Assembly (NCBI GenBank): GCA_903919125.1
Contig: CAIXGS010000036.1
Span: forward strand, 1-64,000
Direction: 5' to 3'
Origin: an uncultured Spartobacteria bacterium
GTDB taxonomy: Bacteria > Verrucomicrobiota > Verrucomicrobiia > Chthoniobacterales > Chthoniobacteraceae
DNA length: 64,000 bases
Shown here: positions 1-64,000 of the stretch, piece by piece
Position numbering within the stretch: position 1 is the first letter of the stretch
Layout of the letters: every line of letters begins with the position of its first letter
The notes under the pieces: model-generated
Database searches by the model: none
What the model was told of the DNA's origin: nothing
What the model saw: only the letters and a program-made list of their open reading frames with translations
Made by a program: the position numbers and the translations under genes

Positions 1-545
1 GCGACTGGCATGGGCGCGGCCGACTTCTGCGCAGGTTCGGCGACAACGGGAGCGGGCGCTGGAGTCGGAGGCGTGGCTGGGGGCGGGACAACTGGAGCCT
101 GTGGTTTGGGCGCGTCCTTTGCGACTGGCATGGGCGCGGCCGACTTCTGCGCAGGTTCGGCGACAACGGGAGCGGGCGCTGGAGTCGGAGGCGTGGCTGG
201 GGGCGGGACAACTGGAGCCTGTGGTTTGGGCGCGTCCTTTGCGACGGGCATGGGCGGGGCCGGCTTCTGCGCAGGTTCGGCGACAACGGGAGCGGGCGCC
301 GGAGTCGGTGGCGCGGCTTGGGGAGGGACGACTGGAGTCTGCGGTTTGGGCGCGTCCTTTGCGACGGGTATGGGCGCGGCCGGCTTCTGCGCAGGTTCGG
401 CGACAACCGGAGCAGGCGCTGGAGGCGGAGGCGTGGCTTGGGGCGGAACGACTGGCGGCTGCGGTTTGGGGGCGTCTTTAGCGACTGGCATGGGCGTGGC
501 CGGCTTCTGCGCAGGTTCGGTGACAACGGGAGCGGGCGCCGGTTT
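1..545. repeat. 120-bp tandem repeat, about 4.5 copies
   Basis: Copies begin at 1, 121, 241, 361 and 481, the last being partial. The copies at 1-120 and 121-240 appear identical base for base, while the next two carry scattered substitutions and the last fades out near 545. The period is a multiple of three, so gain or loss of a unit adds or removes 40 residues of the overlapping minus-strand protein without a frameshift. The array may continue beyond the left edge. Confidence 0.95.
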
Positions 546-689
546 CTCATCGATGATGAGTTCGGGCACTGTCCCCGGGGGCTTCGCTTTTGGTGCCGAG
601 TTTTGAGCAAACCCAGCACTGACGACGCACAGGTAAAGGAAAGCGACGGCCCCATAATAAGCCCGATTCCGCAGCGTGTTATACCGCAT
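1..689 (-). CDS. Exported proline/alanine-rich repeat protein, C-terminus cut by the window edge
   Basis: Reading from an ATG at 689 on the minus strand gives at least 229 residues with no stop before the window edge. Residues 1-28 form a signal peptide: a basic start, a hydrophobic core and cleavage near AGFA/Q. From about residue 45 the protein is built of 40-residue repeats rich in Pro, Ala, Val and Lys, with segments such as PAPVVAEPAQKP and VAKDAPKPQ. The SD-like run AAGGGAG lies directly before the ATG. I do not recognise a family. Low-complexity Pro/Lys repeats suggest an extended periplasm-spanning or surface stalk, but that is inference. The opposite strand also stays open because of the repeat's base composition, and I regard that as a shadow. 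Confidence 0.75.
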   Translation of the reverse strand, partial: MRYNTLRNRAYYGAVAFLYLCVVSAGFAQNSAPKAKPPGTVPELIIDEKPAPAPVVTEPAQKPATPMPVAKDAPKPQPPVVPPQATPPPPAPAPVVAEPAQKPAAPIPVAKDAPKPQTPVVPPQAAPPTPAPAPVVAEPAQKPAPPMPVAKDAPKPQAPVVPPPATPPTPAPAPVVAEPAQKSAAPMPVAKDAPKPQAPVVPPPATPPTPAPAPVVAEPAQKSAAPMPV

Positions 690-874
690 CTCCCTTTGAA
701 TTAAGCTAACCCAAACGTTGGGGCCTGATTCCATTGACTTTGGTAACTGGGCGAAAGAACGGGGTGTAGCTCGAGTGAATTGTTCTGAAGCCATCTTCAA
801 GGGGGTGTAGAAAACGGGTGGACTCTGATGCCAACAGGCCAAGCATCAGAGAGGTGCTGGGAGTGTTAACGGCC

Positions 875-1594
875 TTAGTGGGAAATTCCAAGAGCAGAAA
901 TGGCAAGATAGGCACCCACGGCAGTGGAGATAATGCCCGCCAGCCAAAATGACTTTGCTCTCGTGAGTATACTTACAGTGCAAAGTACAAGGCCAAGTTC
1001 GACAGTCAGATGCGCCCAGTCTAACTGATCTGCCTGATGATGTGAGATTTCACCCAATGCAGCTTTTTGTTGGGCCTCAGCGACCCGCTCTTCCGCCAAC
1101 TGTTGGTAGCGCTTTCCAGTGACTATCAGAGCGCCTGTGGTGTCGTTTTCCCTGCCATCTTCAGTTTTAGCCGGAAATTTCGTGGCTTCATCCAGTTTGA
1201 TGTCTTTCTCGTCTGTCTTATTTTTTGAAATATAAATCTCCCACTTTTTAAGTTCAGAGTCCCGTAAAGATTCGGTACCTGGGGTAATGGGAAAAAGTTT
1301 TGTAAACGTGATGGCGCGCTCCTGTTCCTCCATGCGGCCTTTCTTGGCTTGGAAGCGAGAGAAGGTGTTACTGGATTCCACTTTGAAGGCGGCGCTTTCG
1401 GTTAATAGGCGGTTTGCATCGCCTTGCAACTGGAGGACTGAGTTGTGTTTACGGTGTCCCACGAGGGCCACTGCGGCGAGAATGGCGGCGATGATGGCCA
1501 TCGTCATTCCCACTCGGCCCATAAATGGATCTGAGGCATGTCCACCGTGGGCTGCATGCTCTGCGTGTTCGAGATGTTCCTGAATATCGCTCAT
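875..1594 (-). CDS. DUF4337-type membrane protein
   Basis: This 239-residue protein matches the layout of the DUF4337 family. It has a His-rich N-terminus (HAEHAAHGGH), one membrane helix at about 26-46, a long soluble middle section with coiled-coil character, and two closely spaced C-terminal membrane helices from about 196 to the end. The family has no established function. The ATG at 1594 is followed by an acidic and His-rich start typical of the family. It lies between the repeat protein and the S41-like gene on the same strand, with gaps of 149 bp upstream and 185 bp downstream, so it may form its own transcript. Confidence 0.85.
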   Translation of the reverse strand: MSDIQEHLEHAEHAAHGGHASDPFMGRVGMTMAIIAAILAAVALVGHRKHNSVLQLQGDANRLLTESAAFKVESSNTFSRFQAKKGRMEEQERAITFTKLFPITPGTESLRDSELKKWEIYISKNKTDEKDIKLDEATKFPAKTEDGRENDTTGALIVTGKRYQQLAEERVAEAQQKAALGEISHHQADQLDWAHLTVELGLVLCTVSILTRAKSFWLAGIISTAVGAYLAISALGISH

Positions 1595-1743
1595 AACTTA
1601 ATCCTTAAAGATGCCTTAACTCTTGGCAATGCGCAACTATTGCTGCGGGATCGCTGCCTCCCGTTTGCATTCTTGTAAATGCCAATTTTTTGGCGAGCCG
1701 AGGTGAGTTCAGCCAAGGTTGGGCTAAGGATTCGTCGCCGACG

Positions 1744-2793
1744 TTATGGTGAGGCCAAGGGACGTTCGCCTCGCAAAACTTCCCGCGCGGTGAGAAAATC
1801 CAGCACCTGCGCGAGAGCCCGATCCTTAGTCGGGGCAATTGTGGGACGGCGCCGCTTGAGTTGTCGATCTATCCACGCCTCAGCCTCCGGGTTTTTGCCT
1901 GCCACCAACGCCGCCTCGTTTAAATGTGGAAACTCGACTTCAGCCAGCACCGAAGCGATTCGCCCCTCCTGAGCGGCCAGTGACAATGAGGCGTCCGTGG
2001 CCTCGTTGGAGACTTTTATTTCTAAGTCGGGTTGCAGCCCCTCGGGAAACAGGCGCGGCTCCTGAGGAAATACCGCGTCTCGAACGGGCAAACGCAGGAA
2101 ACGGCCGTCCTGAAGTGGAATGGATTCATAATCAGCCGCCTGCCCCGCGGTTCTACACCCAAAAATCAGAGCCTTACCGTGTCCGCGTAGTGCCGCTGCA
2201 AACGCCTCCACGGGACCAGCGGTGCGCGGGCCAGTGAGTAAGAATAGCTGAAATTGCCCCACGGGTGGTCTATCGGTAAAAACGGGTTGGGCCGCCTGCT
2301 TTGCGGTGTGCCATTCGCAAACGGGAGTGTTTTCAGGCAGAAGGTAGCCCGCCAATTGCACCGCCATATCCAAATTGCCCTGTGCAGGCGTGGCCCTAAA
2401 ATCAAGTATTAAACTGGTTGTGTTTAATTGCTTAAAGTCACACAGCGCTGCTTCAAGGCGCGAGGGAAGCTCTGAGGCGAAAGCGCCGAGTCGCACGTAG
2501 CCCACTCCTCCGGGAAGGGTCTCTGCGTGAAACTTGAGAGCTGGAAATTCCGCTACGGACAACACCTTTTTCGGCTCGTTAAAAAGCCCGCCACTTTCGC
2601 CTAATTGCCTCAAATAAGTCTCCAAAGCCGCCCGCTTTGCGGATTCCGGCGCGCGCTGTGCCTCCGTGGGGACCTTGAGCCAAATGGCCTCCAACGCGCG
2701 ATCCACTTCATCCTCTGAGAGCGTTGGCGCACCCATGCTGAACGTGGTGGTCCAAAATAAACTCAGCAGAAAAGCGGTGCGAACGGGGTGCAT
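1744..2793 (-). CDS. Exported S41 (tail-specific protease)-like protein without catalytic residues
   Basis: The 349-residue product starts with a signal peptide (residues 1-22) when the ATG at 2793 is used. A TTG four codons further up is possible but less likely. Residues 97-265 follow the C-terminal processing protease fold: GYVRLGAF, a LILDFR strand, then LLTGPRTAGPVEAFAAAL and FGCRTAGQA, ending in GLQPD. In active family members the segment aligned with TAGPVE (191-196) carries the nucleophilic serine and the segment aligned with TAGQA (215-219) carries the lysine. Here they read Val/Gly and Gln, so peptidase activity is unlikely. No PDZ domain is evident. It follows purD by 15 bp and is probably cotranscribed with it. 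Confidence 0.7.
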   Translation of the reverse strand: MHPVRTAFLLSLFWTTTFSMGAPTLSEDEVDRALEAIWLKVPTEAQRAPESAKRAALETYLRQLGESGGLFNEPKKVLSVAEFPALKFHAETLPGGVGYVRLGAFASELPSRLEAALCDFKQLNTTSLILDFRATPAQGNLDMAVQLAGYLLPENTPVCEWHTAKQAAQPVFTDRPPVGQFQLFLLTGPRTAGPVEAFAAALRGHGKALIFGCRTAGQAADYESIPLQDGRFLRLPVRDAVFPQEPRLFPEGLQPDLEIKVSNEATDASLSLAAQEGRIASVLAEVEFPHLNEAALVAGKNPEAEAWIDRQLKRRRPTIAPTKDRALAQVLDFLTAREVLRGERPLASP

Positions 2794-2808
2794 AGGCCAG
2801 ATCAAAAA

Positions 2809-4074
2809 TCAGCTCTGGAGCCCTTTCGCTGCAATGTCTCGCCGAAAGTGCATCCCCTCAAAATGCACCTGTTCCACCGCCGCATAGGCCGTCGCTTGCG
2901 CTGTCGGTAAATCCGGCCCTGTCGCAGTGAGCCCCAACACTCTGCCGCCCGCGGTCACCACCTTTCCGTTTTCCAAACGGGTGCCTGCGTGAAAAACCAC
3001 GGCGTGTTGATTCACCGCATCCAACCCGGAAATCACCTTACCCGTCTCGTACACTTCAGGGTAACCACCTGAGGCCGCGATCACACAAACCGCCGAGCCC
3101 GGTTTCCAAGTTGGCTGCTGTTGGGCGAGGGTGCCGTCGAGGCAGGCTTCCAACAAATCGAGTAGGTCTGAATCCAGACGCGCCAAGAGTACTTGCGTCT
3201 CAGGATCGCCAAAGCGGCAATTAAACTCCAACACCTTCACCCCGTCTCGGGTGAGCATCAACCCAGGGAAAAGCATTCCGCTATAGGAAATGCCATCCGC
3301 CTTAAGCCCCAAGAGGAACCTCTCCAGCACCTCGGTGCGAACCTGCTCCTCCAGTTCCGGGGTGAGTTGCGGCGCGGGGCTGTACGTGCCCATTCCCCCA
3401 GTGTTGAGTCCCAAATCATTGTCCAGTGCACGTTTGTGGTCCTGCGCACTGGGAAAAAGTAAGGCAGTTTCGCCATCCACTAATGCGTGAATGGAGCATT
3501 CGGCACCTTCCAAAAATTCCTCGATGACCACCGCGCTTCCCGCCTCTCCAAACTTGCGCTCATCCATAATCTGACGGATTGCCTCGCGGCCTTCCTCGTG
3601 GGTGAGGGCTATAATCACTCCCTTACCCAGAGCGAGGCCGTCAGCTTTCACCACCAATGGCAGAGGCATTTTAGAGGCAAATAATTGAGCCTGAATACTG
3701 TCCGTAAAATGACCGGACTTCGCCGTAGGAATGCCGTGGCGCGCCATGAATTCCTTGGCGAACACCTTGGAGAATTCCAGTCTCGCTGCCGCCCTAGTCG
3801 GTCCAAAAATACGCAGGCCCGCCGCTCTAAATCGGTCCACGATTCCCGCTGCCAGCGCGTCGTCGGGCCCCACCACGGTCAGTCCAATTTCTTGTTCTTT
3901 TGCAAACGCGACCAATTGGGCCTGATTGGTCAGGCTGATGGGTACACACGTGGCCACCTCGCTGATACCGGCGTTTCCCGGGGCGCAAAAAATCGATTTT
4001 ACTCTGGGGGACTGCCGTAACTTCCACGCAAGCGCATGTTCACGGCCCCCGCCTCCTAAAATTAGCACGTTCAT
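2809..4074 (-). CDS. purD: Phosphoribosylamine-glycine ligase (GAR synthetase)
   Basis: PurD joins phosphoribosylamine and glycine with ATP in the second step of purine synthesis. From the ATG at 4074 the protein has 421 residues, the usual length, and opens with MNVLILGGGGREHA, the classic family N-terminus. ATP-grasp motifs follow, including VKADGLALGKGV and NCRFGDPE. A further upstream ATG at 4107 would overlap the preceding gene and add residues outside the family consensus, so I reject it. The exported-protein gene upstream ends 13 bp before the start, and the S41-like gene follows closely, suggesting a three-gene transcript. Another purine gene, purC, lies at the far right of the window. 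Confidence 0.97.
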   Translation of the reverse strand: MNVLILGGGGREHALAWKLRQSPRVKSIFCAPGNAGISEVATCVPISLTNQAQLVAFAKEQEIGLTVVGPDDALAAGIVDRFRAAGLRIFGPTRAAARLEFSKVFAKEFMARHGIPTAKSGHFTDSIQAQLFASKMPLPLVVKADGLALGKGVIIALTHEEGREAIRQIMDERKFGEAGSAVVIEEFLEGAECSIHALVDGETALLFPSAQDHKRALDNDLGLNTGGMGTYSPAPQLTPELEEQVRTEVLERFLLGLKADGISYSGMLFPGLMLTRDGVKVLEFNCRFGDPETQVLLARLDSDLLDLLEACLDGTLAQQQPTWKPGSAVCVIAASGGYPEVYETGKVISGLDAVNQHAVVFHAGTRLENGKVVTAGGRVLGLTATGPDLPTAQATAYAAVEQVHFEGMHFRRDIAAKGLQS

Positions 4075-4087
4075 AAAAATCTGCTTA

Positions 4088-4765
4088 TTAACGGGCAAGC
4101 TTTTCAATGAGCGGCGCCATCGTCTCCTTTTCCCGCTCCTGAATCAGCTTGGAAAGCGTGCCATCGGAAGCGCGCATCAGGGAAAATAGTCGGGTGTAGT
4201 GGCGCCGAAGCGCCTCGCGCATTTCTCGGTCGGAGTGCGCCTTCTGGGCTTCTAAAAGCGATGCCTGAACCTCTGGATCCCTCATCGCGCGGATTTTCGC
4301 ATCTCGGAAACGCATGCGCGCATTTAATTCCCGTGCGGCATCTTCTGTGGGATTTGGGCCGTCTGGAACCAGGATGGGATTGCCTCGGCGAATGAGTTTG
4401 AGTTCTGCAAAGTTAGGTTCAACGGGTAGGTCTAAACTTTCGTTGCGCGGGTCGTTCGGGCCGGTCCGAGGAAGGTTGTCGAGGTTGTCCTTAAACGCAG
4501 GTAGCCCGTCCAGCATGGTTGGAGGACGTGAAACGCTTCGGACATTGGAGGGATCGGGCTGAAGTTGGAGTTCCGCCGGAGCACTGGCTGGGTCGCCGGG
4601 AGCAATTTCCAGAGGGGGCGGTATGAGTCTTGGCGATGGCGGGAGGCCTCGTCCGGACTCGGGTTGCGAGTGGGCGGAGAGGGTGAAGAACCCGATGAGC
4701 AGGGCGGTGAGTGTCGAACGCGGCGGAAAAATCACCAGCGGCGAAAAAAGGCGTGGGAGCTGCAT
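4088..4765 (-). CDS. Exported protein of unknown function, proline-rich N-terminus and helical C-terminus
   Basis: The 225-residue product has a hydrophobic signal segment at about 18-33 ending near SAHSQ. A proline-rich low-complexity section follows (about 35-100). The C-terminal 100 residues are strongly charged and predicted helical, rich in Arg, Glu and Ala (for example DREMREALRRHY), like a small coiled-coil domain. I do not recognise a family. The gene is upstream of and nearly contiguous with purD, and it is divergent from pabB with a very short promoter region between them. Function unknown. Confidence 0.7.
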   Translation of the reverse strand: MQLPRLFSPLVIFPPRSTLTALLIGFFTLSAHSQPESGRGLPPSPRLIPPPLEIAPGDPASAPAELQLQPDPSNVRSVSRPPTMLDGLPAFKDNLDNLPRTGPNDPRNESLDLPVEPNFAELKLIRRGNPILVPDGPNPTEDAARELNARMRFRDAKIRAMRDPEVQASLLEAQKAHSDREMREALRRHYTRLFSLMRASDGTLSKLIQEREKETMAPLIEKLAR

Positions 4766-4843
4766 GGGAAAGGGTAGAATGTGACGTTATGGTGGAAAAA
4801 AGCATTTGAAAAGGAAGCCCTTCTGGTTCCGTTTACAAGTTGT

Positions 4844-6259
4844 ATGTTAGCAAACACAGTGCGCTTCGAGGCCGTACCCCAGCTCACGGAGTTTTCTCCG
4901 GTGGATTTGGCTGCGCGTGCGAGACATAGGGAGGGCATGATTTTCTTTGATTCCGCCCGTGACCAAGAGCCCGCAACCGCCCGTCACGACGGTCGCCAAA
5001 CGACCGCGCCGCTTTCGATTCTGGCGCTGGAGCCAGAGTTGTGGGTTGTGGGCAACTTGTTTGAATCAGACGATTTTGCGCGATTACAGAGTGTGGTTGC
5101 GAAACTCACCGCCGAGTACGACGGCAGCGCGCCCTGCGATGATGGATTGCCGGGAGCCATTGTGGCGGGAGCCATCGAGTACGACGGAACTTACCGCTTT
5201 GGCCTGTATAAGAGGGTTCTTGTTTACCGACATCACGAAAAACTTTGGTACGCGTGTGCCGATGAAATGGAGGTTAGGGAGGACGGTTTTCCTTGGTGGC
5301 AGTTTTTATTGCAGGATGAACGGGCCTCGGATCGGGCCGCTGAGCCGAACTGCGGCGAGTTGCAGTTTCGTGCGACGGTTCAAAAGGAGATTTTTTGTGA
5401 CTCGGTGCGGCGGGCGCAAGAATACATTCGAGCTGGGGACATTTATCAGGTGAACCTGAGTTACCGCTTGGAAGCGGAGTGGAACCAAGCTGATCCGTGG
5501 GAATTATACGAGGCCTTGCGGCACTACTCTCCGGCACCCTACGCGGCATTTGTGCGGCAACCGGGGCGCTCGATTTTGAGTAGTTCACCGGAACTTTTTC
5601 TCAAATTTTCTGGGCGTGGTGTCCAGACTCGTCCCATCAAGGGAACGCGTCCGCGCCGCTCTGAAGTTCATGCGGATGAGAGGAATGCGTTTGAGTTGCT
5701 GACGTCGCCAAAGGAGGTTTCCGAGCTGATTATGATCACGGATTTGGAACGAAGCGATTTGGGGCAGTTTTGTGAATGGGGGAGTGTGGAGGTAAGCGAA
5801 CTCCTCAAACTCGAACGGCACGAACAAGTCTTTCATCTCGTGTCCACCGTGGAAGGGCGTCTGCGCGAGGGGGTGGACGCTCTGAGTGCGTTGAGGGCTT
5901 GTTTTCCGGGCGGTTCCATCACGGGGGCGCCGAAAAAGCGCGCCCGGGAAGTCATCGCAGAACTGGAGGGACGCTCTCGCGGCCTGTATACGGGCGCGCT
6001 GGGTTGGTTCGGAGCGAGTGGCGAAAGCGCGTTTAACATCCTGATCCGCACCGTGGTCGTGGAGGAGAATGGGGAGGGGAAACCCGCTTTAGCACATTTT
6101 GACGTGGGAGCTGGCGTCGTTGCTGATTCTGTGCCGGAGCAAGAATGGCAGGAAACTTGGGACAAGGCGGCGGGAATATTATTGGCTGCGGAACGAATGC
6201 AGCCTAAGCGATCGGATTCTGCGGGATCGTGCGTTGCAAGAACGTCTTTGTCGTGCTAA
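4844..6259 (+). CDS. pabB: Aminodeoxychorismate synthase component I
   Basis: The protein belongs to the chorismate-utilising enzyme family. Motifs of the binding domain are in order: SSSPELFLKFSG, RPIKGTRPR with Lys at about 266, then GSITGAPKKRA and the C-terminal DVGAGVVADS. PIKGT with lysine is typical of PabB, whereas TrpE usually has PIAGT, so folate precursor synthesis is favoured over tryptophan synthesis. From the ATG at 4844 it has 471 residues. A GTG at 4781 with a fair SD (AAAGGG) would add 21 residues with no family match. No glutamine amidotransferase (pabA) or lyase (pabC) gene is adjacent, so the partner must be encoded elsewhere. Confidence 0.93.
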   Translation: MLANTVRFEAVPQLTEFSPVDLAARARHREGMIFFDSARDQEPATARHDGRQTTAPLSILALEPELWVVGNLFESDDFARLQSVVAKLTAEYDGSAPCDDGLPGAIVAGAIEYDGTYRFGLYKRVLVYRHHEKLWYACADEMEVREDGFPWWQFLLQDERASDRAAEPNCGELQFRATVQKEIFCDSVRRAQEYIRAGDIYQVNLSYRLEAEWNQADPWELYEALRHYSPAPYAAFVRQPGRSILSSSPELFLKFSGRGVQTRPIKGTRPRRSEVHADERNAFELLTSPKEVSELIMITDLERSDLGQFCEWGSVEVSELLKLERHEQVFHLVSTVEGRLREGVDALSALRACFPGGSITGAPKKRAREVIAELEGRSRGLYTGALGWFGASGESAFNILIRTVVVEENGEGKPALAHFDVGAGVVADSVPEQEWQETWDKAAGILLAAERMQPKRSDSAGSCVARTSLSC

Positions 6260-6275
6260 CCTTCAAAACCTGCTT

Positions 6276-6743
6276 ATGAATACCTTCGCGCCCCACCTCC
6301 TTGCGCTCCTGCCAAACCTCGCGGGTCCTGATATGTTGATTATATTCATGATTGTTCTCATCATGTTCGGTGCAAAGAAGTTGCCCGAACTTGCGAAGGG
6401 CCTCGGCCAAGCTGTTCGCGAATTTAGCAAAGCGAAGGACGATATGCACAGTGAGCTCAACCGCACCACTCAAGTGCTCGAAGCCGCGCCGACTTACGCT
6501 GATCCAAATGTCCATCCTCCAGTCACCGCTCCCCAGCCCACCATGGCTCCCGCGGTGAATCAGCCAGCGGTTCAATCTGTTGTCCCTCCGGCCACCGCTC
6601 CTTACGCGTCTAGCGTAGATCCCTCCGCTCACGTTACGGACCACCCCAGCCACCACAGCTCCCCCACTCAACCTGTTGCGCCTACGGCTCCTGCGGTTGC
6701 GGCAGCCTCCCCTGCGACTCCTCATACACCAGTCGCTTCGTAG
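6276..6743 (+). CDS. tatA: Sec-independent translocase subunit TatA
   Basis: The 155-residue protein has one N-terminal membrane helix (about 19-32). The TatA/TatB hinge follows (FGAKKLPELAKGLGQAV) and then an amphipathic helix with SKAKDD. The C-terminal 90 residues are low-complexity Pro, Ala, Thr and His, as often seen in TatA tails. TatA pores export folded proteins carrying twin-arginine signals, and one such candidate is encoded at 38332. The start at 6276 is chosen because longer reading frames run back into pabB. tatC is not in the window. A bidirectional terminator hairpin lies about 150 bp downstream. Confidence 0.9.
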   Translation: MNTFAPHLLALLPNLAGPDMLIIFMIVLIMFGAKKLPELAKGLGQAVREFSKAKDDMHSELNRTTQVLEAAPTYADPNVHPPVTAPQPTMAPAVNQPAVQSVVPPATAPYASSVDPSAHVTDHPSHHSSPTQPVAPTAPAVAAASPATPHTPVAS

Positions 6744-6811
6744 TCTGCTGAGGCTGCAAGTCTGAGTCCTCATTTTTTAGTTCCAGCGCCGGGTGGAGCG
6801 CTTCGTCTTCG

Positions 6812-7822
6812 ATGCCTGCAACACCACTGCGTAAAACTTTCTCCATGGGGCGCTTTAGTATGGCGCGCCTGAGTTTCAGCTTAAAAAAGAAATCCGCCTT
6901 TCTTGGCGGATTTTTTTTGCCCCACCTTCGACGTTCTCTTGCGGTTTTTTGCCTGTTTTTTGGCATAATTCCGCTCTCTTCTCCCGCTCGAACCGCAGCC
7001 AAGTCGCAGGAATTCGTCGTCGCTTCGTACAACCTCGAAAACTACACTCTCCACAGCGGTGAGCGAGTTCGGCAAAAGTCTATTCCTGCCCGAGAAGCGA
7101 TCGCAGACGTGGTTGCAGAGGCGCACCCAGACATTTTAGGAGTTTGTGAACTCGCTTCCCTAGAGGCGCTTGCCGACTTACGTGAACGCCTTGCTGAGCG
7201 CGGCATCACTTTTCTCGATACCGAATTCGTCAACGGACCGGATCCAGATCGCCATGTCGCTTTGCTAAGCAGGTTTCCCATTGTGCGGCGGGATTCGGTC
7301 GAAAAGGTGCCCTTCGAATTGAATGGATTACCGGAATTGGTCCGGCGCGGGATCCTCGATGTGACAATCCAAGTGACGCCGAACTATTCACTACGGTTGG
7401 TGGGGGTCCACTTAAAAAGTAAGTTGCCTGTGCCTGAGGGAGAGGCTTTGGTGCGGCGCATGGAGGCGCAGTTGGTGCGGGAACATGTGGACGGAATTTT
7501 GGGAGAGAACCCTAAGGTGCAATTGCTCGTGTATGGCGACATGAACGAAACGCGGGAGGAAGCGGCGATCCATGCGCTGCAAGGTTCTCGAGGCACCTTA
7601 AACGCGCTCAGTGAACTTGCGGCGCAGGACGCCAATGGAGAGCGTTGGACCCATTACCGGCAGTTCACCGACGTGTATTCGAGGATCGACTACTTCTTTG
7701 CAAATAAAGCGCTTCGTTCCGTTTTGGTGCCGGGTGGGGCGCGTATCAGCCAGTCTGCCCAGTGGCGTAAGGCGAGCGACCACCGCCTGATATCCGTGCT
7801 CCTTTCACCCGATAGGCTTTAG
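6812..7822 (+). CDS. Exported endonuclease/exonuclease/phosphatase-fold protein
   Basis: The domain begins at about residue 67 with FVVASYNLENYT and continues with ILGVCELAS (catalytic Glu), LVGVHLKSK, VYGDMNE (Asp/Asn pair), SRIDYFF and a final SDH. That is the order of the DNase I-like metal-dependent hydrolases. A hydrophobic segment (about 42-58) acts as signal peptide or anchor, so the substrate is extracytoplasmic and could be nucleic acid or phosphoester. The start is uncertain: ATGs at 6812, 6845 and 6860 give an unusually long N-region, and a terminator-like hairpin overlaps codons 27-36. A TTG at 6917, just after the hairpin, would give a compact signal peptide. Confidence 0.85.
   Translation: MPATPLRKTFSMGRFSMARLSFSLKKKSAFLGGFFLPHLRRSLAVFCLFFGIIPLSSPARTAAKSQEFVVASYNLENYTLHSGERVRQKSIPAREAIADVVAEAHPDILGVCELASLEALADLRERLAERGITFLDTEFVNGPDPDRHVALLSRFPIVRRDSVEKVPFELNGLPELVRRGILDVTIQVTPNYSLRLVGVHLKSKLPVPEGEALVRRMEAQLVREHVDGILGENPKVQLLVYGDMNETREEAAIHALQGSRGTLNALSELAAQDANGERWTHYRQFTDVYSRIDYFFANKALRSVLVPGGARISQSAQWRKASDHRLISVLLSPDRL
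6890..6918. terminator. Bidirectional rho-independent terminator-like hairpin
   Basis: The arms AAATCCGCC (6890-6898) and GGCGGATTT (6905-6913) are perfect complements around a six-base loop. A T-run follows on the plus strand and an A-run precedes it, so it would read as a terminator from either side. It fits the end of the tatA transcript, but it sits inside the 5' part of the next reading frame. Confidence 0.7.
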
Positions 7823-7924
7823 GGTCTTGCAGTGCCTCTCCAGAGGACTTTAATGCTTGACGTAATCGTTGCTAGCTTGGGCTTGTATTGTTGATATTTA
7901 AAACGTGATTTGTAAGGCGCATCT

Positions 7925-8998
7925 ATGGATTTAACCCGTCAATATACACTCGAGTTATTGAGCGCCTTATGTGCAGTTCCGGTGCTCTTGGGGATTACCT
8001 TGGCGCTGGGGCGTTGGATGGTGAAGCGGGGTAGTGTGCCGCTCGGGATTCGTTTCCGCATTGCCGCCACGGCGTTGTGTAGTTATTTGCCGCTGAGCGT
8101 GTACCAATGGGTGGCGGAGGCGCAGTTTGTCGCTCATGCCAAGGGGCCCTCCGACGTTCTTGTAGATGGCGCCGCTGCACCGCCTAAGCCTTTCCTTTTC
8201 CCAGATGAATTGCTGCAAGGATTGCTGGCGCTTTCAATTCTCTTCGGTGCCCTAGTGGCGGTGAAACTAGTGCGCCGTTACTTTTGGGATGGGTGGTTCG
8301 AGCGGACTCAGGATGCTGAGGCCCCGAAGTTTGTGAGCGACATTGGAAGCGCATGCATTTTGGGGTTGGCGTTGGTGGTCATTGCGACTGGTGTTTATCA
8401 CAAAGACCTTAGCGGACTGCGTCTGGGTTCGACGGTGTCCGTTGCCGTGCTTGGTTTTGCTAGCCAAGACTTGCTGGGTAATTTGCTTTCCGGAATTGCG
8501 TTACAGATTGGAAGCCCCTTCCGAAAAGGAGACTGGCTCCAACTCGACGGTCGGCGCTTGCAAGTTCAGGAAGTCAACTGGCGCTCCACCCGGATGCGCT
8601 CGGCTGACAATGTTCTCGTCGACGTCCCCAACAAAACTATCGCAGGTGGAACCATCGTAAATCTTTCCGCGCCCACGAGTGAGCGGGCTTCTAGCGTCGT
8701 CGTCGGCTTTGAATACAAGGCGTCCCCGGAGGAAGTTAAAGCTTGTCTGGTACACGCTGCGTGCTCTGCCAAGAGAGTCATGGAGACGCCTGCTCCTAAG
8801 GCGGTTCTCAAGGAATTTGCCGACTCAAGCATTCGCTACGAGCTGTCGTTTTGGGTCGAGAAAGAGGAGTATCTTTTAGAGGCTTTAGATTCCGTGCGCA
8901 CCGCTATTTGGCTGGAGGCGCAAAAACAGGGGCTCACCATGCCGTACCCGACTCAAACGGTTCAGATCGCCAAGCCGGATTATAGTCCTCTACTTTAG
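7925..8998 (+). CDS. MscS-family mechanosensitive channel
   Basis: The 357-residue protein has four to five membrane helices in the N-terminal half, then the MscS pore helix and beta domain. The segment from about 175 (STVSVAVLGFASQDLLGN through GSPFRKGDW) matches the TM3 gating helix with its Gly/Ala packing and the start of the cytoplasmic domain. The C-terminal half has the alpha/beta vestibule pattern ending with LTMPYPTQTVQI. Such channels release solutes on osmotic downshock, and this one has the small MscS-like architecture rather than the large MscK type. The ATG at 7925 follows a 102-bp gap. The serine hydrolase gene follows 10 bp later. Confidence 0.92.
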   Translation: MDLTRQYTLELLSALCAVPVLLGITLALGRWMVKRGSVPLGIRFRIAATALCSYLPLSVYQWVAEAQFVAHAKGPSDVLVDGAAAPPKPFLFPDELLQGLLALSILFGALVAVKLVRRYFWDGWFERTQDAEAPKFVSDIGSACILGLALVVIATGVYHKDLSGLRLGSTVSVAVLGFASQDLLGNLLSGIALQIGSPFRKGDWLQLDGRRLQVQEVNWRSTRMRSADNVLVDVPNKTIAGGTIVNLSAPTSERASSVVVGFEYKASPEEVKACLVHAACSAKRVMETPAPKAVLKEFADSSIRYELSFWVEKEEYLLEALDSVRTAIWLEAQKQGLTMPYPTQTVQIAKPDYSPLL

Positions 8999-9008
8999 CC
9001 CACAATTC

Positions 9009-10250
9009 ATGCACCTCCCCCGCCTTAGAACGTGGCTCCAAGCGAGCCTCCTTTGCTGTACAGTCACTCTCCAAGCCGCCACGTATTTTCCGCCGCCGGA
9101 CAGTCAGGGTGGTTGGCGCACTTTGAAGGATGCGAGAGAGATTCGCGAGAAAGCCGGGATGGATTTGTCCCGCTTGGAAACGGCGTTTGAAGTGTGTGAG
9201 CGAGGCACTCAAAACGGCGGATTGCTCGTGGTGCGTAAGGGTTATCTTGTCTATGAGAAATACTTTGGCCGCGCCTCTCGCAACTGCAACCCCGACATGG
9301 CCTCCACAGGAAAAGCTTTCACCAGCATCGCCTGTGGCGTGATGTTGAGGGAGTTTCGCGACAAAATCCCAGACGGCCTCGACACCAAAGTCTTTACTGA
9401 AAAGTTCCTGCCCCAAGCTTTCCCGCTAAACGATCCGAGAAAAGCCGATATCAAATTGGGACATCTCCTTTGCATGAGCGCCGGTTACTGGGGCGAGGGG
9501 CAGTCGCCTTCCGCCATCACCAATGGCAAAGCCCAGCCCCTCAAACCCGTCCCTGGTCAGAATATTCGTGATCTCGACCGCTCCTCGCTGGACGTCCCGC
9601 TTTGGTGTGGGCCCGGGGAAGGTTATTCGTATTCCTCTCCGGCCCCGCACATCGCCTCGCTGGTGTTGCGCAACATTACTGGTATGGAATTGCAGGATTT
9701 CATCCGCACCCGTTTGGGCAATCCCATGGGCTGGGAATCGTGGGATTACTGTTTGCACCGGGGCGATTTTCTCATGCCCCACGCCAACGGGGCGGGAAGC
9801 ATTGCGGTGCATGCCACGGACGCGTTGCGTTTTGGATATTGTCTCGCGCACGGCGGGAATTGGGCGGGCAAGTCGCTGGTGCCGGAGTCGTACATCAAGC
9901 TATGTCAGTCAGCGCTATCCTACAACACGCATACGCCGTTTGCTTTACAGTTTGAAAATAACGCCGATGGCCATGTTCTCGCAGCCCCCAAAGACGCCTT
10001 CTTTAAGTCTGGCGCGGGCGGCTTTGGCATCCTGATCGTGCCGTCTCAGGATTTGGTGATCTATAAGATGGGCGGGAAGGACGGTCAGTACGATCCGGCT
10101 CTGACGGGTTTGCCGCAACCAGAGTTCACCGATCACTCGCGAGATAGCTGGCAACCGTTACCGAAGTTGCCCTTCAACGAGGGAAGCCTCGGTGGAGACG
10201 ACGGCCTGCGCCGCGTGTTGGAGTTGGTCTCGCTCGCGGTCATCGAGTGA
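9009..10250 (+). CDS. Exported serine hydrolase, beta-lactamase/esterase fold
   Basis: The 413-residue product has a signal peptide (about 1-23) and the class C beta-lactamase-like hydrolase fold. The nucleophile motif SxxK is S99-T-G-K102, in the context MASTGKAFTS. A second motif is around YSYSS (near 211) in place of the usual Y-x-N. The C-terminal part has GAGGFGILIVP in the position of the usual HTG-like strand. Such proteins include esterases, D-aminopeptidases and transacylases, and the substrate cannot be told from sequence. It starts 10 bp after the MscS gene and ends convergent with truA. Confidence 0.87.
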   Translation: MHLPRLRTWLQASLLCCTVTLQAATYFPPPDSQGGWRTLKDAREIREKAGMDLSRLETAFEVCERGTQNGGLLVVRKGYLVYEKYFGRASRNCNPDMASTGKAFTSIACGVMLREFRDKIPDGLDTKVFTEKFLPQAFPLNDPRKADIKLGHLLCMSAGYWGEGQSPSAITNGKAQPLKPVPGQNIRDLDRSSLDVPLWCGPGEGYSYSSPAPHIASLVLRNITGMELQDFIRTRLGNPMGWESWDYCLHRGDFLMPHANGAGSIAVHATDALRFGYCLAHGGNWAGKSLVPESYIKLCQSALSYNTHTPFALQFENNADGHVLAAPKDAFFKSGAGGFGILIVPSQDLVIYKMGGKDGQYDPALTGLPQPEFTDHSRDSWQPLPKLPFNEGSLGGDDGLRRVLELVSLAVIE

Positions 10251-10283
10251 GCGTTGGTTTAGGGCGTTGCGCTTATACTTCGT

Positions 10284-11075
10284 TCAAGGGGTGGCCGCAT
10301 TTTTGACAAGCGCGCTTCCCGCTTTGCCAACTCGAATGCCGTACTTCACTTCCGTTAAATAAAGCCCGTCTGCTGGGGCGCAGTACGAGGTGCGCCTCCC
10401 GTTAGGATGCCGAAGCAACTCCTCCAACCACGCCATGTCCGCCTTGCCCTGCGCGACTCGGACCATTGAACCCGTCAGCATCCGCACCATCCGGTAGAGG
10501 AACCCGTCCCCCTCGAAACGCAGTCGCATGAGCGGCCCAGATTTGAACACCGCGATCTTACCAATGGAGCGCTCCGTGGACTTCTCAGGTTTGCCCCGGT
10601 TGGCGGCGAAGCCTGCGAAATCATGCGTCCCAGTAAGGAGGGTCGCCGTGGCGCGGACCAGTTTGACATCGAGCGGTACGGGAAGATGCCATGCGCGGCC
10701 GACCTCCAAAGGGTGCAGGCATCGCTCGTTCCATAGCCGGTAAGTGTACACCTTGCCGCTCGCACTAAAACGCGCATGGAATATTGGCGGGGCTTTTCGT
10801 GCCTCCAAGACACGCAACGCTTTTGGCAGATGCCCATTCAAAGCTGCCGCCCAAGCGTGGAGAGCGAGCCGTTTTTCGGGAACATCCACATGCGCGACCT
10901 GTCCCAAGGCATGGACGCCCGCATCCGTGCGCCCGGAACCGTGTACGACGCGGCGTTCGCCTAACAGTTCGGCCACAGCGCGCTCCAGAGCGTCCTGCAC
11001 GGTGCGGCCGTTGGGCTGGCTTTGCCAACCGTCGAACGCGCCTCCCTCGTAGGCGAGTAGTAGACGCAGGCGCAT
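10284..11075 (-). CDS. truA: tRNA pseudouridine(38-40) synthase
   Basis: TruA isomerises uridines 38-40 in the anticodon arm. The catalytic aspartate motif GSGRTDAGVHA is present, with D51 when the ATG at 11075 is used. Other family segments are AYEGGAFDGWQSQP at the N-terminus, FHARFSASGKVYTY, and the C-terminal FLYRMVRMLTG. The protein has 263 residues, normal for the family. The chosen ATG is preceded by GGGA at a good distance. A start at 11147 would overlap ruvX and add non-homologous residues. It lies 38 bp after ruvX and is probably cotranscribed with it. Confidence 0.95.
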   Translation of the reverse strand: MRLRLLLAYEGGAFDGWQSQPNGRTVQDALERAVAELLGERRVVHGSGRTDAGVHALGQVAHVDVPEKRLALHAWAAALNGHLPKALRVLEARKAPPIFHARFSASGKVYTYRLWNERCLHPLEVGRAWHLPVPLDVKLVRATATLLTGTHDFAGFAANRGKPEKSTERSIGKIAVFKSGPLMRLRFEGDGFLYRMVRMLTGSMVRVAQGKADMAWLEELLRHPNGRRTSYCAPADGLYLTEVKYGIRVGKAGSALVKNAATP

Positions 11076-11113
11076 CTGTCCCAGCGGCGGTCGGTCGTTG
11101 GCGTTTAAGCCGC

Positions 11114-11536
11114 TCAAAGGCTCAGGAAGCTCTGCGAATCCAGCCATCCCTGTAAAATAAGCTGGGCTGCGACCTGGTCAATCACGGCGCGGCTCTGTTT
11201 GACGTTACGTCCAGCATCGTGCAGTGCTCGTTGGGCGGCCACCGTGGTCATGCGTTCGTCCCAGAGGATGATTTTTACTTTCGGGACGCGCTGTTGGAGT
11301 TGCTCCGCAAAGGCTTCTGCTTTCAAGGCTGCGGGCCCTTTGGAGCCGTCCATGTTTTTGGGCAATCCTACCACGACGGTGTCCACCGACTTCTGCGTGA
11401 TGACTTCGCAAATTTTTGCGAGCGCCGCCTTGTCCACCGTCACGTTCATTAACGGGTGCGCCAACATCCGCAACTCGTCGGAGAGAGCGAGCCCGATACG
11501 CGCGCTCCCAGGGTCGATGCCTAGAGCGCGATTCAT
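11114..11536 (-). CDS. ruvX: Putative pre-16S rRNA nuclease / Holliday junction resolvase-like YqgF
   Basis: The 140-residue RNase H-fold protein shows the family signature: ALGIDPGSARIGLALSD at the start (first catalytic Asp), VVVGLPKNMDGS, LWDERMTT and the C-terminal DQVAAQLILQGWL. The family processes the 5' end of pre-16S rRNA, and a role in recombination has also been proposed. Length is typical. It sits between the chemoreceptor and truA on the same strand, 16 bp after the receptor stop codon. Confidence 0.95.
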   Translation of the reverse strand: MNRALGIDPGSARIGLALSDELRMLAHPLMNVTVDKAALAKICEVITQKSVDTVVVGLPKNMDGSKGPAALKAEAFAEQLQQRVPKVKIILWDERMTTVAAQRALHDAGRNVKQSRAVIDQVAAQLILQGWLDSQSFLSL

Positions 11537-11552
11537 ACGCGGAGCCTTCGGC

Positions 11553-13514
11553 TCATGAGATTTTGAAGCGTGTCAAAAGCTGCTTCAGTCTCTCGCTCAT
11601 CTGCGACAACTCCAACGCGGCGGTGTTAGTCTGTACAGCGCTTTCGACATTCTGCTCCAGATTTCTCGCGACACTGGCGATGCCCGAAGAGATTTCACTG
11701 ACGTTGCTTGCTGCATCGCCCACTGTGCGGCTGATGGAGTCGGTGGTGGCACCCTGTTGTTCCACGGCAGTGGCGATGGAACTTTGGAACTCGGAAATGT
11801 TACGAATGATGTCCGAGATGGAAGAGATCGCCATTGAAACTTCAGCGGTGTCGTCTCGGACTTGGTTAATCTGGGTTTCAATTTCCATGGTGGCCTCGGC
11901 CGTTGCGGTGGCCAGAGCCTTGACCTCATCGGCAACTACGGCGAAACCTCGGCCTGCCTCACCAGCGCGTGCCGCCTCGATGGTGGCGTTTAGAGCGAGC
12001 AGGTTGGTTTGCTTGGCGATCTTGTTAATGGTAGCGCTCACTCGGCCAATTTGTTCGCTATTGTCGTTGAGCTTGCCTACCGCGGTAAGGGCTCCAGAGG
12101 CAATTTCCACAGCGTTCTGCGCGATTTTAGTGGCTTCATTGGCGTTCTTGGAAATTTCACGAATGGAGATCGACATCTCGCCTGTCGCAGAGGCCAACTG
12201 GTCTACGCTACCGGCAACGCCCCCGCTGGATTCCGTCACAGTGTGCGCCTCAGCTGCGGTCGTCCGCGAGGAATCGCGTATCTGCATGGAAACGGCGCTC
12301 AATTCACTGGAGGCTCCCGCGAGCGTGTGGGTGGCTTCATCGACCTCCTTAAGCGTCGAACAAACGCTGTCTAAAGCAGTATTCAGCGCTCTTCCCAGGC
12401 GCGCCGTTTCGTCATTCCCAACGTTTTGCAAGCGCGGGGTCAAATTGCCCTCGGCCACCTGCTCCAAAGCGCCTACCGCCACACCCAACGGATTAGCAAT
12501 TCCACGAGCCAACCAGCTGGCTACCACCCAAACCGCCACTATCGAGACGCCGCCTAAGATCAGGAAAAACTCCTGTAGCGCCCGTGGCCCAGCCATCGCG
12601 TCACTGGAAGGTTCGCGAATTAACAGACTCCACCCATGTCCTTTGTATGCCTGAACTCCTTGCGACTTCGCGTAAGCGACAATTTCCTCGCCCGCGTTGT
12701 TGGACTTGGAGGCTCTGAAGTAACCCGCGTTCGCGTTCAATTCGGGGAGCTTGATCACCGGCGGCCCGCTCGGGGATCCCACTTTGGATTCCGGATATTG
12801 CTCGAGCACGTGGTTGTCGGAGGAGGTGACCAATAATTCGAACGCCTTGGCGCCTCGGTCTTTCATCGATTTATCTAAGCCACCAACGATCTCGCGTACC
12901 GTCCGCTCCCAGGACGCGCGATTGCTCCAGACCCGCACCGCCTTGCCGTCTGGGCCAAATATGGGCGCGGAGAAGTTCAAGGTGAGTCCCTTGGTGTTGA
13001 GGACTGCTGCCGTGAGGGGATCTGCGACCAAATCGCCCGCGTAGGAGTCCGCTGCCTTTATTTTGCCACTAATGCAATCTTCAAACCAAGGTTCGCCCTT
13101 CACGCTCAATCCAATGAGCGCCGATGTGTTGACTGGTTGGCCACTAGGATCCGCTGTGTTTGCTGCGATAATCTTACCATCGGCATCCGCTAGTATCATT
13201 AAGTCATAGGTGCCATAAGCCCCCATGAAAAAGTTTGCTGCCGCCGTGATTTGCTCAGGAGTCCCGAGGGCCGCCGGATGAAAAGCAAACGCTTGAACAT
13301 CTCCGAAACGTTCAAAAAGCATTCGGTCCACTTTGTCTATGACTTGCTCCACACTTCCTTGAAGGACCTGACCCTCAGCTTTTTCCGTAGACTTGAAAGA
13401 CTTTTCAACAGCCAGAAAACCAGCAACAGCTAGTGGTATGATTCCGAGCAGCAGACAGCTCAGCAAAATTTTAGTACGAATACTCTGGGATCGCTTGGGG
13501 ATAGTCTCTGTCAT
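11553..13514 (-). CDS. Methyl-accepting chemotaxis protein with double-Cache sensor
   Basis: The 653-residue protein has a first membrane helix at about 17-37 and a periplasmic sensor of about 275 residues with dCache-like features. A second helix lies at about 314-336, followed by a HAMP linker and a long signalling coiled coil. The conserved hairpin tip is present at about 495-530 ([16 protein letters not shown] then [15 protein letters not shown]). It would bind small ligands such as amino or organic acids and control a CheA kinase. No other chemotaxis gene lies in the window, so the array partners are elsewhere. No C-terminal CheR-binding pentapeptide is visible. Confidence 0.94.
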
Positions 13515-13604
13515 AAATAATTAATGGAAGGACACGTGTTAGACATCCCTACCAAACATTTCAACTCATCACTCGCTCTACACTGATTTAATACTTGCTT
13601 GTGA

Positions 13605-15941
<2,337 letters not shown>

Positions 15942-16028
15942 GACTTGCGAGAGGAAAAGAGGACTTTGCAAAAGGTGGCCACAGACTTTTCCCCTGCATC
16001 TTTTTTTCGCCGTTCATAAGCTTTGCTC

Positions 16029-17291
16029 ATGCAGGTTTCTTCCGAGCCAGTCCCTCCGTCTGAATCAGACTCTGCAACGTTGCAGAGGGGATTTTGGAGT
16101 CTCATGGCGACTCAGTTCCAGAATGCATTCAGCGACAACGCGCTTAAAAACTTGGTCATCCTTCTGTTGCTCGCACAACCCCGCTCTGCGGAGCAACGGG
16201 CTTCTTTGGTTGCATTTGCTGGAGCGCTTTTCGCTGCGCCCTTCATTCTGTTTTCGATGCTGGGCGGCTGGCTCGCGGATCGCTTTAGCAAAAAGCGTGT
16301 CATGGTCGGCGTAAAGATTGCCGAGGTTGGAATCATGCTTTTTGCAGCCTTTGGCCTAGGGATTCAAAGCGTTCCCTTGCAATTGGTAGCAATTTTCATG
16401 ATGGGCTGTCACAGTGCAATTTTCGGACCCTCGAAGTATGGGATCTTACCGGAGATTTTACCGACTGAAAAACTTTCTTGGGCCAACGGTGTGGTGGAGT
16501 TGTTGACCTTTCTCGGAATCATTTCGGGTACCGTCGCGGGCGGTTTTCTGGCGGCCGGTTTCGTGGCGAACCCCGCAATTTCTGGACTGCTTTTAGCGGC
16601 ACTTGCTTGCGGCGGTTGGTGGTGCGCACGAGGCGTCTCAGAAGTCGCTGCCGCGAATCCAACGTGCCCGCTGCGGATTAATCCCGTGAGCGACTTATGG
16701 CGTCAAACTGTTAGGATGCGCTCTGACCGCGATCTGTGGCGGGCGAACTGGGGGAACGCTGGATTTTATTTTGTGGCGGCCTTGGTGCAGATGAATTTGG
16801 TGTTGTATGGGCAGGGGGTGTTGCACTTGAACGAAACGCAGAACGGGCTGTTGAACGCGGCGCTGGCGATAGGAATTGGCGTGGGGAGCGTTGTCGCAGG
16901 GTATGCGTCGAGGGGGCGCATCGAGTATGGTTTCGTTGTGTTGGGAGGGCTCGTGATGGCGCTGGCAACGGTTCCCATGGGGATGGCTGAGATTTCAGTG
17001 AAGGCGTTTTGCGGTGCCCTGGTGGGGCTTGGATTCGGCGGCGGCTTGTTCATCGTTCCCATCGCGGCGGCGCTGCAACATCGGCCGCAAGCGCACGAAA
17101 AAGGGGCCGTCCAGGGTGCGGCAAGCGTCTGGAGCTTTGTCGGCATCTTGGGGGCGTCAGGCGCGCAATTGGTGCTCGGAAATGTCGCGCAGTTGGGTGT
17201 GGGGCGAATTTTTTGGGCTGCGGGTGCCGTGTCTTTGAGTACCGGAGCCTATGTGGTTTGGACGCGGCGCGGGGAACTGTTCAGAAGGTAG
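16029..17291 (+). CDS. MFS transporter, lysophospholipid transporter (LplT)-like
   Basis: The roughly 420-residue protein has about twelve hydrophobic segments. The N-terminal half matches the LplT group within the major facilitator superfamily: FQNAFSDNALKNLVI, GGWLADRFSKKRVM (the loop 2-3 motif), then FGPSKYGILPEILP and LSWANGVVELLTFLGII. LplT flips lysophosphatidylethanolamine inward for reacylation, and in many bacteria it is fused or adjacent to an acyltransferase (Aas). No such partner lies here, so the substrate is inference. The ATG at 16029 is chosen over an in-frame TTG two codons earlier. Confidence 0.85.
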   Translation: MQVSSEPVPPSESDSATLQRGFWSLMATQFQNAFSDNALKNLVILLLLAQPRSAEQRASLVAFAGALFAAPFILFSMLGGWLADRFSKKRVMVGVKIAEVGIMLFAAFGLGIQSVPLQLVAIFMMGCHSAIFGPSKYGILPEILPTEKLSWANGVVELLTFLGIISGTVAGGFLAAGFVANPAISGLLLAALACGGWWCARGVSEVAAANPTCPLRINPVSDLWRQTVRMRSDRDLWRANWGNAGFYFVAALVQMNLVLYGQGVLHLNETQNGLLNAALAIGIGVGSVVAGYASRGRIEYGFVVLGGLVMALATVPMGMAEISVKAFCGALVGLGFGGGLFIVPIAAALQHRPQAHEKGAVQGAASVWSFVGILGASGAQLVLGNVAQLGVGRIFWAAGAVSLSTGAYVVWTRRGELFRR

Positions 17292-17440
17292 GGCGCGCGG
17301 CAGCGCACGTTTTCCTTTTGCTTTTGGAGGAGGTTCTCACACATTGAAAACGTGGTTTCGTTAGCTTATTAATTTTCCATGCACCTCATTGTGTCTGAAT
17401 CAGACAAAGCGCCCTGTTTTAGTGGAGGACGGTTTGACTC

Positions 17441-18430
17441 ATGAATCGTAAAGTTTTGTTTACGACGCTGAAGTTGGCATTCCTCGTGTTGGCGCTTTGG
17501 TGGCTGAGTCGAAAGGTGGATTTACACGGGGTCCTCGGGATTCTCGCTAAGGCTGATTCGTCTGTTTTAATAGCTGCACTGTTGCTTTCAGCCTGCCCGA
17601 TCATCATAGCGGGTTGCCGTTGGTTTTTCTTGTTGAACGCAATTGGAATTGAAATTTCGGTTGGGTCTCTCATCTCGGTTGTCTATGTGGGGCAATTTTT
17701 TACGCTCTTTGTTCCCGGACTTGCCGGCGATGACGTCACGCGTGGCCTCTACATTTCCCGACTTGCCCCGAAGCGCATTCGCGAAGCTTTAACGACAGTG
17801 GTGATCGATCGTGGAATCGGGATGAGCAGCCTTTTCTTACTCGCGATGGTCGCTATCCCCTCCAACTGGGCGGTTCTTTCAGCTGAGAGTAACATTCGCT
17901 GGGCCTGCAGCGCATTCTTTGGTTTAGGACTCGTCATTTTTCTGGGGTGCCTTGTGTTTTTTGGACTCCCGCATCGACCGCTGGAATCGCTCATCGATTG
18001 GGTGCGCACCCGAGTGCCGCAATCCAGAACGATTCAAGACGTGTGCGCCGTGGCGAGTGCCTTGGTGCTCAAGCGGCGTGCTGTGCTGTGGTGTTTATTG
18101 GCCGCGATTTTTACCCAGGCCTTAATCTGCGGTATGTTTTGGCTCTCAGGCCGCGCGGTTGGAGTGGAGATGTCGCTGCTTGCCTGGATGAGTTTTGTCC
18201 CTCTGATTCTTGTCTCGAATCTTTTGCCCATTACTTTTGCAGGAATCGGGGTGCGCGATTACCTGCTTTTGCTCTTCATTCCCGCAACTCAATTCAGCCC
18301 TGACAGAGTGTTGGCGTCCTCAGTCCTGCTCCTTGCCTTGGGCATAATCAACGCCCTTTGCGGCGGATTAATTTACGTTCTCTACCGTCCGGCAGTAAAA
18401 GCGGATGTCGTTTCTGCTGAGGCAGTTTGA
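17441..18430 (+). CDS. Lysylphosphatidylglycerol synthase TM-type (UPF0104) flippase-like membrane protein
   Basis: The 329-residue, strongly hydrophobic protein has eight or so membrane helices. It carries the family marks GCRWFFLLNAIG, GQFFTLFVPGLAGDDVTRG and, near the C-terminus, LLPITFAGIGVRDYLLL. These correspond to the membrane domain shared with MprF, without a soluble aminoacyl-transferase part. Stand-alone members are thought to move lipids or lipid-linked sugars across the membrane; I cannot assign a substrate. It lies 149 bp after the MFS gene and is convergent with the carotenoid operon. Confidence 0.88.
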   Translation: MNRKVLFTTLKLAFLVLALWWLSRKVDLHGVLGILAKADSSVLIAALLLSACPIIIAGCRWFFLLNAIGIEISVGSLISVVYVGQFFTLFVPGLAGDDVTRGLYISRLAPKRIREALTTVVIDRGIGMSSLFLLAMVAIPSNWAVLSAESNIRWACSAFFGLGLVIFLGCLVFFGLPHRPLESLIDWVRTRVPQSRTIQDVCAVASALVLKRRAVLWCLLAAIFTQALICGMFWLSGRAVGVEMSLLAWMSFVPLILVSNLLPITFAGIGVRDYLLLLFIPATQFSPDRVLASSVLLLALGIINALCGGLIYVLYRPAVKADVVSAEAV

Positions 18431-18469
18431 GAGGTGAAGTGCCGAAATTGCCCCTCTCCTTCCGTCCTG

Positions 18470-20074
18470 CTACCGAGCCTTGGGCTTTTTATAGAGAACT
18501 CGGTCGAGCTCAGATTTGATGCTCGCAAGCCCACTGGGAGTAGCTGGGCCTCCCAAGTTTAAAAGAATTTGACCGTCAGATTGGATGACAAAAACCGAAG
18601 TGCTGAGGTTAGGCGCACACAGTTTTGGAATGCAATCGCCGGCCCAGTCCATCAGCACTGGACAGTTTGTACCGTCGCGGATCAGCGAACGCACTGCCCA
18701 GCGCAATGGGATCGGCACGCCTTGCACTGCTGCCAGACCAAAAATGTCAATTTGCTCGCCGTATGCATCCGCCACCGGTTTGACCCAGTTTGCGATGTGC
18801 GCTGTACCGGTCCGGCTCGCCGCAACCAAATAGAGCGGCCGGGGATGGGGGAAACGGATTTCGTGTTTGATGCTGTGTTGATCCTCAAGTGTGAACTCCG
18901 GACAGCGGGAGAGCTCCGCAGCATTCACGCCGTAGAGTGGGGCAAACATCACGAGCACCGCCGCGCGTCCGCGCCAGTGCATGGGCCTTCCAAGCCAATA
19001 GCGTGCAGCTCCATACCATTGGTTGAGCAGGAGCAGCGCGACGCTCAGGGGATGCAAGAGAACAGAACTGATTGGTTGCTTGAACCGCAAAGCGAGGGCT
19101 CCGCGCGTGGCATAGCCTAAAGCAAGCGCGAGCAGCGCCCAAAGGGTCGAAGTGCGATTCAACTCACCGCATAGAAGAGCAATCGCGGGGAACACTTGTC
19201 CGAAAAACAACAAAATACTAAACGGTAGAAGAGACTTCGGAGCTGCCAATCCTTCACGTGCTCCCTTCGCAAATCCCCGCCAAACCTCCCCTGCATTAGA
19301 GTACATCCTGCACAAGCTGACGTCGCTCAGATCGCTTAGATCCGCCACCCGTCCCGCCGTCCGTATGGCCCGCGCCATCACAGTTCCTTCATGGAAGCTG
19401 CTCTTCGCCTGCGAGTGGCCGCCTATTGAAAGATAAGCTTCCCGCCGGAACGCCATAAACTGACCGCAACCGGCCGCGAAACTCGGGTTCTTGGAGGCGC
19501 GCATGTGTCGCAATGGGAGGAATCCTAAAAGTATAAAGTGAATGAGCGGCACAAACATCACCTCCCAGAGCGTTTCCACGCGTTGCCATGGGACACCACT
19601 GAGCAGGTCTAATTCTGGACGGAGAAATGCCGCGGAAATTCTCGCTAGAGAATCCCCCGCGCGAAGACGCACGTCAGCGTCTATAAATATAAGCACATCG
19701 CCTTTTGCGCGTTGCCCTAAGTTCCAGCAACCAAAAGGCTTTCCCGCCCAACCTGAGGGTAGCGGTAGTCCTTCTACCAGAGTGACTCTCGCATCGCGGA
19801 GGCTGAGCGCATTCACTATCTCCGCCGTGCCATCGGTGGAGCCGTCATCCCAAATTAGAACCTCCAAATCCACGCCGCTACAGGACAGCACAGATTCTAT
19901 CACCTGCCGAATGTTGGCTTCCTCGTTGCGCGCAGGGATGAGGACCGAAACCGATGGGAGTCGTCTCAATGCAGCCGAGGGAAGCCTCAGGAGGCGCCTG
20001 AGGTTTGTCGTAACCAAGACTGCTGGGAGTGCCGCCGCCACGCAGCTAAAAATCAGCCACCCGGGATGCATCAT
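18470..20074 (-). CDS. Carotenoid-cluster glycosyltransferase fused to a thioredoxin-like domain without CXXC
   Basis: Residues 41-280 form a family 2 glycosyltransferase: SVLIPARNEE, IWDDGSTDGT (75-83), the metal-binding IDADV (131-135) and GHSQ near 219. A membrane anchor lies at the N-terminus and several helices follow at about 283-390. This layout matches CrtQ-type enzymes that glycosylate diapocarotenoic acids. Residues 391-534 look like a separate exported thioredoxin-fold protein (FTLEDQ, then CPVLMDWAGD and VFVIQSDG). The redox CXXC is absent at the expected place (ASRTGTAH). The hydrophobic stretch 372-388 resembles that protein's former signal peptide. Its ATGA start overlaps the acyltransferase stop. 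It is the last gene of the operon. Confidence 0.85.
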   Translation of the reverse strand: MMHPGWLIFSCVAAALPAVLVTTNLRRLLRLPSAALRRLPSVSVLIPARNEEANIRQVIESVLSCSGVDLEVLIWDDGSTDGTAEIVNALSLRDARVTLVEGLPLPSGWAGKPFGCWNLGQRAKGDVLIFIDADVRLRAGDSLARISAAFLRPELDLLSGVPWQRVETLWEVMFVPLIHFILLGFLPLRHMRASKNPSFAAGCGQFMAFRREAYLSIGGHSQAKSSFHEGTVMARAIRTAGRVADLSDLSDVSLCRMYSNAGEVWRGFAKGAREGLAAPKSLLPFSILLFFGQVFPAIALLCGELNRTSTLWALLALALGYATRGALALRFKQPISSVLLHPLSVALLLLNQWYGAARYWLGRPMHWRGRAAVLVMFAPLYGVNAAELSRCPEFTLEDQHSIKHEIRFPHPRPLYLVAASRTGTAHIANWVKPVADAYGEQIDIFGLAAVQGVPIPLRWAVRSLIRDGTNCPVLMDWAGDCIPKLCAPNLSTSVFVIQSDGQILLNLGGPATPSGLASIKSELDRVLYKKPKAR

Positions 20075-20916
20075 AAATTTCCGTGATTCAGGTTAACCGA
20101 TTTGCCAGAGATCGAGGCTTTGAATCTGCGCCACAAATCGTACGGAACGGATGCTCCGCCGCGGCCTGTCAGCAAGGTCGTGAATAAATCGGGAGCTCGA
20201 AGGCAAACGGCATCCCTGAGCGCGTCCTGATTGATTTCCATGGACTGCTCCAAAGTCGCCCGCGAAGAGAGCACATCGGTGCCGAGCGCGTTACCCTTTT
20301 GCGCCGAACCGAAACGGATGAAGATCTCCGGATGGCGTTCCTGACCGAATGTGTATTCAAACGCGAGCGGGATAAAGATGGCGTGCGGCAAGCGCGTTGC
20401 GAGGTGAGCGAGTCCCGGCGCGAAGCGCACTGGGCGTTCTCGAATGTCGGCGAATCGACCCTGCGGAGTGAGCCACAGCATGGATCCCTCTCGGCTCAAC
20501 AGTGATTCAGAGTGGCGCAAAAAAGAGCGCGCTGACATGCTCCCTCCTTGTCGTACACCGAACACGCCCAGACGTTTAAAAAAAGGGTAACGCTCCAGCT
20601 GTGCAGCATCCATCGGACCGTACTGGCGGCGGCCAGGATACAGACGTGCGCCCAGCCAAAGCATCAGGAGCGGGTCCCACCAAGAAGCGTGGTTGAGGTA
20701 AACAATCAACGGGTGTTCAGGGGCGAACTGAGGAGGCTCGCCACCATTTGCCAAATGAACGCGATGAAAGTGGCGTTTGAGACTCCACTGAATGTAGCGC
20801 AGGAAGGCCGAGAGCAGGACGGGCGAAATGTGCACGTCAGCATCAGCGGAGGGAGTGCGCGGGCTGCTCACGAAATTAGGCGGAAAGTCGGGCGGGTTGA
20901 TCTTTGTCGAGGGCAT
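20071..20916 (-). CDS. PlsC-type acyltransferase of the carotenoid cluster
   Basis: The 281-residue protein carries the acyltransferase HX4D motif as NHASWWDP (H76, D81), followed by the substrate-binding GSMLWLTPQG segment. Within a C30 carotenoid operon it probably esterifies the glycosyl carotenoid with a fatty acid, the role CrtO plays in staphyloxanthin synthesis, though CrtO itself belongs to another family. A general lysophosphatidate acyltransferase role cannot be excluded. The start at 20916 overlaps the end of the oxidase gene by 41 bp, and the stop overlaps the glycosyltransferase start, so the three genes are translationally coupled. Confidence 0.87.
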   Translation of the reverse strand: MPSTKINPPDFPPNFVSSPRTPSADADVHISPVLLSAFLRYIQWSLKRHFHRVHLANGGEPPQFAPEHPLIVYLNHASWWDPLLMLWLGARLYPGRRQYGPMDAAQLERYPFFKRLGVFGVRQGGSMSARSFLRHSESLLSREGSMLWLTPQGRFADIRERPVRFAPGLAHLATRLPHAIFIPLAFEYTFGQERHPEIFIRFGSAQKGNALGTDVLSSRATLEQSMEINQDALRDAVCLRAPDLFTTLLTGRGGASVPYDLWRRFKASISGKSVNLNHGNL

Positions 20917-22408
20917 CTGCCGCGATCCAGCCGCTCATTAGTGCCATCGGCATTCCGGGGCCGGGGTGGGCGGAGCCACCGGCTAAATAAAGGCCGCGAA
21001 CATCGGGGCTGCGGTTGTTGGGTTTCAACGTCCCAGTGAAACGTCCGTGGCTGGCAAGCCCGTAAATCGCACCATTGAGAACCTGATATCGCTCATGAAT
21101 ATCCACCGGTGTTAAAACACGCTCCGTAACGACACGATCCTCGATGTCCTCGAGCCCAGCGGTGCGCTTTAGTTTATTTAAAATCACGCGTCGGTAATCA
21201 GGGAGCATTTTCCCCCAATCCTGCCCAGGTCTTAAATACGGCGTGTGCACCAACACGTACAACGCTTCACCTCCCGGCGGCGCAACTCCCGGCTCCGTAC
21301 TAGACGGCGCGCAGACATAGCAGGTCGGATCTGGCGCGGGAACGCCTTCAGAATAAATCGCGCGGAACTCTTCATGCGGATCGGCACTGAAAACAAAATT
21401 ATGATGGAGCAGATGCTCGTAGCGTTTGTTTAAACCGAGGTAAAGGACGACACCTGAGCAGGCGGGTTCGTAGGTGCGTCTCCGCTCAAAACGTTCGGCA
21501 TGAACGCCCCCAAGAAGGTCCCGGTGAGTGCGCACACTGTCTCTGTTTGAGACTACCGCAGAGGCGGCTATCCGTTCTCCTGAAGTAGTTTCCACAGCGA
21601 CGACGCGACTGTTTTCCTCGACAATACGAGAGGCGGAGACGCCCGTTTGAATATGCACTCCTAGTTCGAGAGCCAATCGCCGCAGCGCAGCGGGAACGGC
21701 CGCCGTGCCCCCGATGGGATACCACACTCCCTCGCTGGATTGTAGATGGGCAATGCCGCAAAGCACCGCGGGCGAAAGCTCCGGCGAGGAACCCACGTAC
21801 TGGGTGAAATGGTCGAGCATCTGTGAAACCCGCTTATCCGAAACATAAGATCGAAGCAGGCCGGAAACAGTTTGCCCCATGCGGATGGCGAGAACATCTT
21901 TGAGCGAGCCGGCGCGGACCATGTCTTTAGCGGAGAACATGTCGAGCATGCGCCCTATGGGTCGCCAGAAAAAAACACGCTGCGAAATTTCAGATTGTTG
22001 AGCTGAAAGTTTCAAAAAATTTCGATACCCCTTTCCACTTCCCGTGCCGGGTGCGAAAGCCTCGATGCGTTGCTCCATCTCCTCTCCATCGGCGACAAGA
22101 TCCAGAGTGGAGCCGTCGGAGAAAAAACTACGCCATTGAGGGTCAACGCGCACGAGCTCAATTTCTTTTTCAAGTTGGCGGTTAGCCTCCCCAAAAATTT
22201 TCCGTAAGACCGAAGGCATCGTGACAATCGTGGGTCCCATATCGAAACGGAACCCTTGATCTTGGTGCACTGCTGCCTTTCCGCCCAGCCAGTTGTTGGT
22301 TTCCAGAAGTCGCACTTGGTGGCCGCGGGCGGCAAGGGTACACGCGGAGGCCAGTCCCCCTAATCCACCGCCTATAATTACCACAGGATTTGTTTCGGAT
22401 GATTTCAT
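20876..22408 (-). CDS. crtNb: CrtN/CrtP-like carotenoid oxidase or desaturase
   Basis: The 510-residue flavoprotein has the Rossmann motif VVIIGGGLGGLASA (9-22), the CrtI-type stretch FRFDMGPTIVTMP, and the C-terminal signature GLYLAGGSAHPGPGMPM. In C30 carotenoid pathways a second CrtN-like enzyme, CrtP/CrtNb, oxidises terminal methyl groups of diapolycopene or diaponeurosporene to the aldehyde. Its place next to an aldehyde dehydrogenase supports that role here rather than a second desaturation. It follows the dehydrogenase by 5 bp. The symbol rests on context as much as on sequence. Confidence 0.85.
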   Translation of the reverse strand: MKSSETNPVVIIGGGLGGLASACTLAARGHQVRLLETNNWLGGKAAVHQDQGFRFDMGPTIVTMPSVLRKIFGEANRQLEKEIELVRVDPQWRSFFSDGSTLDLVADGEEMEQRIEAFAPGTGSGKGYRNFLKLSAQQSEISQRVFFWRPIGRMLDMFSAKDMVRAGSLKDVLAIRMGQTVSGLLRSYVSDKRVSQMLDHFTQYVGSSPELSPAVLCGIAHLQSSEGVWYPIGGTAAVPAALRRLALELGVHIQTGVSASRIVEENSRVVAVETTSGERIAASAVVSNRDSVRTHRDLLGGVHAERFERRRTYEPACSGVVLYLGLNKRYEHLLHHNFVFSADPHEEFRAIYSEGVPAPDPTCYVCAPSSTEPGVAPPGGEALYVLVHTPYLRPGQDWGKMLPDYRRVILNKLKRTAGLEDIEDRVVTERVLTPVDIHERYQVLNGAIYGLASHGRFTGTLKPNNRSPDVRGLYLAGGSAHPGPGMPMALMSGWIAADALDKDQPARLSA

Positions 22409-22413
22409 TTTTC

Positions 22414-23901
22414 TTAAGTACTTATTTTAGAATGAGGTACATTCCAGCTCATTCGGGCCAAATCGAAAAGGGCGCCGAGCCGCTTTCTCCAAGTCCCCGA
22501 GTGCAGTAGCCTGATTGCCGCCGTGATCAACTCCGGTTGTGGTGCTGCGGAATCCAAATGTGGAGTCATGCCGCCACGGCGAGTTTGGATGACCTTGATG
22601 CGGGTGAGTTCCAAGAGTCCAGCGGCCCCGCGGGTCACGCCATAGCCGCTTTCACCGCGACCACCGAAAGGAACTCTTGGGTCAGCGCTCGGAGCGATTA
22701 GATCGTTGATAGAAACAAGCCCTGCATGAATGCGTTGGGCGAGTCGCTTTGCTTCGTCGTGGTCACGACTAAAAATGGAGGCTCCCAGTGCAAAGCCACA
22801 TTCTGAGGCGGCTCCCAACGCTGCCTCGTCGGATTCTATGGCCATAAAACCAATCACTGGAACAAAGACGTCCTCGCAAAAAAGACGCATCAATGGATTC
22901 GCTCCGGTGAAAACAACCGGCAGGTCTATCGATCCATTTGCGTTGAGACCCCCCAGTAGAAATCTCGCACCCTTGATTTTCGCATCCAAAAGCATTTCTC
23001 GTAGCCGGTCCGTCTGTGCTTCGTGGAGGTCCAATGAAGAAGAAGTCGACTGAACCTCTTTGAGTTTGTTCAAGAGAAGAACCTCGAGAGCCTCTGCAAC
23101 CCCTTGTGCCACGAAAACTCGGCGCGGAGCCATGCAAGTTTTGCCCTCATTCAGCATCATTCCAAACTTTAGAGCGCTCGCGGTTCGCTCTAGATCAGCA
23201 TCGGCGCGAACGAAAACTGCGTCGCAACCTGAAAGTTCGACAACCGCCGGAATGGTACGTTCGGCCAATGCGCGGAGAACGCTACGTCCGTTCTCGCCGC
23301 CACCGGTAAAGATGACCTTATCAATAGCGCTCGAGACCAGAGCCTTGCCGGCATCTACCGTGTCTGGAAGAATTTGTAAAACATCCTCTGGGAGTCCCGC
23401 CGATTTCAGCAGTCCTGCAAGCCCTTGTGCCGCCGGCGCGCAACCGGGCGCGGGCTTCCAGAGCACCGCATTTCCGGCTACCAGCGCCTGAAGGACTTGC
23501 GTCCCTCCGAGAAAAAGCGGGTAGTTTGAAGGCGAGATGATGGCGACTAGGCCCATCGGCTCTCGTCGTAATTCTGTTTGGACGCCGCTCAGCCAAAGGG
23601 GGCGGTGTGCAGATCCCAAAACGCGTGGTTGAAGTAGTTTGGTAGCATCACGTTCCAGGAATCGACAGGCATCGAGGAGGGGGAGAACTTCTGAAACTAG
23701 AACCTCTTGAACTGGGTGCGAGTCTGAAGCCGCCAGTTCTGCCAATTCTGAAGCATATTCTGCTAGAGAATGCCTGAATCTACGGATGACTTGTAGTCGC
23801 TTACTTAGCAGGAATTTACTCCAAATAGAGCTGGCTCGGCGTGCCGCTGGCAATTCCTTGCGCTCGAGTGAAAAATCAGTGAACGCAGGCCGCGAGCTCA
23901 T
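22414..23901 (-). CDS. Aldehyde dehydrogenase of the carotenoid cluster
   Basis: The 495-residue protein belongs to the NAD(P)-dependent aldehyde dehydrogenase family. The catalytic pair is present as E222 (VVELSG) and C256 (NEGKTCMAP). The coenzyme-binding segments ISPSNYPLFLGG and the C-terminal PFGGRGESGYGVTRG are also visible. In C30 pathways such an enzyme (AldH) oxidises the terminal aldehyde made by CrtP/CrtNb to a carotenoic acid, which is then glycosylated. Position between the two CrtN-like genes supports that substrate; the sequence alone would only say aldehyde dehydrogenase. Confidence 0.9.
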   Translation of the reverse strand: MSSRPAFTDFSLERKELPAARRASSIWSKFLLSKRLQVIRRFRHSLAEYASELAELAASDSHPVQEVLVSEVLPLLDACRFLERDATKLLQPRVLGSAHRPLWLSGVQTELRREPMGLVAIISPSNYPLFLGGTQVLQALVAGNAVLWKPAPGCAPAAQGLAGLLKSAGLPEDVLQILPDTVDAGKALVSSAIDKVIFTGGGENGRSVLRALAERTIPAVVELSGCDAVFVRADADLERTASALKFGMMLNEGKTCMAPRRVFVAQGVAEALEVLLLNKLKEVQSTSSSLDLHEAQTDRLREMLLDAKIKGARFLLGGLNANGSIDLPVVFTGANPLMRLFCEDVFVPVIGFMAIESDEAALGAASECGFALGASIFSRDHDEAKRLAQRIHAGLVSINDLIAPSADPRVPFGGRGESGYGVTRGAAGLLELTRIKVIQTRRGGMTPHLDSAAPQPELITAAIRLLHSGTWRKRLGALFDLARMSWNVPHSKIST

Positions 23902-23907
23902 AGCGAG

Positions 23908-24132
23908 TTAGTTCCGAACCGGCGCGCGCGCCAACCAGTTCAATGTCGCGTTAAAGGCGGATGTCGGGTGCTCCTCGGAGGGCGCTATCCCCGCAAGTCG
24001 ACGCCCCGTCTGGATGAACACTCCGCGGTCCCCCCGGACGCGAAGTGCTCCCTCAACGGGACGCCGGCTTGCGAGGAACGCGCAAGAGCAGTCAAAGAAT
24101 GCAAAGAGAAACTGAGGTGCAATGTTAACCAT
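23908..24132 (-). CDS. Small hypothetical protein between crtN and the aldehyde dehydrogenase gene
   Basis: A 74-residue frame fills most of the 243-bp space between crtN and the aldehyde dehydrogenase gene, in the same direction. It opens with a hydrophobic stretch (APQFLFAFFDCSCAFLA) and continues basic and soluble. I do not recognise it. There is no clear ribosome binding site before the ATG at 24132, and it might be chance. The size of the gap in an otherwise compact operon is the main reason to list it. Confidence 0.3.
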   Translation of the reverse strand: MVNIAPQFLFAFFDCSCAFLASRRPVEGALRVRGDRGVFIQTGRRLAGIAPSEEHPTSAFNATLNWLARAPVRN

Positions 24133-24144
24133 AAAGTGAGATGG

Positions 24145-25728
24145 CTAGCAATGGGAACTGGCTTGGAAAGCCACTTTGGCGGCGACTGGTTCGCTGCGTT
24201 GCGTCGGATTTTCTACCCAAGATGGAGCGCTAGATTCCTCCGGATATGGCACGCTGAACTCTTCGCAAATGAGTTTTGCGGTGATCCGTGCGCCCTCGTA
24301 AATAACAGGAAGTCCGCTTCCGGGATGAGTGCCACCGCCAGCGAGGTACACGCCATCCAAGTCTGCGAACCTGTTTCCTGGACGAAAATGGAGCATCTGC
24401 GTGAGTGAGTGGGCGAGGTTGAATGTGGCCCCAAGATGAATGGAGTAAGAATGTTCCCAATCGTCGGGCGTAACGCTTTTCTCGAAGCAAATCCTAGACT
24501 TTAGCCCTTCAAAACCAGCCGCTTCTGCCTTGTCTAAAAGAAGCTCCCTAAACTTGGACTTCTCTTCCGACCAGTTGATGTTTGGGGTGCGGTGCGGAAC
24601 CGGTGCGAGCAGATAAATAGTGCTGTGCCCTTGAGGCGCAAGACTCGGATCCGTGACGCAGGCGTTTTGTACGTAAAAAGACGGCGCGGTTGGCAGTACC
24701 TTTAGATCTTCGATTTCCCGCAGGTTTTTGCGGTACTCCGGCGAGATTTGAATGGTGTGATGGGGCATCTCCGGAAACCCGCCCTTCACGCCGAGGTACA
24801 GCATGAACGTGGAGCAGGAATAATCCTTCTTATCCAACTTCTTGTTGGTCCAGTTATTGCGCAAGGAATCTGGGACCAGTGTGCGCATGGCGTGGGCGAA
24901 GTCCGCGTTAATCACCAAGGCATTCGAGGCATAGCGCCCAGCATTGGTGCGAACCGCGACTACTTTTTTCCCCACAAATTCTAGTGACTCCACCGTTTCG
25001 TTGAGACGCACATCCACGCCCAGTCGCTTCGCAACCCGTTCCATGGCCCTGCTGACTTCCCCGCATCCGCCCACCGGATGCCACACTCCGTAGTCGTACT
25101 CCAAATAGCTCAAAATACTGAACAAACTTGGACAACGAAATGGAGACATCCCCAGATATTTGCTTTGAAAACTAAACGCTAGTCGCACCCGTTCGTCTGA
25201 GAAGAATTTGTGAAGATAGCCATCTACTGATTCCCAAGGCCGGATGTGTGGAGCGGAAGCAAGAACCTCTTTAGCCAGTAGACTTGACCAGCCCAGGAAA
25301 GGCCGCTCTAGGCAACTGCGTATGCTCCTAAATTTCTCTCGGTTATCCGCTATAAACTTTCTGAAGCCGCCCGCATCCTTCGGGCACAGCTTGGCAATTT
25401 GCGCCTCCATCAGAACCGGATCAGCAGTGGCGTCGATTTGACCACCCGTCCCAAATTGCACGCGGTACTGCGGATCGAGGCGTATCATTTCGACCTCATC
25501 TCGCAGAGTGGTTCCGGCTACCTGCATGATTTCATTCAAAATCTGTGGGTAGAGAAAGAAGGTTGGCCCTAGATCAAAACGGAAGCCTTCTTCTTCAATG
25601 GAGGAGGTGCGCCCGCCAACCGTGTGCATCTTTTCGAGTACCGTTACACTGAATCCAGCGGCGCCCAGAAGAATGGCCGAGGCAAGGCCTCCAGGGCCCG
25701 CTCCAATAATCACTATATCTTTGGGCAT
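24145..25728 (-). CDS. crtN: Diapophytoene/dehydrosqualene desaturase (CrtN type)
   Basis: The 527-residue flavoprotein has a dinucleotide motif at 9-18 (GAGPGGLASA), the desaturase segment FRFDLGPTFFLYP, HPVGGCGEVSRAM in the middle, and the C-terminal signature DGVYLAGGGTHPGSGLPV. This is the CrtI/CrtN phytoene-desaturase group. The neighbouring oxidase, aldehyde dehydrogenase, glycosyltransferase and acyltransferase point to the C30 (squalene or dehydrosqualene) branch rather than lycopene. It would introduce conjugated double bonds with FAD at the membrane. It is the first enzyme gene of the operon, 43 bp after the small DUF2892-like gene. Confidence 0.9.
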   Translation of the reverse strand: MPKDIVIIGAGPGGLASAILLGAAGFSVTVLEKMHTVGGRTSSIEEEGFRFDLGPTFFLYPQILNEIMQVAGTTLRDEVEMIRLDPQYRVQFGTGGQIDATADPVLMEAQIAKLCPKDAGGFRKFIADNREKFRSIRSCLERPFLGWSSLLAKEVLASAPHIRPWESVDGYLHKFFSDERVRLAFSFQSKYLGMSPFRCPSLFSILSYLEYDYGVWHPVGGCGEVSRAMERVAKRLGVDVRLNETVESLEFVGKKVVAVRTNAGRYASNALVINADFAHAMRTLVPDSLRNNWTNKKLDKKDYSCSTFMLYLGVKGGFPEMPHHTIQISPEYRKNLREIEDLKVLPTAPSFYVQNACVTDPSLAPQGHSTIYLLAPVPHRTPNINWSEEKSKFRELLLDKAEAAGFEGLKSRICFEKSVTPDDWEHSYSIHLGATFNLAHSLTQMLHFRPGNRFADLDGVYLAGGGTHPGSGLPVIYEGARITAKLICEEFSVPYPEESSAPSWVENPTQRSEPVAAKVAFQASSHC

Positions 25729-25771
25729 AAATTATTTAAGTGTAGGACGGAGTGTCCTTCAATCGAGCCAT

Positions 25772-25975
25772 TTAGAGGGGCGTCTTTAAGCCGCAGGCCC
25801 TCGCCACGCACCAACCCCGTGCCGCTTCAAATAAAGTAAATAGACCACTGCCAATCAAGAGAACCATCGGAATAGTTTGCTCACGCAGAAAGTAGGCGCC
25901 GGCTAGGCAAAGGACTCCGCACAGGCCGCGGGCGATGCGACCAGAGGTGCCGATGTTGGGGTTGAAGAAGCGCAT
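25772..25975 (-). CDS. Small DUF2892-like inner-membrane protein
   Basis: The 67-residue protein has an N-terminal FFNPNIGTSGRIARG and then two hydrophobic helices with a short turn, the pattern of the YgaP-like DUF2892 family. I start it at the ATG at 25975; a GTG at 25996 would add seven residues. Function unknown. It is the first gene of the carotenoid operon as read from the promoter at 26032-26060, so it should share the light control proposed for the cluster. Confidence 0.7.
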   Translation of the reverse strand: MRFFNPNIGTSGRIARGLCGVLCLAGAYFLREQTIPMVLLIGSGLFTLFEAARGWCVARACGLKTPL

Positions 25976-26031
25976 AGATGGCACGTAATAGGACACACTT
26001 TTCTCTGCATGTTCAGTTTTTGTCGAGGATT

Positions 26032-26060
26032 ATTCTAGGTATGGTAGGGTGAATTCCCAA
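26032..26060 (-). promoter_or_regulatory. Candidate sigma-70 promoter of the carotenoid operon
   Basis: On the minus strand TTGGGA (26060-26055) and TAGAAT (26037-26032) are separated by exactly 17 bp. The predicted start is near 26025, about 50 bases before the first gene. It lies between the operon and the divergent CarH-like gene, a natural place for the regulator to bind. Confidence 0.5.
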
Positions 26061-26066
26061 TATTAC

Positions 26067-26094
26067 TTGCGTTTTTGGTTCGGTTGTCTACATT
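26067..26094 (+). promoter_or_regulatory. Candidate promoter of the CarH-like gene, possibly leaderless
   Basis: TTGCGT (26067-26072) and TACATT (26089-26094) are 16 bp apart. The predicted start falls at or next to the ATG at 26101, so the transcript could be leaderless. No convincing Shine-Dalgarno sequence precedes the ATG, which fits. The -35 box is only 6 bp from that of the opposite promoter. Confidence 0.4.
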
Positions 26095-26100
26095 TGGAAC

Positions 26101-27045
26101 ATGGACACTGTATCCATTCAAACTGTGTCTAGGCGTACTGGCCTGAGTGCGCATGCCATCCGTGCGTGGGAGCGGCGCTACAGAGCGATAGAGCCCGCGC
26201 GATCCCCTGGGCGGCACAGAATGTACTCTGAGGTCGAGGTCGAAAGGCTCAAGCTCTTGGCGAATGCGGTGAGAGGTGGGCGGTTGATTAGCCGACTGGT
26301 TCACTTAGATAATGCGGAGCTTCGTCTTCTAGAATCGTTTAGCGCCGCTGACACCAATGGGAAGGGTGCTCTGGGGGACGGCTCGGGGGCGCATGTAGGG
26401 CTTGAACCCCTTCGTTTTGATGATGGGCTGGCTGCTGTGGAGAACTTTGACACCAAGGCGCTTGAGCACTTTTTTCAAAACGCTCAAATCAAACTGGGCG
26501 ACCAGGGAATGCTCCGCAATGTGTTGGCTCCCATGGCGCGCAAAGTAGGCGATCTGTGGCGCTCCGGCGCATTAACTGCAGCTCAGGAGCATTTTTTTAT
26601 CATGATCGCTAAGCTGTTCGCGTGGAATTTGACGCGGCAGTATCATTTGGACTCAAGGGCGCCGAAGATCGTGGTGGGAACGCCAGCGGGTCAGATTCAT
26701 GACCTCGGGGCGGTGATTGTAGCGGCGACTGCGGCTAATGCGGGCTGGCGGGTAGCGCTGGTGGGCGCAAACCTTCCCGCGTTTGAACTCGCTGGGGCGG
26801 TGCAGTCTTTCGGCGCGTGCGCGCTGGCGCTGAGCATTGTCTATCCAGACGACGACCCGCTTTTGACGCGCGAATTGGTCGAGTTGGGACGTCTCTTGCC
26901 AGAACACGTCCGAGTATTTGCTGGGGGCCGCGCGGCTGGGTTTTATGCAACTTCCCTGGAAGCTCTTGGTGCGAAGCTGCTGGGTTCCTTGGAAGAATTG
27001 GACCTTGAATTGGATGCGATGCGTCGCAGGCCACGGCACTCCTGA
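26101..27045 (+). CDS. carH: CarH-type B12-dependent light-sensing MerR-family repressor
   Basis: Residues 5-70 form a MerR DNA-binding domain (TVSRRTGLSAHAIRAWERRY). Residues about 105-180 form a four-helix cobalamin cap and 188-300 a B12-binding Rossmann domain. The light-sensor signature W-x9-EH of CarH is exact: W153, E163, H164. The cobalt-ligand histidine is H200 in GQIHDLG. In characterised CarH proteins adenosylcobalamin drives tetramer formation and operator binding in the dark, and light breaks the Co-C bond and releases DNA. The gene is divergent from the carotenoid operon, which is the family's typical target. The C-terminus is basic (RRRPRHS). Confidence 0.9.
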   Translation: MDTVSIQTVSRRTGLSAHAIRAWERRYRAIEPARSPGRHRMYSEVEVERLKLLANAVRGGRLISRLVHLDNAELRLLESFSAADTNGKGALGDGSGAHVGLEPLRFDDGLAAVENFDTKALEHFFQNAQIKLGDQGMLRNVLAPMARKVGDLWRSGALTAAQEHFFIMIAKLFAWNLTRQYHLDSRAPKIVVGTPAGQIHDLGAVIVAATAANAGWRVALVGANLPAFELAGAVQSFGACALALSIVYPDDDPLLTRELVELGRLLPEHVRVFAGGRAAGFYATSLEALGAKLLGSLEELDLELDAMRRRPRHS

Positions 27046-27058
27046 CGACCTTTCTCAA

Positions 27059-27577
27059 ATGCCAAAATTATTGACTCCAAGGATGCGGCACCTGGAGGCT
27101 AGGGAATGGATTCCCTTGCCGCTTAAGGAAGTGCACGCCTTTTTTTCTGAGGCGCAGAATCTAGAAAAGATAACTCCTCCTGAAGTTGGTTTCACGATTC
27201 TCAGTCCTCTCCCTATTGTGATGCGGGTGGGAGCGTTGATTCAGTACCGTGTGAAACTCTTCGGGTTTCCGATGCGTTGGAGTTCCGAAATAACGGAGTG
27301 GAATCCTCCGCATGATTTTACGGATGAACAAGTGCGGGGGCCGTATGCAGTCTGGTCGCACACCCACTCCTTTCGCGAGGAAAACGGGGGAACGCTGCTT
27401 TCGGATTCTGTGAAATACGCGGTGCCTTTCAGTTGGTTACCGGGAGTGGCTCTGGTGGAGCGGTTTTTTGTCAGACCGGAGCTCAGGCGGATTTTCGAGT
27501 ATCGAAAAGTAGCTTTACGCCAACACTTTAATTTGAAGGATTCGGATGAGCACCACGGCAGCCTGATTTTCTCATGA
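27059..27577 (+). CDS. SRPBCC (START-like ligand-binding) family protein
   Basis: The 172-residue protein has the SRPBCC pattern: a short strand with EAREWIPLPLKEVHAFF, then AQNLEKITPPE, a central beta sheet containing IQYRVKLFGFPMRWSSEI, and a long C-terminal helix. The fold binds hydrophobic ligands in a deep pocket. Members of this subgroup often lie next to carotenoid desaturase genes, so lipid or carotenoid binding is a fair guess but unproven. The ATG at 27059 is 13 bp after carH, so the two are probably cotranscribed. Confidence 0.85.
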   Translation: MPKLLTPRMRHLEAREWIPLPLKEVHAFFSEAQNLEKITPPEVGFTILSPLPIVMRVGALIQYRVKLFGFPMRWSSEITEWNPPHDFTDEQVRGPYAVWSHTHSFREENGGTLLSDSVKYAVPFSWLPGVALVERFFVRPELRRIFEYRKVALRQHFNLKDSDEHHGSLIFS

Positions 27578-27641
27578 TATTGAAAATTAGAAGCGCTGAA
27601 GGACTTGCACCCGAATGCGGCAGCACCGCAGTGTTCCATCA

Positions 27642-27668
27642 GGATTTGTTGCGAATCCTTATTTTTTG
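27642..27668 (+). terminator. Probable terminator after the carH-SRPBCC pair
   Basis: A short stem GGATT/AATCC with a seven-base loop is followed by TTATTTTTTG. The stem is only five base pairs, so termination efficiency is uncertain. Confidence 0.45.
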
Positions 27669-27718
27669 AGTTCGCTCAATTTTAGTCTCCCCGCCAATCA
27701 TAACCCACCCAATACGTC

Positions 27719-28915
27719 ATGAACGAAATCAACCGCTCGCATCCGCCGATAGGCCATTTAACGAACGCCTACAGCGATCGCACCTTCCCGCCTTTCAGCC
27801 TTAGTCGTCTTTTGAAAACAGTGTTCAGCCCCGTGGGCGGTGAGAAGGTGTGCATCTTAATTGATCTGCCCCAGCCCGCTCTAATGAAGGACTTTGGTTT
27901 CTTGTCGCACCCAGAGTTTTCCATCCAGCGCTACGCCTACGAGGTATTCTACGAAGGCCTACGGAAGGGCGTTTTAGAGGAGTTGGGGATGCACGGGGCG
28001 GAGATGTTTGCGTATGAACTCACTGGCGGTAGCAATCTGGATTTGCCGGATACATGCGTCTCCGTGACGGGCGAAACGGTTTCATTCCGTGACGTGATTT
28101 ACAGCCAGTATAACTTGGTTTTGTGCGTTTCAACTTACTCCGCTACCGCGCCGCTGACGGCTTCCGCGAAGGAGTTCGGGTTCCGAGGAGCGACGTTGCA
28201 CGGCCTAAACGAGATCATTTTGCGCACCGGTTTATCGGTGGATTACAACGAGGTGAGCGTTCTAGCTGAGCGCTTTCGTCAGGGTTTAACTCGCGCAGAT
28301 CATGTTGAAATCGATTTTGTTGCGGAAGGCCACTCTGCAATGTTGCGCCTGGAGCTTGGGCGTCAGGAGGCCCAGAAAAGCCACGGGATTTGTCCCGGTA
28401 CCGAGCCCGATGTCGCAAATTTACCCGCGGGCGAAGTCTACTTCGTGCCGGTGACGGCCGAGGGCGAGTTTCCCATGCGGTATGAAGATGGGACGTTGGG
28501 GATGATGACGGTCAAAGCGGGGCGTATCGTGCAATCGCGTTTGCTACGCGGAAGCGCTGCAGTGGTTGCCGCGCACAACGAGAAGCTTGAGTTCGATCCA
28601 GTGACAGGAGAATTGGGTGAACTGGGATTTGGGACTCAGGAATTACCTCCGAGTGGCCGAGACATTCAGGATGAGAAAATCCTTGGAACTTTGCATGTGG
28701 CCACCGGTCGTAGTGATCATCTTGGGGGGACATTGACGCCTGATCGTTTTGCCAATCGGCTGAATGCCACGCACGACGACGTGTTGTTTAGTTCGACGAA
28801 AACTCCGGAGATCAGCGTCCCTGAGGTGCGCGTCTACCGCGATGGGGAAGTGCACGTGGTGATTGAAAACTATCTGCCATCTGCATACGTACGTGACTTA
28901 ATGGCAGGAAGGTAA
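27719..28915 (+). CDS. Aminopeptidase T-like metalloprotease (M29)
   Basis: The 398-residue protein matches the M29 (AmpS/AmpT) layout. An N-terminal domain is followed by the metal-site half with NLPAGEVYFVP (E239), GELGFGTQE and LGTLHVATGRSDHLGG (H326). These glutamates and histidines correspond in order to the two-metal centre of the family. M29 enzymes are cytoplasmic broad-specificity aminopeptidases. Identity across the N-terminal half looks weak to me, so a diverged function is possible. The gene stands alone between the SRPBCC gene's terminator and its own. Confidence 0.72.
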   Translation: MNEINRSHPPIGHLTNAYSDRTFPPFSLSRLLKTVFSPVGGEKVCILIDLPQPALMKDFGFLSHPEFSIQRYAYEVFYEGLRKGVLEELGMHGAEMFAYELTGGSNLDLPDTCVSVTGETVSFRDVIYSQYNLVLCVSTYSATAPLTASAKEFGFRGATLHGLNEIILRTGLSVDYNEVSVLAERFRQGLTRADHVEIDFVAEGHSAMLRLELGRQEAQKSHGICPGTEPDVANLPAGEVYFVPVTAEGEFPMRYEDGTLGMMTVKAGRIVQSRLLRGSAAVVAAHNEKLEFDPVTGELGELGFGTQELPPSGRDIQDEKILGTLHVATGRSDHLGGTLTPDRFANRLNATHDDVLFSSTKTPEISVPEVRVYRDGEVHVVIENYLPSAYVRDLMAGR

Positions 28916-28927
28916 GGGTCGTATTCG

Positions 28928-28960
28928 AATCGGCGCGTAGAACTAGGGCGCGCCGATTTG
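28928..28960 (+). terminator. Strong hairpin after the M29 gene
   Basis: Perfect 10-bp arms AATCGGCGCG (28928-28937) and CGCGCCGATT (28949-28958) enclose an 11-base loop. The T-run after it is short, so it may be a weak terminator or an RNA-stabilising stem. It ends about 30 bp before the kinase start codon. Confidence 0.6.
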
Positions 28961-28988
28961 CTTGCATAATATTCGGAAGAGGAGCGCA

Positions 28989-30170
28989 ATGAATTCGGGT
29001 TTTTTAGACAAACTCATCGAGCGCATCGGGCGTGTTCGGCCACAGGATTTGGAGTCCTACTTAACTCGTTTGGCCGACGAGAAGGGATTTCTTGAAACGA
29101 TCTTCAACGCCATTCATGAGGGCGTAATCGTAACGGATTTGCAGGGGCGCGTGAGCTATTTAAACCGCGGAGCGTGCGAGCTCTTGGGGCTGGATCGCGA
29201 GCTCTCGATGGACCGTCCTGTGCGGGAGTGTCTGCGCGGAATTGCTTGGGAGCAACTGCTTGGCTTGGGCAAAGTGGTCTCGCGCGATGTAGAAGTATTT
29301 TACCCACAGCACCGTTTTTTGAATTTTTACGTCGAGCCGATGTTCTTGGAAAAGCCTTCGGCAAAGCATCTTGCAGGAGGGTTTGAGCGTGAGCCGGTTG
29401 GTTTTGCGGTGATCTTGCGGGACATCACCGAGCACCGGCGTTCCACGGAGGAGACCATTCATAGCGAACGTCTCTCTGCGTTAACCCTTTTGGCCGCAGG
29501 AGTTGCCCATGAAATCGGAAATCCGCTCAATTCGCTGAATATTCACATGCAACTGCTCGAGAGAAAATTGCGCAGGTTGCCGGAGGATTCTCGAGGTGAT
29601 CTCCAGGATTTGCTGGCCGTGGCGAAGGGCGAGGTCGAGCGTTTGGATGCGATTGTGCAGCAGTTTTTGGGGGCGATCCGTCCGGCGCACTTGGAGGTGG
29701 GACTGGAGAACATCAACTCATTGATTAGCGAGTCGGTGGAGTTTTTGTCGCCAGAGATCAGCGACCGCGAGGTGCAGGTGGAACAGCGCTTGCGGAAGGA
29801 TCTTCCTCTGGCAGTAGTGGATAAGACGCAGATCAAACAGGCATTTTTTAACATCATTAAAAACGCAGTCCAAGCGATGCGTCGTGGTGGAGTGCTGCGG
29901 ATTGAGAGTGAGCTGGAAAATCCTTACATCCGAATCACATTTTTAGACACTGGCGGAGGCATCGCAGCCGCGAACATGAGCAAGATTTTCGAGCCCTACT
30001 TTACGACCAAACAGACGGGCTCGGGGCTTGGACTTTTAATCGTGCGCAGGATTGTGCGGGAGCACGGCGGGGAGATCGACCTGGTGTCCCACGATGGACA
30101 AGGTCTGGAATTCACGGTGCGCCTTCCCTTGCGCGATCAGCGCGCGCGTTTGCTGCCACCTTCAGCGTAG
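28989..30170 (+). CDS. PAS-domain sensor histidine kinase, NtrB-like
   Basis: The 393-residue protein has no membrane helix. It starts with a short helical region, then a PAS domain at about 35-150 (FNAIHEGVIVTDLQG). A HisKA domain carries H174 (AHEIGNPLNSLN) and the HATPase domain has N (NIIKNAVQAM), G1 (DTGGGI) and G2 (GSGLGL) boxes. The layout is that of soluble nitrogen-type kinases that partner sigma-54 activators. No response regulator is adjacent, so it is an orphan here. The ATG at 28989 has a good SD (GAGGAG) and is preferred over one nine codons upstream. Confidence 0.93.
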   Translation: MNSGFLDKLIERIGRVRPQDLESYLTRLADEKGFLETIFNAIHEGVIVTDLQGRVSYLNRGACELLGLDRELSMDRPVRECLRGIAWEQLLGLGKVVSRDVEVFYPQHRFLNFYVEPMFLEKPSAKHLAGGFEREPVGFAVILRDITEHRRSTEETIHSERLSALTLLAAGVAHEIGNPLNSLNIHMQLLERKLRRLPEDSRGDLQDLLAVAKGEVERLDAIVQQFLGAIRPAHLEVGLENINSLISESVEFLSPEISDREVQVEQRLRKDLPLAVVDKTQIKQAFFNIIKNAVQAMRRGGVLRIESELENPYIRITFLDTGGGIAAANMSKIFEPYFTTKQTGSGLGLLIVRRIVREHGGEIDLVSHDGQGLEFTVRLPLRDQRARLLPPSA

Positions 30171-30257
30171 GGCGTGATAAATGTGAGCCGCCTCCCCCTG
30201 CAATTTCCCATTTAACTTTACACCCTCTCGCCCGCTCACCCTAGATCCTATCAAACT

Positions 30258-31343
30258 ATGGCAACCATTCAAGAGTCGCAGATCCTCGAAAAACTCGCTG
30301 GGGTGAGATACCCCGGATTCTCCCGGGACATTGTGTCCTTTGGGTTAGTGAAAAAAGTAGAGATTACTGGGGGAGCGGTGAGCGTGCAGTTGGCGGTGAC
30401 GACTGCAGATTTAAAAGTGCCTCAACAAATTAAGGAGGAGAGCGAGGGGTTGCTGCGGAGTTTGTCTGGTGTAGATTCTGTGGTGGTAAAAGTTGATGTG
30501 CAGGCACCTGCACAACCCGCAGCAGTGACTGGCGCGACAGGAGCTGCCGCCTCCGCCGCTTCGAGGGTAGAGGGAGTCAAACACATCATTGCCGTCGCCA
30601 GTGGTAAGGGCGGAGTTGGGAAGAGCACGGTGGCAGCGAATCTCGCGGTGGCGCTGGATCGCAGCGGAGCAAGCGTTGGACTGTGCGATTGCGACCTTTA
30701 TGGACCGAGCATCGGGCTGATGTTCGGCACCCAGCAGCGGCCGTTTGCGGATGCTGAAACAGGCAAAATTCAGCCTGTGGAGCGCTACGGATTACGTCTC
30801 ATGAGCATGGGCTTTTTGTTGGATGACGGAGCGCCTGCGGTGCTGCGCGGACCGATGGTCACAAAATACACGCAGCAATTTTTACGACAGGTAGATTGGG
30901 GTGACCTCGATTATCTCGTGCTGGATTTGCCCCCGGGCACTGGGGACATTCAACTAACTATTGTACAGACAGTTGCATTGGACGGGGCGCTCATTGTAAC
31001 CACTCCTCAGGAAGTTGCCCTGATAGATGCTCGCAAAGCCGTAAGCATGTTCAACAAGGTGAACGTCCCTGTTCTCGGTATCGTGGAGAACATGAGTTAC
31101 TTCCTCTGTCCTTCGGATTCCGTGCGGTATGACATTTTCGGAACTGGCGGTGGCCAGCGTGAGGCAGAGCGGTTAGGGGTGCCGCTCTTGGCGCAGATCC
31201 CGATTGATATTGCCACTCGCGAGGCTGGGGACAGGGGACTGCCCGTGACTGGGGCGGTTCCCGAAGGGGAGATTGCGGCGAGTTTTATGGGGTTGGCTAA
31301 TTCTTTGCGCAGCGTGCTGGAAAAGTCTGCAATTGCGACTTAA
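30258..31343 (+). CDS. mrp: Mrp/NBP35-family iron-sulfur carrier ATPase
   Basis: Residues 1-80 form a MIP18-like (DUF59) domain and a linker of Ala/Pro leads to the ParA-like ATPase. The deviant Walker A is GKGGVGKST (116-124), followed by CDLYGPS, LDLPPGTGDIQLT and VENMSYF. Mrp proteins carry [4Fe-4S] clusters to target apoproteins, bound between two subunits by a CXXC. Here the motif reads C284-P-S-D287, so the second cysteine is missing, as in a subset of bacterial Mrp. Length (361) is typical. It precedes the small gene and pyr genes by 34 bp. Confidence 0.95.
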   Translation: MATIQESQILEKLAGVRYPGFSRDIVSFGLVKKVEITGGAVSVQLAVTTADLKVPQQIKEESEGLLRSLSGVDSVVVKVDVQAPAQPAAVTGATGAAASAASRVEGVKHIIAVASGKGGVGKSTVAANLAVALDRSGASVGLCDCDLYGPSIGLMFGTQQRPFADAETGKIQPVERYGLRLMSMGFLLDDGAPAVLRGPMVTKYTQQFLRQVDWGDLDYLVLDLPPGTGDIQLTIVQTVALDGALIVTTPQEVALIDARKAVSMFNKVNVPVLGIVENMSYFLCPSDSVRYDIFGTGGGQREAERLGVPLLAQIPIDIATREAGDRGLPVTGAVPEGEIAASFMGLANSLRSVLEKSAIAT

Positions 31344-31377
31344 GTTCGCTATAGTTTCCCTCTGAAGCCACCCCTTT

Positions 31378-31635
31378 ATGAGTTCCACCACCTCCCCCCA
31401 AGCTCCTGCTAAGCTCTCGACTGAAGGCCACAACGCCGACCTCGTAAAGGATTCACTCCTTTACCGAGAATTTCTTGCTGAGCGCGATGAGATCCTGCGC
31501 CACAAGTGGATAGAGAGCGAAAAAGCGGGGCACGACATAGGCTTTGAAAAGGCGCTTTTAGATTGGATTTTGCGATATCGCTCAAACTGGAGACTGCAGC
31601 GCCACCAGGACGCAGGTTTGAGTCCCTTGGTTTAG
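31378..31635 (+). CDS. Small conserved charged protein (possibly DUF4032-related)
   Basis: The 85-residue soluble protein has a disordered Ser/Pro start and then a compact helical part (LLYREFLAERDEILRHKW and GHDIGFEKALLDWILRYR). I recall this kind of sequence from short proteins of PVC bacteria, some annotated as DUF4032, but I hold that only loosely. Function unknown. It sits 34 bp after mrp and about 38 bp before pyrR, so it appears to be part of the same transcript. Confidence 0.7.
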   Translation: MSSTTSPQAPAKLSTEGHNADLVKDSLLYREFLAERDEILRHKWIESEKAGHDIGFEKALLDWILRYRSNWRLQRHQDAGLSPLV

Positions 31636-31673
31636 AGAGTTCAGTCACCCCAAAAACTTTGTTGATCCAACCC

Positions 31674-32282
31674 GTGTCTGTCACCTTAGCCGCTCCAGCA
31701 CAAACGCCTCCCAACAATGCTCTTGCTGTTTTGGATGCAGCGGCAATCCACCGAGCTCTGGAGGGCATGGCACTTGAGATCCTGAAGCGACATCCAGTGC
31801 CAGAACAACTGGCACTCATTGGGATTCCTTCACGCGGGGTTGAGATCGCCGCGCGCCTTGGGAAGTTCATCGAGGCTGCGACGGGGCGGAGTCCCTTTTG
31901 TGGAGCGATAGATATCTCCATGCACCGTGATGATATCGGTGCACGAAACTTACTCTTCGCGGTGCAACCTTCTCATCTGCCTGCTCAACTCGCTGATGGC
32001 GCTCTAGTTTTGGTGGATGATGTGTTGCAGTCGGGCCGCACTTGCAGAGCCGCTTTGGATGCGCTCTCAAGCTTCGGTCGCCCTAGTCGCATCGAGTACG
32101 CGGTGTTAGTCGATCGTGGAATGCGAGAATTGCCTATCGCGGCGGATTACGTGGGTAAGGTGATGCAGGTTGGCGCTGAGGAGCGGGTATTTGTGCGTTT
32201 GCCGCCGCAAGATCAACTGGAGGGAGTGTGGCTTGAGCGTGTGACTCGGATGCCCCGCCGTACCGGCCTTGTTTCAAGATGA
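31674..32282 (+). CDS. pyrR: PyrR: pyrimidine operon regulator / uracil phosphoribosyltransferase
   Basis: The protein has the PRPP-binding signature [14 protein letters not shown] and the PyrR-specific segments [12 protein letters not shown], then DISMHRDDI and [14 protein letters not shown]. PyrR senses uridine nucleotides and controls pyr mRNA, and it has some uracil phosphoribosyltransferase activity. The start is unclear: there is no ATG, and I choose GTG at 31674 (202 residues), with TTG at 31659 or 31662 as alternatives. Its TGA overlaps the ATG of pyrB, so the two are coupled. I found no typical PyrR-binding attenuator in the short gaps around it. Confidence 0.88.
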
Positions 32283-33259
32283 ACCCGTCCGAGCTCTCAT
32301 CACCTGTTATCCCAACGGAGCCAGTGCGTTGGATTCACAAGGATCTGACTGGATTGCAAGCGCTCTCCAAGGTGGAGCTGACTTTGTTGCTGGATACTGC
32401 CGCCGCCTTTAAGTCTGTGGGAACGCGGCACATTAAGAAGGTCCCGGCTTTGCGTGGCAAAACGCTGGTGAATTTTTTTGTCGAACCTTCAACGCGTACG
32501 AGAATTTCTTTTGAACTGGCAGCGGAGCGTCTGAGCGCTGACGTGATTAACATGAGCGCAACGGCGTCCAGTCTGACCAAGGGTGAGACGCTTAAGGATA
32601 CCGCTTTAAACCTACAAGCACTTCATGCTGATATGATTGTGTTGCGCCACAGTTCGGCTGGTGCGGCGCAGTTTCTGGCCGAGCGACTGGATGCCAGTGT
32701 GGTGAACGCGGGCGATGGCTCGCACGAGCATCCCACTCAGGCTTTGTTGGACGCGTTTACGATTCGCGAACACAAGGGGCGTATTGAGGGCCTTCACGTG
32801 GCGATTGTCGGCGATATATTGTTCTCTCGCGTGGCACGTTCCGATATCTTTGCGCTCACGCGGCTTGGAGCGAAGGTGACTTTAGTCGGTCCAAGCACGT
32901 TAGTTCCAGCGGAGCTAAAACGGCTTGGGGTCTCCATCTCGCACGACCTTGATGAGCTTCTACCGGAGTTAGACGTCATTAACCTGCTGCGCATTCAGCA
33001 CGAACGTCAGCGCAAAGAGTATTTTCCAAGTCTGGGTGAGTACACTTCCTTATTTGGATTGTCCAAGGCTCGGGCTGCGCGCTTGAAGCCGGACTGTTTG
33101 GTGATGCATCCCGGCCCCATCAATCGCGGGGTGGAAATTGACAGCGACGTGGCGGACTCTTCGCGGAGCGTGATTCTCCAACAGGTTACTAATGGACTCG
33201 CTGTTCGCATGGCGGTTCTCTACCTATGCAACGCCGCACGTTCTGGTGAGTGGGTGTAA
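32279..33259 (+). CDS. pyrB: Aspartate carbamoyltransferase catalytic subunit
   Basis: PyrB condenses carbamoyl phosphate and aspartate in pyrimidine synthesis. The carbamoyl-phosphate motif [13 protein letters not shown] is present, followed by [20 protein letters not shown], and [12 protein letters not shown] near the C-terminus. Length 326 is typical for the catalytic chain of class B/C enzymes. No pyrI regulatory chain gene is near. The start overlaps pyrR by four bases and pyrC follows 21 bp later, so the three form one unit. Confidence 0.97.
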
Positions 33260-33280
33260 TGGTCTAAATAGAAAATTGTT

Positions 33281-34561
33281 ATGTCGAAAGCGCTGTGGCT
33301 TAAAAATGGGCGGGTGATCGATCCTGCAAACCATCGCGACGCCGTTGGAGACGTGCTCATTATAGACGGCCGGATCGCAGACGCTGGGGTTGAGGTTCCT
33401 CACGAGGCGGAGGTTGTCGATTGCAATGGGTTGGTTGTGGCACCTGGTTTGGTGGATTTGCACGTGCATTTTCGCGAGCCGGGGCAGTCCGCAAAGGAGA
33501 CCATTGCCTCGGGCGCGCGGGCTGCCGCGGCCGGTGGATTTACGACTGTGGTTTGTATGCCGAACACGACGCCGTCCTTGGACAGCGCCTCGGCTGTGGC
33601 GTGGCTTTTGGAAAAGGTACGAGCGGAGGCGTGCGTGCGTGTGCATGCGACCGGGGCGCTGAGCAAGGGGATATCGGGCGAGGAAATGGCGCCGATCGGT
33701 GCGTTAAAAAAAGCGGGCGTTGTTGCGCTTACAGATGACGGGCGCTGCATTCAAAATCATGAACTCATGCGGCGTGCTTTGGAGTATGCGAAGATGTTCG
33801 GGTTGACGGTGATGGATCACTGTCAGGATTATTCGCTTGTGGGCAAAGGGGTTATGCACGAGGGCTACTGGAGCACAGTGCTTGGGTTGCCGGGCTGGCC
33901 TGCTGCGGGAGAGGAACTGATTGTGCAACGCAACGGGCTGCTTGCGGAACTCACGGGCACTCCTGTGCATTGCCAGCATCTCAGCGCGGCGGGGAGCGTG
34001 CGCGCGTTGCGGGAAGCTCGCCAAAGAGGCGTGCCGTTGAGCGGGGAAGTTTGTCCGCATCACATCGCGTTGAGTGACGAGGCCGTGAAGGGTTACGACA
34101 CAAATTTTAAAATGAATCCCCCGTTGCGCAGCGAGGAGCATATCGAGGCGCTTCTGGAGGGCATTGCCGATGGGACAATTACGATTCTAGCAAGCGACCA
34201 TGCGCCGCATTGCGGATTTGAGAAGGAAGTGGAATTTGATCAGGCCCCGTTTGGGATTTTGGGTCTTGAAACCGAGCTGGGGTTGTTCCTCGACATCCTC
34301 GTGCACAAACGTCGCGTGATCGATTTGAACCGGTTGGTGGAGATGTACACGATCAATCCTGCGCGTCTTTTGGGGTTGGATTGTGGGACGCTTTCGCCGG
34401 GAGCCTTGGGAGATGTGACCCTGATTGACCCTAGTTTAGAGTGGCGAGTGGATCGAGAAGCGAGTTTCTCACTAAGCCGCAACACGCCGTTTCACGGGTG
34501 GGAGTTGAAGGGCAGGGCGGTACGAACGATCGTGGGTGGTAGTACCGTTTGGGCGTTGTAA
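33281..34561 (+). CDS. pyrC: Dihydroorotase
   Basis: The 426-residue amidohydrolase carries the metal-binding HxH motif as DLHVHFREPG, the family GFTTVVCMPNT strand and the metal-ligand DDGR segment, then HCQHLS and the catalytic ASDHAPH near 307. This is the type I (class I) dihydroorotase found with PyrB in many bacteria and should be an active zinc enzyme. It closes N-carbamoylaspartate to dihydroorotate. It lies 21 bp after pyrB. The DegS-like gene follows by 21 bp, so read-through into it is likely. Confidence 0.97.
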   Translation: MSKALWLKNGRVIDPANHRDAVGDVLIIDGRIADAGVEVPHEAEVVDCNGLVVAPGLVDLHVHFREPGQSAKETIASGARAAAAGGFTTVVCMPNTTPSLDSASAVAWLLEKVRAEACVRVHATGALSKGISGEEMAPIGALKKAGVVALTDDGRCIQNHELMRRALEYAKMFGLTVMDHCQDYSLVGKGVMHEGYWSTVLGLPGWPAAGEELIVQRNGLLAELTGTPVHCQHLSAAGSVRALREARQRGVPLSGEVCPHHIALSDEAVKGYDTNFKMNPPLRSEEHIEALLEGIADGTITILASDHAPHCGFEKEVEFDQAPFGILGLETELGLFLDILVHKRRVIDLNRLVEMYTINPARLLGLDCGTLSPGALGDVTLIDPSLEWRVDREASFSLSRNTPFHGWELKGRAVRTIVGGSTVWAL

Positions 34562-34582
34562 GTATTTTACCAAAAGTATATT

Positions 34583-35728
34583 ATGATGCGAAGATGGCTC
34601 TCAATCGCAGCGGTTTTGCTGCTCGCCGTGATAGCCTGGCGGCAATGGCATCCGGCGGCGATTCCACAGGAATTCTTCCCGATTTCGGAGAGCGCGGTGA
34701 TGAAGCCGTCGCCCTTAACTCGTTTTTCTGGCGGGCAATTTCCAGCACTGGCGGCGTTGGAGGAGGATTATACGCGTCTCGTGGAGTCCGTTGTTCCTTC
34801 TGTGGTTAGCATCACGACACAAACAAGAATCCGTCAGAAAGTTCCCGTGGTTCTCGACGCGTTCGACTTGCTCTTCGGATCCCGCCACCAGCGCGTCGTA
34901 GAACAAACTCAGACGGGGCTGGGTTCGGGCGTGATCGTTTCCACGGAGGGCCACGTTCTGACAAATCACCATGTGATTGCTGGCATGGAGGAGATCCGAG
35001 TGCAGATGACTGACGGTCGGGTGGAACCGGCGGAGTTGATCGGGAGTGATCAGGCCACGGATATTGCGGTGTTGAAGATCAAAGGACCGGTACAGGCGTT
35101 GAGTTTTTCGGACTCGGATAAGATTCGCGTGGGGCAACCAGTGCTGGCCGTTGGGAATCCGTTTGGGTTGCAAGAAACTGTAACACAAGGAATTATATCA
35201 GCAAAAGGCAGGGCGATGCGGGATAGTGGCGTGGAGTTTTTACAGACAGATGCCGCAGTGAATCAGGGAAATTCCGGCGGGCCACTATTGAATTATCGCG
35301 GCGAGATTATCGGCATTAACAGCGCGATTTATTCGGCCAATACGGGAACGTGGTTGGGGATTTCTTTTGCGATTCCTTCCAACGTCGCGCAGCGCTCAAT
35401 GCAAAGTATTTTGCTCACCGGGCGGGTGCAGCGGCGGACGTTGGGCGTGTCGACGATGGCGCTTACTCCGGCGATCGCGAATCAAGTGGGGCTGCGAGCG
35501 GTGGTGGGCGCGTACGTCACGCAGGTGAAGCCGGGTTCACCAGCGGAAAAGGCGGGGGTGCAGGTGGGCGACGTGATCGTGCGGATCAACGGAGAGGTAC
35601 TCGAAAATCCAGCGGCTTTGCAGAGGGCGTTGTCAGGGAAAAAAGCGGGCACTCGGCTGCAAGTCAGCGTGGTGAGAGAAGGGCGGGAGTACGCTGTGGC
35701 GATGGATGTGGCTGAATTCTCGGAGTGA
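34583..35728 (+). CDS. DegS/DegQ-like serine protease with one PDZ domain
   Basis: The 381-residue protein has an N-terminal membrane anchor or uncleaved signal (5-20). A trypsin-like domain carries the full triad: H130 (LTNHHV), D160 (ATDIAVLK) and S231 (GNSGGP). One PDZ domain follows (about 285-370, with GSPAEKAGVQVGDVIVRING). A single PDZ and an anchor are the DegS layout, though length and loops do not settle DegS against DegQ. It probably handles misfolded periplasmic proteins or envelope-stress signalling. No sigma-E or anti-sigma gene is near. Confidence 0.93.
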   Translation: MMRRWLSIAAVLLLAVIAWRQWHPAAIPQEFFPISESAVMKPSPLTRFSGGQFPALAALEEDYTRLVESVVPSVVSITTQTRIRQKVPVVLDAFDLLFGSRHQRVVEQTQTGLGSGVIVSTEGHVLTNHHVIAGMEEIRVQMTDGRVEPAELIGSDQATDIAVLKIKGPVQALSFSDSDKIRVGQPVLAVGNPFGLQETVTQGIISAKGRAMRDSGVEFLQTDAAVNQGNSGGPLLNYRGEIIGINSAIYSANTGTWLGISFAIPSNVAQRSMQSILLTGRVQRRTLGVSTMALTPAIANQVGLRAVVGAYVTQVKPGSPAEKAGVQVGDVIVRINGEVLENPAALQRALSGKKAGTRLQVSVVREGREYAVAMDVAEFSE

Positions 35729-35841
35729 CGCCGCAGAGTTCTGCTGACGGTCCCATTGCTGGGACACCTCATCTTAATTTATTGGGTTTTGCAAACGGGC
35801 TTCCCGATTTAGGCTTCTTAGTTGCAGCGACTCCTTCCGTA

Positions 35842-35857
35842 GTATTCAGCTGAATAC
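35842..35857. promoter_or_regulatory. Perfect 16-bp palindrome, candidate operator
   Basis: GTATTCAGCTGAATAC is an exact palindrome without spacer. It lies between the DegS-like gene and the exported operon, a few bases before the duplicated 40-bp cassette. A dimeric transcription factor could bind here, but I do not recognise the site. Confidence 0.45.
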
Positions 35858-35863
35858 AAGGTT

Positions 35864-35943
35864 GTTAAAATAGGTTTTAAAAACGAGCCTCTAATAGCGA
35901 GCCGTTAAAATAGGTTTTAAAAACGAGCCTCTAATAGCGAGCC
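35864..35943 (+). repeat. Two exact tandem copies of a 40-bp intergenic cassette
   Basis: The unit runs 35864-35903 and is repeated without change at 35904-35943. Each unit contains the inverted repeat TTAAAATAGGTTTTAA (6-bp arms around TAGG) and two CGAGCC hexamers 14 bp apart. The second copy ends 68 bp before the start codon of the heme-c protein gene. The inner structure suggests a regulator-binding site that was duplicated rather than random sequence. Confidence 0.85.
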
Positions 35944-36011
35944 GTTTATGGGATTGCCTATCGGAGTTCAACTGCTTCAGCGTCCCCGCAGCCATCTCGA
36001 GAATCCACCCC

Positions 36012-38330
36012 ATGATTGTCGTTCCCCTCACGTTGGAACAGCTCTGCTGCGCCGTTGTCCGCCAGTTGTGCGTCTTTGCCTTTATTCTGCCGGCTATCGC
36101 GCCCTTAACCGCGCGTGCGGGCGACTTTAAGTTTGGGAGTCTCACACTCACTGTTCCGGAGGATTACATAGTGGAGCAGGTCGCTGCACCTCCGTTGGTG
36201 GACCGGCCCGTGAACATGGCGTTTGACGAATCCGGCGCATTGTATGTCACGGATTCCTCGGGCGCCAATGAGCGTCCTGTGCAGCAGCTGAAGAATCCCA
36301 CGCACAGGATTCTGCGGTTGGTCGATAAGAACGGGGACGGCCGCTTTGATGAACATACCGTCTTCGCTGATCATCTGTCTTTTCCGGAGGGCGCGATGTG
36401 GTTGGACGGTTCTCTCTACGTGGCCGCGCCCCCGGTGATTTGGAAGTTCACCGACACCGATGGTGACGGCGTCGCCGACAAGCGCGAGATCTGGTTTGAT
36501 GGAGGAACGGTGACCGGTTGCGCTAATGATTTGCATGGTCCGTATGCGGGGCCCGATGGGTACATTTATTGGTGCAAGGGCGCGTTCGCCGAGCAGCGGC
36601 ATGCGCTCGCCAACGGACGTGAATTGGTGACACGTGCTTCACATATTTTCCGCTCCCGCCCGGATGGCAGCGGCCGGGAAATGGTGGTGACTGGCGGAAT
36701 GGACAATCCCGTCGACGTGGTGTTTTCTCGTGCAGGCGAACGGTTTCTGAGCGGGACGTTCTTCGTGAAGCCCGGTGCAGGTTTGCGCGATGGCATCCTT
36801 CATGCGGTGTACGGCGGGGTTTGGGGCAAAGAGCATGGCGTGTTGGAAGGCCATCCTCGAACGGGCGAGTTGATGCCAATAATGACGCACTTGGGCCCAG
36901 CTGCTGCGTGCGGGTTGGAACTGTTGCGCGGCGCTGCCCTCGGCCACCAGGGAACCCTTTTATGCGCGCAGTTTAATCTGCGCAAAGTCTCCACTCACAA
37001 ATTGATGCCGGAGGGCGCAACGTTTCGCACCATCGACAGCGACCTACTCGTTTCTGACAACCCAGATTTTCACCCCACCGAGGTACTGGAAGATGCCGAC
37101 GGGAGCGTCTTGGTGGCGGACACTGGAGGTTGGTACAAGATTTGTTGTCCGACTTCCAAGGAGCTCAAACATGAAGTTCTGGGAGCGATTTATAGAATTT
37201 CCCGCAAGGGTGGTTCCCGCAGCGCGGATCCTCGTGGTGTAAAGTTGGAATGGGACAAGGCGAGTGTAGAGGATCTTGCTCTGAGGTTGAGCGATACGCG
37301 CCATGAGGTTGCGGCGCGGGCGGTAGGGTTGCTGGCGAAGCGCGCTGAAATAGGGGCGGCGTCTGCGGTTCTCGCAGGAACAGGTTCTGTTGGGGCGCGT
37401 CTGAACGCGTTGTGGGTGTTGATCCGCGTCAGGAGCGATGCCGCTAGATCAGCGGTGCGAGCTGGGCTTGCTGACAAGGACGCCGAGGTGCAAACGCTCG
37501 CTGCATATGGCGCGGGGCTTTGGCGGGACCGGACTGCAGCCCCCGCCTTGCGCGCATTGCTGGCCTCGGGGAACCCCCACGTCGCGCGGAGCGCAGCGGA
37601 GTCTCTCGGACGAATCGCGGACAAGGAGGCTGTGCCAGTGTTAATTCAGAATGCTTCTAGCGAGCGCTTTGGATTTCATTCTACAGCTTACGCTCTTTAC
37701 GAAATCGGCGATGTAGCGGCGATTTCAGCCGGAGCTGTCGGGAAACAAGGCACCTCCTCCGAGGTGGCGCAAACCGCTTTGGCTATGCTCGCGCTACCCC
37801 AGCCGCTTTCTGTACCAGCCCTGCCGTTGGTAACTCCGGCAGTCACCACGGATCCGGCGCTGCGCCAGCAACAGCTTGCCCGCTTGCACGAGCTACTCGT
37901 TCTGATGAAAGGCGGTAGCGCCGAGCGCGGAGCTGAGTTGTTCAAAAGCCAGCGCTCTTTGTGTACGACTTGCCATGCTGTCTCGCAACTGGGCGGCGTG
38001 TTGGGGCCGGATCTCACAAAGGTCGGCGCGATCCGCACGGCCACGGACTTGCTGGAGGCCATCGTATATCCGAGCAGCAGTTACGTGCGTAGTTACGAGC
38101 CCATCCTGCTCCGCTTGCGCTCGGGGGAGGAGCATTACGGTATTCTGCGGGATGAGACGCCAGATTCTGTGCGCTTAGCGACAGGACCAGCCGCGGAGAT
38201 TACGCTGCCGAGAAAGGAAATTTCCACCATGACAGAGGGGGCGATGTCCTTGATGCCGCCGGGGTTTGATGGACTTCTCTCGCCGCAGGAACTCGCCGAC
38301 CTTGTCACCTATCTCCTCACCTTACGCTAA
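36012..38330 (+). CDS. Exported PVC-type c-heme protein with beta-propeller and HEAT repeats
   Basis: The 772-residue product has a signal peptide (about 1-36). A six-bladed propeller of the glucose/sorbosone-dehydrogenase-like type follows (about 45-400, with NKNGDGRFDEHTVFAD and TDGDGVADKREIW). HEAT repeats lie at about 420-590. A C-terminal cytochrome c domain has C651-T-T-C654-H655 and a likely axial Met in LMPPGF. This architecture is a hallmark of Planctomycetes and Verrucomicrobia ('PVC-type membrane-bound dehydrogenase'). No substrate is established for the family. It is the first gene of a compact exported operon. Confidence 0.9.
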   Translation: MIVVPLTLEQLCCAVVRQLCVFAFILPAIAPLTARAGDFKFGSLTLTVPEDYIVEQVAAPPLVDRPVNMAFDESGALYVTDSSGANERPVQQLKNPTHRILRLVDKNGDGRFDEHTVFADHLSFPEGAMWLDGSLYVAAPPVIWKFTDTDGDGVADKREIWFDGGTVTGCANDLHGPYAGPDGYIYWCKGAFAEQRHALANGRELVTRASHIFRSRPDGSGREMVVTGGMDNPVDVVFSRAGERFLSGTFFVKPGAGLRDGILHAVYGGVWGKEHGVLEGHPRTGELMPIMTHLGPAAACGLELLRGAALGHQGTLLCAQFNLRKVSTHKLMPEGATFRTIDSDLLVSDNPDFHPTEVLEDADGSVLVADTGGWYKICCPTSKELKHEVLGAIYRISRKGGSRSADPRGVKLEWDKASVEDLALRLSDTRHEVAARAVGLLAKRAEIGAASAVLAGTGSVGARLNALWVLIRVRSDAARSAVRAGLADKDAEVQTLAAYGAGLWRDRTAAPALRALLASGNPHVARSAAESLGRIADKEAVPVLIQNASSERFGFHSTAYALYEIGDVAAISAGAVGKQGTSSEVAQTALAMLALPQPLSVPALPLVTPAVTTDPALRQQQLARLHELLVLMKGGSAERGAELFKSQRSLCTTCHAVSQLGGVLGPDLTKVGAIRTATDLLEAIVYPSSSYVRSYEPILLRLRSGEEHYGILRDETPDSVRLATGPAAEITLPRKEISTMTEGAMSLMPPGFDGLLSPQELADLVTYLLTLR

Positions 38331-38331
38331 A

Positions 38332-39798
38332 ATGATCACACGTCGCCGCACGATACAGACACTCGCGGGTCTCGGCCTCGGTTCACTAGTGGGCAGTGCT
38401 CAGGGCGCTGAAAACCCTGTGAGGCAAGAGAACAAACGCCCTGGTACTCGGGCTTGGCAGCTTGAGCGGCCTCGGCTCGACGTTGGCGCAAAATACAGAG
38501 GCTCTGGAATCGAGGGGTATGCTTCCTCACCCAGCGTGAAGGCAGGGGAGACTGTACGGTTTCATGTTAGCACACGTCCGGCCGTGAGTTGGACTTTGGA
38601 GGTTTATCGTATGGGATGGTACGGGGGAGATGGGGGGCGACTGCTGGCGAAGCTGGGGCCTTTTGAAGGTGTGACGCAACCGGAGGCACCGTTGGGAGAA
38701 AAGCGCGTTCGCGTCTGTGGATGGCCGGTCGCGGCGGAGTGGACGGTGCCTAAAGATGCGGTGAGCGGCGTATATCTTGGTAAGCTGAGCGCTGGGTTGG
38801 ATGGGCCTCAAAGCTATGTCGTCTTCGTTGTGCGTGATGATCGCAAGGCCGATTATATTTTCCAATGCAGTGACTTCACATGGCAGGCTTACAACCGTTG
38901 GCCCTCGCAGTTTTCGCTCTACGATGACGGAGCCAACCAGTGGTATTGGGGCGGGGGCGTGCAGGTTAGCTTCCAGAGGCCGTATGGTAAATATTGCCAG
39001 ATCTTGGATGCCCCGCTTTCGAGTGGGTCTGGGGAATGGTTTTTATGGGAATTCCCCTTCGCGTTCTGGCTCGAGGAGCACGGGTACGACATCACCTATA
39101 TTTCCAATCTCGATACGCACCTCAACGGCGCCGGACTCAAAAGGGCTCGCGGTTTTCTGTCCGTCGGCCACGACGAATATTGGACCATCGAGATGTATCG
39201 TAACGTTCAGGCGGCTCTTGGTGCCGGCGTGAGTCTAGGCTTCTTCTCGGGCAATGCCGTTTGCGGGCGGATTGTTTACGATGAAAAACTCGCCGCCTTT
39301 GAGCGTGTGGGCGTGTACGGTCCTCCGGGAGGGACCCGAGAATTTCAACACATGCAATCGCTCGCGCATGAGCGACCTTACGCCAACGAACTTATCGGAG
39401 CGCATAGCACAGGGCCGGTGACTGGAGGCGCGGATTGGGTGTGTTCACTGCCGGAGCACTGGATTTATGAGGGCACCGGCATGAAGCGAGGCGAGGGGAT
39501 TCCGGGGTTGGTCGGGTGGGAGTGGCACGGGGATCCTGCGCCGATTCCGGGGCTTGAAATAGTGGCGTCAGCTCCCACGCAATCGGCTCCTGGCAAGCTG
39601 AATGGAGGGGTTCATACGGGCACCGTGTATCCGGGAACCAAAGGAAATTTCGTCTTTAACGCAGGCACCTGCTGGTGGGCGGATGGGCTCAGTGCACCTC
39701 CGGGCTATGTGAGGCCGAAGGTTTACACCGAACCCAAAGGCCCTGATGCGCGGGCGCAGCGCATCACTGAAAATATCCTCAAAAAAATGCTCATATGA
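38332..39798 (+). CDS. Tat-exported N,N-dimethylformamidase beta-subunit-like protein
   Basis: The 488-residue product begins with a twin-arginine signal (TRRRTIQTLAGLGLGS) ending near AQGAE. It then shows the DMFase large-subunit pattern: YRMGWYGGDGGR in an N-terminal beta domain, DFTWQAYNRWP, and SVGHDEYWT near 281, a motif tied to the tyrosine-ligated iron site of the characterised enzyme. DMFase hydrolyses DMF to dimethylamine and formate, but most relatives are untested, so only the fold and possible metal site can be claimed. It starts one base after the previous stop and overlaps the next start by four bases. Confidence 0.85.
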   Translation: MITRRRTIQTLAGLGLGSLVGSAQGAENPVRQENKRPGTRAWQLERPRLDVGAKYRGSGIEGYASSPSVKAGETVRFHVSTRPAVSWTLEVYRMGWYGGDGGRLLAKLGPFEGVTQPEAPLGEKRVRVCGWPVAAEWTVPKDAVSGVYLGKLSAGLDGPQSYVVFVVRDDRKADYIFQCSDFTWQAYNRWPSQFSLYDDGANQWYWGGGVQVSFQRPYGKYCQILDAPLSSGSGEWFLWEFPFAFWLEEHGYDITYISNLDTHLNGAGLKRARGFLSVGHDEYWTIEMYRNVQAALGAGVSLGFFSGNAVCGRIVYDEKLAAFERVGVYGPPGGTREFQHMQSLAHERPYANELIGAHSTGPVTGGADWVCSLPEHWIYEGTGMKRGEGIPGLVGWEWHGDPAPIPGLEIVASAPTQSAPGKLNGGVHTGTVYPGTKGNFVFNAGTCWWADGLSAPPGYVRPKVYTEPKGPDARAQRITENILKKMLI

Positions 39799-42700
39799 TT
39801 CGGCTTAATTATCTCGCCGTAGCAGTTTTAGTGCTTAGCGCATTCGTGGCACGAGGGGCTGATGGGATTCAAAGCAAGACTTCATATTCGAAGGCATACG
39901 GTCAGACTAAAAATGCGGTGCAGGTGGATCCAGCCAAGGATTTGCGACGGTATTCGGCGGTGGAGCCTGAGAAGGTTGTGGCGACCTGGAAGGTGAAGGC
40001 GGGGTTTGAAATGCAAGTCGCAGCGCACGAACCGCAGGTGCGCGATCCCGTGGCGATCTGCTTCGACGAAAGGGGGCGCATGTTCGTGTGCGAGATGATC
40101 GACTACTCTGAAATGCGGGATGTGGAACCGCACTTGGGACGGATCTCGGTGTTGGAAGATCGCGATGGTGATGGTGTCTACGAGACCAGCACGGTATTTG
40201 CAGATAACCTGCCGTGGCCCACCGGTGTAATATGGAGTCGTGGCGGTCTGTATGTCGCGGCCACTCCCGACATCTGGCGGCTGGAAGACCGCGATGGTGA
40301 TGGGCGTGCGGAGTTTAGGGAGAAGGTGTTCACCGGCTTCGGTACAGGGCTGAAAGTGTTAAACGTCCAAGGTTTGCTCAACAGCTTTCAGTGGGGTCAG
40401 GATAACCGGATTCACGCGCTTTGCGGCGGTGGCAACCGAGGGGAAATTAGTTGTCTCAAACGGCCGGAAATCCCCGCCCAGGAGTTGGCCGGCCGAGATT
40501 TTTGGTTTGATCCAGCGACGTACGACTTTGGCTTTGAAAACGGAGGTGCGCAGTATGGAATGAGTTTTGATAACTACGGGCGCAAGTTTGGGTGCGCAAA
40601 TTCCGATCACCTGCAGTACTGGATTCATGATGGGGTTCCTGTTTCGCGTAATCCGTTATTTACGCTGCCTGCTGCGCGTCAAAGCATCGCCGCTGATGGC
40701 GGGGCGGCGGAGGTATTCCGAATCAGTCCCGACGAGCCGTGGAGGATTATGCGAACTCGCTGGCGTATTGAGGGTACTGTGCCGGGGGCTGTGGAGGGTG
40801 GTGGGCGAGTTAGCGGTTATTTTACGGGTGCGACTGGGACGACGATTTATCGGGGAGACGCTTATGGTGAGGACTATGTGAACAACAGTTTTACCGGCGA
40901 CGCTGGTGGGCAACTCGTGCATCGCAAGATCATCCGGCCGACGGTGGATGGCGTGAATTTGGTGGGCGAGCGACCCGCGGATGAACGCACATTGGAATTT
41001 GCTGCGAGCACAGACACATGGGTGCGTGTTGTGAACTTTGCCAACGCGCCCGATGGCTGTTTGTACGTATGCGATATGTACCGGGAGGTGATCGAGCATC
41101 CGTGGTCGATTCCGGAAGAAATCAAAAAACACATAGATCTCAATAATGGGAATGATCGCGGGCGGATCTACCGGATTGCACCGATCAAGAAGCCGGCGCG
41201 CATTGGTGCGGCAGTTAATCTCGGCGCAATGGACACACGGAGTCTCGTGGCCACTTTAGCGCATCCTAATGGCTGGCATCGTGACACAGCCCATCGGCTT
41301 TTGGTGGAACGAAAAGATGGGGCGGCGGGTGCGCTTTTACGGGCGGCTGTGACGAGTGGGCCGGAGCTTCAAAAATTGCATAGCCTTGGTGTCTTGTCTG
41401 GTATTGGAGCGTTGACGCCAGAAGTTTTATGCACCGGTCTGCGCGATAGTTCTGCCTTCGTGCGCGAACGCAGCTTACGCGTTGTGGGTGCTTTGTCCAA
41501 ATCGGAGGCACGCGAAACCGCGCTGTTACAAGCCATCGCCGGAGTGGCATCCGATGTCTCACCGAGAGTGCGTTTTCAACTTGCACTGACGCTGGGTTCT
41601 CTGTTGGAAACCGATTCCTCACAGCAGCTTGCTGACGCTCTTGTGGTGCTCGCTCGCAGGGATCACGCGCATCCCTGGATTGGGCCCGGGCTTTTAAGCG
41701 GGAGTCCGGCTACGCTAGTTTCTTTGCTATTCGCGCCGCTCTCAAAGGACGCAGCGTTTCTGGTATCGGGACAAGCGTTTTTCGCGAACCTCGTGGAATT
41801 TAAGGCAGCCTCCGGTTCGCCGGAGGAGCGAGTGGCACTGGTGGATTATCTAACCGACGGGGTGCCTTCGCCTGTCCTTGTGCGCGCCTTTGCAGAGGGG
41901 TTGCGTAAGGCTGGCGCCTCGCTCGAGAGCACTGATCCACGGGGGCGCCTGAAAAGTGTTTTTGAAAAAGCGGCCGAGGCTGCGACCCTTCACAGCAACG
42001 CGCTGGAAAAGCGATTGACTGCGCTTGAACTGTTGGCGGTCGCACCAAACACAATCGCCGCCCCCGCGCTCGCTGCTTGCATCGCCGGAGGCGAGGTCGA
42101 CGCTCTCCAAACCGCGGCTATCGAGGTCCTCTCACGCAACGCGGATAAGAAAACCCTAGCGACGTTGCTTGCTCATTGGTCTTCCTATGGACCGCTGGCG
42201 CGCGAGGCGGTATTGGGTGCCATGTTGGGGCGTGAAGACCGAATCGAAACGTTGTTGGCTGGGATTAAGTCTGGAACCGTTCCTGCGACTGCGCTGAGCG
42301 CGGCGCAAGTACAGGGCTTGGTTCGTCACAAAAATAAAGCGCTGGTCGCACTTGCTCAGACGGCACTGGCCGCGGTCTTACCACCGCCTCGGAGTGTGGT
42401 GGTTGAGCGGTTCAAATTGGCGGCGACCCTTACGGGCGATGCGGCGCGGGGCCGCGTCCAATTTTCACAACGTTGTCAGACATGCCACCGTGCCGGGACT
42501 GAGGGAATTCAGGTCGGGCCGGATCTTGTGACGGTGAAAAATAAAGGGCGCGAGGCTTTGTTAACGGCCATTTTAGAGCCGAACAAAGAAGTTGCTTCCC
42601 AGTATATTCTGCACACGGTAAACCTAAGGGATGGAAGCGGTTTTGCAGGAATAATTGCTGAGGACGGGGCCGAGAGTATGACAATTAAAATGCCCGGTGG

Positions 42701-42839
42701 TTTAACTCAAATTATTGCCCGCGCACAAATCAAGAGCAGTTCCTCAGACGGTCAGAGTCTGATGCCCGAGGGGATCGAGGCTGGGATGAGCGTTGAGGAC
42801 ATGGCCGACTTGTTACAGTTCATTGAAGCGCTTCCGTAA
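39795..42839 (+). CDS. Second, larger exported PVC-type c-heme protein
   Basis: The 1014-residue product has a signal peptide (about 1-21). A propeller domain follows (about 60-450, with VLEDRDGDGVYETSTVFADN) and long HEAT-like repeats (about 470-850). A terminal c-type heme domain has C894-Q-T-C897-H898 and SLMPEGIEAGM as likely Met-ligand region. It resembles the protein encoded at 36012 in architecture but is not a recent copy. Its ATG overlaps the DMFase-like stop, so both heme proteins and the enzyme between them should be made together. Likely role: periplasmic electron transfer or oxidation of an unknown substrate. Confidence 0.92.
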   Translation: MIRLNYLAVAVLVLSAFVARGADGIQSKTSYSKAYGQTKNAVQVDPAKDLRRYSAVEPEKVVATWKVKAGFEMQVAAHEPQVRDPVAICFDERGRMFVCEMIDYSEMRDVEPHLGRISVLEDRDGDGVYETSTVFADNLPWPTGVIWSRGGLYVAATPDIWRLEDRDGDGRAEFREKVFTGFGTGLKVLNVQGLLNSFQWGQDNRIHALCGGGNRGEISCLKRPEIPAQELAGRDFWFDPATYDFGFENGGAQYGMSFDNYGRKFGCANSDHLQYWIHDGVPVSRNPLFTLPAARQSIAADGGAAEVFRISPDEPWRIMRTRWRIEGTVPGAVEGGGRVSGYFTGATGTTIYRGDAYGEDYVNNSFTGDAGGQLVHRKIIRPTVDGVNLVGERPADERTLEFAASTDTWVRVVNFANAPDGCLYVCDMYREVIEHPWSIPEEIKKHIDLNNGNDRGRIYRIAPIKKPARIGAAVNLGAMDTRSLVATLAHPNGWHRDTAHRLLVERKDGAAGALLRAAVTSGPELQKLHSLGVLSGIGALTPEVLCTGLRDSSAFVRERSLRVVGALSKSEARETALLQAIAGVASDVSPRVRFQLALTLGSLLETDSSQQLADALVVLARRDHAHPWIGPGLLSGSPATLVSLLFAPLSKDAAFLVSGQAFFANLVEFKAASGSPEERVALVDYLTDGVPSPVLVRAFAEGLRKAGASLESTDPRGRLKSVFEKAAEAATLHSNALEKRLTALELLAVAPNTIAAPALAACIAGGEVDALQTAAIEVLSRNADKKTLATLLAHWSSYGPLAREAVLGAMLGREDRIETLLAGIKSGTVPATALSAAQVQGLVRHKNKALVALAQTALAAVLPPPRSVVVERFKLAATLTGDAARGRVQFSQRCQTCHRAGTEGIQVGPDLVTVKNKGREALLTAILEPNKEVASQYILHTVNLRDGSGFAGIIAEDGAESMTIKMPGGLTQIIARAQIKSSSSDGQSLMPEGIEAGMSVEDMADLLQFIEALP

Positions 42840-42851
42840 TATTGTAAATTC

Positions 42852-44225
42852 ATGAAACACTTCCCCTCACTTCGACAGGTTCTTTTTATTTTTCTCCTCG
42901 GGTCATTCTACTCGCAGGCTTTCGCTGAGGTGCGGGTTGCCACCTTCGACGTAGACGCTACCCCGGCAGTCGGCTCTTACATGGCGTATGACCGGGTGAA
43001 ACGCGTTGACGATCTCACGTTGCGTTGCCGGGGTGTGGTTTTATTGGGGAGCGGTGAACCAATAGTCCTCTGCGCGGTGGATTGGATTGGCATCGCAAAT
43101 GAAGGACATGACGCTTTTCGCAACGCGCTTGCAGAGGCTGCTGGAACCATCCCGGGACGAGTTGCCGTGCACGCCCTTCATCAGCACGATGCGCCAGGAT
43201 GCGATTTTACGGCTGAAAAGCTCATCAAGGAATTTGGGGTGGAGGGGTACAGTCGGTTTGATGGGGACTTTCAGCGGGAGGTGATTCATCGCGCGGCCGT
43301 GGCGCTCAAGGCGGCGCTTCCGCTTGCAAAAAGGGCAACGCATTACGGTTGGGGCGAGGCTGTTGTACATGATGTGGCGAGCCAGCGGCGGATCAAGGGC
43401 CCGGATGGCCGCATCCGCGCCAGTCGCACAAGTTCCACCAAGGATCCTGCCATTCGGGCAGAGCCCGAGGGCGTCATTGATCCGGTGGTGTCTGTGTTAA
43501 GCTTTTGGGATGAAGGCCAGCCTCTCGCGTTGTTGAGCGCGTACGCCTGTCATCCGCAAAGTTATTATCGCACCGGAATTCCAAGTCCCGACTTTCCCGG
43601 GATCGCGCGGTTCATTCGGGGGCAGGATCTAAATTCGGCGTTGCACGTGCATTTCAATGGAGCTGGAGGGAATGTGACGGCGGGAAAGTACAACGATGGA
43701 GCGCAGTCCAACCGGATGGCCCTCGCAAACCGTCTAGCGGATGGAATGCGGGAAGCTTACGAAAAAACGGAGCGTCTGCCGCTAACCGAGCGAGATATCA
43801 TTTGGAAAAGTACGCCGGTACGGTTGCCGGTGGCGGCACATTTGGAGGAAGCCGAGCTTGTGGCAAAGTTGCGGGCTACGCCGCCGAAGGGCTACATAGC
43901 GTTCGCGGACCAGTTGGCGTGGCTGCGTCGAAACAAGGAGGGGCACGCGCTTGACGTGACTTGCTTGAGCGTAGGAGCTGCACGGATGTTGCATTTGCCG
44001 GGAGAGCTGTTCGTGGAATACCAGTTGGCGGCCAAGGCGATGCGGCCGGACTTGCATGTGATGATGGCTGCCTATGGGGATTACGGCCCCGGCTACATCG
44101 GGACAGCTGCGGCTTATCCGGAGGGCGGATATGAGACAGGGCCGACCTCGTCGGGGGTTTCTCCGGAAGCGGAGGGTGTTTTGCTCGGGGCGATGCGTGA
44201 ATTGCTCGGGGTGAAAAAGCAGTGA
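42852..44225 (+). CDS. Exported neutral/alkaline ceramidase-like protein
   Basis: The 457-residue product has a signal peptide (about 1-25). Its domain resembles the N-terminal part of neutral/alkaline ceramidases: an opening [15 protein letters not shown] strand, [13 protein letters not shown] in the position of the family's zinc-binding histidines, and [16 protein letters not shown]. Such single-domain relatives are numerous in PVC genomes, often near heme-c proteins and sulfatases. Amide bond hydrolysis is the family activity, but ceramide as substrate is not supported. It follows the heme protein by 12 bp. Confidence 0.82.
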
Positions 44226-44317
44226 TGGGCAGTGTGCTTTTAGGACTCGGCGGTTGAACCTCGCCTACTCTTCGCTCCGTCGATCTTCTTTCACTTCGAC
44301 TATCTGTCCTCCTTTTT

Positions 44318-45886
44318 ATGTTAAACCGTTTAGTTTGCTTAATCGTTGTTGGTGTGTTTGTTACGTTCGCTCATATTCCCGCATTTGCTGCGGGTTCGGC
44401 CGAACATCCAAATGTTCTTTTCATCGCGGTGGACGATCTGCGGCCCGAGGCTGGTTGCTACGGGAATTCTGTTATTAAAACACCGAACATCGATCGTCTC
44501 GCAGCTCGGGGTGTTGTGTTTAATCGCGCCTATTGCCAGCAGGCGGTGTGCAGCCCGTCGCGCAGCTCCTTGCTTACAGGGCGGCGGCCTGATGCCACGC
44601 GGGTGTACGACTTGGAAACGCATTTTCGAGTGGCATTGCCCGATGTGGTGACGTTGCCTCAGCATTTTAAGGCCAACGGATATTACTGCGCCGCACTCAG
44701 TAAAATTTACCATCACGGATTTGAAGACGGCCGTTCTTGGAGCGAGCCGCACTGGTATCCCACCGGAAAAACCATAGAGACAAACGCGGAGGATTGGACC
44801 AAGCAGACGGTTAAAAAATTCGAAGGCGGAGTGCAGGAGTACGCCAAAATTGTCGCCTCAAAAGATAATGATAAACCGAATGCAGGAAAGCGCGGCAAGG
44901 GCGTGAAAGGAGATGCCTTCGAGGTAAGCGTTAAGGATGATGCGGAGCTGCCAGACGGATTCACCGCGCAGGAGGCCGTCAAACGGCTGCACGATCTGAA
45001 GGGAAAGACGGAGCCGTTTTTTCTCGCTGTAGGTTTCATCAAACCGCACCTGCCATTTTTTGCGCCGAAGAAATACTGGGACTTGTATGATCGGGAGAAG
45101 ATCCCTGCTCCCGCGATTGAGCGCCTGCCGGAGGGGGCACCAGAGTTTGCGGGTCACACAAACGGGGAGTTACATAATTATGCGAACTGCCCTGCGCAAA
45201 ACCCGATTCCGGAGGATTTTGCAAAGACGTTGAGGCACGGTTACTATGCGGCTATCAGCTACATGGACGCGCAGTTAGGCAAGGTGCTGGATGCGCTGGA
45301 TAAAGAGGGATTGGCTGAGAATACGGTGATTGTGTTGTGGGGCGATCACGGTTGGCAGTTGGGCGATCACGGCCTCTGGCATAAACACACCAACTTTGAA
45401 CTGGCCACACGTGCGCCTCTTTTGCTGAGCATTCCGGGGCAAAAGACGGTGGGGCAGAAGTGCAATGCGACGGTAGAATTCGTGGACGTGTACCCTACGC
45501 TGGCAGAGGTTTGTAACCTGCCGCTGCCGACTGGGCTTGCTGGCCTAAGCCTGAAACCTTTTTTGGATAATCCCGCAGCAGCTTCTATGAAGGTGGCCCT
45601 CAGCCAGTATTCGCGTGGAGGCTCCCAGACTGGGAATCAGCCACTGATGGGGTACAGCATCAGGAACGATCGGTGGCGGCTCACCTTGTGGCGTAACGTT
45701 AAGACAGACGAGATTGCCGCAACCGAACTTTACGACGAAACTGGAGATCCCGCGGAGACAGTGAATGTTGCTGGGAAGGCCGAAAACAGGGAGGTGTTGG
45801 AGGCCCTTTCCAAACTGATGCCGCCCCCGGTCAACGACAACTCAAGGCGTAAGTTTTCTAAAAAGGAGGCAGGCAAAAAGCTCTGA
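44318..45886 (+). CDS. Exported sulfatase, iduronate-2-sulfatase-like (S1 family)
   Basis: The 522-residue product has a signal peptide (about 1-25). It has the type I sulfatase signature CSPSRSSLLTGRRP with C78 as the residue converted to formylglycine. The metal site begins with VLFIAVDDLRPEAGCYG and continues with LWGDHGWQLGDHG. The pattern is closest to iduronate-2-sulfatase-type enzymes (S1_7), common in marine and PVC bacteria feeding on sulfated polysaccharides. No formylglycine-generating enzyme or glycoside hydrolase is nearby. A 92-bp gap separates it from the ceramidase-like gene, so it may have an own promoter. Confidence 0.92.
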   Translation: MLNRLVCLIVVGVFVTFAHIPAFAAGSAEHPNVLFIAVDDLRPEAGCYGNSVIKTPNIDRLAARGVVFNRAYCQQAVCSPSRSSLLTGRRPDATRVYDLETHFRVALPDVVTLPQHFKANGYYCAALSKIYHHGFEDGRSWSEPHWYPTGKTIETNAEDWTKQTVKKFEGGVQEYAKIVASKDNDKPNAGKRGKGVKGDAFEVSVKDDAELPDGFTAQEAVKRLHDLKGKTEPFFLAVGFIKPHLPFFAPKKYWDLYDREKIPAPAIERLPEGAPEFAGHTNGELHNYANCPAQNPIPEDFAKTLRHGYYAAISYMDAQLGKVLDALDKEGLAENTVIVLWGDHGWQLGDHGLWHKHTNFELATRAPLLLSIPGQKTVGQKCNATVEFVDVYPTLAEVCNLPLPTGLAGLSLKPFLDNPAAASMKVALSQYSRGGSQTGNQPLMGYSIRNDRWRLTLWRNVKTDEIAATELYDETGDPAETVNVAGKAENREVLEALSKLMPPPVNDNSRRKFSKKEAGKKL

Positions 45887-46092
45887 TGTCTTCCTGTTCA
45901 CTCTCCGAGTGTGAGCTTGGAACTCGTGTTATGCGGGGACGGATAAATTGACTGTGACGGCTCCTCATATATCCAATTGGACGCATTGGACGCTGGGGGC
46001 GATCGCCTCGAGAAGACACTTTTTATCGTCGTTTTGGTGACGGGTTCGTCGCAGGCGGTTTGGGGGATGGGCAATTGGCCCCACTGATACTA

Positions 46093-46136
46093 GAAAAGGC
46101 AAACGCCCCGGAAGCATCTAGGCCTCCGGGGCGTTT
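46093..46136 (-). terminator. Terminator of the rpmI-rplT transcript
   Basis: A stem of at least 12 bp (AAACGCCCCGGA with its complement at 46125-46136) encloses a short loop and, read on the minus strand, is followed by GCCTTTTC. It starts about 27 bp after the rplT stop codon. The remaining gap 45887-46092 shows no other structure I can support. Confidence 0.8.
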
Positions 46137-46162
46137 GTGGGTTGGGAGGGAAAGCGAAAAGC

Positions 46163-46546
46163 TTAAGCGGCTTTTGGCACTCCCGGCTTTGCAGCGAGAG
46201 CGACCTTGGCTTTTTCGATAAGTACCTTGAAGGCACCTTCGTCCTTGATTGCGATATCTGAGAGGACTTTGCGGTCCAAGTCAATCCCGCAGGCTTTAAT
46301 CCCTTCAATAAATCTGCTGTAAGTCAGCCCGTGAACCCGTGCTGCAGCGTTGATGCGCTGTTGCCAGAGCATCCGGAAATTGCGTTTGCGTGTTTTGCGG
46401 TCGCGATAAGCCCAATACTGCGCCTTCATCACGGCGTTTTTGGCGTAGCGAAACAGTTTGGAACGACGACCGCGAAAGCCTTTGGCTTTATCCAGCGTCT
46501 TTTTTCTGCGAGACCGGCTGGCCGGTCCGTTGGTTGCTCTTGGCAT
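46163..46546 (-). CDS. rplT: 50S ribosomal protein L20
   Basis: The 127-residue basic protein matches L20 throughout: MPRATNGPASRSRRKK, then AKGFRGRRSKLFRYAKNAV, YRDRKTRKRNFRMLW and INAAARVHGLTYSRFI. It binds 23S rRNA early in assembly, and in several bacteria it represses its own operon by binding the mRNA leader. A short Ala/Lys tail extends the C-terminus. It lies downstream of rpmI, but the 220-bp spacing is far longer than usual. Confidence 0.97.
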   Translation of the reverse strand: MPRATNGPASRSRRKKTLDKAKGFRGRRSKLFRYAKNAVMKAQYWAYRDRKTRKRNFRMLWQQRINAAARVHGLTYSRFIEGIKACGIDLDRKVLSDIAIKDEGAFKVLIEKAKVALAAKPGVPKAA

Positions 46547-46596
46547 CTGATGGGTTGGTTTCTATTGCTTTCAGCGGATTGTTTTCTCCAGAAGAT

Positions 46597-46655
46597 GTCC
46601 GGCGTCTCACCCGCTGAGGAGTCCGGTTTACCCTGTAAAACAGGTGCGGCCGGAC
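46597..46655 (-). promoter_or_regulatory. Potential alternative RNA hairpins in the rpmI-rplT spacer
   Basis: In the minus-strand transcript a 5' GTCCGGC (46655-46649) can pair either with CCGGAC (46626-46621) or with GCCGGAC (46603-46597). These two pairings exclude each other. A small CCTG/CAGG hairpin lies inside the first and a CTCA/TGAG hairpin before the second arm. Such switching structures upstream of rplT would suit autogenous control by L20 or attenuation. This is inference from pairing only. Confidence 0.4.
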
Positions 46656-46766
46656 AGACGCTTGGGACTTGGCCACCGGCATCACCAATAGGTGAGCCAG
46701 GGTTCGCGCGACTTGAAGTGCACAAGGCGCTTCAAGAGTGTCTCCGCGCAAGGAGTTTGCCGCCGC

Positions 46767-46976
46767 TTACGCGAAAGGCATGCACTCCTTGATGCGAGCC
46801 ACCATCGTCTCGTGCACAAGGCCAGCCTTGCCGAGATTGCGTTTACGCTTGGCATTCTTGGAAGAAGCTAAGTGACGCAGGCCCGGTTTACGGCGCAGCA
46901 ACTTGCCCGAGGCGGTGAGTTTGAACCGCTTGGCCACGGCTTTTTTAGTCTTTCGACGTGCAATGGATCTAGGCAT
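46767..46976 (-). CDS. rpmI: 50S ribosomal protein L35
   Basis: The 69-residue, strongly basic protein matches L35: KKAVAKRFKLTASGKLLRRK, then LRHLASSKNAKRKRNL and a hydrophobic C-terminus. In most bacteria it lies in an infC-rpmI-rplT operon. Here no infC precedes it, and a candidate promoter lies directly upstream. Confidence 0.96.
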   Translation of the reverse strand: MPRSIARRKTKKAVAKRFKLTASGKLLRRKPGLRHLASSKNAKRKRNLGKAGLVHETMVARIKECMPFA

Positions 46977-47469
46977 GGGGCGGGAGATAGTAAGGAGTTT
47001 CCAAGAAGTGGCAACCTGTTTTTAAACAAATCATCCGCATTCACGGATTGTGCTGTGGCAAATAATTCTCTTTATTCCCGTTAGCCTCCTTTTGGGGGCT
47101 TGTCTGTGAGATCGCAGTGCCACAGATGCCCCTATGTTGATGTCACTTGAGTTCGAGTTTCCTAATGTGCTCTCGGGGTGTGGAGTGATTGACGAGCTGG
47201 TCTGGAGTCATTTAGAGATTATCGAGTGCGGATTTCATTGGCGCCGATGTGTGACTCGCTCGCTGATTTTTTACGGCGTTCCTAAATGTCTCGTTCTTAA
47301 ACGTGAAGTGATAAAGTTATTCGCAGGATTGAATCGCACGGGAATGATCGACGGGAGGTTCAGAAACTAGTTAGATAACAGACGTTTGGAGTGATATCTG
47401 AATTCTTTTGCAGAAAAACATTGTCACCTCTGCTGTTTTTCGTAGTCTCGCCAACCCACAAACAACTTT
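46977..47469. other. 493-bp intergenic region between rpmI and rpsN
   Basis: This region holds divergent promoters for rpmI and rpsN but no gene I can support. A 78-codon frame at 47134-47370 has no recognisable domain and no ribosome binding site. infC, which would be expected beside rpmI, is absent. A minor G/C-rich hairpin lies at about 47083-47100 without a clear T-run. Confidence 0.6.
46987..47014 (-). promoter_or_regulatory. Candidate promoter of rpmI
   Basis: On the minus strand TTGCCA (47014-47009) and TACTAT (46992-46987) are 16 bp apart, placing the start only a few bases before the rpmI ATG at 46976. The leader would be very short, leaving no room for an L20-binding leader upstream of rpmI. 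Confidence 0.35.
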
Positions 47470-47739
47470 ATGGCTAAGACGAGCTGGATTGAACGTGAAA
47501 AAAAGAAGGCGGCTACGGTCGCAAAATATTCCACCCTGCGTGCAGAGTTGAAGGCGAAAGGCGATTACATCGGCCTCTCCCTTTTGCCCCGCAATGCCAG
47601 TCCGGTGAGAATGTCGAAACGCTGCCAGCAAACAGGTCGTAAGCGCGCTTTTATCGGGCGTTTCAAGCTCTCGCGTATTGCTTTCCGCGAATTGGCCTCG
47701 CATGGGTTGATTCCCGGCGTGACCAAATCGAGTTGGTAG
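47470..47739 (+). CDS. rpsN: 30S ribosomal protein S14, zinc-independent type
   Basis: The 89-residue protein ends in the S14 signature RKRAFIGRFKLSRIAFRELA and GLIPGVTKSSW. It lacks the CXXC pairs of the short zinc-binding form, having the longer sequence typical of the C-minus type. It lies alone here, away from the spc operon where rpsN usually sits, and has its own terminator. This may be a relocated or second copy. Confidence 0.96.
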   Translation: MAKTSWIEREKKKAATVAKYSTLRAELKAKGDYIGLSLLPRNASPVRMSKRCQQTGRKRAFIGRFKLSRIAFRELASHGLIPGVTKSSW

Positions 47740-47765
47740 AACTCCTTCTTACAGTTTTGCGAGAT

Positions 47766-47803
47766 CCGAGTCGCAGGGAATCCCTGTGACTCGGTTCTTT
47801 TTT
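47766..47803 (+). terminator. Terminator after rpsN
   Basis: Long arms CCGAGTCGCAGGGA and TCCCTGTGACTCGG (47766-47794, one mismatch) are followed by TTCTTTTTT. This is a strong rho-independent terminator 27 bp after the rpsN stop. Confidence 0.9.
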
Positions 47804-47834
47804 GCAGTGTCCCCGCTAGTATTTACAAGCAAGT

Positions 47835-49178
47835 ATGTTATCTGAAGTTGGAGTGGATGTTCTTAACTTGTCTGTGCTCCTCAAACTGGGGGCGGTCCTC
47901 GTCCTTGTTGGGTTAAACGGTTTTTTCGTCGCCTCAGAGTTCGCAATCGTCAAGGTGCGTTCGAGCCAATTGGAGGCGTTGGAGGCTTCTGGCGACAGGA
48001 AGGCGAGGCTCGCGATCGAGGTCACTAATAATCTCGAGGCCTACCTTTCCGCCACGCAGTTGGGGATTACCTTGGCCAGCTTGGGCTTGGGATGGGTGGG
48101 AGAAGATGTCGTCGCAGGGCTCATCTCCCCGATGCTCCGATCCATGGGGTTCATATCGGAGACCATAGCGAGTGCCGTTTCCGTGGGCGTCGCCTTCGCC
48201 TCCATTACATTCCTTCATATCGTACTGGGTGAACTCGCCCCGAAGTCGCTGGCCATTTCCAAGCCGGTGCCGACCACGATATGGGTAAGTGCCCCGTTGG
48301 CCATCTTCTACCAGATGTTTCGTCCTGCGATCTGGTTTTTAAACTGCTGCGCCAATATTTTTCTTCGCAAAATTCTCCGGCTCAGTCCTGTAGGGGAACA
48401 TGAGTTGGCGCATTCCGAGGAAGAATTGCGCGTGATTCTCACGGAAAGCGAAGACGCACGACAGGTAACGCCCATCGGCAAGGAGATACTCATCAACGCG
48501 TTGGATCTGCGCAAGCGGGTGGTTCGGGACATCACGACGCCCCGCAAAGAGGTCATTTTCCTCAATACGGAGGACACCTTCGAAGAAAACCTCAAGGCTG
48601 CTGTAAGCTCGCAGCACACGCGTTTTCCGGTGTGCGAAGGGCATCTGGATAACGCTATTGGCTTGGTTCACATCAAGGATTTGATGTTGCAAATGCGTTC
48701 GGATCAACCGGATCTCATGAAGGCGCGCCGCGATATTTTGCCGGTGCCCGAGATGATGCCATTGGAGCGGTTGCTGACGTTTTTCCTGACGAAACACGCG
48801 CATCTCGCCTTGGTGTTGGACGAGTACGGCGGCACGGTGGGCGTGGTTACCTTGGACAATGTACTGGCAGAGATTGTGGGCGATATTCAGGACGAATTTG
48901 ACACTGAATTGCCTGAGTTCAAACGCGTGAATGCGGATGAATTTGTCGTTGATGGCGGTCTCGCTCTTTACGAGCTTAAAGATCTAGCGGGCTTGGATTT
49001 AGAGAGTGAAGACGTGTCTACGGTTGGTGGTTTTGTGACGCACCTAGCGGGCAACCTTCCTGCTGTGGGGGATCAGGTGCGCATTGAGCCGTTTGAGGTC
49101 ACTGTTTTGAAGGCGGATGGAAGGCGTGTACTGGAAGTGCGTTTCCGGAGAATCAATAACGAGCTTTCTGAGGCATAG
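47835..49178 (+). CDS. CNNM/CorC-type (HlyC/CorC family) membrane transporter
   Basis: The 447-residue protein has a DUF21 membrane domain (about 10-200; LVLVGLNGFFVASEFAIVKVR, then HIVLGELAPKSLAI). A CBS pair follows (about 215-345, with DITTPRKEVIFL and DEYGGTVGVVTLDN). A C-terminal CorC/HlyC domain is at about 365-440 (DEFDTELPEF). The family is tied to magnesium or cobalt efflux and resistance; older annotations call it hemolysin. The TTG/ATG start region is clean and the ATG at 47835 fits the family. The next gene begins 64 bp later. Confidence 0.95.
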   Translation: MLSEVGVDVLNLSVLLKLGAVLVLVGLNGFFVASEFAIVKVRSSQLEALEASGDRKARLAIEVTNNLEAYLSATQLGITLASLGLGWVGEDVVAGLISPMLRSMGFISETIASAVSVGVAFASITFLHIVLGELAPKSLAISKPVPTTIWVSAPLAIFYQMFRPAIWFLNCCANIFLRKILRLSPVGEHELAHSEEELRVILTESEDARQVTPIGKEILINALDLRKRVVRDITTPRKEVIFLNTEDTFEENLKAAVSSQHTRFPVCEGHLDNAIGLVHIKDLMLQMRSDQPDLMKARRDILPVPEMMPLERLLTFFLTKHAHLALVLDEYGGTVGVVTLDNVLAEIVGDIQDEFDTELPEFKRVNADEFVVDGGLALYELKDLAGLDLESEDVSTVGGFVTHLAGNLPAVGDQVRIEPFEVTVLKADGRRVLEVRFRRINNELSEA

Positions 49179-49242
49179 TGCGGCCGTGCTTTGGACGAAT
49201 TTTTGAAGTGAATCCGCTTCAGAATTAGCAGAATATACGGCT

Positions 49243-50475
49243 GTGCCCCCTGCTGATTCATCAGAAGACGCCCTTTCATCGCTGCCCAAGCCCCCGGGTA
49301 GGCTACGCCGCTGGATGCAGGCAGGTGGCGGCTTTATGATGGTGAGCATCATCGTGCACGCGGTGTTGCTTTTGGGGGCCGCCGTCTGGGTGGTGCAAAC
49401 CGTTCAGGCCAAGCGTAAACTAAATTTCACAGGTGCTCCGCCGCCGTCCAGCCAAGGGGCAAAACAGCTGGAATACCGAGTGCAGGCGGCGAAGCGGACG
49501 GCCACGATGAAGCCGCCACCGGTCGCTACACGTGTCGTTTCCACGGCTCTGGATGCGAAGGTCGCTCTCCCAGAGGTCGCCTTGCCGCCCACGAGCACTT
49601 TGGCGGCTCCTGGTCGCATGGGGGCGCTTGCTGGCAACCCCTCTGCATTCAAACCACTGAGCGCACAGGCCAGCGCCTCCCCGCCCGCCGCCATGGCAGC
49701 GATGCCCGTTGGAGTGACAGCTTTCGGATTCAAAATGCCACCTAGCGGGATCGCTACAGGCCTGCGCGGCGTGCTCTATTACATGCGTCGGAAGCCCGAT
49801 GGCACTCCGTATCCGGAAAATAACGATCGTGCTGATTATCTACAGCGTATCGAGGCGCTTTTTGGGAATAAGGGAAAATTGAACGAAGCTGAGGCGCAGA
49901 AGTATCTCAAGTTTGGTCAGCCTTTGGTCACTAACGTCATTTTGTTTCCCGCTAGCGCAGGTGAGTCGGCCCCGAAGGCCTTTGGAGTGGATCAAGTGCC
50001 TGGCACCCAACAAAGCTGGTTCGCAATTTACAAGGCGAAGGTTACCTCAGAAAATAAACAACGCTATAGGTTTGTGGGAGGAGGCAACGAGGTGCTTATT
50101 GTCCGCGTCGATGGAAAAATTGTCTTGGATGGTTGCTATGCCGGGTTGCCATGGAAGGCGGGTAAAAACCCGACGGGTTACGGTTCTAAGGGTAGTTTGG
50201 GTGCGCTTTGGAGTGACGTGCGGAATGTGGGTGAGTATTTCTCGTTTGGTCCGAACGGGTCCGAGGTAGAGGTTATTATTGGCGAAGGCTGGGGAGGTGC
50301 CTTCGGTGCAGATCTTTGCATCGAGGAAGAAGGAAAAGACTACACCGGCGAGCGGCGGCCTCTTTTCAAAATCGAAGGCTATCAGAAGGCGCTCCCGCAG
50401 ATCCAAGCGGCGTTGGCGCTTCCTGAGTGCACAAAGACTCTCACTCTGGAGGGGCCCACCTTCAAAGTCCGCTAA
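49243..50475 (+). CDS. Membrane-anchored protein with PA14-like C-terminal domain
   Basis: The 410-residue product starts at a GTG. It has one membrane helix at about 31-52, then a Pro/Ala-rich linker (about 60-165) and a compact C-terminal domain. In that domain the stretch SWFAIYKAKV, then RYRFVGGGNEVLIVRVDGKIVLDG, resembles the PA14 carbohydrate-binding fold; this is a pattern match by eye. N-terminus inside and linker outside would make it an envelope protein, TonB-like in layout but without a TonB domain. I do not recognise a function. It is convergent with pdhB. Confidence 0.65.
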   Translation: MPPADSSEDALSSLPKPPGRLRRWMQAGGGFMMVSIIVHAVLLLGAAVWVVQTVQAKRKLNFTGAPPPSSQGAKQLEYRVQAAKRTATMKPPPVATRVVSTALDAKVALPEVALPPTSTLAAPGRMGALAGNPSAFKPLSAQASASPPAAMAAMPVGVTAFGFKMPPSGIATGLRGVLYYMRRKPDGTPYPENNDRADYLQRIEALFGNKGKLNEAEAQKYLKFGQPLVTNVILFPASAGESAPKAFGVDQVPGTQQSWFAIYKAKVTSENKQRYRFVGGGNEVLIVRVDGKIVLDGCYAGLPWKAGKNPTGYGSKGSLGALWSDVRNVGEYFSFGPNGSEVEVIIGEGWGGAFGADLCIEEEGKDYTGERRPLFKIEGYQKALPQIQAALALPECTKTLTLEGPTFKVR

Positions 50476-50496
50476 TGCCGTCCAGAAGGTTCTGAA

Positions 50497-51471
50497 CTAA
50501 AAGAGGCTGAGGACTTTGGTCACGATATCCACTGGACGTGGCAATTGGCGGCGCTCCAATTCTGGACTGTAAATTGCAGGCGCATCGATCGCGCTGATTC
50601 GTAGAACGGGCGCATCCAAATCGTCGAAGCACTTTTCCATGATGATGCTCGAAATTTGGGCGTCCACGCCGCAGAAGGGCTTGTTTTCTTCGACCAACAC
50701 AGCGCGATGCGTTTTGCGAACAGTGCGCAAAATAGCTTCCTCATCCAAAGGACGAATGGAACGCAAATCGAGCACTTCTGCATGAATATCATGTTCAGCT
50801 TCAAGTAACTCCGCTGCTTTAAGTGCGGTTAAAACTGCCCGGCCATGCGCGATGATGGACACGTCGGTTCCTTCCCGCTTTAAGTCGGCAACACCCAAAG
50901 GGATGATGTACTCTTCATCAGGCACTTCGCCCTTTTCACCGTAAAGCAGCGTATTTTCCATGAACATTACGGGGTCGTTATCCCGGATTGCCGCCTTGAG
51001 CAAACCCTTTGCATCATAGGGGGTTGCTGGACAAACCACCTTGATGCCGGGAACGTTCGCCAGCCAGTTCTCCGGCGTGTGCGAGTGTGTCGCTCCGACG
51101 TTTGTGCCCCCGTTGGCGGGGCCGCGGATGACGATGGGACAGTTGATTAGTCCGCCACTCATGTAACGCACGAAGCCGGCATTATTGACGATTTGATCCC
51201 AAGCGACGGAGGAGAAACTCCAGAACATCAGTTCCATTACCGGGCGCAGACCGAGCATGGAAGCGCCGACGCCCATGCCAATAAAAGCGGCCTCGCTGAT
51301 GGGAGTGTCCACCACGCGCTTGTCTCCGAAACGCTTCCATAGCCCTTCGGTAACCTTGTAAGCGCCATCGTATTCAGCGACTTCTTCGCCCATGATGACG
51401 ACATTTGTGTCGCGCTCGATTTCTTCGGCCATGGCGTGGCGCAAAGCTTCGCGGTAAGTGATTTCAGCCAT
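50497..51471 (-). CDS. pdhB: Pyruvate dehydrogenase E1 component, beta subunit
   Basis: The 324-residue protein matches the alpha2beta2-type E1 beta chain: ITYREALRHAMAEEIERD, then VVIMGEEVAEYDGAYKVT, PISEAAFIGMGVGASM and the C-terminal transketolase domain with EENKPFCGVDAQI. With PdhA it decarboxylates pyruvate using thiamine diphosphate and transfers acetyl to the E2 lipoyl domain. It follows pdhA by 26 bp. No E2 or E3 gene follows; the next gene is on the opposite strand. Confidence 0.95.
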   Translation of the reverse strand: MAEITYREALRHAMAEEIERDTNVVIMGEEVAEYDGAYKVTEGLWKRFGDKRVVDTPISEAAFIGMGVGASMLGLRPVMELMFWSFSSVAWDQIVNNAGFVRYMSGGLINCPIVIRGPANGGTNVGATHSHTPENWLANVPGIKVVCPATPYDAKGLLKAAIRDNDPVMFMENTLLYGEKGEVPDEEYIIPLGVADLKREGTDVSIIAHGRAVLTALKAAELLEAEHDIHAEVLDLRSIRPLDEEAILRTVRKTHRAVLVEENKPFCGVDAQISSIIMEKCFDDLDAPVLRISAIDAPAIYSPELERRQLPRPVDIVTKVLSLF

Positions 51472-51497
51472 AGTAAGCGGTGTTCCTTGGTGGAAAA

Positions 51498-52568
<1,071 letters not shown>

Positions 52569-52859
52569 GGCGGGTGGCTTTTGAGGAACGCTTTTGAGGG
52601 ACTACGCTAAGATAAACCCCTCTCGGGGCTCGGGCAACTCTTAGGAGCTGTTCAATTGTTTATCGTAGCGGATTTGGAATCGAGGGAAAAAGCTGCTTTC
52701 AACGGAATAACGTTGGAGCGTTTGTGCGCGATGGTTTCTATTAGCTGCGACCAGATTTGATTGTGGAGCAGGATGTATTCTTCGTCACGTTATGCTCAAA
52801 GTCGCAAAGTGAGTTCCAAAATCCTTTAAATCATGGCAATGGAGACTCGTATCGACTCA

Positions 52860-54710
52860 TTATTCTACGGTGACGCTTTTTGCTAGATTGCGCGGCTTGT
52901 CTACGTCGCACCCCAGAGCGACCGCAGTGTGATAGGCCAGTAATTGCAGTGGCACTGCGTTAAGGATGGGCGAAAGGAAGTCGGGGCATTGCGGGATGAG
53001 GATGGTGTCGTCGCAAATTTTCTCCAAGCGACGGCAGCCTTGCGTCCCGATGCCGATCACCGGCCCTTTTCGGGCGCGAACCTCCTCGATATTGCTGAGG
53101 TTTTTTTCAAAAACGCCGTCTTGTGGAGCCAAGAAGACGCTGGGCACCTCGGGCGTGATCAACGCGATGACCCCGTGCTTGAGCTCCGCGCTGGGATGGC
53201 CGCTGGCGTGGATGTAAGACACTTCTTTCATCTTCAATGCCCCCTCTAATGCCACCGGGTAATTGAATTGCCTGCCCAAAAACATCATCGCCTGCGAATG
53301 GCAATACTTGAGCGCGATGCTGCGTATATGATCCGAGAGGCTGAGGATGGAGCGGATTTTGTCCGGCAAAGCTTCCAATTCGTCCAACATTCTGAGCCCC
53401 TGAGAGCTGGAGAGGTTGCGAATGCGTCCCATAAGCAGGGCGACCAGCGTCAATACGGCGCATTGGCTTGTGAAGCTCTTGGTTGCGGCCACCCCGATTT
53501 CCGGGCCTGCGTGCATGTAAACGCCGCCGTCACTTTCGCGGGCGATGGTGGAGGCGACGTTGTTACAGATCCCAAGGGTGCGATGGCCCTTTCGTTGGCT
53601 TTCGCGCAGGGCTGCGAGGGTGTCGGCCGTCTCGCCGCTCTGACTCAAAGCGAAGACGAGGACGTCTTTGGGCAGGGGCATGTTTCGGTAGCGGAATTCG
53701 GAGGCAAACTCAACCTCAGCAGGAATATGCGCAAGCTGCTCGATAAGATGCTCCCCGACCATCGCAGCGTGGAAAGCAGTGCCGCATCCTGTTAGCACCA
53801 CGCGCTCGACAGCGCGCAGTTCCGCGTTGCTCATATTTAGCCCACCGAGCTTCGCCGTGGCTTCCTCCCGCGAGAGCCGCCCCCGCAATGCGTCCGTGAT
53901 CGTCTCGGGTTGCTCAAAAATTTCTTTGAGCATGAAATGCGGGTATTCCCCCATGGTCATGTCCTGCGGCTTGAAATCCACCGCGCTGATTTCATAACCA
54001 CTGCTTCCGCCTGGAAGCGTCGAGATTTCGAAGCCGTCTGCCTGCACAGATACCAGGTCAAAATCCTTCAAATAAACCACTTCCCGCGTGTAATTTGCGA
54101 TCGCGCCGACGTCGCTCGCCAGAAAATGCTCCCCCTTGCCAATCCCCAGAACCAATGGACTGCCGCGCCGCGCGCCCACCAGCACGCCTGGAACGTCTCG
54201 ATGTAGCACTGCAATTCCATACGTGCCAATGACTTGCTGGAGAGCCGTGCGCAAGGCGTCCACTAATCGCCGCGCCGTTACTGGCTCCCCACTCGCAGCC
54301 AAATGCTTTCCAATAAGGTGCGCCAAAACCTCCGTATCCGTCTCCGAAAGAAAGCGATGCCCTTCGCGCACCAAGGCCTCGCGCAGGGTGGAATGGTTTT
54401 CAATCACCCCGTTATGCACTAAAACTAGCGCGCCGGACTGGTCGGTGTGCGGATGCGCATTTTCGTTGGTGACCGAGCCGTGAGTCGCCCAGCGGGTATG
54501 GCAAATCCCCATCCGACCTTTGACCGGTTGCTCGTGCAGCAACTCCGCTAGGTTTGCGATGCGCCCGATCCGCTTGCGCAAGGAAATCTCGCCCGCATCA
54601 AGGACCGCTATCCCCGCGCTGTCGTAGCCCCGGTATTCCAACCTGCGCAACCCGTCCAAGAGGAGGGGCGCCGCCTCCTGTTTGCCAATGTATCCAACAA
54701 TTCCACACAT
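52860..54710 (-). CDS. glmS: Glutamine-fructose-6-phosphate aminotransferase
   Basis: The 616-residue enzyme makes glucosamine-6-phosphate for peptidoglycan and LPS. The N-terminal nucleophile follows Met (MCGIVGYIG), the glutaminase domain runs to about 240, and two SIS domains follow (GCGTAFHAAMVGEHL, and ALKMKEVSYIHASGHPSAELKHG). The C-terminus ends in KSVTVE as expected. Length is normal. The upstream region is too short and lacks the features of the glmS ribozyme of Gram-positive bacteria. Confidence 0.98.
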   Translation of the reverse strand: MCGIVGYIGKQEAAPLLLDGLRRLEYRGYDSAGIAVLDAGEISLRKRIGRIANLAELLHEQPVKGRMGICHTRWATHGSVTNENAHPHTDQSGALVLVHNGVIENHSTLREALVREGHRFLSETDTEVLAHLIGKHLAASGEPVTARRLVDALRTALQQVIGTYGIAVLHRDVPGVLVGARRGSPLVLGIGKGEHFLASDVGAIANYTREVVYLKDFDLVSVQADGFEISTLPGGSSGYEISAVDFKPQDMTMGEYPHFMLKEIFEQPETITDALRGRLSREEATAKLGGLNMSNAELRAVERVVLTGCGTAFHAAMVGEHLIEQLAHIPAEVEFASEFRYRNMPLPKDVLVFALSQSGETADTLAALRESQRKGHRTLGICNNVASTIARESDGGVYMHAGPEIGVAATKSFTSQCAVLTLVALLMGRIRNLSSSQGLRMLDELEALPDKIRSILSLSDHIRSIALKYCHSQAMMFLGRQFNYPVALEGALKMKEVSYIHASGHPSAELKHGVIALITPEVPSVFLAPQDGVFEKNLSNIEEVRARKGPVIGIGTQGCRRLEKICDDTILIPQCPDFLSPILNAVPLQLLAYHTAVALGCDVDKPRNLAKSVTVE

Positions 54711-54902
54711 ATATTAACCCTCACTTTAAGCCCCAACTTCTGTATTGGGAAAGGGCAACAATGGCCGAAAAGCGCGATTGTGCGCGTCCGGCACTCGTGC
54801 AGCTCCGCTCTCTTCGCGGGCGTGTATTCGTCATACTCCAGCGGTGACTAATCCCCAGCGATGAAGTAAACCCGTCGTGCATACTTTTCCCTATAACTCC
54901 CT

Positions 54903-56204
54903 ATGAGCCTCCAGAACTGGTCTTCCGTCACCGACAAAACCCTCGCCATCATCATGGGAGGCGGCGCAGGTACCCGCCTTTTTCCCCTCACCAAGGAGCG
55001 CGCAAAGCCCGCCGTCCCGCTTGCTGGCAAATACCGGATTGTGGACATCGCGGTGAGTAATTGCATCAACAGCGGTTTGCGCAGCATCTTCGTTCTCACC
55101 CAGTTCAACAGCGTCTCGTTGCATCGCCATATCCACGCCTCCTACAAGTTTGACGACTTCTCCCGCGCATTTGTCGAGATCCTCGCTGCCCAGCAAACCC
55201 TCAGTGGCGAGCGCTGGTACCAAGGCACTGCTGATGCGGTGCGCCAGAATCTCAGGGACTTTTTAAACACTCCCTACGACCACTTTATCATCCTCTCGGG
55301 CGACCAGTTGTACCGGATGGATTTTCGTGATGTCCTTGCCCAACACATCGAAAGCGGCTCTGACATCACCATCGCCACCACTCCGGTTTCACGGCAGGAC
55401 GCCTCCGAATTCGGCATCATGCGCACCGATGCAAACCGTCGGATTTACGAGTTTGTGGAAAAGCCAAAGGACGCCGCCATTCTGGACGGACTGCGTGTCG
55501 GGCCGCAGCTTTTGGAGAAAATGGGCAAGTCCGCAGACGCTGAGTTGTACCAGGCCTCCATGGGAATCTACGTGTTCAACAGGGCGGCCATCATTCGAGC
55601 GCTCGACAACACGCACGTAGACTTTGGCAAACATGTCATTCCAGAGCAGATTCATACCTCCAAAGTGAGTGCCTACATTTTCCAAGGCTACTGGGAAGAC
55701 ATCGGTACGATCCGCTCCTTCTTTGACTCCAACCTCGCTCTGGCGCGCAGTCACCCGCCGTTTAACTTCTTTGACAGCTCTGCACCGATCTACACCCACG
55801 CCCGGTTTTTGCCCGCCAGCAAAATCAACTCCGCCCGCGTTACCGAGGCCGTTGTTTCCGACGGTTGCGTCATCACCGATGCGACGATCGAGCGGGCTGT
55901 GATCGGTATTCGTAGCGTCATCGGAAGCGGTAGCGTGCTTCGCAATTGCGTAATGATGGGCGCCGACTTCTTTGATTCCGAACAATCGCGCCCCAGCTCA
56001 TTGACTGCGCCCCCGGCTGTCGGCGTCGGGCGTAACTGCAACATCGAGAACGCTATCATCGACAAAAATGCGCGGATTGGCGATCGCGTCACCATTAACC
56101 CAGCGGGCAAGCCTGACAAGGTGGACGCGGAAAATTATTTCATCCGCGACGGCATCGTGGTCATTCCAAAGGACGCGATTATTCCGTCGGACACGGTGAT
56201 CTGA
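54903..56204 (+). CDS. glgC: Glucose-1-phosphate adenylyltransferase
   Basis: The 433-residue protein makes ADP-glucose for glycogen. It has the nucleotide motif IMGGGAGTRLFPLTKERAKPAVPL, the segment FNSVSLHRH, YQGTADAVRQN, then SGDQLYRMDF and a C-terminal left-handed beta helix. It is divergent from glmS. No glycogen synthase or branching enzyme gene is near. The N-terminal segment upstream of IMGGG is short (about 16 residues). Confidence 0.96.
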   Translation: MSLQNWSSVTDKTLAIIMGGGAGTRLFPLTKERAKPAVPLAGKYRIVDIAVSNCINSGLRSIFVLTQFNSVSLHRHIHASYKFDDFSRAFVEILAAQQTLSGERWYQGTADAVRQNLRDFLNTPYDHFIILSGDQLYRMDFRDVLAQHIESGSDITIATTPVSRQDASEFGIMRTDANRRIYEFVEKPKDAAILDGLRVGPQLLEKMGKSADAELYQASMGIYVFNRAAIIRALDNTHVDFGKHVIPEQIHTSKVSAYIFQGYWEDIGTIRSFFDSNLALARSHPPFNFFDSSAPIYTHARFLPASKINSARVTEAVVSDGCVITDATIERAVIGIRSVIGSGSVLRNCVMMGADFFDSEQSRPSSLTAPPAVGVGRNCNIENAIIDKNARIGDRVTINPAGKPDKVDAENYFIRDGIVVIPKDAIIPSDTVI

Positions 56205-56245
56205 GTGCGCCCTGCGCGGGGATTCGTGGAGCAATGTGCCCAAGT

Positions 56246-57349
56246 CTAGCCGATCTTCTCGAGTAACCGGTTGACGTTCACCTGGGCCTCGATCATTGCC
56301 TGGATTTTGTCGATTTTTTCAACGTCGCCAGGGAGCGTTTTGATAGTCATGGAGTGGATGCTGCTGGCCACATCGTAGCTATCTAATGGCGAACTAATTA
56401 CCGGCAAGCGCGAGTTGCGCAACAGCTCCAAAAGTGGAGCGTCGGGGAGCACGTCGCCCGAAAGAACCAAGCCGGCGAGCCGGTTGCCGTCTGGAGCGCC
56501 GGGGTCCACCGAAGTTAGTGCCGCCAATAAAATATCCTCGCGATCTCCGGGTGAAATAATGAGCGTCCCAGCCGAAAAGAAGTCCGTGACGCGAGCAGTA
56601 CTCATTGCGCCGATGACAACCTTTTTTACGAGACGTCGGGATTGGCTTCCTCCATGTAAAAAATTGCCTCGGATGATTTTACTGATCTGACCGAGGTTTG
56701 GCTTCGCCAGCACCGGATCATCTGGGATGCACCCCAAAAGCTCGACGCCGAGCCGCTCCAGACCGCGTCCGGCGAACTCTCGCACGAGCTCAAACTTGGA
56801 CGGGAGGACTTTATTAATAATGGCTCCAATGACCTCGACGCCTTCCTGTTGGAAAAGTGCCTTGTTAAGAGCAATTTCGTCCACAGGTCGCCCGATGCCG
56901 CCGCGCGTGATCAAGATCGCTTTGCTCTGGAGCAGTCGCGCCACCCGCGCGTTGGAAAGGTCAAACACCGAGCCGACGCCCGCGTGTCCGCTGCCTTCGA
57001 TAATGACAAAATCTTTTTCCCAAGCTGCTCTGTCGAAGGAGTTTTGAATCCTGCGTACCAGCGACGAATGATGAACTTCCTCGATGTATTTCCGGGTGAA
57101 ATCGGGCTCCACAGCGATGGGACTCATCGCCTCCAGCGGCGTGTGAACTTTGTAGGTCTCGTCGATGAGCACCGTATCTTCATCGATGTTCATTCCGTCG
57201 ATGGTCACAAAACGCTGTCCGACGGGCTTGATGTAACCGATGCGCCCGACGCGTTTGCGGAGAGCAGCGAACAGGCCCAAACAAGTCGTGGTCTTGCCGT
57301 CGTTTTGTTCTGTGGCCGCCACAAAAATGCGGGGTGTGACCGTGTTCAT
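56246..57349 (-). CDS. BioD-like ATPase with DRTGG domain (regulatory part of phosphotransacetylase)
   Basis: The 367-residue protein has an N-terminal dethiobiotin-synthetase-like P-loop (EQNDGKTTT at about 14-22) and the family segment IIEGSGHAGVGSVFDLSNARVA. Its C-terminal half is a DRTGG-type domain. In long Pta proteins such as that of E. coli this pair of domains forms the N-terminal half. Here it is a separate protein encoded 9 bp after the catalytic pta gene, so it probably binds Pta and modulates it, or senses nucleotide. That role is inference. Confidence 0.82.
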   Translation of the reverse strand: MNTVTPRIFVAATEQNDGKTTTCLGLFAALRKRVGRIGYIKPVGQRFVTIDGMNIDEDTVLIDETYKVHTPLEAMSPIAVEPDFTRKYIEEVHHSSLVRRIQNSFDRAAWEKDFVIIEGSGHAGVGSVFDLSNARVARLLQSKAILITRGGIGRPVDEIALNKALFQQEGVEVIGAIINKVLPSKFELVREFAGRGLERLGVELLGCIPDDPVLAKPNLGQISKIIRGNFLHGGSQSRRLVKKVVIGAMSTARVTDFFSAGTLIISPGDREDILLAALTSVDPGAPDGNRLAGLVLSGDVLPDAPLLELLRNSRLPVISSPLDSYDVASSIHSMTIKTLPGDVEKIDKIQAMIEAQVNVNRLLEKIG

Positions 57350-57358
57350 CGCGTAAAA

Positions 57359-58387
57359 TTAAGACACTACTTTGCGGCTTTCCATCGCCAAGACTCCAAG
57401 AATGGCGGCCACTCCCAAGATGTTGTCCTCGGTGGCGCCTCGGGAAAGGTCGGCGCTAGGGCGCGCGAGTCCCAGCAGAAGCTGACCATACGTTTCCGCG
57501 CCCGAGAGATATTGAACAAGCTTCACCGCGATGTTGCTGCTTGCGAGGTCGGGGAAAATCAGGACGTTTGCGCGGCCCGCAACGAGGCTTTGAGGCGCCT
57601 TTTTCGCCCCCAACTCTGGCAGTAGAGCGGTGTCAGCCTGCATTTCGCCGTCAATTTCCATCTCGATGCCGCGCTGGCTTGCGCGCTGCCTCGCCAGTGC
57701 CGTCGCCGCCGCCACCTTTGCGGGGCCGGCCAGACTTCCGTTGCTATGAGTTGTAAAAGAAAGCATCGCGATACGGGGCTTCATTCCTGTCAAAGTCCGG
57801 CACAAAACACCCGTCTCCACAGCGATATCGGCGAGCTGATCCACCGTGGGGTCTGGAATCACGGCGCAATCCGCAAAGAACATGACTCCGCGTTCGCCGT
57901 AACGTTTGTTGGATAAGTCTAGCGCGGTGCAGGAGGAGACGCTTTTGAGGTGAGGTTGCGGGCTTATTAATTGTAACAACGGCCGCAAAGTGCTCGCGGC
58001 CTCCTCTCCAGCGCCAGTCACAATGCCGTCTGCGTGACCGTATTGCACCATCATTGCACCAAAATAGTTGGGCTTGATCATCAACTTTTTTGCCACCAAC
58101 GGTCCCAGATCCCGGTAACGTTTGAGCGTCTCGAGCCGCCCGCAAAACAACTCCAAATCCTCCGCGTGCGCCGGATCAATCACCCCGACGTGATCAAGAT
58201 TCACGCCCTCACGTTTTGCGACAACCTCGATCTCTTCCCTATCTCCAAGCAAAACAGGCGTCCCCAAGCCCAACTTCACGTAGCGCGCGGCAGCTCTCTG
58301 CACCCGTGGCTCGGTTCCCTCGGGAAACACGATTCGCTTGGGACTTTTACGCAGTCGCTCATAAATGTTGCCGATAAACTTGATCAC
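57359..58387 (-). CDS. pta: Phosphate acetyltransferase, catalytic domain only
   Basis: The 342-residue protein has the PTA_PTB fold: [14 protein letters not shown], then [40 protein letters not shown] and [20 protein letters not shown]. It interconverts acetyl-CoA and acetyl phosphate. The GTG at 58387 is chosen because an earlier frame-start at 58531 would run into the divergent COG0523 gene and lacks homology. No ackA is adjacent. The regulatory half lies in the next gene. Confidence 0.93.
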
Positions 58388-58466
58388 CTTTTCACTCTGC
58401 ACGAAACAACGCGTATGGGCGAATCTTGAATTCTGTCCCAACCTAGCCAAGATACCGCCCTCTTTT

Positions 58467-59426
58467 ATGACCCCAACCAAGCCCGTTCCCGTTAGTATCC
58501 TCACTGGTTTTCTCGGTGCCGGCAAAACCACGCTTCTTAACTACATCCTTAAGCAACAGCACGGGTACAAGTTTGCGGTGATTATCAATGAGATTGGTAA
58601 AATCGGCGTGGACGGTCAGCTGGTGGAGCGACAGCAGGAGGAGATTGTGGAAATGAGCAATGGCTGTCTGTGTTGCACTGTCCGCAAGGACCTCGTCAAA
58701 GGGGTGCAAAATCTCCTCAAAAAGGGCGGGTTCGACTATTTACTGATCGAGACCACGGGCATTGCCGAACCCGGCCCCATCGCACAGACCTTCCTCAATA
58801 TCCCGGCCCTCCAGCAGTTGGTGCGCATGGATTCCATCATCACCGTTGTTGATGCGGAACATATTCATTCGCAGCTTAGTGAGTTAGAAACTGCCCGCGA
58901 ACAAATCCGGATGGCCGACTTCCTTCTGCTCAACAAGACGGATCTTGTAGACGAAGCTGCTCTGCTCGCCGCCGAAGCAAAAATTCGCGAACTAAATCCG
59001 CACGCGACGTTGTTCCGAACGAACCAATCGCAGGTTAATCTTAACGAGTTGCTGGATATGCACGCCTTCGACGTGGATCAGAAGCTCGCCACGGATCCAA
59101 AGTTTTTGGACGAGCTCAGCCAGCGGCATCATCACGAAATTAACTCCGTCTCCTTTGAATTCGAGAAGCCCTTTAGCGTGGAAGCCCTCGAAATGTTTGT
59201 CCAAGAGCTTTCCGAAAAGGAAAAAATTTTCCGCTCCAAAGGTTTTCTATGGATAGAGGGCAATCCGCGCCGGGCAATTTTCCACGGGGTTAACAATCGG
59301 TTTACGCTGCTATGGGATCGTCTCTGGGAAAAGGGCGAGGCGCGCAAGAGTCAGTTGGTGTTTATTGGGCGGGAGATTAACGAGGGACGCATTCGTGCTG
59401 AGTTGGAGCAGTGCATGGTCAAGTAG
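58467..59426 (+). CDS. COG0523 (CobW/YeiR/ZNG1-type) metal-chaperone GTPase
   Basis: The 319-residue G3E GTPase has a P-loop GFLGAGKTT (14-22), the metal-binding CLCC (67-70; CXCC), [10 protein letters not shown] (switch) and LLLNKTDL (base recognition). A C-terminal CobW_C domain ends with [13 protein letters not shown] His-rich stretch (QRHHHE) near 210 may bind metal. Members deliver zinc, cobalt or other metals to client enzymes. It sits next to ureG, another G3E GTPase, but no cobalamin or zinc-limitation genes are nearby to fix the metal. Confidence 0.92.
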
Positions 59427-59501
59427 CGCTGCGCCGCTTGTAGTGGGGCGGCTTTTGAGGTTGGCAGACGTGCCACAGCGCCGATTAATACGGGTTTTGT
59501 T

Positions 59502-60125
59502 ATGAATCATTCCATTACACGTCGAGCGGCACGGTTGGGAATCGGCGGGCCGGTGGGTTCGGGGAAAACTATGCTGGTTTTGCGGCTTTGTCAGTGGCTG
59601 CGCGACGAGCTTTCTATGGTGGTGGTCACCAACGACATATACACGCGGGAGGACGCCGAGTTTCTGGCGCGGGAGGAGGCGCTTCCTTCGGGGCGCATTT
59701 TGGGGGTGGAGACTGGGGGTTGTCCGCACACCGCGATTCGAGATGACACGAGCATGAATTTGGCCGCCATCGCGGACCTCGAACAGAGGTATCCCGACGT
59801 CCAGTTGGTGTTGGTGGAAAGTGGTGGAGACAACCTTTCCGCCACTTTTTCACCCGAACTCGTAGACGCTTTTATCTACGTCATCGATGTGGCGCAGGGT
59901 GACAAAATCCCGAGAAAGGGCGGCCCCGCGATTCGGCACAGTGACCTGCTTTTAATTAATAAAATTGAGCTGGCTCCTCATGTCGGAGCGAATTTGGACG
60001 TCATGGCGAGGGACGCGAAACGGATGCGCGGTGAGCGGCCATTTTTGTTTGCGGACTTGCGTTCAGAGCTGGGGAGGGAGCCTTTGCTGGAGTGGATTCG
60101 GCGCGAAACCCTGTTCGGGCTGTGA
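59502..60125 (+). CDS. ureG: Urease accessory protein UreG (nickel GTPase)
   Basis: The 207-residue GTPase has [11 protein letters not shown] (P-loop 15-23), [13 protein letters not shown], the metal-binding CPH motif (74-76 in [14 protein letters not shown]), [16 protein letters not shown] and [13 protein letters not shown]. These mark it as UreG rather than HypB. UreG delivers nickel into urease with UreE, UreF and UreD. Its TGA overlaps the GTG of ureD. No structural urease genes are in the window. Confidence 0.95.
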
Positions 60126-60949
60126 GCGGAATCACGGGGCATTTACGGCTGGTGTGTGGCCTTGACGGGCGCGGGGTATCGAGTCTGCGGGAGCAATCGT
60201 TTCGGGCGCCCATTCATCTGAGCAAACCGCATTGGGATGAGGACACGTTAGTGTTAAACGTGATGAATCCCACGGCGGGACTGCTGCAAGATGACCGAAT
60301 TATGCAGTCCGCGACAGTCCGTGGAGGGGCGCGCTTGCTGTTGACTATGCCTGGAGCGGCGAGGGCGCATCGGGTGCGCAGCGGTTGGGCAGAGGTGACC
60401 CAGGATTTTACGGTGGAGCGAGGTGGTTTTTTGGAAGTGTTACCGGAAGTGTTTATTCCTCAGGCTGGTGCGTGTTACAAGCAGAGCACGGAGCTGCGTG
60501 TGGAGACGGGCGGTGAACTGTTTTTTTTCGAAACGATTGCGCCAGGGAGGACAGCTTCTGGGGAGGTTTTTTGTTATGAGTGGTTACAATGGGCGACGGA
60601 TCTATGGGTGAGCGGAGTGCATTTGGCGCGGGAACGGTTGCGTTTGGAGCCAGGGACGCCGGAGTTGGAGGCGTTGCGAGCGCAATTCCCTGCGGGTTAT
60701 TATGGGACGGCACTGGCGGTGAGCGAGTGCTTTGGGGATGGGGCGGACGTGGTGCGGGCGCTGCACGACTTGCAGCGAGATGCGGCGTGGGTGGGGGCGA
60801 GTCGGCTCGGGGAGCGAGGAGCGGTGTGCGTTCGAGTTTTGGCTCAGGATGCGCCGAGTTTGCGGGCGGTTCAGGACGCGGTGAGGGCAACATTGTACGC
60901 GGCACTGGGGCGGAGGGTGCCGGGGTTGCGGCGGGTGGCAGGGCGCTAA
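60122..60949 (+). CDS. ureD: Urease accessory protein UreD (UreH)
   Basis: From GTG at 60122 the protein has 275 residues and fits the UreD family: LHL-type start ([15 protein letters not shown]), [39 protein letters not shown] and [15 protein letters not shown]. UreD binds apo-urease and receives nickel through a channel from UreG/UreF. The GTGA overlap with ureG shows translational coupling. Usual gene sets place ureD first or last around ureABC, here absent. The second half is Gly/Arg-rich and of high GC, with open frames in other phases as a side effect. Confidence 0.93.
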
Positions 60950-60981
60950 AAGTGAGTGTTGAGACGTATTTGTTTCTGAAT

Positions 60982-60997
60982 TGACATTAAAATGTCA
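60982..60997. promoter_or_regulatory. Inverted repeat upstream of the outer-membrane protein gene
   Basis: TGACAT and ATGTCA (60982-60987, 60992-60997) are perfect complements around TAAA. The left arm overlaps a TTGACA, which would be a consensus -35 box, though no good -10 lies 17 bp further. The site is 99 bp before the start codon and could be an operator. Confidence 0.45.
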
Positions 60998-61095
60998 CAA
61001 TTTTTCTTGCAGAGGCGCGATACTTATAGGCAATAAAGAGTCTTACACGGGACACAACAGCCCCCCGGCTGCCCGTAACACAACCAAACATAACT

Positions 61096-61992
61096 ATGAC
61101 GAACAAATCCGTCGCACAGATCTGTGCAATCGCAGCAGTAGTAATTATGCCTTCCCTTTCTTGGGCAGGTACCACCAGCAAGACTGTGGCTTCCAAAGCT
61201 ACGGCCCCCGCTCCGGAGAAACTGAACGAAAGCTTCATCACCGGCGATCTCGGTTTGAATGTTGTTAGCGCTTATTATTTCCACGGTGTTTTGCAAAATA
61301 AACACAAGCCGAGCTTGCAGCCTTACGCTGATATATTCCTCAAGGCGTATGAAGGTGATGGTGCTCTTAATAAGGTCGTCTTCGGCTTAGGCGTTTGGGA
61401 ATCCTACACTGACGCGGGCACAGTAGGGTCGAATGGGTTAACGTACAAAAAGTATAGCCCAAACAACTCCGCTTGGTATGAGCATGACGTGACTCCCTCT
61501 GTGGCGTTTAGCTTCGGCAAGGTCACTATTACGGAAACCTACCAATTCTTCTCTTCGCCCAACAATCAGTTTGATGACAGTCAGGCGTTGAACTCGAAGC
61601 TGTCCTTCGATGACGCGGACCTACTCGGCGCTTTCGCTCTGCATCCTTCGGTGTCTTTGACGCACGAAATTGATGGCAAGCAGGCAAATCCCGCTGCTAC
61701 TAGGCACGGCAACTACTGGGAAGGCTCTTTGGCTCCGAGCTATTCTACTGGCCCTGTGACAGTGACTTTGCCCTTAGTCGTAGGAATTGGTTCGCAAAAT
61801 TACTTCAAAGGAAACGGCTACGGCTTCTTCTCCGCTGGTCTTAACGTGGCCTACACGCTGCCAGTTTCCAAGAGCTACGGCACTTGGACTGCGAATGCAG
61901 GCGCGACTTACTACACGCTGGACAACAACGTTGTTGGTAACAATGCCAACCGCGACCTTGTCGCTCAGGGCGGGCTTGGCGTGGCGTTCTAG
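61096..61992 (+). CDS. Predicted outer-membrane beta-barrel protein
   Basis: The 298-residue product has a signal peptide (about 1-24, ending LSWAG) and then a run of amphipathic strands rich in Tyr, Thr, Ser and Gly, ending in Phe as outer-membrane proteins do. It includes LNVVSAYYFHGVLQNKHKPSLQPY, split here as LNVVSAYYFHG and PSLQPYADI, similar to bacterial proteins of the TIGR02001 kind. Channel or structural role unknown. Start and stop are clear, and a good terminator follows. It has lower GC and less codon bias to C/G than ureD just before. Confidence 0.75.
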   Translation: MTNKSVAQICAIAAVVIMPSLSWAGTTSKTVASKATAPAPEKLNESFITGDLGLNVVSAYYFHGVLQNKHKPSLQPYADIFLKAYEGDGALNKVVFGLGVWESYTDAGTVGSNGLTYKKYSPNNSAWYEHDVTPSVAFSFGKVTITETYQFFSSPNNQFDDSQALNSKLSFDDADLLGAFALHPSVSLTHEIDGKQANPAATRHGNYWEGSLAPSYSTGPVTVTLPLVVGIGSQNYFKGNGYGFFSAGLNVAYTLPVSKSYGTWTANAGATYYTLDNNVVGNNANRDLVAQGGLGVAF

Positions 61993-62018
61993 TCTAACCA
62001 CTGTTTTCAGCTAGTCTG

Positions 62019-62056
62019 AAAGGGCAGTCCTTCGGGGCTGCCCTTTTTCTTTTTCG
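62019..62056 (+). terminator. Terminator after the outer-membrane protein gene, UUCG loop
   Basis: The arms AAAGGGCAG and CTGCCCTTT (62019-62027, 62038-62046) extend inward to a C-UUCG-G tetraloop and are followed by a T-rich tail. This is a strong rho-independent terminator. Confidence 0.9.
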
Positions 62057-62097
62057 GACCGCTGGATTCTCCCGCTCTCACCCGCTACACCTCAGAC

Positions 62098-63207
62098 ATG
62101 CTTTCTCGCGTTGACGTCGATCTCGGCGCCCGTTCCTATCCCGTTCTCTCCGGCACTGGCTGTCTGCCGCAGCTCGGAGCCACGTTGCGCACACACGGGC
62201 TTGCCCACACCAACGCTTTTGTCCTCACCAACTCTGTTGTCGCGGCCCTTTATTTTTCCGTCGTGGAACGCTCCCTTGCCGAAGTCGGCTTTGAGCGGGT
62301 TGTACTTCACGAAATTCCTGCCACCGAGGAGGGCAAAAACTGGGATGTGTTTTCCGAGACTTGTGCCGCGCTACTGCACCATTTTCCAGACGCAGGCGCT
62401 TCTCCTTTGGTGATCTTACTTGGCGGGGGTGTCGTAGGTGATCTGGGTGGTTTTGCGGCGGCTGTGTACCGGCGGGGCGTCCCTTTTGTCCAAGTGCCAA
62501 CGACGCTCCTGGCCGCCGTTGACTCGAGTGTTGGAGGCAAGGTCGCCGTCAACTTCGGTGGCGTGAAAAACATCATGGGGGCGTTTTCGCAACCGCGTTT
62601 GGTGCTGTGCGACTTGGCGACGCTCTCCACGCTGCCCGCACGGGAATTGCGCTCAGGGACGGCGGAAGTGATTAAGTATGGGGCGGTATGTTGCGGAACA
62701 ATGTTCTCGGACTTAGAGGCTGGCTTGTTGGAAAAGCTCCTCGCGCAGGAGCCTGCCGCGCTTGTCGATGTGGTGACGCGCTGCGTCCGCCTAAAAGCCG
62801 CCGTGGTGGAGCGGGATGAATTTGACAAGCTGGGCATCCGCAATGTGTTGAATTTCGGCCACACCATTGGTCATGCGCTGGAATTGAGTGCCGAATACGC
62901 GCTTACTCATGGTGAGGCCATCGCAATCGGCATGGTGGCCGCCACACGTCTTGCGCTTCGCCTCGGGCTGTGCGACGTGACTTTCTCGGCCCGTCTCGAA
63001 GCGCTCCTGAAGCGTGCCGGATTGCCGCTCTCTTACCCCGGTCACCCCGAGTTGTTCGAGCCGATGGCGCGCGCTTTGCAATTAGACAAAAAGTTCCAGC
63101 GCGGTAAAAACGTGTTCGTCCTCCCCTTGGCACCCGGCTCTTGGCGACAGGTCGAGGATGTTCCCTGGACGCTGGTTCACGAAATCATGCGTTCCGTTAT
63201 TGAATGA
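62098..63207 (+). CDS. aroB: 3-dehydroquinate synthase
   Basis: AroB makes 3-dehydroquinate in the shikimate pathway. The 369-residue protein has GGGVVGDLGGFAAAVYRRG (NAD/substrate loop, glycine-rich), FVQVPTTLLAAVDSSVGGK, then LNFGHTIGHALE with the metal histidine and HGEAIAIGM. These cover the active-site metal and phosphate ligands. Length is normal. purC starts 27 bp later in the same direction, so the two may share a transcript. Confidence 0.97.
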   Translation: MLSRVDVDLGARSYPVLSGTGCLPQLGATLRTHGLAHTNAFVLTNSVVAALYFSVVERSLAEVGFERVVLHEIPATEEGKNWDVFSETCAALLHHFPDAGASPLVILLGGGVVGDLGGFAAAVYRRGVPFVQVPTTLLAAVDSSVGGKVAVNFGGVKNIMGAFSQPRLVLCDLATLSTLPARELRSGTAEVIKYGAVCCGTMFSDLEAGLLEKLLAQEPAALVDVVTRCVRLKAAVVERDEFDKLGIRNVLNFGHTIGHALELSAEYALTHGEAIAIGMVAATRLALRLGLCDVTFSARLEALLKRAGLPLSYPGHPELFEPMARALQLDKKFQRGKNVFVLPLAPGSWRQVEDVPWTLVHEIMRSVIE

Positions 63208-63234
63208 CACAATCCCGCCCTTCACTTTTTTCCC

Positions 63235-64000
63235 ATGCTTTTGTACGCTCCTGAACTTCCTGGAATCCAAAAAGTTGCCTCGGGTAAAGTCCGCGACATC
63301 TTTGCTGTGGATGAACACCTTTTGCTAGTCGCCTCAGATCGCATATCAGCTTTTGACTGCATCCTGCCCACGGCTATTCCCCAAAAAGGCGAGGTGCTTA
63401 CCCGTTTGTCCGCTTTCTGGTTTGAGCAATTCGACTTTCTGCCGAATCACATTGTCAGCACAGATTTTTCAGACTTTCCCGTCGCCTTAAAACCGTTTCA
63501 GTTCCAGCTTGAAGGCCGTTCGATGCTGGTGAAAAAGGCGGCTCCGCTGCCCGTCGAATGTGTGGTGCGCGGCTATCTGGCAGGCTCTGGGTGGAAGGAA
63601 TATGTCCAGACTCAAAGTGTGTGTGGCATTTCGCTTCCCGAGGGAATTGAGCAGGCGGGCCTTTTGCCCGAAACGCTGTTCACGCCATCCACCAAGGCGG
63701 CTTCTGGTCATGACGAAAACATCTCATGGGATGAGTGCCGTCGTCTTCTTGGTGATTCTGTCGCCGAACAGGTGCGCGCCCATTCAGTGCGACTCTATGA
63801 AACCGCCCGGATTCTGGCTGCGGAAAAGGGCATCATTATCGCGGACACCAAGTTCGAGTTTGGGCTTTTAGATGGAGAGGTGATTTTGATTGATGAGTGC
63901 CTCACCCCCGATTCTTCGCGCTTCTGGCCCTCGGCGGGTTATGCGCCAGGGATGAGTCCTTCAAGCTTCGACAAGCAGTTCGTGCGCGATTATTTGGAGA
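63235..64000 (+). CDS. purC: SAICAR synthase, C-terminus cut by the window edge
   Basis: The ATG at 63235 opens a frame of 255 codons running off the right edge. It matches the longer PurC type: ASGKVRDIFAVDEHLLLVASDR near the N-terminus (given in parts: SGKVRDIF, ASDRISAFD), then CVVRGYLAGSGWKEY, ILAAEKGIIIADTKFEFG and DECLTPDSSRFWP. PurC joins aspartate to CAIR in purine synthesis. About 40 further residues would be expected. It lies 27 bp after aroB. Confidence 0.96.
   Translation, partial: MLLYAPELPGIQKVASGKVRDIFAVDEHLLLVASDRISAFDCILPTAIPQKGEVLTRLSAFWFEQFDFLPNHIVSTDFSDFPVALKPFQFQLEGRSMLVKKAAPLPVECVVRGYLAGSGWKEYVQTQSVCGISLPEGIEQAGLLPETLFTPSTKAASGHDENISWDECRRLLGDSVAEQVRAHSVRLYETARILAAEKGIIIADTKFEFGLLDGEVILIDECLTPDSSRFWPSAGYAPGMSPSSFDKQFVRDYLE

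Follow-up and report, generated by a model that had tools for sequence, protein, structure and literature searches.

The 40-bp duplication upstream of the DUF7133/cytochrome c operon

A 40-bp segment is present as two exact, adjacent copies in the spacer that separates an HtrA-type protease gene from an operon for DUF7133/cytochrome c proteins, which raises the question whether such a repeat is a regulatory array or the trace of a recent duplication. The locus was analysed within a window of 64,000 nucleotides, from a genome of 4.34 Mb in 87 contigs. A first-pass annotation had described the segment as a duplicated regulatory cassette that would form a compact operator array before an exported operon. 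Its description and coordinates of the repeat are correct, as copy 1 occupies 35864-35903 and copy 2 occupies 35904-35943 (neither with an assigned strand), the two are identical at 40/40 positions, and each contains the inverted repeat TTAAAATAGGTTTTAA (6+4+6) and two CGAGCC hexamers. Identity at a lag of 40 extends 3 bases past copy 2, to 35946, giving a total of 83 bp, and TRF reports 2.1 copies with a 100% match over 35864-35946.

The upstream gene (34583-35728, + strand) encodes an HtrA-type trypsin/PDZ protease of 381 aa. The downstream run opens with a 772-aa DUF7133, HEAT and cytochrome c protein (36012-38330, + strand) and continues with a DMFA2_C-domain gene (38266-39798) and a second DUF7133/cytochrome gene (39795-42839), so that the placement of the array before an operon for putatively exported proteins was also accurate. 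The DNA around the array is AT-rich, with 36% GC at 35850-35949, whereas the genes on either side have about 60%. The first operon gene has among its named relatives freshwater MAGs labelled Chthoniobacteraceae, and by its relatives the organism is a freshwater Chthoniobacteraceae MAG.

An exact 40-bp tandem is not a product of chance. In the 992 kb of the genome that were scanned, no other exact tandem repeat with units of at least 20 bp falls in a spacer; open frames contain both the other long-unit exact tandem (1-245 of the window, unit length 120 bp) and almost all of the short-unit cases. As for the inverted repeat within the unit, it is unremarkable, as one with 6-bp arms and a loop of 3-8 nt is seen in 9.6% of dinucleotide shuffles of the unit. 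Many unrelated copies across the genome, which the first-pass annotation had named as the sign of a repetitive element, are absent: the TTAAAATAGGTTTTAA pattern is found only in the two array copies, and a search of the 4.34 Mb with the unit's first 26 bases, tolerating as many as 3 mismatches, likewise matches only these two. With just two copies in the genome, a dispersed repeat element (REP, MITE or CRISPR-like) is rejected. An exact 25-mer search of GTDB-representative contigs gave no match for the unit, plasmid records held no similar DNA, leaving a plasmid origin unsupported, and literature searches returned nothing specific.

Comparison with a sister genome

Among the 57 genomes searched, our own included, the spacer aligns in a single relative, G009 (GenBank record CALQFT02), a lake MAG from the same genus and the closest relative in this set. 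It could not be aligned in the other 10 genomes searched from the genus, and in L048 and L049, the two whose sequence reaches far enough upstream, no htrA homologue was found within 3 kb before the gene. G009 is syntenic, with flanking proteins that are 93-96% identical, and at the homologous position it carries a single copy of the unit, GTTGAGACAAGTTTAAAAAACGAACCTCTAACAGCGGGCC, that is identical to either of our copies at 32/40 positions (80%). When 25.8 kb of the two genomes are aligned, no gap other than the 40-bp segment exceeds 12 nt. As aligned, it is copy 1 that is extra with respect to G009, although the identity of the copies makes new and old indistinguishable. The claim that the duplication is recent is therefore borne out by a sister genome with one copy at the same position.

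We conclude with reasonable confidence that the array arose recently, when 40 bp of non-coding DNA were duplicated in tandem between the protease gene and the DUF7133/cytochrome c operon, with slippage as the inferred origin and an effect on expression that is likely small or nil. The junctions are as expected for a slip. The triplet GTT stands before copy 1, between the copies and after copy 2 (35864-35866, 35904-35906 and 35944-35946, the last without an assigned strand), and in G009 it flanks the single copy on both sides (GTT/GTTGAG...GGCC/GTTTAA, slashes marking the boundaries), although a microhomology of only 3 bp is weak evidence by itself. The nascent strand would have slipped between GTT triplets 40 bp apart during replication, or an equivalent end-joining event would have occurred, such that the segment was copied twice. 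In its exact head-to-tail copies, the identical triplet at the unit ends and the single copy in the sister, the array resembles the general bacterial class of slippage-type tandem duplications at microhomology, and it differs from that class in no evident way, with the mechanism here inferred from the junctions. The alternative history, in which two copies are ancestral and one was lost in G009, is formally possible with only one relative whose spacer aligns, but is unlikely, given that our two copies show no difference between them and G009 departs from both at 8/40 sites.

A recent duplication of this kind would have left intact the conserved 68-nt leader between the array and the ATG at 36012 (35944-36011, + strand), where conservation within the spacer is highest (60/68 positions shared with G009), and would have pushed all DNA upstream of the unit further from the gene by about 40 bp, or some four turns of the helix. 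The effect on expression is likely small or nil, and the duplication is most likely neutral or nearly so. It is real and recent, probably ordinary, and of little consequence other than to illustrate that an exact repeat containing an inverted repeat, however striking to the eye, can result from a recent replication slip, and that one sister genome suffices to separate the duplication and operator readings.

Promoter, operator and other readings of the unit

A duplicated core promoter is a doubtful explanation. Each unit contains a weak -35/-10 pair (TTAAAA-19-TCTAAT), which would place two promoters 40 bp apart, both feeding the DUF7133/cytochrome operon. The pair is the top sigma-70-like match of the spacer and occurs in both copies, the aligned G009 site (TTGAGA-19-TCTAAC) ranks second in its own spacer, the GC minimum falls at the array, and the well-conserved DNA just downstream would be the 5′ leader. 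The best score is, however, matched in 34% of shuffled spacers and so does not rise above chance, with an E. coli-like matrix that may not represent the consensus of this group. Moreover, a 19-bp spacing is poor, and the consensus tool gave no promoter on the + strand. The sigma-70-like match is a lead and not evidence, because a third of shuffled spacers score as high.

The duplication may instead have been selected, by doubling a regulatory site or promoter that is specific to this lineage and serves the DUF7133/cytochrome operon, such that expression differs from that of the sister, a reading that we consider improbable. Duplications this long are rare in the spacers of this genome (1 in 992 kb), which counts against a purely neutral reading and makes selection possible. 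Were it true that the duplication altered expression, the locus would be a small natural case of promoter evolution in an uncultured lake Verrucomicrobiota.

The operator array is very unlikely. It would take each 40-bp unit as the site of a dimeric regulator, with contacts at the palindrome TTAAAATAGGTTTTAA, further contacts at the CGAGCC hexamers and the copy number under selection, and it draws on the two exact copies upstream of an operon and on the AT-rich dip in which they lie. In G009, however, the palindrome is broken (TTGAGA/CAAG/TTTAAA) and the counterparts of both hexamers differ (CGAACC and CGGGCC), and neither the motifs nor the copy number is conserved in the sole relative with an alignable spacer. 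The frequency of such inverted repeats in shuffles of the unit also stands against it, as does the lack of further genomic sites that would point to a regulon. Identity to G009 is 80% in the unit, which falls between the 75% of the upstream spacer and the 88% of the leader to the ATG and is on a par with four-fold sites of the downstream gene (79%; those of htrA reach 57%); the unit is no better conserved than its surroundings and not specially protected. With the motifs altered in the sister, the unit conserved only as its neighbours are and no other genomic copy, the regulatory cassette of the first-pass annotation is not supported. Tandem operator arrays and iterons, found upstream of operons or at origins, are similar in having head-to-tail repeats in a spacer, but here there are only two copies, no motif shared across species, no other genomic sites and no known binding protein.

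An RNA element was also considered and is rejected. Rfam covariance models gave no match to the array at E≤1, the + strand folds just slightly more stably than shuffles do (z -1.9), and its hairpin AGGUUU/GAGCCU has, as judged by eye, one pair broken in G009. A terminator search at the array found none. Finally, that the second copy was created during metagenome read assembly is hardly credible: in its favour are an assembly of 87 contigs and named relatives that are MAGs, but usual short reads are longer than the 83-bp array, which lies inside a 130-kb contig, and assemblers more commonly collapse repeats than create them.

A palindrome upstream of the array

Just upstream of the array, at 35842-35857, lies a perfect 16-bp palindrome, GTATTCAGCTGAATAC. 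The G009 version, GTATTGAGCTCAATAC, is still perfect, as its two changed bases partner each other in a compensatory change. When this spacer is shuffled, a 16-bp palindrome turns up in 0.4% of cases. Each of the two genomes contains a single copy of the palindrome, which is therefore not the site of a regulon. Its RNA would form a 6-bp hairpin of about -5 kcal/mol, and through the duplication its distance to the ATG grows from 115 to 154 nt. The palindrome is a better candidate for a regulatory element than the 40-bp unit, possibly as an operator or a small hairpin; upkeep by template-switching correction is an alternative explanation for its retained symmetry.

Further features of the region

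The frame of the 772-aa gene is open backwards into the array. An upstream coding reading is rejected because a 1-nt indel just before the ATG breaks the frame with respect to G009, and because the start context CCACCCC-ATGATTGT (36000-36019) is kept in both G009 and the more distant G001 (72% protein identity). This start has no evident Shine-Dalgarno sequence. Across 34583-38330, the jump in four-fold identity to G009 between htrA and the adjacent DUF7133/cytochrome gene may reflect a recombination boundary or a different codon constraint.

Two further repeats lie in open frames. At the start of the window and of its contig (1-539), a tandem array of a 120-bp unit (4.5 copies, 92% matches) encodes a repetitive protein segment. 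Elsewhere in the genome (L134:8653-8783; contig C76, about 88653-88783), an 11-bp unit, TGGCTCATCCT, is repeated exactly ∼12 times within a 184-codon open frame and is possibly a phase-variable or repetitive segment.
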